From NCBI GenBank assembly GCA_027604185.1, contig JADGKB010000065.1, positions 1-64,000 of the forward strand: a stretch of 64,000 bases of DNA, in the 5' to 3' direction. The position numbers and the translations under genes are program-made. The DNA is from Boothiomyces macroporosus. Lineage: Eukaryota; Chytridiomycota; Chytridiomycetes; Rhizophydiales; Terramycetaceae. The notes beneath the pieces were generated by a model that was not told the DNA's origin, did no database searches, and was given only the letters and a program-made list of their open reading frames with translations. Positions within the stretch are counted from its first letter, which is position 1. Each line of letters starts with the position of its first letter. Shown here in pieces: positions 1 through 64,000 of this stretch.

Positions 1-304
1 GAATGCTATGATAGATTACAACTTACTATGACGGAATATGATAATAAGATTGAAAATTTGGAAGAGACGATTAGAATTTACCAAAATACTTTTCAAGCTA
101 TAATTGAAGCCCCTGATTTACATTTGGACACTACTCTTGGCGCTGAATTTGAAGGCAGAGTTGTCGAGCAAGATGACATAGATCATTAAATCAGAAATTA
201 CTCGTTATATTTAAAACTAACTACTAGGTAGTGGCAATTTTCAAAGTGGGATTGTTCTGGATGAAATAGATGCAGAAGAACCTGTTGCTATTGATGAGGA
301 CTAA
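1..304 (+). CDS. 3' end of an unidentified gene (coiled-coil, acidic tail)
   Basis: The frame is open from base 1, so the 5' part lies outside the window. The first 50 or so residues are charged and heptad-like, consistent with a coiled coil, and the C-terminus is acidic (ends EPVAIDED). Two tiny introns join the frame: one ending at 181 (starting at 160 or 163, both keep frame) and a 24-nt one at 204-227 with a CTAAC branch site. Without splicing the frame stops at 189. I do not recognise the family. It could belong to the host or be part of the element carrying the neighbouring transposase. Confidence is moderate because the splicing is inferred only from frame. Confidence 0.4.
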
Positions 305-348
305 TTTTGCTGCAAAATACATTTACTAATACATTTATTGATAACACC

Positions 349-1436
349 TCAATCAAGATGCATATTGCTCTCATTGAAATTATGGTTTTCCCACTCCTGA
401 TTTAACGTAGTGTCAGATGCTGACGGGTCAAACCCCTTAGCAAATCTGTAACCACATTTGTTGAATATTTTGGTAAAATCATAGTTTATATAACTGTTCA
501 TTATTTCACTGACGAAAATTGAGAGGGTTTGATTTTCCCCTTCCTTGTACAACTTTTTAAAGCGTTGTTTAACCATGCCAAAGAAAAATTCTATTGGATT
601 AAAGAAAGGACAATAGGCTGGAAGATAGATAAGAATAATACCAAATGAACGTAGGTAGTAGACAAGATTTTCATCAGTATGTATCCTTGCCCCATCTAAA
701 ATCCATATTGAACAATAACCAGGATATTTTTGTACTTGGGAACAGTTCTTAGCAAAAAGTTTCATACAGTGCATGAATTTCAATCTGGTAAAAGTACCAT
801 CAGTTTGATAATAGTCTAATACTCCATTTTGTCCTATGAATGCTAAAAAAGATACTCGTGCACGCCGAACAAATTCACCTCGGAAAATCAATCGTTTACC
901 ATTGGGTGAATAAGCATTTTACCTTTCAATGCATACCCGCGTGGACGTAACATTCCTCTGTTATCAAATGAGACCTCGTCTAGGAATACAAGATGAGCCT
1001 TGGTCCAATTAAAGAGATTAATTTCATTGCAAAAACGATGAACATCAGATAGTTTGATTTGTAAAGCTCTTCGTTCAACTGTTTTGTATGTAAAACCTTC
1101 CTGATCCAATATTCTCCACACTGAAGATACAGATATTTTCTCTAAATAACATTTGTTAAATTCTTCTACACATTCTTCGAGAAAGGCGGTGGGGTTCTTG
1201 TTGTAATACGCGATAATCCATTGTCTTTCTGCACAGGAAAACTTTCGAGGCTGACGTTTGATACTCTTTTCCCTTAACGTTCCATCAAAATACTCCTTAA
1301 TCCAACTATTGATAGTACCAATTCCTTTACCGTTTAATTCTGCCAGTGCTTTTTGTGTCATACCTTGGAAAATGTACATATATACACAGTACACTTTTGT
1401 TTCAAAGGCTGCATGCTTGTTTTTTACAACATGCAT
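349..1436 (-). pseudogene. DDE_3-type (IS630/Tc1-like) transposase, frame-broken
   Basis: Two reading frames (1436-888 and 891-349) together make one transposase. The first has an N-terminal helix-turn-helix region (MTQKALAEL, then INSWIKEYF) and the first catalytic Asp in FLDEVSFDNRG. The second has the second Asp in WILDGARIH and the Glu in PFFNPIEFFFG, so a full D-D-E set is visible. The frames part at about 888-910. An extra stretch of about 20 nt sits between KGKMLI and IFRGEF and introduces a stop. A GT...AG intron of 21 nt can be drawn there, but removing it does not restore the frame, so I call it disrupted. No convincing terminal inverted repeats were found by eye. It lies beside the HMG gene pair. 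Confidence 0.72.
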
Positions 1437-1836
1437 GACTTCATATGAGTATTGTACCTTTTTAAGAGGCGTTTTAACCTTGAATTTAGCTTTATTTTAC
1501 TGTATTTGGCATTTAGGCAATTTGGAGATTAGGTATTTTAAAAAACCGCCACTTTCAGTTTTGATAAACCGCCGCAATACAGTTCCTTAAACAATTGGGG
1601 GTTTCATAAAAGTAGAAATTGAAGCAGGTTAAAATTATTCAGTGGTGAGTAGACAAATAGCTTAGAGCAATCATAGCAGTTGTACATATGTATATATAAA
1701 CCCAATATTTATAAAAATTTCCGTTTCGTAATGAAGTTAATTGCCTTTTAAGGCAATGTTACACGAAAAATACACTAATTTTATGAATTTTGATTGGCTA
1801 AACAAAGAATATCTATTTTGAACTGTAAAAAACTTT
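1437..1836. other. Intergenic, transposase start to HMG gene
   Basis: AT-rich spacer with no supported gene. It contains two copies of AAACCGCC about 25 bp apart (near 1540-1575) that may belong to the end of the transposable element. The segment nearest 1837 should hold the promoter of the HMG gene. Confidence 0.4.
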
Positions 1837-2256
1837 ATGAATTTCACCAATTCGCAAAATAAGGAACTGACCTGGTCAATATATTTACCGAGTAATAATA
1901 GTGAATCTATTAGCTTCGTGGTTCAAAAGTTTTCCTATCCCAAATATACTAATGAAAACAATTTAGAAAGGCAGAATAACTCCACATCTCAATATGAGGT
2001 TAAAAAGCCGGTGAATTGCTTTATCCTATTTAGTAATCAACTTCGGCCCAAGATGAAATTGATACATCCAGGATTAAAACATACCGAGATCTCAAAGCTA
2101 ATTGGAAAAGAATGGAGCAAACTTACCGTAAAAGAAAAGCAAATATACAAACGCAAAGCGGAACATGAGAAGCAACTATTTTTTCACCTCTTCCCCAACT
2201 GGAAACAAAAACGAAGATCTCCCAAAGAAATTCAACGGCGCGTTTTCAATAAATAA
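1837..2256 (+). CDS. HMG-box protein, MATA/sex-locus type
   Basis: A 139-residue protein with one HMG box from about residue 52 to the C-terminus. Visible landmarks are KKPVNCFILF at helix 1, HTEISKLIGKEW at helix 2, and a basic tail ending in PKEIQRR, the pattern of fungal MATA_HMG proteins such as mating-type and sexM/sexP regulators. These bind and bend DNA to control mating or sexual development. The N-terminal 50 residues are Asn/Ser-rich and unstructured. No intron is needed. It converges on a second HMG gene whose stop lies 15 bp away. The family call is firm; a role in mating is inferred from type and pairing. Confidence 0.82.
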   Translation: MNFTNSQNKELTWSIYLPSNNSESISFVVQKFSYPKYTNENNLERQNNSTSQYEVKKPVNCFILFSNQLRPKMKLIHPGLKHTEISKLIGKEWSKLTVKEKQIYKRKAEHEKQLFFHLFPNWKQKRRSPKEIQRRVFNK

Positions 2257-2271
2257 CTCTATCGATTTATT

Positions 2272-2628
2272 TCAACTCCTTGTTTTCCTTGTATTTCTTC
2301 TTTTAATTTCTCCTGGTAGTCTACGACAGAACTTATAGTTTGGGTACTTTACAGCATGCTCCATTTTAAGCTCTTTTGCTTTATTTTTGTAAGAATCTCG
2401 TTCTTCTTGTGAAAGTTTTTTCCATTTCTGACCTAGAAGTTTAGAAATTTCATTGTGAGAATGTTGTGGACATATTAACTTGAGCTTTGGACGCTCATAT
2501 ATGCTATAAATAATGAAAGAATTCGGCGGCCTTGGGATTTTACAACTACGCTTGAAGGACTTAATACAAAAATCTATTGTGTGAGAAATTCCCACTGAAA
2601 CACAACTTGATTTCTTTGCCGCTGCCAT
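2272..2628 (-). CDS. HMG-box protein, MATA/sex-locus type (second, convergent)
   Basis: A 118-residue protein with an HMG box from about residue 33: IPRPPNSFIIYS, then HNEISKLLGQKWKKLS, a long helix 3 and a basic end PGEIKRR. It resembles the convergent neighbour across the box but is clearly diverged, and its N-terminus is different (Ala/Lys/Ser-rich start). The two stop codons are 15 bp apart. The arrangement recalls loci in which two HMG regulators sit together, as in some homothallic Mucoromycota, but the usual flanking genes of that locus (triose-phosphate transporter, RNA helicase) are not in this window. Confidence 0.82.
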   Translation of the reverse strand: MAAAKKSSCVSVGISHTIDFCIKSFKRSCKIPRPPNSFIIYSIYERPKLKLICPQHSHNEISKLLGQKWKKLSQEERDSYKNKAKELKMEHAVKYPNYKFCRRLPGEIKRRNTRKTRS

Positions 2629-2971
2629 AATATTGTTCTTTGATTTGTTTCCTTATATTCTACAATACTATTTCAACAGTACTTGATAATTTCCTTTTTG
2701 AGATCAGAATTTAGTACTTTTGAATTATAAAAAAATTAAAAGCCTAAAATCCTTAAAATAAAAGCACTACGACTTAAAGTGAACGATGAAATAACGGCAA
2801 ACATTATATTTTAAGGGAGATGAACTTGGTTTTCTAATTGATAATCATTGTTATGGGGATATCAATTTTTTAGAAAAATGTTTAATTGCGGTCAGTTGTG
2901 GCTAAAATCTTTTCAGAAACGTTAAATTCAGGGAATGTCTTATCGAACAAAATTCAAAACATTTTTCATAT
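2629..2971. other. Intergenic, HMG gene to esterase-ABCG gene
   Basis: AT-rich divergent spacer. I see no RNA gene or motif I can defend. A first exon carrying the signal peptide that the downstream esterase should need may hide here, but I could not identify one. Confidence 0.35.
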
Positions 2972-5900
2972 ATGTCAAACAAACAAACTATCGTGGTTTT
3001 AACTCCTAATTCAAATTATACTGGAATGTCTACCAATAATTACACATATTTTTTGGGAATACAATACGCGACTGCACAAAGGTGGCAGGTACCTATCCCA
3101 TACTATGCCAATGCTACTGTTGCCTCTGAATACCCAGAGAGCTGTCCGCAAATATGCAGAAATGTTGGTCCTTTTTGTCCTACTTCCATTTCTGAAAGTT
3201 GCTTGTCATTAAACCTTTGGACACCAATTCAACTCAATAATACCAAAATACCAGTCGTAGTATTTATTCATGGCGGTAGTTTTGAAACTGGATCAAATAG
3301 TTTATCAGTAATTGATGGACCAAAAGCTGCTATCTCCATGCACGTGGTGTTTATTACAATCAACTATCGATTAGGAATATTCGGGTTCCCTGGGAGCTTG
3401 GATGATTCACCAGCTAATCTGGGAATATTGGACCAACAATTGGCGCTCAGTTGGGTGCGGGATAATATTGAATATTTTGGGGGAGATGTTGAACGAATGA
3501 CTTTAATGGGGCAATCTGCTGGTGCTATGTCCGCAATGATTCATTTGTCACAAGAACCTACTAATGGGTGGTTTATCAATGGAATTTTGATGAGTCCACC
3601 GGCAACACCTTTGCGTTCAGTTGACCAATCTCAATTGGATTTTTCAGCAGTTGCAATGAAATTAAATTGCACCACTACCATTGAACCTCAAAATTGGGAG
3701 GTAATTAAACAATGCATGGCAACTAAAACTATCCGGGAAGTGCTAGATGCCAGAGAAAATGTTTCCAAAGATAGAAATCACAACCTAGCGTTTGTTTCCA
3801 CAAGCCTAATACCAGTGGGTAAAATTATCTCTCACATAGTTGACGGAATATCCATTCACCAACATCCATTCATTCAATACGCCATTTCCACGAAAAATAT
3901 CAATATTCTTATTGGGACTCTATCAAACGAAACTATAAGGATGGTAGAGATGGCAGCTCCAGTTCCTATCACCCAGTCAATCGTTTCAACGTTACTGTAC
4001 AAAATATTAACCTAGATCTTCAGTTTATGGTGATTCTAATGCAACAGTAATAAGTAATACTTATGATATAATAGGGAACACTTTGAAGGACGATTTTCGG
4101 ACAAATTTGTCTAGAGCTCTGACTGATGCTTTTTTCCAATGTCCTGTGAAAAAATATAGCATAAAAGCATCAAATTCAAACTCAGTTTTCAAATATTACT
4201 GGAAATTACCTTGGACAGGTGGATCTTCTGATCCGCTTGGTAATATTTGCAACGGTTGGTCATGTCATTCGACTGATCTTGTTTATTTCTTTAACGATCC
4301 AGAAAAGAAAGCTGGAATCAATGCTGCTTCCGAATTTAGAAATCTCATTAAAAGTTTTGTGTACAATGGTGTTCCAAACAGCTCTACCACTCCAATCAAC
4401 CTGGATATTGATAGATATATCGGCGGAGAAAGTTTTCCAGACACACACGGTAATTGTAAACTATGGAATAGTATGCCATATTTGTTTGAATCAAACTATG
4501 CGCCCCCAGTGTTAGGAAATTATACTGGAGTTGGTTCATTAGCCCTGCTTTTATCACTTATGTTTGCACTTTCAATCTTTGGTTTGCAAGTGATATTGCT
4601 AATTTACAACAAGTACTCCCAATTATCGCTTTATTCAAGAATAGAAAAAGTTGAAAGAAAGCGTACCATAGAAAAGGATATTTCCAAACAAAAAAGTCAC
4701 AGAATAATTATGTCTACATTAATCGATTTTACTCCAAATCCGTTGCAGCTAACGATACATAATCTATCTTATTCCGTAGAAACCACTAACGGTTCTAAGG
4801 CAATCCTGGCCAACTGCTCTTTTGTATGTAAGCCAGGTACGATGACGGCGTTACTAGGACCTTCTGGAGCAGGAAAAACTACTCTACTATCATTAATTGC
4901 CAAGAGGTACACCTGCCCAACTGCCCAAGAAAGTGTCTTTTATGGGAACGAAGTTTTAAACAATATTCATCCCAAAGATATCAAGAAAATGGTTGGTTTT
5001 GTTGCGCAATACAATGCTCCTTACATTGGATTAACTTGTCGAGAAGTACTGATTTTCAATGCGCTATTAGAGGTAAAACAATCTTATTCAGTTTCCAGAT
5101 CATGTCAACAAGAACATGCTGGCTAAAAAAGTAGCATATATCCTAGAGATCATGGATTTGACTTCTGCAGCGGATACAGTGATTCTTGACCCTTCAGATA
5201 ACAATGGTGGTATTTCTGGTGGTCAAAGAAGAAAATTATCCATTGCTATAGCTCTTTTAAAATCCCCAAGTGTTATATTCCTGGATGAACCAACCTCAGG
5301 ATTAGATGCACAGTCATCTCTTCAAGTAATGACATTGATCTCCCAGTTAGCTCAGCAAGGATTCACAATTATTGTTACAATTCATCAACCTAGGCAAGAA
5401 ATATTTTCTCTGTTCACACATTTGGTTGTCCTAGCACATGGACAGGTGTTAAGTCATGGAGAAATTTGCAATTGCGTTCAGTATTTCAATTACTTGCAAT
5501 CGTCGGATTATTCTACTTCTACCGCAGATCATATCCTTGATATTGCCGGCACTTTAAGTGCTGATCAAGTTACTAAATACAAAATGGTTAGTTATTACAA
5601 GTCCCCATCCGTGAAATCTACAAGAAAGGTAGCAACTGAACATCCAACAGAAATTTTCAAGCAATTTAGAGTGATAAACACTAGATTTTGGCTAGTAAGA
5701 CCTTTTTATGCCAAACTTTCAATGTTGCTGATAACATTGGCAGTGTCAATAATTTTGGGACTTTTGCAAAGAAGAGTTGAAGTTGATATAACATCCATTT
5801 CTTTACAAATCAAAGGACTGACGGTTGGTAAATGTTTACCTAAAATTAGCATGTATTGGTCTATCTGCTTTAAAAAATATAAATATCAGCTTTGACTACT

Positions 5901-6553
5901 ATTCAGATAGAGATTTCTACAATTTTGATTCAATCAATGGAACTGTCGCAGCACCAGCCTTCTTTATTCACAGGCTGTTGTACGAAACAACCAATGCAAC
6001 ATTGGAATCTGGGATTTGTGCGTTGCTAACGTTCTTCATTCTAGATTGCCAATCTTCAAGGTCTTCCTTACAAACAATTGTTACTCTGATTATAGTGTAT
6101 TACAATTGCATTGTTTCATTTTATACATTGATATACTCTACCAAATTGGATAGCTCTAATGCCCGATCAATTTCGTTCTTTGCCCAAGCAATTTTAGCAG
6201 TTACTAGCGGAATCTGGATCAAAAAGGGTGACACAGCAGTATACGACTTGCTTTACTGGGTCCAATATGTCAATCCAAACTATTGGGTATTGTCTACAAT
6301 GATACGTGCAAATCTAGTTGGTCTTGGAGACTGTTATTTAATGATTGACAATACATGCAGAGCAAGACTTGGAGATATCATCATTGAGCAGGCACGAATA
6401 GATGATATCTTGCCAGATACGGCCATCAAATCCATGCTGTTGATCTGGATTGTTTTACGAATTGCCCAATTCGCATTACTTTACCAAGACTCGTTCATCG
6501 ACTCTCTAACTCGCTTCCGCAATTCCAAGCTGAATTTGTTTTCATTGCCTTAA
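2972..6553 (+). CDS. Carboxylesterase-ABCG half-transporter fusion protein
   Basis: Four exons, with introns at 3997-4015 (19 nt), 5073-5091 (19) and 5828-5849 (22), give 1,173 residues. Residues 1-500 are a type-B carboxylesterase: oxyanion-hole segment FIHGGSF, nucleophile Ser182 in GQSAG, likely acid Glu320, and His426 in CHSTDLVYF, so the triad looks intact. A hydrophobic segment at about 513-538 follows. Then comes an ABCG ATPase domain with Walker A GPSGAGKTT (623-631), signature ISGGQRRK and Walker B FLDEPTSGLD, and a C-terminal ABC2-type membrane domain. The predicted topology puts the esterase outside and the ATPase in the cytosol, which would need a signal peptide; none is visible at the chosen ATG, so an upstream exon may be missing. 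It could act as a receptor- or substrate-processing exporter; the substrate is unknown. The last 151 nt lie inside the duplicated segment. Confidence 0.85.
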
Positions 6554-6591
6554 ATATATTTCTGATTTTCAAGTTTGGAATTTTTTGGAAA

Positions 6592-7154
6592 ATGGAAATC
6601 GAAACCCAACGTTGCGTCGAGATTCTAGAGGAAATCTACACACATCAACCTCAATTACCATCAGTATACACTGTGGAAACGGTTGCGCCAGTCAGCAGTC
6701 CGTTTCTATTGAAACCGCGCGCACCAAAAATGATTACTCTTAACATCAAGCCATTGAAAGGATTAGCACCATTTACTATTGAAGCTGACCTATTAGAGTC
6801 CATCACAGAAGTAAAGCTGAGGATTTCATCAGTATCGGGCGTTTCAGTTGCAAATCAAAGATTACTGCTATCTGGTAAAGGGTTGAGTGACCTCAAAACA
6901 CTATTTGACTACAGTATCAAGCCAGGTGCTACCTTGCACTTGTCTGTAAAGCAAGAAGAAGGCGCGGTGGAAGAGCCAGTTCCAACTGCTCAGCATAAAG
7001 AAAGCGCACCTTCTAATATTGATTCACAAGTCTTCTGGAGCAGAATAAAGACAGTCTTGGATTCAAAATATACTAGCGAGGTATCAGAAAAGGCAAGTTA
7101 TATTAACTGTAGATTCTTCACGAATGGAAGGAAAGCATAACGAAATATGAATAA
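6592..7154 (+). CDS. GET5/UBL4A-like ubiquitin-like protein
   Basis: A 180-residue protein in two exons. A central ubiquitin-like domain (about residues 46-118, MITLNIKPLKG to GATLHLSV) is followed by a linker and a short C-terminal helical segment, VFWSRIKTVL to EKILHEW. That layout matches yeast Mdy2/Get5 and animal UBL4A, which bridge Get4 to Sgt2 or SGTA in tail-anchored protein delivery to the ER. The intron at 7093-7112 is 20 nt with GC-AG ends. Splicing replaces a poor tail by ILHEWKESITKYE, which fits the family better. The stop lies 16 bp from the stop of the convergent neighbour. Confidence 0.65.
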
Positions 7155-7170
7155 AGCAACATTGGTAATA

Positions 7171-7989
7171 CTATTCTTTGGGTTTTGTATCGCTGTCTGG
7201 CGATGGCAATTTTGAATCATTTGTCTCTGCAATTGTTTCCAAGTTAGCCAAAGTATCCTTTGGTGCTACCTTTTCAATCATTAATGCAGCCCATTGGAAC
7301 ATGTTATTCGCCATCTCCCCCATGTACACTTCAAATGTTTTATACAGCAATTTACATCCAGTATCATCCCACTGATTGGCAATCTCACTGCTCCCCAACC
7401 AACCCTGAATGCCCCTTTTAAACTGCTGTTCAAATTCAAGTACCCCATCAGAACTTGAATCGCGAATGCATTTGTAAAAGATGTAGGATATTGCTCGTAG
7501 ATTGTGTTCTTCTGTGGCACTTTTTTCTCTATATCCTGTAAAGACCACTTTGAAAATCAATGTTTTCACAAAGAAAAAGTAGAGTGTCATGATGGTCCAA
7601 GCTTCTTCATTCTTTGTTGCTTGCAAAACAGATTCGTTATCCCAGAGATACCCTACTGGTATATTTTCATTCTTTACAATATTGAAAAGTGCTTGTTTTA
7701 CAGTCTGTGGCAATGTTTCATATTTAGTCTATTATTAGTACTTGGTTACCTGGGTTATTAGCTTGCAAAGCGAATCGAGGATAGAAGTGAAAGCTTGGAT
7801 TTTCGATTTGGATGGTTTCTTTGCAAATAGCCCACCAAGCCCTACTTCCTTGATCAAAAAATCCGTATCCTGCGATAGATCTCTTAGATCACTCATTACA
7901 AGTTTATACTCTTTCGTATTTGTAACCATATCCGCCATTTCGTCAATTGCTAATTCAAACTCATTCTTTTTCAGCTTGTTCTTTATCAT
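7171..7989 (-). CDS. Unknown helical protein
   Basis: Two exons joined by a 21-nt intron (7729-7749) with a TACTAAT branch site give 265 residues. The composition is helical, with a Trp/Tyr/Phe-rich central part (EAWTIMTLYFFFVKT, about residue 120) and an acidic, Pro/Ser-rich tail ending in DTKPKE. I see no signal peptide, and the hydrophobic patch is too short for a sure membrane segment. I do not recognise the family. It is the last of three closely spaced minus-strand genes and converges on the GET5-like gene. Confidence 0.7.
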
Positions 7990-8003
7990 ATTGCGATACT
8001 ATA

Positions 8004-8586
8004 TCAATCGAAATGTGCCTTTTTGGATATACATAGTGCTGCAAAGACAAACAATGAAACCGACTTTAGTTTAGATATCTGCATAGTTGGAAAGGTTGCT
8101 TTCGTGTATAGATTGATACATTTGCGTCTAGTCTTTTCGGGTTTTGGTATTACAAAGTTTCTATATCTCTCTCTCCTCAATTGTGCATCTGTCATTACTG
8201 CTGGTGGTTTTGGTAACGAATCAGTCAATACTTTATGCTGAATCTGGAGTGTTTGAAGAGCGATTGTTTGTAGAATGTTGTTTACATCTATTGCTGGCTG
8301 AGGATTATACTGCATATAAGAATTATGGGATTGAGCAAAGTAAGGAGGATGAGGGTAATGCCCAGTACAAGGTATGGATGGATAATGCAAGTGAGGTTGG
8401 GTATATTGTACTGGTGGAATGCAAGGAATGGAAGAATACGAAGGATTATACACGCTGGTGTTATTTCGTCCGTGTTTGGTTTCTTTTTTGTTATCCTCCT
8501 ACTCATCAAAGAAAATCTACTAAGCTTTGGATGGCTTGTAATTTAATGGCATCTAGTCTAGCTTTCCAGGTCAGCTCCTGGTCCAT
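8004..8586 (-). CDS. Pro/Tyr/His-rich protein of unknown function
   Basis: A 22-nt intron at 8499-8520 joins a start exon (MDQELTWKARLDAIKLQ, helical) to a long second exon, giving 186 residues. Residues about 35-90 are a low-complexity Pro/Tyr/His/Ser region. A helical part with a basic cluster (QLRRERYRNFV, then KTRRK) follows, and the end is hydrophobic (SVSLFVFAALC), which may be a tail anchor. A further 21-nt in-frame intron could be removed near codon 143; I cannot decide on it. It lies 40 bp downstream of the TSNAXIP1-like gene on the same strand. No family recognised. Confidence 0.6.
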
Positions 8587-8626
8587 CTTTCAAAAACTAA
8601 AAAAGCCCATTGTGTGCAATAATATC

Positions 8627-10100
8627 CTATTGTTTATTTAATGACTCTGATAATTCACTATATTCTGCAACCAAGAACTGATACTGCTGTTCTTTTTCCC
8701 TCAATTGATTTTCTAACGTGCGAACTCTTTCCTTCTTTTCTGAAAGCTCGGCTTCATACTGTGCATTCTGTTCAGCAAATGTCTTGTATTTTTGCTAAAA
8801 TTAAAAAAAGTATTACTTCTAGTATACGAAGGTTTTCTTCAATCTTTTCTTTTGTTATTCTAGGCACAAATTCTGTTTCTTGTATGTGACGCAGTTCTTG
8901 AATCTCTAGCATTTTCTCTTTGATTAGTTTGTCTCTTTCAGAGATTGCTTCATCTTTGAGAGAAAGGGGATCTTTACCAAGCTCGAATGGCTGCACTTCA
9001 ATGTTTTGAAATGCTGGGTCTGTTTTTCTTTGCTGGGCAAGTATCGATTCAGGTAAATAGCTGGCGTAAACGGTTAGTTTATAAATCATGTCTTTTTTCA
9101 ACTTTTCGTTTTCGGCTATGTTAGGTTGCTGATTACTTTCTAATATCTGGATCCTATTCTCCAATTCCGCGCATTTTTGCTTTTCAAAGCGGAGCAGGAA
9201 TCTATTTTCATTCTGAGATATCAGTTTTTGCACTTTTGTTCGAAGAAAAGTAAACTCGTCTTCTTTTTCTTGATAATTATTGATTATTTTGTCATATTCA
9301 GCCTGTTGTCAACTATTATTACCTTGATTTCAGCTAATAATGGTCCGAATGTGGTAAATTCTTGTATTATCTGTTCAAAACATGTCGCGTGTACCCTTAG
9401 TCTACCAATATCAGGCCCTCTATCTGGGCATCCGCTAGCCGCCAGTTCTGTCTTGATATACTCTTTAAACTTTTTTAATTTATCCTGCTTTGCATTGTCG
9501 TTGTACTTTATCTTTATTCCGTCGCTAATTAGTTTTGATTTGGTTTCTGAAACTACTTTGTATTGATCAATTTTGGTCAAATGAAGCTGGAAAGGCTCAA
9601 CAAACTTTCTAGACACCTTTTTCAATGGTGGAATGTGTTTCTCCATTTTTGGCTTCTCTGGCGTTGCAGTAATCTCTGTTCTCTTTTTAACAGTGTCAAA
9701 TTCAGCCAAAATATCGTGCATCACTCCAATACCAATACCATTATCCTCTCCCAGTATGTTCTTTGAAGCAGGTCCAAATCTTGGCCCGCCTGCTTGCTGC
9801 TTTGCTCTTTCCTCCAGAATTTTATTGGTTTGGCTAGCTGAAAGGTACCCAGACGCGATATCCTGTACTTCCTTTCGTTGCTGAGCTACATATCGATCCA
9901 TCAGAGATCCAAGGGTTTCTTTTTTTGGTATTAATTCCTTTTTTTCTTTAGTATACTTCAATGATGAAACCGGTGGATGTTTGTCCTTTATTTTCTCTAC
10001 GAATACCAACTTTTGGGCTGGATGAGTATATATCCTTGTTGCTCCAATGCTTCTCCATCTCTTTTGATTAAATTTATCTTACTGTAATGTCAGAATCCAT
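8627..10100 (-). CDS. TSNAXIP1-like ciliary coiled-coil protein
   Basis: Four exons (introns 10061-10082, 9303-9322, 8795-8816; 22, 20 and 22 nt) give 469 residues. The first exon is only six codons, and using it gives an ATG start; the long frame alone lacks one. The region around residues 215-290 matches the TSNAXIP1 N-terminal domain: ELAASGCPDRGPD, then FEQIIQEFTTFGPLLAEIKAEY. The C-terminal half is coiled coil to the end. Animal TSNAXIP1 binds translin-associated factor X and is linked to sperm and motile cilia, and the family tracks with ciliated lineages. Its presence suggests a flagellated stage. Confidence 0.75.
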
Positions 10101-10527
10101 TTGTCAAAAAGAACAATGATGTAATTTTGTAATTGGCAAGTAAACACAAGTCGCAAAGTTATTTTGAAACACTAGATTGAAAATCACCTTGATCAAGAGT
10201 GTGGCCTTTACCATATACCTACAGATCCATTGGGAATCTTTAACACCAAGTATCAAATCACGCAATGTCTGTTATTACTCATCCGAACGGACCCGATGAT
10301 TATCCGTTGCTATGAAGTACCTTGGTTTTAAAAACAAAGAATAAAAAACTAATCAAACAAACATATCTGGAGCGGTGCTCTTTGATCGGCACTATGGCAT
10401 TGTTTAACCTCGTTACAGCCCTACAGTAACTGCAGTAACTTTTAGACGTATGGTGTGGCTTGTTACGCTTCAAAAAGCTAATGTGGCTGTCGTGAGAGGT
10501 ACTCAAAAAAAATATCGAAAACCAAAA
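10101..10527. promoter_or_regulatory. Divergent intergenic region, TSNAXIP1-like and ZIP genes
   Basis: About 430 bp between two divergent starts, so it should hold both promoters. It has a short direct repeat, CAGTAAC-TG-CAGTAAC, at 10424-10439. The ZIP frame stays open back to an ATG at 10450, but the residues encoded upstream of 10528 do not look like a leader, so I treat them as untranslated. No known element is identified. Confidence 0.4.
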
Positions 10528-11607
10528 ATGCGAAATATCATCCTAGCACCCATTATGCTGATGCCACTTGTTCTATCGCAGGCGGCCGGGCAGAGCAATA
10601 ATGGTGGAGCTACCTGCGCTGCCGACTATGTAACAAATTATGATCTTCCCCTACACATTGGGAGTGTATTTATAGTGTTTGCTGTCTCTGCAGCTGGTAT
10701 GTTTGGAGCAATGTTTGTAGACGGGTTCAAAGTACCGATTATTGGAAACATTTTGCATGTTCTAAAGTTTTTTGGTATGGGAATCATTGCTGGAACTGCT
10801 TGGATTCATTTGCTCCCTGATGCTTTCTCTCAGTTTTCTAATCCATGCTTGGGCGATAGCTGGAAGAGCTACGGAACCAATTATGTTGGTTTGTTTGGTG
10901 TCATAGCATCGTTTGTGGTTCAACTTTTAGAATTGGCTTCTTCACAGCATACCCACGAGCACGAGCATGAACTCATACTTAAAGACTTGGATCAGCTGCA
11001 TCATTCACATAATAGCTCTTTGAAAGATGAAGTTGATGACTTGGCAACAGAACCAGTTGTAGTGGCTGTCGACAATACAATGACAATGGAGTCTGTCATT
11101 CCACACAAGCATACACCAATCGACCCTCAAAAAAGATTTCAAACCATCATATTGGAATCTGGCATTTTGGTTCACTCTCTCATCATTGGTTTAACTCTTG
11201 GGGTAACACCAGATATCGGATTTATCTCACTTTTAATTGCAATCAGCTTCCATCAAATGTTTGAAGGAATGGCACTAGGGATTCTAATTTCAAATGCAAA
11301 GTTTGATACCAAAGTCAAATACGTCTTGGGATTCTTATACCCCCTCACAACCCCAATTGGAATATCGATTGGTATATCGGTCCGCAATATCTTTAACGCA
11401 AACGATCCAAAGATGATTTTGATCCAAGGCATCTTGGATTCCATATCTGCTGGTATTCTGTTTTACAATTGTTACGCAGAGCTTATTAGTAACGAAATCA
11501 ATCATAGTCCTAGTTTCAAGAGATTTTCTAAACAATTTAAAGCTGCTTGTTTCCTAGCAATGTACGCTGGAGCATCAGCCATGGCAATAATAGGTATCTG
11601 GGCTTAA
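10528..11607 (+). CDS. ZIP-family zinc/iron transporter (ZRT-like)
   Basis: A single exon of 359 residues. The ATG at 10528 is chosen because it begins a good signal sequence (MRNIILAPIMLMPLVLSQA); an earlier in-frame ATG at 10450 would add 26 residues. Eight membrane segments can be traced. The variable loop is His-rich (HTHEHEHE, then HHSH). The family metal-path motifs are present in TM4 (VHSLIIGLTLG) and TM5 (HQMFEGMALG). ZIP proteins carry Zn2+ or Fe2+ into the cytosol, usually at the plasma membrane. The gene ends 17 bp from the convergent TLC gene. Confidence 0.9.
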   Translation: MRNIILAPIMLMPLVLSQAAGQSNNGGATCAADYVTNYDLPLHIGSVFIVFAVSAAGMFGAMFVDGFKVPIIGNILHVLKFFGMGIIAGTAWIHLLPDAFSQFSNPCLGDSWKSYGTNYVGLFGVIASFVVQLLELASSQHTHEHEHELILKDLDQLHHSHNSSLKDEVDDLATEPVVVAVDNTMTMESVIPHKHTPIDPQKRFQTIILESGILVHSLIIGLTLGVTPDIGFISLLIAISFHQMFEGMALGILISNAKFDTKVKYVLGFLYPLTTPIGISIGISVRNIFNANDPKMILIQGILDSISAGILFYNCYAELISNEINHSPSFKRFSKQFKAACFLAMYAGASAMAIIGIWA

Positions 11608-11624
11608 TAAACAAAATACTAGAG

Positions 11625-12311
11625 TTACATGAACTTTATTTTTGGGTTCATATAAGAATTATACCACTTTCTAAACCAGTGTAAATGCATTGGGTAGCTG
11701 ACTGCGACATAAAACACGAATCTGCTGAATCCAAACCATTGGAAATACTGTAGAATAATATATCCGTGGAAAAGAACCCTGGTAGTAAAAAACAGCAGTC
11801 CAAATCCCAGGTCGCTTTTCCATTTCTGGTTCAGGTTTCCCATTGTCAATACAAAAGTAGGGTATTCCATCAAACAAAATGGTCCCATTAGTCCGCCCAC
11901 TCCATGACGAAGAAAATCAAATAGAATAAGCAAGTACAGTGTATGATGGATGTATCCAGTGACCAACCCAAACCTTTTAGGATAATGTAGTTTACCAAGT
12001 ACCATGTCCACCATCAAATAAGAGATGAAACAGGCAGCAATGAAATTTGATATCCAGTTATTCACCCAGCTAAAGTCCTGTCGTACCAACAAATGGTAGC
12101 AAAACGGAATTGAAATGGAGCACACTGGAATAGTAATAAAAAATGTAGTCAACCAAGCTATTTGTTTTGAATTATCGACAAATATCTTTTCATTAGTGTT
12201 TTTGACTTTGTAAAACATCACTATTTGAAAGAGGGTATACAGTGTGAAACTGGTCAAGAATGTTTGATTCTGGAAATTCGACACTTGGGCTGTAATTAGA
12301 GTAGAGTTCAT
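11625..12311 (-). CDS. TLC-domain multipass membrane protein
   Basis: A single-exon protein of 228 residues with about six to seven hydrophobic spans. The TLC (TRAM-LAG1-CLN8) pattern is visible: GYIHHTLYLLIL with the conserved paired His, then CLMEYPTFVL, and a C-terminal PMHLHWFRKWY. It is closer in length and layout to the TLCD/TMEM56 group than to ceramide synthases, which are longer. Family members act in the ER or plasma membrane in lipid handling; the exact role cannot be read here. Confidence 0.75.
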   Translation of the reverse strand: MNSTLITAQVSNFQNQTFLTSFTLYTLFQIVMFYKVKNTNEKIFVDNSKQIAWLTTFFITIPVCSISIPFCYHLLVRQDFSWVNNWISNFIAACFISYLMVDMVLGKLHYPKRFGLVTGYIHHTLYLLILFDFLRHGVGGLMGPFCLMEYPTFVLTMGNLNQKWKSDLGFGLLFFTTRVLFHGYIILQYFQWFGFSRFVFYVAVSYPMHLHWFRKWYNSYMNPKIKFM

Positions 12312-12553
12312 ACAGAGCTGTTGTTACCAGGGGTTTTATAGCTGGTATTCATGTGATGTGCCCATATCGTGTGATTTGTTTGTATTGGCTTTGAGTGAGG
12401 CACATGTGGACAGCTGATGCCCATTGTCCAACTTTGTCCAGATTTAATGTCGGCCCGTAATTAACATTCTGATTTGTTCTGTCCAATCGTATTACTTCAA
12501 TCGCTCAATTTCAATCATTCCAGCCCTAGTAGAAAAATAAAAACCAATATAAA

Positions 12554-13522
12554 TTATTCTTTTATTGTATTAAAGAAGGGGCCTACGTTAACATCACTTA
12601 CTAGTCAGAGCCATATCAGCACTAATACGCTTTTCAGGAGCATACTCCAACATTCGCTTTATCAATACTACACCGTCTCCCTGCAGCTTTGGTACAATGG
12701 TTGCTAAATCTACTGCTGGATAAATAGGAAAGTCTGGCTTATAATCTGGTATTTCAGATATCCTTGGCCATATAATTTCATTAGGGGTACCCAGAGTCTG
12801 AAATATCTTTAACAACTGGTCTCTAATTGAAATGCCAGGGAATAGCGGTCTTCCAGTAGCCATTTCTGCCATTATACAGCCTATATTAATCCGAAATACC
12901 TATAGACCACATGTCAATGGTGTTTGAATAGTTGCGAGATCCCATAAGCACATCTGGACTCCTATACCACAAAGTTACCACCTGAATCAAATACAAACTA
13001 CTTCATGCGAATATCCTCGCACCGGTATTCCGACTGCTCTCGCCAATCCAAAATCAGCCAATTTCAATTCCATCTTTTTGTTGATCAACAAGTTTTGCGG
13101 TTTAAGGTCCCTATGTAAAACCCTATGTTCATGACAATACGCAATCCCTTCTAATAACTGATGCATAAGCAATTGAATAGTGTTGACTGAAATGTCGCCT
13201 GCATTAATAGTGAGTACCGGCATTGCTATCCAAGTACTTTTTCAAATCCGAATCAAGGTATTCAAAAACCAGAGTCAGTTTCTTTTCGGTATGAATCACA
13301 TCGTACAGCTTTACAATATTGGGATGCTTGAGCTCCTTTAATAGTGATATTTCTCTTATTGCTGTACAGGGAACTCCCTCTTCCTCATTGTCCAATCTGA
13401 TCCTCTTCAGCGCTACAACAGCCCCCGTCTCTTTATTCTGCGCCTTGTACACTATGCCATAGGTTCCTTTTTAATCGCAATGTACCCTCTCCTAGCTTTT
13501 CTATTTTCTGGTATTTTTCCAT
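12554..13522 (-). CDS. Cyclin-dependent kinase, CDK5/Pho85 type
   Basis: Six exons with five introns of 19-20 nt (13467-13485, 13199-13217, 12982-13001, 12881-12899, 12583-12601) give 290 residues, close to CDK5 (292). Motifs: glycine loop [10 protein letters not shown], catalytic Lys in VALKRIRL, cyclin-binding helix [20 protein letters not shown], and an activation loop [13 protein letters not shown] with Ser where other CDKs have Thr, as in CDK5 and Pho85. The C-terminus [12 protein letters not shown] matches the family end. It is likely to be cyclin-activated and to serve nutrient, polarity or cell-cycle signalling. The start is fixed by the 37-nt first exon. Confidence 0.9.
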
Positions 13523-13542
13523 TTGATTAAGAATTCAGAAAG

Positions 13543-13743
13543 TCATGTGACATGAACGTTTTGATTTCTAGTGATGGTTGCCAGTTGAATACTAGTGATG
13601 CTTCCCTCTAATATTTGCTCTAGATAATTGGTATCGATGATAAATTTCCAGATTGAGTTGAAATCATTCAGAAGTGGAGTTGGATCCCAACTTGGCTCCA
13701 TCAATTTTACATCTAAATTAGCCCAACAAGATTCTATTCTCAA
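13543..13743 (-). CDS. Small ORF upstream of the CDK gene (uncertain)
   Basis: An open frame of 66 codons ending 20 bp upstream of the CDK start on the same strand. Its composition is protein-like (Trp, Asp and Ile rich; SIWKFIIDTNYLEQIL). The first in-frame ATG would leave about 52 residues. A 22-nt GT...AG segment lies just upstream of the frame, but I could not find an ATG exon to join. It fills the divergent spacer between the kinase and the ABCC gene. It may be a genuine small gene or chance. Confidence 0.25.
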   Translation of the reverse strand: MRIESCWANLDVKLMEPSWDPTPLLNDFNSIWKFIIDTNYLEQILEGSITSIQLATITRNQNVHVT

Positions 13744-13818
13744 GTTGCTTTTATGAAGCCGAGGATTACCCTCGACGTGTTGAATTTTTTTTGATTTTGA
13801 ATTTTTCCCTGCTTATTA

Positions 13819-18204
<4,386 letters not shown>

Positions 18205-18213
18205 AACTTCATT

Positions 18214-18264
18214 CTGCGTGTCTTTCAAACTTTATTCTGCAACGACTGCGTGTCTTTCAAACTT
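18214..18264 (+). repeat. 19-bp direct repeat downstream of ABCC
   Basis: The 19-mer CTGCGTGTCTTTCAAACTT occurs at 18214-18232 and again at 18246-18264, a 32-bp period, in the 140-bp spacer between the ABCC stop and the CCP start. It could be a local slippage duplication or a paired protein-binding site. Confidence 0.75.
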
Positions 18265-18344
18265 GTTTCATTTGACCTGTATCACGCAGAGTGATGTCAT
18301 TCCACTTACGCGCAGAGCTTGCTCACTACAATCTTTTACGCACT

Positions 18345-21300
18345 ATGATAAAGAAAGGTTCTCTGGCAAAGAGAGCTGAAAAATTAAAGAAGCCCATAGT
18401 GGACCAGCAGTCTAACCTGCCCATTCTAAAAACCCCAAAACTGAAAGCAATTAGCTTACCAAAATTGTAATTCCCAATAACAGTAGAAAGTCAAGGGATT
18501 CGAGTCAAGCAATTACCGCTGCAAATGTTCCTGGACCGGTTTTAAGAATTTTATTGGCTATATCGCAAACTCTGGATGAAGATTTGTCCAAGGACGATAT
18601 GGCACATGCTAAAGAATCATCAGCATTCCAGTCGACTGAGAGAACCAGTAGTATATCGTCTAGAGATGAGACTTGTGTCCTTGTTTCGGAAATGTCACGG
18701 GTATCAATATCTTCATCTCTTCTGGATAGCTTGGAAACTGAGGTGGGTGAATTCAATGCTGAGAAATCGTCGATATCCAACGAGGCAAAACGGAAAATCA
18801 TCAGATGCTGCTTGGATTTAAAGAGGCTAATCGACAAGGATAACAATCCCATTTCAGCTGGTAAATCACCATTAAACCAAGACTCTGTAATTCAGAAATC
18901 ACTTTTTTCAAAGTCAAATACCAACGTCACCGTTCTCTTTAGGTGTCTAAAGGTAAATTGGTGATAATTCCAGGAAATTTGCGATGTCGACACTTCAATC
19001 GTTATTACGAATCTCCTGTTGAGACTAATCACTTCATGCGAGAGTGCATCGAGTAATATGATAATGATGACAAAGAAAAATCTGTGTCAAGTGCTCTTGG
19101 TTACCATTTACAATATCCATCATGACTATTTAAACAATTCTTCAATTCCTAACCTTTCGTTGAACATTCTGCAGAAAATAGACGATATTTTCAACAACAC
19201 TTACACCATACTATGCAGACTTTCAAAATATGGTAATTTTGAATTTATAAAAGAACCGAAATTAGCTTTACTAGCAAGGCTTCATGGAGCAGTACCGATA
19301 ACAGTCAAAGCCCTCAAGCGAAGTGTCGAGAGAAAGGATATTGGGTTAATGACAATCACCTTCAATATGCTTCGAATATTCGCCTCTAAAAATGGTAAGC
19401 TAGAGTTAATAAGACAATAATTTATCAGTCATTCAAAAGAGCAATCTTGTCCCTTTACTTGATGGAATATTCAAAAATCTTGCGCAACAAGTAAACTCAT
19501 CCAAATTTGACAATGCGATAGAGCTAATGGCGTACTTGGCAAAGTCCAAATCTACAGCACAGGAAATAGTAAAGACGTTTGGAATGAAATTCTTTCTTGG
19601 ATACAGCTGTTCAGTCTTTGAAGGATTGCAAAAAGCAGCATTGAAAGCCATTAAAATTTTAAATGAATATGGTAAGATTTCCCTAACACGATTTTGGAAA
19701 GAAGGCGTTTGACTTTGCAGATGGCTCAAAAATTCTGTCTGACTTGTTGAACAGCTTGCTTCAATGTAAAATTTCGATAATCGATAGCATCTGAATGTGT
19801 GAATATGTCCTTGACTTCAGTTAATTCTGTCACGTCGCTTCTGGTTGGTGCATTGAGATCAGCAGCTGGTCAAGCTGATCTGCCATTCTTGGAGTTTTAC
19901 ACTGACCGAAATTTCCCACTACCAACTGAGCCAACTCTGCCAAAAACTTCTGAAAGCAGGATTTCACAGCCAAAACATTTCGAGTCGGCACCAAACTTGT
20001 ACACTATGCCTCCTCCCCCACCAGTCTTGGGTCAGAGACCAAAAACTTCGCCCAACTTGACTCAATGTGTGGATTACAAGGATGTTGAAACTGATTATGA
20101 GGATATTGTTGATGAATTTGCCCAAGATCTACAGAAAGGGAAATCTAAAGGACAAGCTATTCCACCACAGTCTATTCAGGATCTTGTCCACTCAAAACTG
20201 AGAAAGTTATGTCCAGAATTATCCTATTTGGAGAATATTCCGATAGCAAAATGTGATACACCAAACAGCAACATTAGTGTTCGCCATGTACAGCCAATGG
20301 CACCTGGGAAACATTTTGTTTGTCGTAACCTAGTAAATGGGGATTCTGAACAATTGCTGAGACGATCTCCAATGATTTTTAGGTACCTTTGTATTAATAT
20401 AAGTTAGAAAGGTCATGTTTGATCAAACAGCGAGGATGTTTCAGCAGTTTTCCAAGGGAACGATAGTATACGATGTGATGGATTCCTCAAAGTCTCCCAA
20501 AGTAAATGACGGGTATCTAAAATTTAATCAAGAACGTTGCTATTCGACTCTAGATTTGAAAGTGGAAATCTGCAATTAGCAATCAAAGTTTCCCAGTATG
20601 AATACGACTTGCTCATTGAGTCTGATATCAACTCTGTCCCAGGAAAACACAACCAAGTACTTGAAGCTAATTTAGTGGTTCTATTTTTCAGTAAAGAGAA
20701 TGATGACAAATACAGCATATAAATTCAATATTTTGAACTTGAGTAAACCAGCCAGCCAATTTAACAATGGCATGCAGCCAGTAATGTATTCTGTTGAAGA
20801 CCCAGGATGGAAAAGAGTGGGCGACTATGTATTTTACATAAAGTAAGTCGAAATTTAAACTAGAAACCATTACAGGAAGCCTGGAGTAGACTCTAGTACG
20901 CTGGACTCTGTTGCTGCTGATGCGAATACCTTTTCAACACTAGTAATGGCAATTACATTTAAAACTCCAAACGATACATGTTACTTTGCGTATCATTACC
21001 CATATACTTACTCTGAGCTGCAAAGATCTTTGTATCAACTAAGCAGTTACTCTAATTTCAAAAATGTTTGCAGAAGAGCTTTACTTTGCAGAACATTAGG
21101 CGGAAATGACTGCATTTTATTGACAATCACTGATTTTGTAAATAGTAATTCGCATGTAACGTAGATGATGTACCAATCAAGGATAGGAAATATGTTTTGC
21201 TCAGTGCTAGAGTGCATCCTGGTGAAAGTAACTCTAGCCATATGATGAACGGCCTGATTCAGTTCCTTCTCAGTGGTGACGAAACTGCTGTTAATTTGAG

Positions 21301-22128
21301 AAAAAATTGTGTATTCAAAATTGTACCCATGCTTAATCCTGATGGAACAATTAATGGAAGTCACAGATGCTCTCTGGCTGGATTTGATCTTAATCGACAG
21401 TGGAAATCACCATCAAGAGTACTATCTCCAACCATATTTTGGACAAAACTTTTATACCGGTTCTTGATTAGACTCAACTGCCAGATCCTAGTACATAATT
21501 CACTAATCTAGTTATCCTGTGATTTCCATGGCCATTCAAGGAAAAAGAATGCCTTTATATTTGGTTGTGAGAATCCTGCTGGTACAGAAATAGAAGGCCT
21601 TGAAAAGATATTCCCTCAGATATTGACACAGCAGGCATCAATATTTGATTTTAATTCATGTCGCTTTAATATCGAGAAATCCAAAGAATCAACTGCCAGA
21701 GTAGTTTTACGACAAGAATTTAAAATAATCAACAGTTTCACACTAGAATCTACCTATTGCGGAATGGACTTTGGTGAAAAAAGAGTACTTGAGACTAAAT
21801 TTAGGGGATGCAAGTGCAGATACCAGATTTGGAGAAAATGGGAGTCGATTTTGCCAAGGCTGTTAATACACTGTTGAATCACACAGAAGTGCACAAGATG
21901 TGCTCAAAGAATATAGTTGATTTATCAAAATCAGTAAAGTCTACACCCTGTTCATCCGATCAATCGCCAGTAGCTACTCCTAAGCGACCTCGAAAAGTGA
22001 AAAAGAGCACTGCCAAGCAGTTAGCGAAAAAGAGCATTGAAGCGAAAAAGAAGGAAAAGAAGCCGCCAGTTAGGGAAGAACAAGAAGAAAACAGTGATAA
22101 TTCAGATGATGATTCAGACGATGGTTAG
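18345..22128 (+). CDS. CCP1/AGTPBP1-like tubulin deglutamylase (M14 carboxypeptidase)
   Basis: Thirteen exons and twelve introns of 19-25 nt give 1,176 residues. The first 480 residues are helical, ARM-like, as in animal CCP1/Nna1. A Pro-rich linker and an acidic stretch follow, then the CCP N-domain, then the M14 domain. Zinc ligands are in ARVHPGES (His, Glu) and DFHGH (His); the substrate segment is DLNRQW; the catalytic Glu is likely in RVVLRQEF. The tail is Lys-rich, then acidic. Family enzymes trim polyglutamate chains from tubulin, mainly in cilia and centrioles. The fourth intron (19672) has either a CG acceptor (19 nt) or a distant AG (49 nt). The gene converges on PIF1, 53 bp away. 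Confidence 0.88.
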
Positions 22129-22181
22129 CAATCTCAATGTTCACATATATATTATTTTATGGATTAAATAGTTCGAGACAT

Positions 22182-24197
22182 TTATAAAATTCGATTACCT
22201 AGATTAAATGCAATTACTTTTTTATCGACTTTGACTTTTGAACGGTCAAAATTCTTTACTTGTAATCCTTCTAATGATGTGCATCTCGATAGCGCGACAT
22301 AAGTCTGGCTGCACTCGAAAATATTCTTTAAATCTACATAAACGCTGTCAAGAGTTTGTCCTTGGCATTTATGGATGCTTCTAGTATTAATAATAGTTAC
22401 AATGCATAAGCTAGAATGATAGGAAACTGCATTCGAGTTGCTAAAGGATTTTTATCAGCCCTGAATATTTCAAATTTCTCTCTTCCCAATGTTACTTTAC
22501 TATTTTTGAACTTTACTACTATTCCTTCGTCTTCAAAAGACTCTACCGTTCCAATTGCTCCGTTGTACAACGATTTACAATTTTTAATTAGCATTACACT
22601 TGCGCCTACACGTAATGTCAATTTAGCTGGAGCCAAGAGTGATTCATTTAATTTTTGTGTCAATTTCTCGTCGTGGGTATCATCAACAGCATTAAAACTT
22701 CGAACCGTTCCCCCTAGTTTTGCTAATTGCGTTGTATTTTCTTTCTCAACCTCAGCTCTAGTTGGGAACAGTTTAGTACATGCATGGAATTTAGTTTCTA
22801 CGTCATTGTCTTCCAAAGCTTTAAATAGCTGAGCAGCATCATCGCTCACTTTACCAAGCCGAAGCTCGTTCAATATATGCATAAACACAGCTTCTGTTTG
22901 TCTATAGATTTTTTTCAAATACACCATTTGTAATTTTAAATTTTTCCATGCTGTATTAGCAAATTGTACCTTCGCTTTCAAAGACATATTTTGCATCTTT
23001 TGCTGGGGGAGGTAATTGAAGAAAATCTCCACATAATACTACTTGAATACCGCCAAATGGCTCATCAGAGTTACGGATACGCCTTGCCAAGAAATCCAAC
23101 TTGTCAAAATAATCTGCCTCGATCATTGATATTTCATCAATAATCAACATCTTCAGGTTTTTCCATCTGGCGACACTCTGCTGAGACTTCTTTAGAAATC
23201 CAACGCACTGCTCACGAGTACCTTTTCCTAAGCCAATTCCAGCAAATGAATGTAAAGTACATCCTCCAATATTATACGCAGCAACCCCAGTAGCAGCTAC
23301 GGTAAGAAATGGTTACCTGTAAGTGCATATTTATCTTCCGGCAGTCCAAACTTTTTCCATCGTTTAACTAATTCTTTCAAAACAAAAGACTATATGTAAG
23401 CCATAGATAACCTTTCCAGTACCAGCATTTCCAGTAAAAAAGAAGGATTTCCCTGAAAACACCAGAGTCATTATTTGCTCTTGTTCTGTGGACAGCACTG
23501 AAAGAGCTTTTGTCTTTCTTTCCTTTTTCACTGAAGAAGTAAATTCTGCGGGTCCAGATTCGTTCAAGGAATGGTTAGGAATATGTCCCATATCATTCGT
23601 AGGCTCTGATTTCACCGCAGTTCTTTTATTGGATTGGTTATCTCCTGGTAACTTTCTCTTTAGAACAGCTGGATCCGTTATTCGTAATTTTCCTCCTTGA
23701 ACTTCTGCATTGACTTCTGAACCTCCTTGATATACTTTGAATTTTAATGGGTAGTTATTCACTCGTGGTTTGGTGCCGTACTTTAACTTTGGATCCACAG
23801 GGACTCTTGGTTCAGCTTGTGTCTTAGAGGATATCAATCGGGGCTGTTCCAAAGATTCATTTTGTTCCTCTCGTTTCTGCCTGAAAATCCCTCTACCAAA
23901 ATTATTGAGCTGAATATCTGGTTTCTTTTCTGCCATCTGGTATGCATATAATTGTGCTTCCGGCGGTTGTCTATTCTCCTTTAGGGTAGGATCTCCAGGT
24001 CTTGAAACTGCCCCATCCGCTCTTGATTTACCTTCCTGCCTGGTGCTATTGACTCCTAGGCTCACTGGCAGAGATTGTTTTGTTTTTTCAAAATCTACTC
24101 CCTTTGGTTTTTTCTTTTCCCAAGATGTCGATTTCATTTGGACAACTATTCGCTCGGACATTTCCACGATATCGCTGGTACAAGACATGAAATCCAA
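22182..24197 (-). CDS. PIF1-family 5'-3' DNA helicase
   Basis: Five exons with introns of 19-22 nt (23390-23411, 23297-23316, 22951-22969, 22381-22400) give 644 residues. Residues 1-240 are disordered and rich in Lys, Gln and Pro. The helicase follows: Walker A GNAGTGKS, then [23 protein letters not shown], Walker [23 protein letters not shown], and C-terminal [10 protein letters not shown] and YVALSRC motifs. PIF1 helicases act at G-quadruplexes, telomeres, stalled forks and mitochondrial DNA. The first intron begins GTTATC, unlike the usual GTAA or GTAC. A mitochondrial leader is not obvious. Confidence 0.92.
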
Positions 24198-24227
24198 TCG
24201 ATTACAATCACATGAAATACAATCAAA

Positions 24228-24474
24228 CTACAAAGGATCGCTTGCCAGGAAATAAGTTTCACCAGGTTGACCAATAATACCAGTCGCGTAAGTTTGGAAT
24301 TGCCTATCCCATGTAAGAGTATATCCGGGAACGATTTTTAGAAAATTTTGTTGATCAGTGTCCTTTGGTGTGATTTTTAAGTTGAGCCAGCGGAGCCAAG
24401 TTTCCAAAAAGATTTCAATGCTCACACAGACACTGTTAATTCAAGTTGTATACTCTGCTTCTCTGCAGGGAAAG
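24228..24474 (-). CDS. Small minus-strand protein (uncertain, overlaps antisense gene)
   Basis: A protein-like frame (SIEIFLETWLRWLNLKI to PGETYFLASDPL) runs from 24432 to 24228. A 21-nt GT...AG intron at 24433-24453 joins it to a Pro-rich upstream stretch that stays open to about 24525, but no ATG was found. The coordinates give the supported part only. It overlaps, antisense, the first exon of the plus-strand GPI-type gene, so at most one of the two overlapping ends may be correct. No family recognised. Confidence 0.3.
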
Positions 24475-24785
24475 CTTGGAAGCGAAGGCGGGATAAATGG
24501 AAGAGTAACTGGAGGTAATGCCGTACTAATCTAGACCCATTAGTGCCAGCCACCACTGTTCCTCATTTAGCATCAAGCATAGTGGTAATAGAAGCTCCCA
24601 AAACTACCATCAATCCAGTAGTTACAAACAGTCCCAAGAGTCCTACCACAGCACCTAGCCCTACTTCAGTCCCAAACCAGAACTCTGACCCGCAACAGAA
24701 TATCAACTATGATCCCAGACCAACCAATTCTGCTTGTAGACCGTTATCTATCTCGCTGTTTCTATTATGCAGTATCTTGCTGTAA
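24418..24785 (+). CDS. Small secreted, likely GPI-anchored Ser/Thr/Pro-rich protein
   Basis: Two exons with a 20-nt intron (24515-24534) give 115 residues. The start (MLTQTLLIQVVYSASLQG) could be a signal peptide. Most of the second exon is Thr/Ser/Pro/Asn-rich (PKSPTTAPSPTSVPNQN), suited to O-glycosylation. The C-terminus has a small-residue site (TNSACR) followed by a hydrophobic tail (LSISLFLLCSILL), the usual GPI-attachment signal. It is probably a cell-surface or wall protein. The C-terminal exon is well supported; the first exon is less so because a minus-strand frame competes there. Confidence 0.5.
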
Positions 24786-24854
24786 ACAATGAGTGCGGCA
24801 TTATAAAATTAACCAATCAAATTACAGTAATATGCATGGAGAAATAGAGGAGGG

Positions 24855-25235
24855 GTGATACGCTTGACAATCAAACGTCATCACTTTTTTCAAAAAAACT
24901 ATTTAAATGCCAAGCACTGGGGTAATAAAACACTAAACAAGACATTTATAAAGTCTAGTATCGGATTGCATTCAGCAACCACAGTATACATTGATAACAA
25001 ATTTTATAGTAAATATAAACCAGTTGTGTCTTCAGGTCTAAATGAGACGTGTCAATCTACTACCATCCCGTTAAGGAAACCTAGAAAAAAGGAGAAGAGA
25101 TACTCGCTATTAAAACGCGCTATTCTAAATAGTTTTAATCAAGCGACTGGGTTTGACATGGACCAAGTAGATTTTGAAGATAATGATGACTGTCTTGAAG
25201 ACGATCTTGAAATTAACCAAGAATATGAAATTTGA
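24855..25235 (+). pseudogene. Acidic nuclear-type protein, truncated at duplication junction
   Basis: The left copy carries only the first 126 codons of the gene that is complete at 43685-44383. The codons match up to the junction at 25232/25233, and the next codon, made of ABCG-derived bases, is TGA. The tail with the basic KKRKFDEDDQPLKRQ segment is lost. The truncated product would keep the basic N-terminal part and half of the acidic stretch. Confidence 0.8.
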
Positions 25236-25383
25236 TATCTTGCCAGATACGGCCATCAAATCCATGCTGTTGATCTGGATTGTTTTACGAATTGCCCAAT
25301 TCGCATTACTTTACCAAGACTCGTTCATCGACTCTCTAACTCGCTTCCGCAATTCCAAGCTGAATTTGTTTTCATTGCCTTAA
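25233..25383 (+). pseudogene. 3' fragment of the ABCG gene at the duplication junction
   Basis: The last 50 codons (ILPDTAIKSM onward) and stop of the esterase-ABCG gene, without promoter or start. An ATG at 25174 in the upstream gene opens a chimeric frame that runs through the junction into this fragment, giving 69 residues with one hydrophobic span. There is no reason to think it is used. Confidence 0.85.
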
Positions 25384-25421
25384 ATATATTTCTGATTTTC
25401 AAGTTTGGAATTTTTTGGAAA

Positions 25422-25984
25422 ATGGAAATCGAAACCCAACGTTGCGTCGAGATTCTAGAGGAAATCTACACACATCAACCTCAATTACCATCAGTATACA
25501 CTGTGGAAACGGTTGCGCCAGTCAGCAGTCCGTTTCTATTGAAACCGCGCGCACCAAAAATGATTACTCTTAACATCAAGCCATTGAAAGGATTAGCACC
25601 ATTTACTATTGAAGCTGACCTATTAGAGTCCATCACAGAAGTAAAGCTGAGGATTTCATCAGTATCGGGCGTTTCAGTTGCAAATCAAAGATTACTGCTA
25701 TCTGGTAAAGGGTTGAGTGACCTCAAAACACTATTTGACTACAGTATCAAGCCAGGTGCTACCTTGCACTTGTCTGTAAAGCAAGAAGAAGGCGCGGTGG
25801 AAGAGCCAGTTCCAACTGCTCAGCATAAAGAAAGCGCACCTTCTAATATTGATTCACAAGTCTTCTGGAGCAGAATAAAGACAGTCTTGGATTCAAAATA
25901 TACTAGCGAGGTATCAGAAAAGGCAAGTTATATTAACTGTAGATTCTTCACGAATGGAAGGAAAGCATAACGAAATATGAATAA
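25422..25984 (+). CDS. GET5/UBL4A-like protein, right copy
   Basis: Second copy of the 180-residue ubiquitin-like gene at 6592-7154, with the GC-AG intron at 25923-25942. Its upstream region now consists of the truncated nuclear-type gene and the ABCG scrap, but the 38 bp directly before the ATG are the same as in the left copy, so it may still be expressed. Confidence 0.65.
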
Positions 25985-26000
25985 AGCAACATTGGTAATA

Positions 26001-26819
26001 CTATTCTTTGGGTTTTGTATCGCTGTCTGGCGATGGCAATTTTGAATCATTTGTCTCTGCAATTGTTTCCAAGTTAGCCAAAGTATCCTTTGGTGCTACC
26101 TTTTCAATCATTAATGCAGCCCATTGGAACATGTTATTCGCCATCTCCCCCATGTACACTTCAAATGTTTTATACAGCAATTTACATCCAGTATCATCCC
26201 ACTGATTGGCAATCTCACTGCTCCCCAACCAACCCTGAATGCCCCTTTTAAACTGCTGTTCAAATTCAAGTACCCCATCAGAACTTGAATCGCGAATGCA
26301 TTTGTAAAAGATGTAGGATATTGCTCGTAGATTGTGTTCTTCTGTGGCACTTTTTTCTCTATATCCTGTAAAGACCACTTTGAAAATCAATGTTTTCACA
26401 AAGAAAAAGTAGAGTGTCATGATGGTCCAAGCTTCTTCATTCTTTGTTGCTTGCAAAACAGATTCGTTATCCCAGAGATACCCTACTGGTATATTTTCAT
26501 TCTTTACAATATTGAAAAGTGCTTGTTTTACAGTCTGTGGCAATGTTTCATATTTAGTCTATTATTAGTACTTGGTTACCTGGGTTATTAGCTTGCAAAG
26601 CGAATCGAGGATAGAAGTGAAAGCTTGGATTTTCGATTTGGATGGTTTCTTTGCAAATAGCCCACCAAGCCCTACTTCCTTGATCAAAAAATCCGTATCC
26701 TGCGATAGATCTCTTAGATCACTCATTACAAGTTTATACTCTTTCGTATTTGTAACCATATCCGCCATTTCGTCAATTGCTAATTCAAACTCATTCTTTT
26801 TCAGCTTGTTCTTTATCAT
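26001..26819 (-). CDS. Unknown helical protein, right copy
   Basis: Second copy of the 265-residue gene at 7171-7989; 21-nt intron at 26559-26579. No difference seen. Confidence 0.7.
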
Positions 26820-26833
26820 ATTGCGATACTATA

Positions 26834-27416
26834 TCAATCGAAATGTGCCTTTTTGGATATACATAGTGCTGCAAAGACAAACAATGAAACCGACTTTAGT
26901 TTAGATATCTGCATAGTTGGAAAGGTTGCTTTCGTGTATAGATTGATACATTTGCGTCTAGTCTTTTCGGGTTTTGGTATTACAAAGTTTCTATATCTCT
27001 CTCTCCTCAATTGTGCATCTGTCATTACTGCTGGTGGTTTTGGTAACGAATCAGTCAATACTTTATGCTGAATCTGGAGTGTTTGAAGAGCGATTGTTTG
27101 TAGAATGTTGTTTACATCTATTGCTGGCTGAGGATTATACTGCATATAAGAATTATGGGATTGAGCAAAGTAAGGAGGATGAGGGTAATGCCCAGTACAA
27201 GGTATGGATGGATAATGCAAGTGAGGTTGGGTATATTGTACTGGTGGAATGCAAGGAATGGAAGAATACGAAGGATTATACACGCTGGTGTTATTTCGTC
27301 CGTGTTTGGTTTCTTTTTTGTTATCCTCCTACTCATCAAAGAAAATCTACTAAGCTTTGGATGGCTTGTAATTTAATGGCATCTAGTCTAGCTTTCCAGG
27401 TCAGCTCCTGGTCCAT
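26834..27416 (-). CDS. Pro/Tyr/His-rich protein, right copy
   Basis: Second copy of the 186-residue gene at 8004-8586; 22-nt intron at 27329-27350. No difference seen. Confidence 0.6.
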
Positions 27417-27456
27417 CTTTCAAAAACTAAAAAAGCCCATTGTGTGCAATAATATC

Positions 27457-28930
27457 CTATTGTTTATTTAATGACTCTGATAATTCACTATATTCTGCAA
27501 CCAAGAACTGATACTGCTGTTCTTTTTCCCTCAATTGATTTTCTAACGTGCGAACTCTTTCCTTCTTTTCTGAAAGCTCGGCTTCATACTGTGCATTCTG
27601 TTCAGCAAATGTCTTGTATTTTTGCTAAAATTAAAAAAAGTATTACTTCTAGTATACGAAGGTTTTCTTCAATCTTTTCTTTTGTTATTCTAGGCACAAA
27701 TTCTGTTTCTTGTATGTGACGCAGTTCTTGAATCTCTAGCATTTTCTCTTTGATTAGTTTGTCTCTTTCAGAGATTGCTTCATCTTTGAGAGAAAGGGGA
27801 TCTTTACCAAGCTCGAATGGCTGCACTTCAATGTTTTGAAATGCTGGGTCTGTTTTTCTTTGCTGGGCAAGTATCGATTCAGGTAAATAGCTGGCGTAAA
27901 CGGTTAGTTTATAAATCATGTCTTTTTTCAACTTTTCGTTTTCGGCTATGTTAGGTTGCTGATTACTTTCTAATATCTGGATCCTATTCTCCAATTCCGC
28001 GCATTTTTGCTTTTCAAAGCGGAGCAGGAATCTATTTTCATTCTGAGATATCAGTTTTTGCACTTTTGTTCGAAGAAAAGTAAACTCGTCTTCTTTTTCT
28101 TGATAATTATTGATTATTTTGTCATATTCAGCCTGTTGTCAACTATTATTACCTTGATTTCAGCTAATAATGGTCCGAATGTGGTAAATTCTTGTATTAT
28201 CTGTTCAAAACATGTCGCGTGTACCCTTAGTCTACCAATATCAGGCCCTCTATCTGGGCATCCGCTAGCCGCCAGTTCTGTCTTGATATACTCTTTAAAC
28301 TTTTTTAATTTATCCTGCTTTGCATTGTCGTTGTACTTTATCTTTATTCCGTCGCTAATTAGTTTTGATTTGGTTTCTGAAACTACTTTGTATTGATCAA
28401 TTTTGGTCAAATGAAGCTGGAAAGGCTCAACAAACTTTCTAGACACCTTTTTCAATGGTGGAATGTGTTTCTCCATTTTTGGCTTCTCTGGCGTTGCAGT
28501 AATCTCTGTTCTCTTTTTAACAGTGTCAAATTCAGCCAAAATATCGTGCATCACTCCAATACCAATACCATTATCCTCTCCCAGTATGTTCTTTGAAGCA
28601 GGTCCAAATCTTGGCCCGCCTGCTTGCTGCTTTGCTCTTTCCTCCAGAATTTTATTGGTTTGGCTAGCTGAAAGGTACCCAGACGCGATATCCTGTACTT
28701 CCTTTCGTTGCTGAGCTACATATCGATCCATCAGAGATCCAAGGGTTTCTTTTTTTGGTATTAATTCCTTTTTTTCTTTAGTATACTTCAATGATGAAAC
28801 CGGTGGATGTTTGTCCTTTATTTTCTCTACGAATACCAACTTTTGGGCTGGATGAGTATATATCCTTGTTGCTCCAATGCTTCTCCATCTCTTTTGATTA
28901 AATTTATCTTACTGTAATGTCAGAATCCAT
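27457..28930 (-). CDS. TSNAXIP1-like protein, right copy
   Basis: Second copy of the 469-residue coiled-coil gene at 8627-10100; introns at 28891-28912, 28133-28152 and 27625-27646. No difference seen. Confidence 0.75.
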
Positions 28931-29357
28931 TTGTCAAAAAGAACAATGATGTAATTTTGTAATTGGCAAGTAAACACAAGTCGCAAAGTTATTTTGAAAC
29001 ACTAGATTGAAAATCACCTTGATCAAGAGTGTGGCCTTTACCATATACCTACAGATCCATTGGGAATCTTTAACACCAAGTATCAAATCACGCAATGTCT
29101 GTTATTACTCATCCGAACGGACCCGATGATTATCCGTTGCTATGAAGTACCTTGGTTTTAAAAACAAAGAATAAAAAACTAATCAAACAAACATATCTGG
29201 AGCGGTGCTCTTTGATCGGCACTATGGCATTGTTTAACCTCGTTACAGCCCTACAGTAACTGCAGTAACTTTTAGACGTATGGTGTGGCTTGTTACGCTT
29301 CAAAAAGCTAATGTGGCTGTCGTGAGAGGTACTCAAAAAAAATATCGAAAACCAAAA
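28931..29357. promoter_or_regulatory. Divergent intergenic region, right copy
   Basis: Copy of 10101-10527 between the TSNAXIP1-like and ZIP starts, including the CAGTAAC repeat pair. Both genes of the pair therefore keep their promoter region in the right copy. Confidence 0.4.
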
Positions 29358-30437
29358 ATGCGAAATATCATCCTAGCACCCATTATGCTGATGCCACTTG
29401 TTCTATCGCAGGCGGCCGGGCAGAGCAATAATGGTGGAGCTACCTGCGCTGCCGACTATGTAACAAATTATGATCTTCCCCTACACATTGGGAGTGTATT
29501 TATAGTGTTTGCTGTCTCTGCAGCTGGTATGTTTGGAGCAATGTTTGTAGACGGGTTCAAAGTACCGATTATTGGAAACATTTTGCATGTTCTAAAGTTT
29601 TTTGGTATGGGAATCATTGCTGGAACTGCTTGGATTCATTTGCTCCCTGATGCTTTCTCTCAGTTTTCTAATCCATGCTTGGGCGATAGCTGGAAGAGCT
29701 ACGGAACCAATTATGTTGGTTTGTTTGGTGTCATAGCATCGTTTGTGGTTCAACTTTTAGAATTGGCTTCTTCACAGCATACCCACGAGCACGAGCATGA
29801 ACTCATACTTAAAGACTTGGATCAGCTGCATCATTCACATAATAGCTCTTTGAAAGATGAAGTTGATGACTTGGCAACAGAACCAGTTGTAGTGGCTGTC
29901 GACAATACAATGACAATGGAGTCTGTCATTCCACACAAGCATACACCAATCGACCCTCAAAAAAGATTTCAAACCATCATATTGGAATCTGGCATTTTGG
30001 TTCACTCTCTCATCATTGGTTTAACTCTTGGGGTAACACCAGATATCGGATTTATCTCACTTTTAATTGCAATCAGCTTCCATCAAATGTTTGAAGGAAT
30101 GGCACTAGGGATTCTAATTTCAAATGCAAAGTTTGATACCAAAGTCAAATACGTCTTGGGATTCTTATACCCCCTCACAACCCCAATTGGAATATCGATT
30201 GGTATATCGGTCCGCAATATCTTTAACGCAAACGATCCAAAGATGATTTTGATCCAAGGCATCTTGGATTCCATATCTGCTGGTATTCTGTTTTACAATT
30301 GTTACGCAGAGCTTATTAGTAACGAAATCAATCATAGTCCTAGTTTCAAGAGATTTTCTAAACAATTTAAAGCTGCTTGTTTCCTAGCAATGTACGCTGG
30401 AGCATCAGCCATGGCAATAATAGGTATCTGGGCTTAA
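29358..30437 (+). CDS. ZIP transporter, right copy
   Basis: Second copy of the 359-residue gene at 10528-11607, with the same His-rich loop and TM4/TM5 motifs. A doubled metal importer is a plausible dosage trait if the duplication is real. Confidence 0.9.
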   Translation: MRNIILAPIMLMPLVLSQAAGQSNNGGATCAADYVTNYDLPLHIGSVFIVFAVSAAGMFGAMFVDGFKVPIIGNILHVLKFFGMGIIAGTAWIHLLPDAFSQFSNPCLGDSWKSYGTNYVGLFGVIASFVVQLLELASSQHTHEHEHELILKDLDQLHHSHNSSLKDEVDDLATEPVVVAVDNTMTMESVIPHKHTPIDPQKRFQTIILESGILVHSLIIGLTLGVTPDIGFISLLIAISFHQMFEGMALGILISNAKFDTKVKYVLGFLYPLTTPIGISIGISVRNIFNANDPKMILIQGILDSISAGILFYNCYAELISNEINHSPSFKRFSKQFKAACFLAMYAGASAMAIIGIWA

Positions 30438-30454
30438 TAAACAAAATACTAGAG

Positions 30455-31141
30455 TTACATGAACTTTATTTTTGGGTTCATATAAGAATTATACCACTTT
30501 CTAAACCAGTGTAAATGCATTGGGTAGCTGACTGCGACATAAAACACGAATCTGCTGAATCCAAACCATTGGAAATACTGTAGAATAATATATCCGTGGA
30601 AAAGAACCCTGGTAGTAAAAAACAGCAGTCCAAATCCCAGGTCGCTTTTCCATTTCTGGTTCAGGTTTCCCATTGTCAATACAAAAGTAGGGTATTCCAT
30701 CAAACAAAATGGTCCCATTAGTCCGCCCACTCCATGACGAAGAAAATCAAATAGAATAAGCAAGTACAGTGTATGATGGATGTATCCAGTGACCAACCCA
30801 AACCTTTTAGGATAATGTAGTTTACCAAGTACCATGTCCACCATCAAATAAGAGATGAAACAGGCAGCAATGAAATTTGATATCCAGTTATTCACCCAGC
30901 TAAAGTCCTGTCGTACCAACAAATGGTAGCAAAACGGAATTGAAATGGAGCACACTGGAATAGTAATAAAAAATGTAGTCAACCAAGCTATTTGTTTTGA
31001 ATTATCGACAAATATCTTTTCATTAGTGTTTTTGACTTTGTAAAACATCACTATTTGAAAGAGGGTATACAGTGTGAAACTGGTCAAGAATGTTTGATTC
31101 TGGAAATTCGACACTTGGGCTGTAATTAGAGTAGAGTTCAT
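30455..31141 (-). CDS. TLC-domain protein, right copy
   Basis: Second copy of the 228-residue gene at 11625-12311. No difference seen. Confidence 0.75.
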   Translation of the reverse strand: MNSTLITAQVSNFQNQTFLTSFTLYTLFQIVMFYKVKNTNEKIFVDNSKQIAWLTTFFITIPVCSISIPFCYHLLVRQDFSWVNNWISNFIAACFISYLMVDMVLGKLHYPKRFGLVTGYIHHTLYLLILFDFLRHGVGGLMGPFCLMEYPTFVLTMGNLNQKWKSDLGFGLLFFTTRVLFHGYIILQYFQWFGFSRFVFYVAVSYPMHLHWFRKWYNSYMNPKIKFM

Positions 31142-31383
31142 ACAGAGCTGTTGTTACCAGGGGTTTTATAGCTGGTATTCATGTGATGTGCCCATATCGT
31201 GTGATTTGTTTGTATTGGCTTTGAGTGAGGCACATGTGGACAGCTGATGCCCATTGTCCAACTTTGTCCAGATTTAATGTCGGCCCGTAATTAACATTCT
31301 GATTTGTTCTGTCCAATCGTATTACTTCAATCGCTCAATTTCAATCATTCCAGCCCTAGTAGAAAAATAAAAACCAATATAAA

Positions 31384-32352
31384 TTATTCTTTTATTGTAT
31401 TAAAGAAGGGGCCTACGTTAACATCACTTACTAGTCAGAGCCATATCAGCACTAATACGCTTTTCAGGAGCATACTCCAACATTCGCTTTATCAATACTA
31501 CACCGTCTCCCTGCAGCTTTGGTACAATGGTTGCTAAATCTACTGCTGGATAAATAGGAAAGTCTGGCTTATAATCTGGTATTTCAGATATCCTTGGCCA
31601 TATAATTTCATTAGGGGTACCCAGAGTCTGAAATATCTTTAACAACTGGTCTCTAATTGAAATGCCAGGGAATAGCGGTCTTCCAGTAGCCATTTCTGCC
31701 ATTATACAGCCTATATTAATCCGAAATACCTATAGACCACATGTCAATGGTGTTTGAATAGTTGCGAGATCCCATAAGCACATCTGGACTCCTATACCAC
31801 AAAGTTACCACCTGAATCAAATACAAACTACTTCATGCGAATATCCTCGCACCGGTATTCCGACTGCTCTCGCCAATCCAAAATCAGCCAATTTCAATTC
31901 CATCTTTTTGTTGATCAACAAGTTTTGCGGTTTAAGGTCCCTATGTAAAACCCTATGTTCATGACAATACGCAATCCCTTCTAATAACTGATGCATAAGC
32001 AATTGAATAGTGTTGACTGAAATGTCGCCTGCATTAATAGTGAGTACCGGCATTGCTATCCAAGTACTTTTTCAAATCCGAATCAAGGTATTCAAAAACC
32101 AGAGTCAGTTTCTTTTCGGTATGAATCACATCGTACAGCTTTACAATATTGGGATGCTTGAGCTCCTTTAATAGTGATATTTCTCTTATTGCTGTACAGG
32201 GAACTCCCTCTTCCTCATTGTCCAATCTGATCCTCTTCAGCGCTACAACAGCCCCCGTCTCTTTATTCTGCGCCTTGTACACTATGCCATAGGTTCCTTT
32301 TTAATCGCAATGTACCCTCTCCTAGCTTTTCTATTTTCTGGTATTTTTCCAT
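31384..32352 (-). CDS. CDK5/Pho85-type kinase, right copy
   Basis: Second copy of the 290-residue kinase at 12554-13522; introns at 32297-32315, 32029-32047, 31812-31831, 31711-31729 and 31413-31431. All catalytic motifs are kept. Confidence 0.9.
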
Positions 32353-32372
32353 TTGATTAAGAATTCAGAAAG

Positions 32373-32573
32373 TCATGTGACATGAACGTTTTGATTTCTA
32401 GTGATGGTTGCCAGTTGAATACTAGTGATGCTTCCCTCTAATATTTGCTCTAGATAATTGGTATCGATGATAAATTTCCAGATTGAGTTGAAATCATTCA
32501 GAAGTGGAGTTGGATCCCAACTTGGCTCCATCAATTTTACATCTAAATTAGCCCAACAAGATTCTATTCTCAA
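32373..32573 (-). CDS. Small ORF upstream of the CDK gene, right copy (uncertain)
   Basis: Copy of the 66-codon open frame at 13543-13743, with the same doubts about its start. Confidence 0.25.
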   Translation of the reverse strand: MRIESCWANLDVKLMEPSWDPTPLLNDFNSIWKFIIDTNYLEQILEGSITSIQLATITRNQNVHVT

Positions 32574-32648
32574 GTTGCTTTTATGAAGCCGAGGATTACC
32601 CTCGACGTGTTGAATTTTTTTTGATTTTGAATTTTTCCCTGCTTATTA

Positions 32649-37034
<4,386 letters not shown>

Positions 37035-37043
37035 AACTTCATT

Positions 37044-37094
37044 CTGCGTGTCTTTCAAACTTTATTCTGCAACGACTGCGTGTCTTTCAAACTT
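37044..37094 (+). repeat. 19-bp direct repeat downstream of ABCC, right copy
   Basis: The 19-mer seen at 18214 and 18246 recurs here at 37044-37062 and 37076-37094. Confidence 0.75.
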
Positions 37095-37174
37095 GTTTCA
37101 TTTGACCTGTATCACGCAGAGTGATGTCATTCCACTTACGCGCAGAGCTTGCTCACTACAATCTTTTACGCACT

Positions 37175-40100
37175 ATGATAAAGAAAGGTTCTCTGGCAAA
37201 GAGAGCTGAAAAATTAAAGAAGCCCATAGTGGACCAGCAGTCTAACCTGCCCATTCTAAAAACCCCAAAACTGAAAGCAATTAGCTTACCAAAATTGTAA
37301 TTCCCAATAACAGTAGAAAGTCAAGGGATTCGAGTCAAGCAATTACCGCTGCAAATGTTCCTGGACCGGTTTTAAGAATTTTATTGGCTATATCGCAAAC
37401 TCTGGATGAAGATTTGTCCAAGGACGATATGGCACATGCTAAAGAATCATCAGCATTCCAGTCGACTGAGAGAACCAGTAGTATATCGTCTAGAGATGAG
37501 ACTTGTGTCCTTGTTTCGGAAATGTCACGGGTATCAATATCTTCATCTCTTCTGGATAGCTTGGAAACTGAGGTGGGTGAATTCAATGCTGAGAAATCGT
37601 CGATATCCAACGAGGCAAAACGGAAAATCATCAGATGCTGCTTGGATTTAAAGAGGCTAATCGACAAGGATAACAATCCCATTTCAGCTGGTAAATCACC
37701 ATTAAACCAAGACTCTGTAATTCAGAAATCACTTTTTTCAAAGTCAAATACCAACGTCACCGTTCTCTTTAGGTGTCTAAAGGTAAATTGGTGATAATTC
37801 CAGGAAATTTGCGATGTCGACACTTCAATCGTTATTACGAATCTCCTGTTGAGACTAATCACTTCATGCGAGAGTGCATCGAGTAATATGATAATGATGA
37901 CAAAGAAAAATCTGTGTCAAGTGCTCTTGGTTACCATTTACAATATCCATCATGACTATTTAAACAATTCTTCAATTCCTAACCTTTCGTTGAACATTCT
38001 GCAGAAAATAGACGATATTTTCAACAACACTTACACCATACTATGCAGACTTTCAAAATATGGTAATTTTGAATTTATAAAAGAACCGAAATTAGCTTTA
38101 CTAGCAAGGCTTCATGGAGCAGTACCGATAACAGTCAAAGCCCTCAAGCGAAGTGTCGAGAGAAAGGATATTGGGTTAATGACAATCACCTTCAATATGC
38201 TTCGAATATTCGCCTCTAAAAATGGTAAGCTAGAGTTAATAAGACAATAATTTATCAGTCATTCAAAAGAGCAATCTTGTCCCTTTACTTGATGGAATAT
38301 TCAAAAATCTTGCGCAACAAGTAAACTCATCCAAATTTGACAATGCGATAGAGCTAATGGCGTACTTGGCAAAGTCCAAATCTACAGCACAGGAAATAGT
38401 AAAGACGTTTGGAATGAAATTCTTTCTTGGATACAGCTGTTCAGTCTTTGAAGGATTGCAAAAAGCAGCATTGAAAGCCATTAAAATTTTAAATGAATAT
38501 GGTAAGATTTCCCTAACACGATTTTGGAAAGAAGGCGTTTGACTTTGCAGATGGCTCAAAAATTCTGTCTGACTTGTTGAACAGCTTGCTTCAATGTAAA
38601 ATTTCGATAATCGATAGCATCTGAATGTGTGAATATGTCCTTGACTTCAGTTAATTCTGTCACGTCGCTTCTGGTTGGTGCATTGAGATCAGCAGCTGGT
38701 CAAGCTGATCTGCCATTCTTGGAGTTTTACACTGACCGAAATTTCCCACTACCAACTGAGCCAACTCTGCCAAAAACTTCTGAAAGCAGGATTTCACAGC
38801 CAAAACATTTCGAGTCGGCACCAAACTTGTACACTATGCCTCCTCCCCCACCAGTCTTGGGTCAGAGACCAAAAACTTCGCCCAACTTGACTCAATGTGT
38901 GGATTACAAGGATGTTGAAACTGATTATGAGGATATTGTTGATGAATTTGCCCAAGATCTACAGAAAGGGAAATCTAAAGGACAAGCTATTCCACCACAG
39001 TCTATTCAGGATCTTGTCCACTCAAAACTGAGAAAGTTATGTCCAGAATTATCCTATTTGGAGAATATTCCGATAGCAAAATGTGATACACCAAACAGCA
39101 ACATTAGTGTTCGCCATGTACAGCCAATGGCACCTGGGAAACATTTTGTTTGTCGTAACCTAGTAAATGGGGATTCTGAACAATTGCTGAGACGATCTCC
39201 AATGATTTTTAGGTACCTTTGTATTAATATAAGTTAGAAAGGTCATGTTTGATCAAACAGCGAGGATGTTTCAGCAGTTTTCCAAGGGAACGATAGTATA
39301 CGATGTGATGGATTCCTCAAAGTCTCCCAAAGTAAATGACGGGTATCTAAAATTTAATCAAGAACGTTGCTATTCGACTCTAGATTTGAAAGTGGAAATC
39401 TGCAATTAGCAATCAAAGTTTCCCAGTATGAATACGACTTGCTCATTGAGTCTGATATCAACTCTGTCCCAGGAAAACACAACCAAGTACTTGAAGCTAA
39501 TTTAGTGGTTCTATTTTTCAGTAAAGAGAATGATGACAAATACAGCATATAAATTCAATATTTTGAACTTGAGTAAACCAGCCAGCCAATTTAACAATGG
39601 CATGCAGCCAGTAATGTATTCTGTTGAAGACCCAGGATGGAAAAGAGTGGGCGACTATGTATTTTACATAAAGTAAGTCGAAATTTAAACTAGAAACCAT
39701 TACAGGAAGCCTGGAGTAGACTCTAGTACGCTGGACTCTGTTGCTGCTGATGCGAATACCTTTTCAACACTAGTAATGGCAATTACATTTAAAACTCCAA
39801 ACGATACATGTTACTTTGCGTATCATTACCCATATACTTACTCTGAGCTGCAAAGATCTTTGTATCAACTAAGCAGTTACTCTAATTTCAAAAATGTTTG
39901 CAGAAGAGCTTTACTTTGCAGAACATTAGGCGGAAATGACTGCATTTTATTGACAATCACTGATTTTGTAAATAGTAATTCGCATGTAACGTAGATGATG
40001 TACCAATCAAGGATAGGAAATATGTTTTGCTCAGTGCTAGAGTGCATCCTGGTGAAAGTAACTCTAGCCATATGATGAACGGCCTGATTCAGTTCCTTCT

Positions 40101-40958
40101 CAGTGGTGACGAAACTGCTGTTAATTTGAGAAAAAATTGTGTATTCAAAATTGTACCCATGCTTAATCCTGATGGAACAATTAATGGAAGTCACAGATGC
40201 TCTCTGGCTGGATTTGATCTTAATCGACAGTGGAAATCACCATCAAGAGTACTATCTCCAACCATATTTTGGACAAAACTTTTATACCGGTTCTTGATTA
40301 GACTCAACTGCCAGATCCTAGTACATAATTCACTAATCTAGTTATCCTGTGATTTCCATGGCCATTCAAGGAAAAAGAATGCCTTTATATTTGGTTGTGA
40401 GAATCCTGCTGGTACAGAAATAGAAGGCCTTGAAAAGATATTCCCTCAGATATTGACACAGCAGGCATCAATATTTGATTTTAATTCATGTCGCTTTAAT
40501 ATCGAGAAATCCAAAGAATCAACTGCCAGAGTAGTTTTACGACAAGAATTTAAAATAATCAACAGTTTCACACTAGAATCTACCTATTGCGGAATGGACT
40601 TTGGTGAAAAAAGAGTACTTGAGACTAAATTTAGGGGATGCAAGTGCAGATACCAGATTTGGAGAAAATGGGAGTCGATTTTGCCAAGGCTGTTAATACA
40701 CTGTTGAATCACACAGAAGTGCACAAGATGTGCTCAAAGAATATAGTTGATTTATCAAAATCAGTAAAGTCTACACCCTGTTCATCCGATCAATCGCCAG
40801 TAGCTACTCCTAAGCGACCTCGAAAAGTGAAAAAGAGCACTGCCAAGCAGTTAGCGAAAAAGAGCATTGAAGCGAAAAAGAAGGAAAAGAAGCCGCCAGT
40901 TAGGGAAGAACAAGAAGAAAACAGTGATAATTCAGATGATGATTCAGACGATGGTTAG
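37175..40958 (+). CDS. CCP1/AGTPBP1-like deglutamylase, right copy
   Basis: Second copy of the 13-exon, 1,176-residue gene at 18345-22128. The odd fourth intron (38502-38520 with CG acceptor, or to 38550 with AG) is also present, so it is not a base-calling accident confined to one copy unless the copies are an assembly artefact. Confidence 0.88.
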
Positions 40959-41011
40959 CAATCTCAATGTTCACATATATATTATTTTATGGATTAAATA
41001 GTTCGAGACAT

Positions 41012-43027
41012 TTATAAAATTCGATTACCTAGATTAAATGCAATTACTTTTTTATCGACTTTGACTTTTGAACGGTCAAAATTCTTTACTTGTAATCCTT
41101 CTAATGATGTGCATCTCGATAGCGCGACATAAGTCTGGCTGCACTCGAAAATATTCTTTAAATCTACATAAACGCTGTCAAGAGTTTGTCCTTGGCATTT
41201 ATGGATGCTTCTAGTATTAATAATAGTTACAATGCATAAGCTAGAATGATAGGAAACTGCATTCGAGTTGCTAAAGGATTTTTATCAGCCCTGAATATTT
41301 CAAATTTCTCTCTTCCCAATGTTACTTTACTATTTTTGAACTTTACTACTATTCCTTCGTCTTCAAAAGACTCTACCGTTCCAATTGCTCCGTTGTACAA
41401 CGATTTACAATTTTTAATTAGCATTACACTTGCGCCTACACGTAATGTCAATTTAGCTGGAGCCAAGAGTGATTCATTTAATTTTTGTGTCAATTTCTCG
41501 TCGTGGGTATCATCAACAGCATTAAAACTTCGAACCGTTCCCCCTAGTTTTGCTAATTGCGTTGTATTTTCTTTCTCAACCTCAGCTCTAGTTGGGAACA
41601 GTTTAGTACATGCATGGAATTTAGTTTCTACGTCATTGTCTTCCAAAGCTTTAAATAGCTGAGCAGCATCATCGCTCACTTTACCAAGCCGAAGCTCGTT
41701 CAATATATGCATAAACACAGCTTCTGTTTGTCTATAGATTTTTTTCAAATACACCATTTGTAATTTTAAATTTTTCCATGCTGTATTAGCAAATTGTACC
41801 TTCGCTTTCAAAGACATATTTTGCATCTTTTGCTGGGGGAGGTAATTGAAGAAAATCTCCACATAATACTACTTGAATACCGCCAAATGGCTCATCAGAG
41901 TTACGGATACGCCTTGCCAAGAAATCCAACTTGTCAAAATAATCTGCCTCGATCATTGATATTTCATCAATAATCAACATCTTCAGGTTTTTCCATCTGG
42001 CGACACTCTGCTGAGACTTCTTTAGAAATCCAACGCACTGCTCACGAGTACCTTTTCCTAAGCCAATTCCAGCAAATGAATGTAAAGTACATCCTCCAAT
42101 ATTATACGCAGCAACCCCAGTAGCAGCTACGGTAAGAAATGGTTACCTGTAAGTGCATATTTATCTTCCGGCAGTCCAAACTTTTTCCATCGTTTAACTA
42201 ATTCTTTCAAAACAAAAGACTATATGTAAGCCATAGATAACCTTTCCAGTACCAGCATTTCCAGTAAAAAAGAAGGATTTCCCTGAAAACACCAGAGTCA
42301 TTATTTGCTCTTGTTCTGTGGACAGCACTGAAAGAGCTTTTGTCTTTCTTTCCTTTTTCACTGAAGAAGTAAATTCTGCGGGTCCAGATTCGTTCAAGGA
42401 ATGGTTAGGAATATGTCCCATATCATTCGTAGGCTCTGATTTCACCGCAGTTCTTTTATTGGATTGGTTATCTCCTGGTAACTTTCTCTTTAGAACAGCT
42501 GGATCCGTTATTCGTAATTTTCCTCCTTGAACTTCTGCATTGACTTCTGAACCTCCTTGATATACTTTGAATTTTAATGGGTAGTTATTCACTCGTGGTT
42601 TGGTGCCGTACTTTAACTTTGGATCCACAGGGACTCTTGGTTCAGCTTGTGTCTTAGAGGATATCAATCGGGGCTGTTCCAAAGATTCATTTTGTTCCTC
42701 TCGTTTCTGCCTGAAAATCCCTCTACCAAAATTATTGAGCTGAATATCTGGTTTCTTTTCTGCCATCTGGTATGCATATAATTGTGCTTCCGGCGGTTGT
42801 CTATTCTCCTTTAGGGTAGGATCTCCAGGTCTTGAAACTGCCCCATCCGCTCTTGATTTACCTTCCTGCCTGGTGCTATTGACTCCTAGGCTCACTGGCA
42901 GAGATTGTTTTGTTTTTTCAAAATCTACTCCCTTTGGTTTTTTCTTTTCCCAAGATGTCGATTTCATTTGGACAACTATTCGCTCGGACATTTCCACGAT
43001 ATCGCTGGTACAAGACATGAAATCCAA
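41012..43027 (-). CDS. PIF1-family helicase, right copy
   Basis: Second copy of the 644-residue helicase at 22182-24197; introns at 42220-42241, 42127-42146, 41781-41799 and 41211-41230. No difference seen. Confidence 0.92.
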
Positions 43028-43057
43028 TCGATTACAATCACATGAAATACAATCAAA

Positions 43058-43304
43058 CTACAAAGGATCGCTTGCCAGGAAATAAGTTTCACCAGGTTGA
43101 CCAATAATACCAGTCGCGTAAGTTTGGAATTGCCTATCCCATGTAAGAGTATATCCGGGAACGATTTTTAGAAAATTTTGTTGATCAGTGTCCTTTGGTG
43201 TGATTTTTAAGTTGAGCCAGCGGAGCCAAGTTTCCAAAAAGATTTCAATGCTCACACAGACACTGTTAATTCAAGTTGTATACTCTGCTTCTCTGCAGGG
43301 AAAG
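43058..43304 (-). CDS. Small minus-strand protein, right copy (uncertain)
   Basis: Copy of the uncertain frame at 24228-24474, again overlapping the GPI-type gene in antisense. Confidence 0.3.
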
Positions 43305-43615
43305 CTTGGAAGCGAAGGCGGGATAAATGGAAGAGTAACTGGAGGTAATGCCGTACTAATCTAGACCCATTAGTGCCAGCCACCACTGTTCCTCATTTAG
43401 CATCAAGCATAGTGGTAATAGAAGCTCCCAAAACTACCATCAATCCAGTAGTTACAAACAGTCCCAAGAGTCCTACCACAGCACCTAGCCCTACTTCAGT
43501 CCCAAACCAGAACTCTGACCCGCAACAGAATATCAACTATGATCCCAGACCAACCAATTCTGCTTGTAGACCGTTATCTATCTCGCTGTTTCTATTATGC
43601 AGTATCTTGCTGTAA
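43248..43615 (+). CDS. GPI-type Ser/Thr/Pro-rich protein, right copy
   Basis: Second copy of the 115-residue gene at 24418-24785; intron at 43345-43364. No difference seen. Confidence 0.5.
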
Positions 43616-43684
43616 ACAATGAGTGCGGCATTATAAAATTAACCAATCAAATTACAGTAATATGCATGGAGAAATAGAGGAGGG

Positions 43685-44383
43685 GTGATACGCTTGACAA
43701 TCAAACGTCATCACTTTTTTCAAAAAAACTATTTAAATGCCAAGCACTGGGGTAATAAAACACTAAACAAGACATTTATAAAGTCTAGTATCGGATTGCA
43801 TTCAGCAACCACAGTATACATTGATAACAAATTTTATAGTAAATATAAACCAGTTGTGTCTTCAGGTCTAAATGAGACGTGTCAATCTACTACCATCCCG
43901 TTAAGGAAACCTAGAAAAAAGGAGAAGAGATACTCGCTATTAAAACGCGCTATTCTAAATAGTTTTAATCAAGCGACTGGGTTTGACATGGACCAAGTAG
44001 ATTTTGAAGATAATGATGACTGTCTTGAAGACGATCTTGAAATTAACCAAGAATATGAAATTGATCAAGATAATGAAATTGATTGTTTGTCAATGGATTA
44101 TATTGAGGGGAAAAAGAGAAAGTTTGATGAAGATGACCAGCCTTTGAAGCGACAATGTACAGATACATGTATTGCCAAATACATGTCGAATACAATCATG
44201 AAATACCTGAACCATTGTGAATACCCTATCAATGAAGATTACGATTCTGGTAATTGTACAGTCTTTTCTATTCATGATAACGCTACTTTTCTACAAAATT
44301 ACTATGGGTATCCGCCTTCGATATTCCAATATGATGCTTCCAATATAGCTGAATATCCCAACGTGAAAGCCAATGTAAAATAA
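43685..44383 (+). CDS. Acidic nuclear-type protein of unknown function (complete copy)
   Basis: An open frame of 232 codons with no family I recognise. The N-terminal 90 residues are basic (PRKKEKR). Residues about 105-140 are strongly acidic (DFEDNDDCLEDDLE). A bipartite nuclear-localisation-like segment, KKRKFDEDDQPLKRQ, lies at about 140-155, and the C-terminal third is rich in Tyr, Asn and Ile. The first in-frame ATG is at about codon 101, so the coordinates begin at a GTG; the true start is probably on a short upstream exon I could not place. The last 321 bp lie outside the duplication, so this is the only intact copy. The stop is 25 bp from the convergent neighbour. Confidence 0.6.
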   Translation: MIRLTIKRHHFFQKNYLNAKHWGNKTLNKTFIKSSIGLHSATTVYIDNKFYSKYKPVVSSGLNETCQSTTIPLRKPRKKEKRYSLLKRAILNSFNQATGFDMDQVDFEDNDDCLEDDLEINQEYEIDQDNEIDCLSMDYIEGKKRKFDEDDQPLKRQCTDTCIAKYMSNTIMKYLNHCEYPINEDYDSGNCTVFSIHDNATFLQNYYGYPPSIFQYDASNIAEYPNVKANVK

Positions 44384-44408
44384 AGAAAATGTAATATTAT
44401 ATTGTACA

Positions 44409-45425
44409 TTAAGGTAATTGCCATTTGTATAGCAATGCAGGGTCGTATTTTGCTATCATTGTTACTAGCTCTACAGGCAAATTCTCCCAAAACGATCCTT
44501 TGAATGCCTCTAGTAACAGCAAAGTCTTGAATTTGATTCTGGTCTTTACTGACAGGTTAATTGGAAAATCTTCCTCTTTTGCATTGAGCATTAAGCCCAT
44601 AAACATCTCTGCTTGTAGATTATGTGAATAGTGTAATTTGATATTTGGTGTGTGACATTCTTCGAATCCATCATTTACACCCTCATTAGGACTGCCTATT
44701 GATTCTAAAGCGCTTTCTTCTATTAAAGGTGGTGCCTGATCAGACTTTAGTTTAATATGATTAGGCTTTAGAATGGTAATAGTTTGTACCCCTTTGTTAT
44801 CCATTGGTTCTAGCAATACTGGATATGGCTGAAATTGTGTCCGTATCAGATCAGAAATACAAGTTATAAAGGTTGCTCCTCTATCAGCGTATGTCACAAA
44901 TAGAGGCTCGCATGTATTTCGGTGTCGTATTGAAAAAAATATATCGTTCTGTGATTCGCTTCCAGCATTAAACTGCATCCGCATTGGTATTATTGTTTGA
45001 TCCGCTGACAGCAAGTCAAAATCCATAATCGCATCAATTGGAAATATATAACCGCCGTTTTCAAACAAATGATCAGGCTGTATTAGAGGATCAAACGGTA
45101 GCAGTTCCGGTGAGAATTCTTCTACTTTGTCAACCAGTGACGCTGAATGATGTACAGGTTGGTATTTCACCAGTCTAAGCATAGGATATAATTTCTGGAA
45201 AGAGTCAGAGGGTGGACTGCCGAATATATATTTCTTTACCGCTTTCACAAAATAATCCTTGTTCTGTTTGAATTTCTTGTCCAAGTACGTTGGCGGTATA
45301 TACTCATCGTATGTTGCTGGCCATTGAAAGTCGATTGTTCGAGCTGTTTCCACTTTGCTGGTCTTGCACCACTCACAATCGCATGAGAGCAAATCCAATT
45401 TAATTGGGTTTATGAGACTGTCCAT
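44409..45425 (-). CDS. F-box-like protein of unknown function
   Basis: A single exon of 338 residues from the ATG at 45425; the frame stays open to another ATG at 45512, whose extra 29 residues look less protein-like. The N-terminus has a Cys cluster (CDCEWC). The middle is mixed with no motif I know. The C-terminus, FWENLPVELVTMIAKYDP, resembles an F-box helix (LPxELxxxI), unusual at the end of a protein. If it is an F-box, the protein could be a substrate adaptor of an SCF ubiquitin ligase. That call is weak. Confidence 0.6.
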   Translation of the reverse strand: MDSLINPIKLDLLSCDCEWCKTSKVETARTIDFQWPATYDEYIPPTYLDKKFKQNKDYFVKAVKKYIFGSPPSDSFQKLYPMLRLVKYQPVHHSASLVDKVEEFSPELLPFDPLIQPDHLFENGGYIFPIDAIMDFDLLSADQTIIPMRMQFNAGSESQNDIFFSIRHRNTCEPLFVTYADRGATFITCISDLIRTQFQPYPVLLEPMDNKGVQTITILKPNHIKLKSDQAPPLIEESALESIGSPNEGVNDGFEECHTPNIKLHYSHNLQAEMFMGLMLNAKEEDFPINLSVKTRIKFKTLLLLEAFKGSFWENLPVELVTMIAKYDPALLYKWQLP

Positions 45426-45741
45426 TGAAAAATTATGAAAAAATGCCTTTTGAAATTTGTTAAAGACAGTGCCGAAAATGGAAGAGAAGGTAACACAGCC
45501 AGAGGGGTCCAAGGAATTCCTGGTTGATTAAAGAGATTTTTCTTTGATTCATTATGGTATATGCAAGTCTCTATTCTCTGTTCTATTGAATGTGGATCTT
45601 GGCTTGGTGTTTCATCCCAAGGACGGAGCGCCAATCCAAGTCTACAGGGAAAAGCTTTTACTTTCCTTGGTCTGCTTACATGTATTAATCCTCATGCAAG
45701 AATCTGGGCATTTCCGAGTCGGATAATTTTCGTTTCCCAAA
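45426..45741. other. Intergenic, divergent spacer
   Basis: About 315 bp between the F-box-like gene and the double methyltransferase. It should hold both promoters. I see no RNA gene or defensible motif. Confidence 0.35.
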
Positions 45742-47275
45742 ATGAATCTCGAACCGGACGTTAGCTTTATCCAATCCTATTGCAAGATTGACAAAGAAGA
45801 AGCGAATAAGCGGGTGCAAGATACTATCAAGAAAGTAGAAGAAACCTTGCATGTGTATGGATGTGTTCGCGCAGGGCTATTTGGTAAAGCATTCATTCAT
45901 TTGCATCCAAAGTACCAAGACGTATCAGCTAGATTCACTAACCCAGACTTTAAACTGCTTGAATTAGGCTGTTGCTTTGGAACCGATATCCGAAAGATGA
46001 TATCCGATGGATTGCGACAAGAGAGCATCACTGTCTCGGATTTGACGGACGGGTATTGGAACGTTGGGGCTAACGTGCTATTCAAAGATAACTTGAATGT
46101 AAAAGCTGTGTTTACCGATTTTGCTGTAGATCCTGTCGTTGGTTTAGAACCGGGGTTTGATGTAATTTCAGCACAAGCCGTTCTACACGTCTTGTCTAAA
46201 CCGCAAGTAGAGACCTTCCTAAAGAATTGCTTCAACTATTTGTACAAGGACGGCATCTTATTTGGGACTTGTGGTGGTAGCGACGTTGCAAAAGAATGGG
46301 AAGAGCAGACTCCAACTAAAGGCCTTGAAGGAAGAGTTGCTACCAACCGCTATTTACATAGTGTGGAATCATTAACCGAACTGTTAACTGTGATTGGATT
46401 CCAGGATGTTCAAGTTACCATTGTCCCCCCCGATTTCTTGTTTAAACATGTTCCTGGTACTCCAACTAATTGCTTATTTGCCTATTCTTGCCGAAAGGGA
46501 GAATTTAAACCTGACGTTTCTTTTATAAAAGAGTACTGCAAGATTGATGAGAAAGAAGCAACAAAGAGGATATTGGATACAATAAGAGTTATCGAAGAGA
46601 GCCATCATGGTATGATTCGCTAATTTAGTATACAAATGTATTCAAATGGGAATGTTTGGGAGAACAATCATTCACCTGCATCCCCAATATCCTGAAATCA
46701 AAGTGAATTTCGTTAAACCAAACTTTAAACTATTAGAGTTGGGGTGCTGCTTTGGAACAGATGCTAGAAAGATGATCAGCGACGGATTAAATCCTTCTTC
46801 AATTACTGTATCGGATTTGACTGACGTTTATTGGCAAACTGGAAAGGCTGTTCTTTTCAAGGACAATCTAAATGTCAAGGCTGTATTTACTGATTTTGCT
46901 ACTGAATCACCAGTAGGATTGGAACCAGGGTTTAGTGCGATTTCAGCTCAATTGATCCTGCACGTCCTTTCCAAGGACCAATGCCAACACTTTTTATCCA
47001 ATTGCTTCAAATATTTAGTATCTGGGGGCATGCTATTTGGTACATGCGTTGGTTCCGCAACTGAACCTCACTTGTGGGGCAAAACCCCAACTAAAGGGCT
47101 AAATGGAAGACAAGAGCACGAACGATTCTTGCACAATAAGGAGTCTCTGACCCAGTTGCTTGAGTCTTTTGGGTTCAAAGTAAAAGTTGGTACTTTGGAG
47201 AGTTGGGTACGTAGTGGCAGTCAACCAAACACAAGACAAGTTCAGCACCTTTATTTCTTTGCTGTCAAACCGTGA
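45742..47275 (+). CDS. Tandem double class-I SAM methyltransferase
   Basis: A 19-nt intron (46610-46628) joins two frames into one 504-residue protein. Each half (about 1-254 and 255-504) is a complete class-I methyltransferase of the same subfamily. Both begin with PDVSFI..YCKID and contain FIHLHP or IIHLHP, then motif I LLELGCCFGTD, then DLTD, and a late FGTC. The halves are alike along their whole length, so the gene arose by internal duplication and fusion. Related proteins are small-molecule methyltransferases; the substrate cannot be read. The intron falls in the second half at the point that matches residues HVY in the first half, and splicing restores the homology exactly. Confidence 0.85.
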
Positions 47276-47455
47276 TTTGGGAATAAAGCACTTTTTTGGT
47301 AATCCATTCATTTAATATTGGTACTAGTACTAGTTTATTCATGTACAACCATTTGAAATGCCAGACTAAATTGATGAAACAGCAATTACACAAAATGCCT
47401 AAAGAAAAAAACACTTGCAAAGAAACCAATCTCTGGTAAACAAATGAAAATGATA

Positions 47456-48440
47456 TTAATCTTTAGTGAATAAATTTGGAAGCAAGATAGCAGACCCGTC
47501 AACTACTTTGAATGCTGGATCAAAGAACCCAGCATATTCACTTGAATCGTCCATATATGGTCTTGTACGTCTGCCTTTCAAAATTTCATCGACTGAGGAT
47601 CCAAAATCAATGTATCTGTTGAATTTGTTGAGCCCCCACATTCTGTGAACTGCAATGTTACTCAGAGGTCCACAGGAGAGAACAAAGAGTGTATTAGTGT
47701 ACTTAGCTGCCAAATGGTCCCAAGTCTTTTTAATCGATTTGTGATTCGTTTCGTACCATTGAAGCCCTTCATCAGGACATTCAACGTACTCTTTCATTGT
47801 GGTAAAGGTGCTAGCATGAAGCCTGCTTTCTTTGCTAGCAAAAAGCACTACATCTCCTGCATCTCCATTTTGAATCATTTCAAGTAGTTTTCTAGTTCTC
47901 TTGTAATTGGAATTTACAAACAAATTGGCATACGTTACATAATTCAAGCTTTGTTGAGTAAGGTTCAAATAAGTGTTTAGTGATTCGACATTTTCATTTG
48001 CAGGAAACCCGTCTATGATTAGAAAGAAAATTACAATACAATGGTTCTCCATAGTGGCCACTCAATGTACGACTCAGGTCTTTTGCCAAGACCGAATCAT
48101 CACCACCATTGTATTTCCAGTTATCTTGTTCAGCGACAAGGGGTTGCTTTTGAATGACAGCGAGTTCACCATCACCGTACCGCATTATTCCCAAACCAGC
48201 ATGCTTGTCCAGAATCTGTTTTCCAATAAGCTGATGTTAGTTACCAAGTACTGTAAAGTCAAAGTCAAATGGCCCAACTATTTTTCGTTCATAGAAACTG
48301 TGAACTGCAAATTCCTTTTGTTCAACAATTTCTGGTGGCATTGCAAAAGTATTGACGCATAATAATAAAAGCGAAGTGATTGCGATCGCTAATACGATTG
48401 TTAGTTTTGGAATGGCGAATACTTTCATTTTAGTACCCAT
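47456..48440 (-). CDS. Golgi-type GT-D fold glycosyltransferase (type II membrane)
   Basis: Three exons (introns 48231-48251 and 48013-48034; 21 and 22 nt) give 313 residues. A short basic N-terminus and one membrane span (residues about 13-34, LTIVLAIAITSLLLLC) make a type II topology. The catalytic region begins GKQILDKHAGLGIMRYGDGE, the RYGDGE segment being the hallmark of the GT-D/DUF1792 glycosyltransferase fold known mainly from bacteria. Later YYGFPANEN and LFVLSCGPLSN fit that family. It probably adds a sugar to a glycan in the Golgi. The two exon joins are strongly supported because they restore the family pattern. Confidence 0.72.
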
Positions 48441-49031
48441 GTTCTATTATTTTTTTGAAAAGTTTCAGAGGGCGCTATTTAAAGCTTTACTTGACCGCAG
48501 AGGTCCCACGTAAAGCAATCCTAAAATAGATTCATCTTTTTGTGTTCCTAATTCTTTGTGACAATTGTCTCAAGTCTGATTGGATAGGAATTGGTATCAA
48601 CCGCACTGCATTACTCTAATATCTTTAGAGGCCAGTTTGCATTTCCATTGTGCAGGTGCCTCGTTTTTTTTCCTTCAAGCTGAAATCGTGAGGCCGAAAC
48701 AATTTCGGAATTTCTTTTTTGAAACATTTCTGGTCGCTAATACACTGGGATCGTAGCGAAGATTGTTGGTAATATTGAGCGACTGCCTTACCGAAAGAAT
48801 CTGGCTTTTTTATCCATCCCGCGATATTTCGACCGCGCAGATTTTCTAGCGGAATTCATGAAACAATCTGAAACCCAACTTCATTTCCTATTTAGTTGAA
48901 AATAGCCCTAGTGTAAAGCAATTGACAGACTATCTTATTAGCCGTATGAAAACTTCAAAGATGGACTCTGTCAAGCGTGAAACTGCGAGATTCATGAAAC
49001 AACATTTCTTTATGTCAAATACTCGAATTTA
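48441..49031. other. Intergenic spacer with an unexplained open frame
   Basis: About 590 bp. No tRNA or known ncRNA pattern is seen. ATTCATGAAACAA occurs twice (near 48854 and 48991). On the plus strand a frame is open from 48862 to a stop at 49080 (72 codons, SYLVENSPSVKQLTDYLI, then KRETARFMKQHFF). It is protein-like but has no ATG near its beginning, and its end is antisense to the last Exo84 exon. Confidence 0.3.
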
Positions 49032-51842
49032 TTACTTTTTGAAAATGGTATTGATAGCGTACAAGACGCGCTCATCATAAAACTCTCCCGTCTGCATTAG
49101 CTGCATTTACCTTTAAGGGAGTCGCCAAATCCTTATTTTGCTGAAAGTATAACCGCAAAGCTCTTTCACAAAGCGAATTTGCCAACTCATTCGACTCATC
49201 AGTAATTTCATTCTCGAATACTTTGAGTAGGAAATTGATATCCAGGACAAACATTTGCACTCCTCCAAATCCAAATTTCCTCTTTTTCCATCCAAGTTCT
49301 TGTTAAGTCAAATCTACCATTCAAATCAATGTCCATCAATGTATCTCTGATTAATTTCTCCACCAGTTTGTTTGGTTGGACGAATGAAGGACACGTGTGG
49401 ACTACCTTTAACATTTTACAATAGGAAATCATAGTTTCAGACGGAATAACTGAATCGAGCAATTGTGCATTGGCAGCGTAATCCATCTTTACAAAGTTGT
49501 ACTTTTCTTTAAGAAGTAGTGCCAATATTTGTTTCAAGCACCTAGTTTAAAGCGACAGCCTACATATTCTTGATTTTTACCAATGTATCTAGATCAATAA
49601 TAGGTTACCTTGCATGTCAGTCTGCAGAGAATCTAGTTCTGGAATAGTTCTGTCAAATCTTTCCATTAATTGGGCTTTGGTGATTGGATACACATGGTCA
49701 GCAATAAATTGTGAGTTGACCAAAATCTTTAGGTATTGCTCAATGGTAAACAAGTTTTCCGATTGCACGAGTAATCCATCAATAAATGTCTTGAAAAACT
49801 TTCCTAGTGCAGTAACTATAGTATTGTACAATGAGAAATTCAGTAAAAATCCAATGTCTGAGCCAAAAGAAGTCAAAATAGAGTAGAAATCGTAAGCAGA
49901 TGAACTCATCACCGGTATTTCAACTCCAAAGGTAATATTGGTATCCTGAAAGATTGTATTATCAGTAATTTCCTCAAATGTGTCCCTTTGTACACACTGA
50001 AAGATTGCTTCATCGCATTTTTGTGCATGTGCGTCAATCGCAAACGCCAAATCATCGTTAATCAAATTCTCAAAAATAGTAGACAAGTCCATCCCAATAG
50101 AGTGCATCTGAATTAAAAATATGTACTTCTTGTGCTTTATCAATAGCTGTAATTACACATTCGCTAATCATATGAAAGCTGTGATGTGGTTGAAATACGT
50201 GCTTTCTAAACATTGAAGTGAAAAAGTGCAGCTCCTTTTGTATCCATTTCATGAACCCACTAGCCATTCCAGGATTATGGAAACTGACACTGAACCATTC
50301 ACAGGTGTTTCTGATTAATCGGAAAAACACTTCAGAGTAATCCACAACAAAGGATACGATATCTCCATTAAAGTACAGCTGTCTCAACCGATGACGAATA
50401 GTTACAGATCTTGTGTCTAGATATGCATCTCTAGCTTGGTCTCCCAAACCTAACCGCAGCAATCTTTCAATATCCTGTTGAATCTGACTTTTAGTTGCTG
50501 CTGGGCTGGTTAAATCTAGTGAAATCAGCTTGGCAAGATTATGGGTTTTTTCTTGAATATTTGATCGTAGTATTTTGAGTCTCTGTGTTTCACCTGTACA
50601 CGATGCAAATATTTGACGGGCTTGATTAAAAGCGTGTACCTTTTTCTACATATACTACAGCTTGGTCAAAATCTCTGTGGGCTATGAGTACATCCAGTTC
50701 ATCAGGGATTTCAATCAACCAATGAAAATCTGTATCGCTAAGGCCGTCTGAAGCTACTTTTTTGACAGTTGGCTCTTCTACTTGGTCATCAACTACTGCA
50801 ACACTCTGCATCTTTTTCAAATTCTCCAATTGCTGCTTCTTTTGCGCAACAATTTCGTTGGTCAGTTTAGTAATTGCGTTTAATACCGTTCGTTTTTCTT
50901 GCAGGGTTTCCGCCTTGTACATGAACGTGTCAGTTCCTTTAGTAATCTTGAAAGAGTTTTGTAAATCTCGTTAATGGCAGATACCTGGCGAGTCTTTCAT
51001 ATCAATGAATCCAATTTCCGTAATGTTGAACACTTTGTCCACTGTCAGTCTATTTTTCCCAGATAAGACATTCTTTTTCCAGCAGCAGATTATCAAAGAA
51101 TCTGTAAATACGTGAATGTACACAGAATCTTTGGCTTTAAAAGTGTTTGGGTTAATTTCAGATATTCTAGTAGATGTGCCGTTGTGAATGACAAACCTGC
51201 TTGGCGATTCAGGCAAGCTTTTGCTCAAGCCATCAATATCCCTGTATAAAGCCTTCATTTGTTCGATTTTCATTTCAAGCTCAGCTTCTTCTCGCGCTCT
51301 CTGTTTGTTCAACTCATCTTGCGATGGCTCTTCTGTATGAGTAACGGTAGAGTAAGCACCAGAGTACTGCTTGAATTTCTGTCGTATTTCCGCAACTTCA
51401 TTGAGTATACCTCGAACTGCAATCATATCACCTAAATGAAAACAAAGAAACCTTCCAGCTTTGATATTTCCTTTGATATAATAACAAACTCATTGTAATT
51501 TTTGTACACGTTTTTCTGTAGCTGCCCAGAAGTAGAATCTTTGGCATCCGCAAGCGACAAATGCAGTTGCTGTACTGCATCTTCATTTGGCAGCTTTTGT
51601 AATAAGGTTCTGACATCTAGGTTACGTTATAGTTTACAAACTTCCACATCAAAAGAATCATCTCCAAGTCTGGACAATTCAAATGTAGGGATGGATAAGC
51701 TCGATGAGGTTGGAGTTAGAACGGAAGGCGTCATTACATTTACAGGAGCTTTCATTTTACCTCCAATATTGCCAGCTAAGCCTTTCTTTTTGTCTAACGC
51801 TGGAGAATTTACTTCATGCCGCACTGCTGATGGTCTGCTCAT
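49032..51842 (-). CDS. EXO84: Exo84, exocyst complex subunit
   Basis: Ten exons and nine introns of 18-22 nt give 877 residues. The N-terminus is disordered. Residues 68-130 match the Exo84 helical start (VRTLLQKLPN, then YKNYNEFVIISKEISKLEG). A PH-like domain follows (FVIHNGTSTRISEI, then VYIHVFTDSLIICCW), and the C-terminal half is the helical Exo84_C region ending FGGVQMFVLDINFLL. The exocyst tethers secretory vesicles to the plasma membrane. The intron at 50967-50984 is only 18 nt and one exon (49564-49588) only 25 nt. ACGCGT lies at 51848-51853, 6 bp before the ATG. Confidence 0.85.
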
Positions 51843-51898
51843 TTGAGACGCGTAGGTTAAAAATTAAACTCTGTCAAATTTGTTTGCCAAAGAGGGAA

Positions 51899-52240
51899 TT
51901 ATATTATATTTGCAATTTTAAACAGCGGATGATTTACGATCTGTGCTATAATATGGTAATTTTCATGTCCGCAAGCAGCCCTTAGCAACACGTTGTTGTC
52001 AAATGAAGGGTAAAACAGGCTGTTTTTCAAGATGGGTACTAAGGTAGGACTTGGAATTGCTAAAAGGTAGAGCTTGCTTGCGCATTGAAATTCCAAACAT
52101 ATTTTTAAAGGCAAGTGACTGGCGATGATTTCCAGCTCGTTTCTGATCCTGTCCAGCATTATTGGAGTGGTGTACTGTCTCCTTTTATGACAGAGTCGAG
52201 TCACCTGATTATGTAGTGTCAAAGAATATTTTACATTCAT
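51899..52240 (-). CDS. Small protein, possible ankyrin-type end
   Basis: An open frame of 113 codons lying between epsin and Exo84 on the same strand. The first 75 residues are helical (ELEIIASHLPLKICLEF). The C-terminus DNNVLLRAACGHENYHIIAQIV resembles the start of an ankyrin repeat but stops after one unit. It could be a truncated ankyrin protein or a small gene. Spacing is tight on both sides (57 bp to the Exo84 start; 5 bp from the epsin stop). Confidence 0.45.
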   Translation of the reverse strand: MNVKYSLTLHNQVTRLCHKRRQYTTPIMLDRIRNELEIIASHLPLKICLEFQCASKLYLLAIPSPTLVPILKNSLFYPSFDNNVLLRAACGHENYHIIAQIVNHPLFKIANII

Positions 52241-52245
52241 CTTTA

Positions 52246-54042
52246 TTAGAAAAATGGAGATTGGCCAAACGGATTAGCTTGTTGCTGTTGGAAGGGATTA
52301 GGGTTTTGTTGCTGTGTGATTTGTTGTCCCATTTGATTCATTCCAAGCGGCGTTTGTCCCATATTTTGCATTTGGTTCTGGAAGGGATTACCTTGACTAT
52401 TACCAGTCAATGAAGGTGTCATGAAGGATCCTGTATTTGTAGGCTGCATTGGGGTAAACCCTGACAGTTCTGACAAAGTAGGTTTTGGCTTTTGCGGTTC
52501 CCATTGATAATGATTGGTATTAGTAGAAGAAAATGGATTCTTTGGAGCAGCAGTTGAAGACTTTGAAGTGAGACTGGATGCATCCAAATTGAATAGTTGC
52601 TTATTTTGCTGCTGCGGTGATTGGTTTTGCGAGAATTGGGTTTGGCTGCTGTTGCTTTGAGAGAATCCACCAAATCCACCCATTTGATTTCCAGATTGGC
52701 CAGTTTGGTTTTGAGGCATCGAACCAAATCCGCTCATTTGATTTCCAGTTTGGTTTTGAGTCATTCCGAATGGATTCGAAGAACCAGTATTTCCAACAAA
52801 TTGCTGTGTATTAGGACCAACAGGATTAGTCTGCACTTTGGCAATCGCAGCAAATGGATCCAAAATAGCACTAGAGTTAATCAAGATTACTTTGGATTTG
52901 AAGATAGGTCTACTTCTTTCTGGGGTGCTGGCTTTTGCACAGGAGGAGGAGCAGGTGCTGCAAATGGATTATGAGGTGCACTAGCGTTATTTTGCTGCAT
53001 ATTTCCAAATGGATTCTGCTGCATCATCTGTTGCATTTGTTGCTGTTGGAGTTGCTCATTGTACAAGCGTTGCTGTTCCTGCATCAAAAACTGCTGTTGC
53101 ATCTGCTGCTGCATAAACATTTGCTGCTGCTGTTGTTGCTGTAATAACTGCTGTTGTTGCTGGAAAGGGTCAAATCCTCCAAAAGCACCAAATGGATCTT
53201 GTTGCTGAATGGGAGCTGGTTGTTCCAAACTGCCAAAGAAATCTATGATGTCGTCCTTTTTTCTACCATTAATAATATCTACCCCTTAGGAGAGACAAAA
53301 GAGTCACCAGTGTTGTTCATTTGCATTCTTCTTCGTTCCAAAGCTTCCTTTTCGCTCAATTCAATAGCCCTTTGCAAATCAGCTTCTTCCTGCAATTCCC
53401 TTCTTCTATTTTCATCAATTGCGGCTTGTTCTTTAGAAGCTTCAATGGCGCGACGCAAATCTGCATCTTCTTCATTTGATCGTCTAAACCCAGATTGGTA
53501 GCCCATTCGTTCGTTCAATTGACCTCTTCCCTGACGACGCTCTCTCAACAAAGAATCATCATTCAATAAAAGAATCAATTCTTTGACAATATTACGGACT
53601 GGATTAAAATAGAATACCATTTGCGCCTTGATCTCTCCCCTCCTCGTCAACGTACTGATACTCTTTCAATGTTTTGATGACATGGAGATTATCTTTAGCA
53701 TGCTGTATAGTCATCTCGCTTCCATTTTCCAACAAATATTTCAGAACCGTTAGTGCTTTGAAAACATGTCTCCAATTCTTACCCGAGTCGTTCATTCGCT
53801 TATCCAATACATGCATAATCACTACAAAATCTCGTCTACATTAATCTCGATTACTCATTGTAACTGTACTGACAAATCTCTTGTAACAACGAACCGGATG
53901 GACCCCACTAGGTTAATAAAAAGTACTGTATCGTTGCAGGTAGCTTGACGCACCTTGAGTTCCAGGTCAGAGTATCCTTTTCCAATAGCTTTACTGCGGT
54001 TAATCAAGAGTACATTGTACGAACGGCACTCTTTAAAGACAT
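52246..54042 (-). CDS. Epsin (ENTH-UIM-NPF endocytic adaptor)
   Basis: Seven exons with introns of 19-20 nt (53994-54013, 53908-53926, 53836-53854, 53599-53617, 53263-53282, 52871-52890) give 559 residues. Joining the first exons restores a full ENTH domain: LKSAVRTIKAIGKGYSDLE, VRQATCNDTWGPS, DKRMNDSGKNWRHVFKAL, then YVDEEGRDQGANVR. Two UIM-like helices follow (DADLRRAIEAS, EADLQRAIELS), then DPF motifs, a long Gln-rich tract and several NPF motifs that bind EH-domain proteins. Epsins bend membrane and recruit ubiquitinated cargo and clathrin at the plasma membrane. The start at 54042 is fixed by the 29-nt first exon. Confidence 0.93.
52990..53165 (-). repeat. Gln-rich CAG/CAA repeat tract within epsin
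   Basis: The minus strand is dominated by CAG and CAA codons broken by Met, Leu and Phe, with Q runs up to seven. Mixed codons suggest it is selected at protein level and is not a pure microsatellite. Confidence 0.8.
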
Positions 54043-54264
54043 TTGGGGAAAATTAACTGGTGCCTTTGAGTTTCTATTCAGCCACAAAATATCCATGCTC
54101 CAAAAACAAAAACTCCGACTGATTAAAATAAAAAGGAAGGGCAATACTAATAAATTCTTATCCGCATCTACTAGCACTACGATATCCTTGTGTTCTCAAG
54201 CTTGAAAAAGGAGGCTTTGTTATCAGCCGATCATCAGATCAAATTTGCGAGTCTTTAGGTTTAT

Positions 54265-55513
54265 TCATGTCGAAAAGTCTTGGATTTCTTTTCCAAACTC
54301 ATTCAAGTATTTTTCCTTGACCATACTCAAGTGAACCAGCAATAGCTTGTCCAAATATCCGCTATTCCCGTTCTTTCTAGTATCTTGGATCCACTCCAGC
54401 AACTCTATTACATTCGGCTCCTTGTATAATTTTTCTACTGGAAAAGTAGTTCCGGTAGAATTCGTTTCATACATTGAAATCGGGTGTGAATTTGTAGATC
54501 GGTCTATACTTGGATACTGCAAATGACTTTGGTATTTTGTAATTATTTTGTAATATGAGGACCTTGATGATTTTGATATTTGGGTGCGCTGTAGCGTTTG
54601 TGGTTCTGGTGATTTTGATAACGGTAAATCAAACAGTCTTTTTGTTGAATTTGGATAGCTATTTGATTTCGATAGATTCAAACCAGTGATTGACGAAATA
54701 CCTCTAGGTGCGGTTCTCATAAGCGAGCCTACTCTAGAATTTACCATTGAAGTTGGTGAACCTGGACGTTCTGATAGAGGCGAACTTGTAAAGGGCGTTA
54801 TCTGTGTTGGGATTGCAACGCTAGAGAATTGAGAGCCCTCATTCTGTATTGGTTGGCTTGATAGCAACGGTGAACTTTTGAACTGAGAGGGAGATCTGGG
54901 TAAACTTGAACTGCTTGGAAAGTTTGGATAGCTAACACTCTTTAAATTTGTCTTTGGGAATTCTCCAACTGTGCTTTCCTGGTAGTTTGAGTCTGGTTAA
55001 ATAATCATTACCAATTGAAGAGAATTGTACTGTTGTGGAATCTATTGAATCTCTTTCAAAATCCTCAGCAAACTCAATATGGTCCATATCTATTCCAGCT
55101 ATAGAGTTAATCTCGTCAATAGTATCTCCGATTCTACCACCCCACTTTGATTTCAAGTAACCAAATACTCGTTCATCGATCCATTCCAAACCGACTTTGT
55201 TTCCAACCAGAAACAGCACAATCAGCAGTGCTTTATATACATGCATTTCCTTCTTGCTTTTCAACCTGGTTAGTAAAACAGTGTATATCTGTTGCTGGTT
55301 CTTTTTGTCGGGAATTAGTTTATATATTTCCATGAGTTGTTTTTCAGTCGGCAGATTACTGTCATTCTGAGTAGCTGTTCTTACGAGATTCGTTGTATTA
55401 GAGGCGAATGCTGATTTACTATCATTAGTGCTTGTTACGCTTTTCTTAAATAGCTCTTGAGCATTTTTGTTTTTTTGGAAAGGGTTTGATGTGAGCGGCT
55501 TGCGGTCATTCAT
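54265..55513 (-). CDS. Second ENTH-domain protein (divergent)
   Basis: Two exons joined by a 19-nt intron (54993-55011) give 409 residues. Residues about 43-145 look like an ENTH domain: LVRTATQNDSNLP, then TVLLTRLKSKKEMHVYKALLIVLFLV, echoing VRxATxND and the WRHVYKAL helix of epsins. The middle is Ser/Pro-rich and disordered. The C-terminus is a helical segment (VIELLEWIQDTRKN, then LLLVHLSMVKEKYL). It lacks UIM and clear NPF repeats; one NPF is near the N-terminus. It could be an Ent3/Ent5- or tepsin-like adaptor at the Golgi or endosome. It is the gene next upstream of epsin, same strand. Confidence 0.65.
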
Positions 55514-55960
55514 GCCTAATCTAGATTAACTCTGCCCAACACGATTAATTCTACTCGATTGATGTTGGGAATAGCCTAGTAATGCGATTCAAATTCATTA
55601 TAGAATATCAGAGTTGTCCGGCTTTTGTTTTTGTTTTTGGTTGCGGGTTTTTGTTGCCTTTGTTTTGGTTGTGAGGGCTCATCCCCGTCCCTCAGCTTTT
55701 TAATATTCAATATTATTAGCGTGTACAACTAGAGTAAACAATTTATATTGGTTCTATTATCCACTCGTGTGGATATAACCAGGCAGAAATACGTCACAAA
55801 ATCACTTACCAAGCAATGACTAGAACAATGATAGAACTCACAAAATATCTCTCGCACGAACAAGGCAAAGATATTATGAAAGGTTATTAGTATTGTTTTC
55901 AATAGTTGGTCTTGTGCGCCGCAAAAGTTTAAAAGGGACTCTGGAATTTTCCCCAATAGA
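55514..55960. other. Intergenic spacer with a G/T-rich tract
   Basis: About 450 bp. A strand-biased G/T-rich tract runs about 55619-55680. A short plus-strand frame from 55816 reads MTRTMIELTKYLSHEQGKDI and faintly recalls the start of PEX11, but it stops after 25 codons and no good splice continues it, so I do not call a gene. Confidence 0.35.
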
Positions 55961-56500
55961 ATGCTTCTCCTCCTCACAGCAGTGCTAGCTCAAGACTGCC
56001 CAACTCAGTTCAATGTAAATTTAAACCAAATTATTCAAACATGCACCAACTACGAATCACAGCTAACTTTTAACAGTATACAAATAGAGCAGACTCTCAC
56101 TTTTATTGGTGCTTCATTACCGAAAATATGCACTCCATTCTGCCAGGATTACATTGCAGGGCAGCTGAAGAATTACACAAATAATCCTTGTGCTTCGGCT
56201 CAATTCAACCCGCAGTTCACTAACTTGCAAGTACTAGAGTTGATTAGCATTGCAGGACAAGTCACTTGTGTAATGAATGGGACTGCTTATTGCTTTAACC
56301 AGCAAGTCAAGGCTCTACCTTCTCTGAATTTGGATGACCCAGCAAGCATTCAACCCTTACTAGATAACCTTGTTACTCAAAAAACACTCTGTGGAAACTG
56401 TTCCACTCAACAGAATGTGCTGTTGAAACAGAGAAATGAAACTGGGATTGTCGGGCAGCTTGTTAATATCCTAACGAATGCAATCACTTCGATATGCTAA
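55961..56500 (+). CDS. Secreted Cys-rich protein
   Basis: A single exon of 179 residues. The start MLLLLTAVLAQ is a short signal peptide. The mature part has ten Cys, some paired as in CTPFC and CGNCS, and at least four N-glycosylation sites (NYT, NGT, NCS, NET). No known domain is recognised. It resembles the small secreted Cys-rich proteins common in parasitic and saprotrophic fungi. The frame is open upstream, but the ATG beginning the signal peptide is the natural start. Confidence 0.75.
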   Translation: MLLLLTAVLAQDCPTQFNVNLNQIIQTCTNYESQLTFNSIQIEQTLTFIGASLPKICTPFCQDYIAGQLKNYTNNPCASAQFNPQFTNLQVLELISIAGQVTCVMNGTAYCFNQQVKALPSLNLDDPASIQPLLDNLVTQKTLCGNCSTQQNVLLKQRNETGIVGQLVNILTNAITSIC

Positions 56501-56726
56501 CTATATATCTCATCCCATAAAGTATTGAATAAAATTTTTCGTTTTGACTGTTTTTGAAGCATTTTACCTCATTGCAAGTAAGTCTGTCTTTGTCAGAGCA
56601 CATTCTTCAGTGCGCTATTTAAATCTCGATCGACTCTTTATTTCTAAAGATGGGAAGGACGATTCAATGAATTGCGGCATTAGATTACTACCTGCAATAA
56701 AGCCTTAATAGAGATTCATGAATATG

Positions 56727-56738
56727 TTTGACGCGTAA
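56727..56738 (+). promoter_or_regulatory. TTTGACGCGTAA box before channel 1
   Basis: This 12-mer lies directly before the ATG at 56741 and recurs at identical spacing before the second channel (59856-59867). It contains ACGCGT, the MluI cell-cycle box bound by MBF in other fungi. It may be a regulatory site or shared leader sequence of the duplicated genes. Confidence 0.5.
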
Positions 56739-56740
56739 AA

Positions 56741-59700
56741 ATGAATTCAACAAGTCAATTATCAGACACACCCTTAATTGATGCAACAGTAATACTCTTT
56801 ATTCCATTCATCTCAATCCCAGCATTAATCATCTCTTTTCGTCTGTTCAAGTATTTCTACCGCCTATACAAAGCCCGACTTTATGGAATTGGAAACGCCA
56901 AAGAACTCTTACAAAATCCATTAACGCAATTAGGCTTGGGCAGAGAAGAAATTGCTATTCGTAAAGAAAACAGAAAGATTTTGAAAACGCAGTTGAAGCT
57001 GGAATTAAAAAACAAGATTCAGAAACAAGAGAGTGATTCGCTGCTTGGTAGGCAGGTTATAGCTGCTGAACAGTACTTTGAAATCTTGAAAACTCAGTCA
57101 ATGAAAACCTGGTATGATTTGCTATCACCAACAGCAGTCAGGACCTATTTGGAGACTTCCAAATATGCAAGATGGTGGATGTTTTTACAACTCACTGTTA
57201 CCATTCTATCAATTGGCAACTACATTACTTTGACTTACATGACCAATTCTAATGATACGAATGGACAAAGTATCATTAAAACAATGGATATGATTTACCC
57301 AATAGTGTTTTGCTTAGACTATGCCCTCGGCTTTTACATTTCAGACGATAAACTAAAGTTTTACTACAGCCCATTGGCGCTAATCAGTCTCCTCTCAATT
57401 GTAACACCATACGTGAATTTGTTTGCCGAGACTCCAACAAAGTACGTTTGGCTACTGGGATTCATTCGAATATTTAGAGCAATCAGGCTACTTAAAATCT
57501 ATGAATTGCTAAGTTATACTCAAACGGAAACTTCTAAACAGCTGACATTATTTGCACTCAATTTCTTTTGTTTTATCTTCTTTTCCAGTAATTACAACTG
57601 ATATTAGCTTCTATTATTAACGCTACGGAAGCCCTAAATTTTGCCATTGAATCTGCGTCAATGAAGTACTGGCATGACGCGCTGTACTATATCATTGAAG
57701 AATTCAGGTAAATTGAATTTATGCTAGTGGTACGAGCTGCGACCTTGTTCCTACAAATACCATTTCAAGAAGTGTCATGATGGTACTCATCCTCGTTGCA
57801 ATGACTTACATTCCATGGCATGTTTTTAAAATTATTGATTTGTTCAATAGCAAGAACAAGTTTCAACGAAACCCGTTCAAACCTAAACGCAGAAAGTCGC
57901 ATGTTCTAGTGACTGGCTACTTTGATTACAATGCCTTTCTGTTGTTTGCAAAGGTAACCAGTTCCTAAAGAGACCTTTTTTACTTTTGATTCTGAAAGTA
58001 GTATTGTACTGTTATTTGATCAACCTCCAGAATTGAATGTCCGACATTTGCTTGCTAATCCACTGTACCAATCTAGAATCAAGTATATACAAGGAAACCC
58101 ATTAAACTTCCTTGATTTACAAAGATCTGTTATTCAAAGAGCAACAGCGCTGTTTCTGGTGGGAAAAGTTCATGAACAAAACACTGGTTTATTTGGTTCA
58201 CCAGAAACAAAGCTGTTGCAAATGGCAATGTTTATAAAACGAAACTATCCTGGGCTACAGATATTTTCACTCGTGGATTTTATCAAATCCAAAAGTATTT
58301 GCAAAGATTATGGAGTCGAAATCGTGGTTTGTGTAAACCAAATCAAAGCAGAATTAGCTGCTTTGAATGCTGTATATCCTGGTGTGCAATGTTTACTAAC
58401 AAATCTATTCCAACCAATAACAAAGATTGGTTTCGTGAGTTCGGCTGAAAAATGGATCAAAGAATATCAATGTGGAGCAGCTAATCAAGTGCATGTCATC
58501 AAAGTACCACTCGGCCTTGTTGGAATGGAGTATATTGAACTGGTCAAAGAGTTTTACCGATCCAGAAATATAATGGTAATTGGTAAAATGGAAAACCTAA
58601 AGTACAATTCCAGAGTTGGCCAATCTACTATTCTCAAGGAAGATGATTCAATATATTGTATTACTGATGAATCTGAAGAAGCATTGATTCAAGTTGGACT
58701 GGAATATGAAGATCCATTTGTTCCAAACAAACATGTCTATCACGTAATTGACGAAATTGAAAAAACCGCCAATATAAGCAGTGAAAAAAATGCAAAGCTC
58801 GATGTAAAGAATGATCCATTCAACATGTCCACTTTCAACTCTATTCCTGATACATTGGAGAATCATATTGTGCTTGCTGGGAATTTAAACGTGGAAATAA
58901 TCACAATATTCGTTCATAAACTACGATTGGTATCTCCTTTTATACCTGTGGTCATTGTATACAATCATCAGACGAAAACTAACAAAAAATGGGATGGCAT
59001 ACTGGGAAATAGAAACGTCTTTGTTATAAGTGGGCATTTAAGTGTTGAAATGACAATGGATAGAGTATCATTGAATAGCTGCAAGAAACTGGTACTTTAT
59101 TCAGAATCAAGCGATCCAGAAACGATTTATCTCATCAAAGTACTTTACAATCTTTACCCAAATATTGAAATGAACATCGAACTGTACGACGGCTCAGCAT
59201 TAAAATACTTTGAAAGTAATAATTGGGAAAACGATATTGAACATATAAAGACAAAAACACTGGTCAATACATGCTCGTTAAACTTGAGCGAAAGAAAATC
59301 ATACTATCAATCCACAAGGAACAGAGTCAAGAGCAAAAGCGTGACTGCCAATTTGCTTGCATTCTTTTTTACTAGGCAATCTTTGGGGAAAAATGATTCT
59401 AAATTGGATCAACAAGCTGATGTAACCGACATATACTTGAACCGAATGAATAATTTGAACAGCTATGATGAAATTAGTAAATGTTCCTTGTACCAACTAG
59501 AGTCTACTTTTGCTTCTGGTAAGGTATTCACCAGCACATTTCCGGCTGCCTTCTTGGCGCACGCATATTTTAAACCGTATATAACCCAAGTCTTTCAAGG
59601 TCTAATGGCTGAACTGCATTTATTGGATATTGATCATGTTTGTGTTGGGAAGCCATTTATTGATCTATTTGAAAAGCTGCTGTCAAAAGGATATCTTGCT

Positions 59701-59811
59701 CTTGGTCTCTATAGATTCAATAATAATTCAAGCTATGTTTACACCAACTGTCGCAAAGGGGATATAGTTAGCTCCAAAGACAGAGTGTATGTACTACGAG
59801 TGGATAAATAA
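56741..59811 (+). CDS. BK/Slo-like potassium-channel homolog with altered filter (channel 1)
   Basis: Four exons (introns 57588-57607, 57708-57727, 57954-57972; 20, 20 and 19 nt) give 1,003 residues. An N-terminal span (about 12-36) resembles the BK S0 segment. S1-S4 follow, S4 carrying Arg repeats (FIRIFRAIRLLK), then S5, pore, S6 and a long RCK-type cytosolic tail (YIQGNPLNFLDL, then EYQCGAANQVHVI). Where BK has TVGYGD, this protein reads FSGTSCDLVP, so the GYG filter is gone and the loop is one residue shorter. No Asp-rich calcium bowl is seen. It may be non-selective, silent or regulatory. The second intron splits the filter codons, and the frame allows no alternative that would restore GYG. 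Confidence 0.85.
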
Positions 59812-59855
59812 AAAGTACTAATTCCAATATTTTCCTTGTAAATCCTATTTTTTTC

Positions 59856-59867
59856 TTTGACGCGTAA
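59856..59867 (+). promoter_or_regulatory. TTTGACGCGTAA box before channel 2
   Basis: Exact match to the 12-mer before channel 1, ending two bases before the ATG at 59870 in both genes. Conservation at this position while the surrounding spacers differ suggests selection. Confidence 0.5.
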
Positions 59868-59869
59868 GT

Positions 59870-62800
59870 ATGTCTACACCTCAAGAGAACACTGACGAGC
59901 CTTTCATTGATGCAACAGTAGTCTTGATCTTTCCATTTGTTTTCATTCCAACCACGATTATTGCATTCCGGTTGATAAAGTACTTTTACCGTCTATACTT
60001 GGCAAAGCTATACGGGATAGGTAATAAAATATAACCCAAGCGAATGCGAATGAATTGCTACAAAATCCGCTTGCGCATTTAGGAATTGGAAAGCAGGATA
60101 CAACTTTTACCAAAGAAATACGTCGAATTCAGAAAACTAGACTCAAATTGGAGTTGGAGAATCAGAAGCGAAAACAAGAGAATGATACATTGTTGGGGAA
60201 AGGAAAACCACTTGCAGCTCCGATAATGGCTGCTGAACAGTACTTTGAGGTCTTGAAATCGCACTCAATGAAGACTTGGTACGAAATCCTGTCACCATCT
60301 GCTATCCGTAAATCTCTTGAAACTTCACACTATGCTAGATGGTGGATGTTTGTGCAACTAGTAGTTACAATTTTATCAATCGGAAATTATGTTAGCTTGA
60401 CGTATCTGGCAAATACGACAGATATCAATGATCAAAACATCATCAAAACGCTGGATATGATTTATTCCTCAATATTCTTTGTTGACTATATCCTCGCTTT
60501 CTATATATCAGAAGACAAGCTAAAGTTCTACTGCACGCTAATGTCACTGATTGATTTGCTATCTATTGTGACTCCATACATTTACCTGTTTGTTGTAAGC
60601 CCAACCAAATTCGTATGGTTCATTGGATTTGTCAGAGTTTTCAGAGCAGTGCGTATATTAAAGATTTACAGAATCCTAAGTTTTGCGCAAACAGAAACTA
60701 CAAGGGAACTGACAGTGTTTGCACTAAACTTTTTTACATTTATATTTTTTTCTAGTAATATTGATTAACATAGCGTCTTTGATAAATGCCACTGAAGCGT
60801 TGGATTTTGGGCAAGCAGCACCGACAATGAAAAACTGGCACGACGCACTGTATTTCATTATCGGAACGTTTAGGTACTCTCTTCTAATCTAGCACTACCG
60901 GGTCGGACTTGGTTCCCACTTCAACTGTATCCAGAGTAATTGTCATGGTGCTGATTATTATGGCAATCGTCTATATTCCATGGCAAACGTCAAAAATTAT
61001 TGAAGTGTTCAACAGTCAGAATATCTTTCAGCGAAGTACGTTCAAAGCAAAAGACAATACGAGTCATATAGTAATTACTGGAGAAATCAATTACAGCATC
61101 ATTATTCATTTTGCCAGAGTAACTTTACCTAATATCAGCAATTCTTTTTGTTTGATGACGACAGCTCCATTGTAATATTGGCAGACAAGCCTCCTACTTT
61201 GGATGTTCGAAAATTGCTTAACCAGCCTCTGTACAGGTCCAGACTGCATTATTTGCAGGGGGACAGTTTCTCCTTTTCTGATTTAACCAGGGCTCAAGTA
61301 GAAAATGCATCTGCTTTCTTTATACTGCAAGATACTGGCAAATTGGATAAAAATCGGTCAATCAACGTTGATGATGCGAAAACACTGCAGTTAGCAATGT
61401 TTATCAAATCCAGATTTACTGGACTTTCAATTTTTGCCCAAGTATTTGATAAAAAGACTCTGCAATTATGTTCAAACAGTGGAATCGAGAGAGTGTGCTG
61501 TATCCACGAAATCAAAGCCGGTTTGACCGGATTAAATTGCCTTCAAGAAGGTTCTCAGACACTGGTGATGAATATTGTTCAAACATTCAAGGATTACGAG
61601 TCTGTTTATGCCAACGAACGATGGATCAAAGAATATCAATGTGGAATGTCAAATCAAGTACAACCCCTCAAAACCCCATCAGGTTTACATGGTGTAAAAT
61701 TCAAAGACGCAGTAAAGGAGATCTTTGCTAATTTCAATACCATAGTGATTGCGTTAAAGAGTGAAACCCCAGGGGATGCTTCTGCTAGAATTCAGTTCAA
61801 TCCTAGCAAAGACTATCGCTTAAAGGACGATGATGTACTATTTTGTTTGGGAGAAGTCAGCGATGAAAATCTGCTTCGAATGCAATTGTACTATGAACAG
61901 ACTTACAAAAAGCAAGAATTACAAATCATTGATTTGGAATCCGAAATGGAAAAGAAAGCCGTAGTACCTCTTGTAAATATTAAAAGCAAGATTTTGAATT
62001 CCAAATTCCAAGAGTTTGATTTCCACTCAGAGAACCTGCCAGTGTTGGAAAATCACATTGTTGTTTCTGGGCAAGTTAATTCATCGATTCTGTATTCCTT
62101 TATACACCACTTGCGTTCAAGCAAGTCCAGTGAATCCGAGACTCCAGTAATAATCGTCTATGAAGGACTAGACGAAAACGATACGATCTTTTGGGAAAAT
62201 ATAATCAAGCTTAGCAACGTTTATCTCTTAACTGGACATTTATGCTTTGATACAATAACTCAAAAAGCGAATTTGACAAAGTGTAAGAAGCTAGTGTTGT
62301 TTTCGGAATCTACTGATTCCCAAACGATTTATCTGGTAAAACTCTTGAAGAGCAAATTCCAAGACATCAAATTGATGGTTGAACTATACGATGGTGCCGC
62401 CACCAAATACTTTATAAACAATATTTGGGAAAACGACTTTGAACACTTGAAAACCAAAACGATAGTCGACAACTGCTCGTTAAACGTAAGCGAAAGAATT
62501 TCATACTACAACTCTTCAAGATCAGAATCAAACAACCAAAACACAGTTTCTCAAGTGCTAAAGTTCTTTTTTACAAAAGAATCTTTGAAGCAAGACGACG
62601 AGATTAACTTGATTGACAACCAGAGAGAAAAAAAGATTGAAACGGGTGTGACAGACATGTACCTCCAGAAAATCACCAATATGAATAATGTGGACGAGAT
62701 ACAGAATGCTAATCATTACCAGATTGAATATGCCTTTGCAACTGGGTCAATCTCGACCGGAACGTTTTGTTACCCACTCTTATCACACTGCTACTTTAAG

Positions 62801-63034
62801 CCGTACTTGATTGAGATAGTGCACGGGCTGATTGACAATATACAGCTGCTGGAACTGAAAAGCGAGTCGATTGGAATTACATACCACGAGTTAGTGGACA
62901 ACTTGCTTGAAGTTGGATATATACCGCTCGGGCTTTTACGATTCAATAATGATAGTAGCTATGTATACACAAACTGCAGAAAAGGTGATATTGTATGCCA
63001 GAATGACAAAGTTTATGTCTTGCAACTATCATAA
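59870..63034 (+). CDS. BK/Slo-like potassium-channel homolog with altered filter (channel 2)
   Basis: Five exons (introns 60021-60040, 60755-60773, 60874-60892, 61119-61138) give 1,028 residues. It is the tandem paralog of channel 1, with the same S0-S6 and RCK layout and with two middle exons of exactly the same size (100 and 226 nt). S4 reads FVRVFRAVRILK. The pore reads FSTTGSDLVP, keeping the first Thr-Thr-Gly of a K+ filter but with Ser in place of Tyr-Gly. The extra intron at 60021 is absent from channel 1. The start at 59870 is set by that splice, which yields MSTPQENTDEPFIDATVV, matching the channel 1 N-terminus. Confidence 0.85.
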
Positions 63035-63063
63035 TTCATTAATAAACAGCTGATAGAATTTTA

Positions 63064-64000
63064 TTACCAGTCATAGTCAAATCTCTCCAACTGTTCCAGG
63101 TTAAGATTGACATCCTTTTGAACTTTTTTGCGCATGTAAAATATTGGACAGTCCTGAGAGGTGCATAATACTTCTTGTACTAGAGAGCCTTGACAAGCTT
63201 GGCATTGAGTCCACAGCTGAGCATACTTTTTACTGTTTTCATCAAACTGGTGTACTGTTTTCGTGTATAATTCAGGCAAGCGGTCTTGACAATGATCACA
63301 GACTGCCTTGTTGTTTTTTAACGGAGATTTACATCCTAAACAAGTTGCGCTTTTGATTGCAAATTTCATCAACGCACCGCTAGTTGGTGCAGCAACAGAT
63401 ACAGTACGTGTATGGTTTCCAACTACATTAAGTAAAAGTACCTAGCAAGGTGTGTGCTTTTTCTCCCATCACTGGTTCAAAGATACGCATCAATGGTTTG
63501 GAAAGCTGGTTGTCCAGATAGTATTTGGTATCGATGGGCAAATTGTTTTCAAGCACATAGATTGGATCTTCAGCTTTTTCATACGCAGCCGCACTTTTAG
63601 TTCCTTTAATAATTACATAGGATACACGATCACCAATAGCTGGAGCAGAACCAGCATCTCTTTTACGCATTCTTTCAGCTAATTCATTGTGCGCTTGTTT
63701 GGCGGCATACTCTTGTTTTCCTAATGCTTTGGAAATTACCAACAATGATAAATCAACCTTGTTTTGCAGTAAATCAGCGATTGTTTCTTTTACGTATTCA
63801 ACAGCACCATCTCTGTCACGATCAATCAACAGCTTGCGCAAACAAGTTTCAATGACAATCGAAACCAGTCTACAACTATCTCTTCGAACAGTTTCAATAC
63901 CTTTGGCATCCATTTTGTCATGTTTATCTGGTTTGGTCCAGTATAATCCGGCATATCTCTTTTTGTTGATCAGCAGGTATGGGAAGTAAACCTTTTCAAA
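63064..64000 (-). CDS. POLD1: DNA polymerase delta catalytic subunit, C-terminal part
   Basis: The gene runs off the right edge; 305 C-terminal residues are present. The upstream part reads [12 protein letters not shown] and [11 protein letters not shown], polymerase B-family thumb motifs. A 19-nt intron (63423-63441) restores [13 protein letters not shown]. Two Cys clusters follow: CysA (CLGCKSP, then CDHC; zinc, PCNA binding) and CysB (CQACQG, then [14 protein letters not shown]; a 4Fe-4S site that binds the accessory subunit). The C-terminus ends QLERFDYDW. This is the main lagging-strand replicative polymerase. Identification is firm. Confidence 0.95.

Follow-up and report, generated by a model that had tools for sequence, protein, structure and literature searches.

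Tandem Slo/BK-Type Genes in the Window

The DNA examined, called the window here, comprises positions 1–64,000 of the forward strand of contig JADGKB010000065.1 from Boothiomyces macroporosus (Rhizophydiales; GCA_027604185.1). It carries a tandem pair of complete Slo/BK-type genes, a and b, whose features are collected in Table 1. The gene models were obtained by manual splicing together with a small custom codon-score splice finder, which was trained on the long open reading frames of the analysed loci, genes a and b included. All seven introns of the two genes are 19–20 nt long and have the form GTA...AG. A preliminary description had reported two tandem BK-type genes, which is borne out by the intact readings and their Slo-type Pfam domains; the span given for them, 57588..60905, covers neither gene in full. 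The public model of gene a has a pore junction identical to that of the manual model, and that of gene b, from which S5 and the pore helix are missing, resumes at TTGSDLVP.

Table 1. Positions of the two genes, their introns, and their altered filters in the window.
Feature	Position	Strand	Description and basis
Gene a (C65a; public model HK103_006235 = P0004)	56741..59811	+	Slo/BK-type, 1003 aa, 4 exons; gene model, public protein, Pfam
Gene a intron 1	57588..57607	+	20 nt, phase 1, in S5 (FFST); gene model
Gene a pore intron	57708..57727	+	20 nt, splits the Ser codon immediately before the filter; same junction in P0004
Gene a altered filter, 3' of the junction	57728..57752	+	(S)GTSC-DLVP; alignment
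Gene a intron 3	57954..57972	+	19 nt, in RCK1; gene model
Gene b (C65b; public model HK103_006236 = P0001)	59870..63034	+	Slo/BK-type, 1028 aa, 5 exons
Gene b intron 1	60021..60040	+	20 nt; gene model
Gene b intron 2	60755..60773	+	19 nt; same protein position as gene a intron 1
Gene b pore intron	60874..60892	+	19 nt; same codon as the gene a pore intron
Gene b altered filter, 3' of the junction	60893..60917	+	(S)TTGS-DLVP; alignment
Gene b intron 4	61119..61138	+	20 nt, in RCK1; gene model
Gene b PF03493 match	61490-61756	+	Pfam

Domain Composition and Ca2+ Sites

PF22614, in two stretches each, and PF03493 scored over the cut-off in P0002, P0003, and P0004, and PF00520 did so in P0002 and in the exons of genes a and b, remaining slightly below the cut-off in P0003 and P0004 (23.2 and 23.4 versus 25 bits). 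The earlier statement that S0–S6 and the RCK tails are kept was thus confirmed by Pfam, with S0 recognized by eye only. Slo1 and Slo2.2 were the top sequence and structure matches, and the gene b orthologue of Terramyces matched Slo1 structures by sequence with an E-value of about 6e-30. A predicted model of this orthologue (mean pLDDT 63) superimposed on Slo structures with a TM-score of about 0.4 and an rmsd of about 19, a poor model from which only the overall Slo match was used; as its pore loop scored below 50, it is too unsure for judging the filter. With Slo1/BK (KCa1.1) and Slo2 the pair has in common the S1–S4 voltage-sensor-like part, the pore domain, and two RCK domains, and it is a variant within the known Slo/BK family. 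It differs from Slo1/BK in lacking the K+ filter and in the residues discussed below.

Human BK numbering was read from the alignment with the Slo match. D367 and E535, which we take to be the RCK1 Ca2+ site acids of human BK, correspond to a retained D in the pair and to a Q in both genes, respectively; the Q is also present in the sister clade that bears a GFG filter. No Ca2+ bowl-like run of at least five acidic residues was found in C65a, C65b, C26, C27, C119, C49, or C28. Because of the Q at the E535 position and the missing acidic run, Ca2+ gating of the pair appears doubtful.

The Altered Filter and Alternative Pore Junctions

The K+ filter is the part of K+ channels that hardly changes. 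The filter loops of genes a and b read IIEEFSGTSCDLVP and IIGTFSTTGSDLVP, so that SGTSC-D and STTGS-D stand in place of the STVGYGD of K+ channels, and TVG[YF]G is absent from both. When aligned with the nearest K+-type paralogue, located on contig C26 (FSTIGFGDL), both loops were one residue short (FSTTG-SDL in gene b, FSGTS-CDL in gene a). The loss of GYG in both copies, the missing residue, and the intron inside the pore loop had all been noted before, and the gene models and alignment uphold each of these points.

Alternative junctions of the types GT/GC/AT...AG/AC with a length of 15–60 nt were enumerated. Eight stop-free in-frame pore junctions were obtained for gene a and nine for gene b, two of each being GT-AG, and none of them restored T-x-G-[YF]-G; one GT-AC junction in gene b yielded the string GTGSD with a shortened pore helix. 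Splicing that restores GYG, the outcome against which the preliminary description had asked for a check, is therefore ruled out for the junctions enumerated. An artefact of the gene model or assembly might be suspected, given an intron inside the loop and a public gene b model that is wrong around S5, yet we consider it extremely improbable: no enumerated GT-AG junction restores GxG, similar filters occur in Terramyces, a different genome, and the same splice finder recovered GFG in C26 and GYG in C28 and C49. The latter genes also answer the earlier proposal to search the genome for a paralogue with a K+ filter, as both GFG- and GYG-bearing BK genes were found; away from the pore, the C27, C49, and C28 models are approximate.

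Ancestry of the Pair

The C26 paralogue carries the K+-type filter STIGFGD and is identical to gene b at 19/25 positions in S5 and 22/32 in S6. In a tree built without the filter columns, the pair and the GFG-bearing C26, P0005, and P0006 formed one clade (support 100/99), within which the four pair members from Boothiomyces and Terramyces were united (99/97). After removal of the two longest outgroups, support was 99/96 for the pair, 100/100 for the pair with the GFG channels, 89/83 for the GFG channels alone, and 100/98 for the SGLST clade described below. P0029 was left out of the trees, P0001, P0004, P0008, P0011, and P0033 out of the alignment, and P0029 and P0033, whose pores are mis-modelled or missing, out of the counts of readable filters. 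Since the nearest paralogue keeps a K+-type filter, the altered state is derived, and since the pair is one clade and all four members share the missing residue, the filter was most simply lost once, before the duplication.

Conservation in Terramyces

Terramyces carries both genes under the consecutive locus numbers HDV01_003133 and HDV01_003134, the contig having an identical length for the two, with the filters SGTTC-D (a orthologue) and STAGS-D (b orthologue). Two stable filter types, ST[TA]GS-D and SGT[ST]C-D, are thus present in both genera. The pore segments of Boothiomyces and Terramyces were identical at 19/21 (a) and 20/21 (b) positions, S1–S4 at 108/127 and 120/127, and S5 at 24/25 and 25/25, whereas the RCK domains were only 49–75% identical (RCK1, 152/256 and 191/263; RCK2, 154/314 and 243/324). 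The basic residues of S4 were mostly retained in the pair. As a pore that serves no purpose should drift, this pattern argues that the pair is under upkeep and not in decay; because the pore is kept about as well as S1–S4 and S5, its conservation is a sign of constraint on the membrane part and not of conduction as such. In the GFG sister, the pore segments of C26 and P0005 were 22/22 identical, slightly above the pair.

Relaxed constraint leading towards decay would fit the longer branches of the pair, above all that of gene a, but this is a very improbable explanation in view of the intact frames and of the genes and filters kept in a second genus. The preliminary description had taken loss in both copies as a sign of changed function instead of decay; upkeep is strengthened by the presence of both genes and filters in Terramyces, but the two copies do not provide double evidence, as they belong to one clade. 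Gene a has evolved faster than gene b, and its filter is the more drastic. This drastic filter, together with the presence in the same genome of a GFG-bearing closest paralogue that is alike throughout, would also suit non-conducting regulatory subunits that co-assemble with C26 or among themselves, thereby tuning or silencing the channel. We regard such a role as unlikely, since the pore loops are 19/21 and 20/21 identical between the genera and no Terramyces orthologue of C26 was present among 6 matches, which does not imply its absence from that genome.

Proposed Function and Comparison with Known Channels

We infer, as an about evenly balanced judgement, that the pair consists of RCK-gated, voltage-sensing cation channels that are no longer K+ selective. 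Genes a and b encode intact Slo/BK-type subunits with voltage-sensor-like S1–S4, a pore domain, and two RCK domains. Their common ancestor, a sister of the GFG-bearing C26 channel, most simply lost one residue and GxG once before being duplicated, with both copies retained in Boothiomyces and Terramyces. Tetramer formation and the re-entrant pore loop would be preserved, with opening by voltage and the RCK gating ring. Because the shortened filter could not provide the series of carbonyl K+ sites, cations (Na+, possibly divalents) would pass without K+ preference, through homomers or a/b heteromers.

Several known channels resemble the pair in part, and among them NirBac and CNG channels serve as precedents for a K+-channel scaffold without K+ selectivity. 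NirBac proteins are of the bacterial Kir type, without RCK domains or a voltage sensor, and the CNG filter is two residues shorter. Unlike NirBac, the pair has Pfam matches to the models for Slo RCK and Ion_trans, and no match to a Kir model was found in P0002, P0003, or P0004 at E <= 0.01. NirBac1.1 and 1.2, in which the Kir fold persists around replaced filters, were measured to be non-selective, and NirBac2.1, which that report did not characterise, has the filter TTGTD, nearly that of gene b (TTGSD) (PMC4607889). In one study of Kv-like and CNBD channels, animal CNG channels (TIGE) were called the sole clade-level exception in the filter, with plant CNGC named as a further case beyond that study (PMC7576140). 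Like the pair, animal CNG channels show a clade-level filter change on a K+-channel scaffold; unlike it, they are gated by cyclic nucleotides, and no Pfam match to a cyclic-nucleotide-binding domain was found in P0002, P0003, or P0004 at E <= 0.01. For protozoan homologues of K+ channels that have GYX filters, a lack of selectivity or of function is described as a possibility; GY is kept in these filters, and the KCa2/3-like members have IQ motifs instead of RCK domains (PMC3283738).

CASTOR/POLLUX/DMI1 channels belong to a different family, to which P0002 gave only a weak, sub-threshold match (PF06241, E 0.00096); they share with the pair the RCK domains and the absence of TVGYG. As CASTOR, a plant nuclear channel, is Ca2+ selective, with an RCK ring and an aspartate in its filter AD(S/A)GNHA (PMC6697748), divalent selectivity might be considered for the pair as well. 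The D that follows the filter is retained in both a and b, and the pore helix of gene a and of its Terramyces orthologue has a Glu at the fourth residue ahead of the filter. Such selectivity seems improbable, as that D is also present in K+ channels and the filter itself has no acidic residue.

A pore that still prefers K+ through another filter chemistry, such as the one glycine per loop of Trk/Ktr/HKT, is quite unlikely. T-x-G is kept in gene b, and in TrkG/TrkH the one conserved glycine per loop corresponds to the first G of GYG (PMC9898762); the presumed second and third loops of E. coli TrkH read, by eye, AIGGFSTHD and TTAGFTTD. Gene a, however, lacks a glycine where the first one of the filter would stand. 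A profile of SSTSGLST, the motif of the separate clade and not of the pair, did not single out the TrkH filter loops, and a Trk/HKT-like filter was not supported by sequence: the best TrkH match (11.0 bits; as high a score in 21/2000 shuffles) sits, by reading, immediately N-terminal to the glycine of the first filter loop, scores for the second and third loops were 1.1 and -1.2 bits, and non-filter stretches of C28 and Platysulcus reached up to 9.3. PF02386 had no match in the Boothiomyces genome at E <= 0.001. The loss of K+ selectivity remains the reading that we prefer for the pair.

A Separate Clade with an SGLST Filter

Outside the window, the same genome holds two further filter-altered BK genes on other contigs. 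They belong to a separate fungal BK clade with relatives in Chytridiomycota, Blastocladiomycota, and Kickxellomycota, in which the filter is mostly STSGLST in place of STVGYG; the stretch is highly conserved (P0007, a near copy of C119, P0018, and P0029 were left out of the entropy count). A single origin of all altered filters (the pair, the SGLST clade, and Gigaspora; 29 rows versus 8) was rejected, with lnL lower by 80.3 and a p-AU of 9.9e-42, a value that is valid if the group is named before the tree, whereas this group was defined by the filter with the tree already seen. Long branches that meet, C49/C28 and P0020 among them, call for further caution with this test.

Given the persistence of the altered filter in a related genus and the different replacement loop of a separate branch, the BK architecture seems to have been put to a use other than K+-selective conduction. 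We put at not quite an even chance the broader proposal of an old BK class of early-diverging fungi with an (S)STSGLST filter and an independent second conversion in the Boothiomyces/Terramyces pair, both Ca2+/voltage-gated and not K+ selective. Among the matches listed, nothing was found on these proteins in the open-access literature on chytrid BK or K+ channels. If true, a stable, clade-wide replacement of the BK filter, made at least twice among early-diverging fungi, would amount to a natural experiment on the requirements for K+ selectivity in a tetrameric pore, with the GFG sister C26 as a ready control for the pair. It would point to a class of channels in zoosporic fungi that has gone unrecognised. 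The altered channels would be the fungal counterparts of the CNG and NirBac conversions and a candidate molecular basis for the Ca2+-activated non-selective currents of fungi.

A predicted model of the Spizellomyces SGLST protein P0013 (mean pLDDT 71), which like the Terramyces model says nothing on ion sites, showed S5, a pore helix (286–299), a loop (301–304 below 50), and S6 (310–340), and Slo1 was its top structure match.

Structure and Altered Filters of the Tandem Genes

The 15.2-Mb genome of Boothiomyces macroporosus (Chytridiomycota, Rhizophydiales, Terramycetaceae, by taxonomy look-up) comprises 216 contigs, among them C65 (81,320 bases), which carries two tandem Slo/BK-type genes, a and b, corresponding to public proteins. 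The pore of gene a reads WHDALYYIIEEF-SGTSC-DLVP and that of gene b WHDALYFIIGTF-STTGS-DLVP, whereas in the alignment with a and b, that of C26, a paralogue named by its contig, reads WHDSLYYIMVTF-STIGFG-DLTP. The loss of GYG and the one-residue shortening that the preliminary description had reported in both copies are therefore real (SGTSC-D and STTGS-D against STIGFGD), and parsimony suggests that the absence of the residue and of GxG is derived. A different exon junction giving GYG was sought on the DNA, and none of the GT-AG junctions tried restored the motif in a or b. Gene a and its orthologue carry a pore-helix Glu (IIEEFSG and IIEIFSG) at what we take, from an alignment by eye, to be the position where Kir and KcsA have their P-loop glutamate.

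Features of the pair and its neighbourhood in the window
Feature	Position	Strand	Remarks
ORF, small secreted-looking Cys-containing protein	55962-56500	+	precedes the pair; no Pfam hit at E <= 0.01
Gene a (HK103_006235, P0004)	56741-59811		complete
Gene b (HK103_006236, P0001)	59870-63034		complete
ORF next to the polymerase gene	63064-63441	-	by eye resembles polymerase C-terminal Cys-rich part
Family B DNA polymerase gene, part	63428-64000	-	PF00136, E 3e-55; continues past the window end

The introns of a and b are 19-20 nt long, and those of the paralogues, as modelled, mostly 18-22 nt. The pore intron, described earlier as lying exactly in the loop, does interrupt the Ser codon preceding the filter in both genes, but in C26 it falls between M and V of YYIMVTF, a few codons further upstream, and thus there is no single fixed intron place in the loop. 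Short introns of C26 (L034), C27 (L033), a and b cluster around the pore helix, a few codons apart and differing in codon and phase, as if by intron sliding or repeated gain. In the public model HK103_006236, RELTV, the end of the S4-S5 stretch, is joined straight to the filter, with the pore helix and the greater part of S5 left out, an error that very short introns may explain.

Ordinary Filters and the SGLST Clade

A search of the genome for the BK domain (PF03493) gave eight matches, which we count as seven genes, two C28 matches being pieces of one gene. The GYG-bearing paralogue whose search had been proposed was found: C49 and C28 have GYG and C26 has GFG, while a, b, C27 and C119 are altered. 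Since the other K+-channel-like genes C158, C16 and C41 also have GYG or GFG, ordinary filters coexist with altered ones in this organism. C27 (L033, + strand) and C119 (L035, - strand) carry TSGLST and belong to the SGLST clade, a separate fungal BK group in which a TSGLST-type loop mostly replaces TVGYG. The entire altered pore of C119 lies within a single exon, which removes the splicing doubt for this filter type.

Searches seeded with C119 (E <= 1e-3 and E <= 1e-20, pooled) yielded 30 distinct proteins (P0007-P0036), counts that are no census, about 8,000 candidates having been scored in each. TVG[YF]GD was present in three (P0019, P0020 and P0036). Among the remaining 27, exact SGLST occurred in 18 and variants in six, five by script (P0017, NGMDV; P0022, SGLNT; P0023, NGLDT; P0031, TGLST; P0032, SGQNA) and one by eye (P0015, SGLAT); P0018, a BK-type protein of Gigaspora rosea, has TVGYLSD, and P0029 and P0033 lack a readable pore. 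None of the 25 readable pores contained [TS]xG[YF]G (24 by script, with x = V, I, A or L; P0015 by eye). By taxonomy look-up, SGLST proteins occur in three phyla, Chytridiomycota (Spizellomyces, Quaeritorhiza), Blastocladiomycota (Paraphysoderma) and Kickxellomycota (Dispira), to which we presume that Batrachochytrium, Globomyces and others, Allomyces, and Dimargaris, respectively, also belong. Across 23 sequences, the six TSGLST columns had a mean entropy of 0.55 bits, as low as only 4 of 363 six-column windows within S5-RCK1 (TSGLST itself counted), and the glycine was present in all 23.

In a tree of 37 rows (P0029 omitted), built from 361 columns after exclusion of the filter, the pair formed one clade (99/97) and joined the GFG group (100/99), and the SGLST group with Gigaspora stood apart from the pair (97/99). 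Because a single grouping of all 29 altered rows was rejected (p-AU 9.9e-42, with the altered group defined by its filter, the tree already known, and long branches that may meet), at least two filter conversions would have occurred. The Gigaspora TVGYLSD, whose long branch makes its position inside the SGLST group unsure, could be a transitional form linking TVGYGD with the SGLST type, or a third change of its own.

Conservation, Gating Sites and Proposed Function of the Pair

With gene b as query, a database search returned six proteins: the two of the pair, two with STIGFGD, and two from Terramyces sp. JEL0728, HDV01_003134 (STAGS-D) and HDV01_003133 (SGTTC-D), whose locus numbers are consecutive. 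Identities between Boothiomyces and Terramyces, for a and b respectively, were 108/127 and 120/127 in S1-S4, 24/25 and 25/25 in S5, 19/21 and 20/21 in the pore segment, 24/32 and 28/32 in S6, 152/256 and 191/263 in RCK1, and 154/314 and 243/324 in RCK2; the pore segments of C26 and P0005, of the GFG type, were identical (22/22). The high identities in the membrane part speak for its upkeep, altered filter included. The preliminary description had argued for a changed function and not decay; upkeep is borne out by the intact genes and the pore kept in Terramyces, and a changed function is what we infer.

The basic residues of S4 are mostly retained in the pair, with E replacing R near the S4 end of gene a in both genera. 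At the positions of D367 and E535 (numbering read from the human BK chain), which we take to be the RCK1 Ca2+ site acids of human BK, the pair has D and Q, the Q being shared with its GFG sister clade. SGLST rows with letters at these positions retain both D and E, and Gigaspora neither. Thus, Ca2+ gating via RCK1 appears more likely in the SGLST channels than in the pair. None of the seven Boothiomyces BK-type proteins, not even those with GYG, contained an acidic run of at least five residues; such runs are present in seven SGLST rows, by eye away from the Ca2+ bowl place.

The genes of the pair are intact, and their derived filter is under upkeep. The proteins would assemble as tetrameric pores gated by RCK and voltage, and would conduct cations without K+ preference, as suggested by the retained scaffold and pore loop and by analogy with channels of changed filter: NirBac1.1 and NirBac1.2, measured as non-selective (excerpt of PMC4607889), and CNG channels, known as non-selective on a K+-channel scaffold (excerpt of PMC7576140). 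The weak Ca2+ site, together with pore-loop conservation not above that of S1-S5, would count against non-selective conduction, and a and b are possibly subunits without conduction of their own. We favour RCK-gated, voltage-sensing cation channels without K+ selectivity. In the literature searched in part, no title or abstract opening on filter-altered BK channels in fungi was found; in the available sections of a survey of human-pathogenic fungi, "KCa" appears only in the query-sequence list, BK included (PMC3410928), and excerpts of further related work are PMC3283738, PMC6697748, PMC9898762, PMC12264004, PMC11515996, PMC4749565, PMC4714889 and PMC6987127. The closest published match found to TTGSD of gene b was TTGTD of NirBac2.1, a channel known by sequence only (excerpt of PMC4607889).
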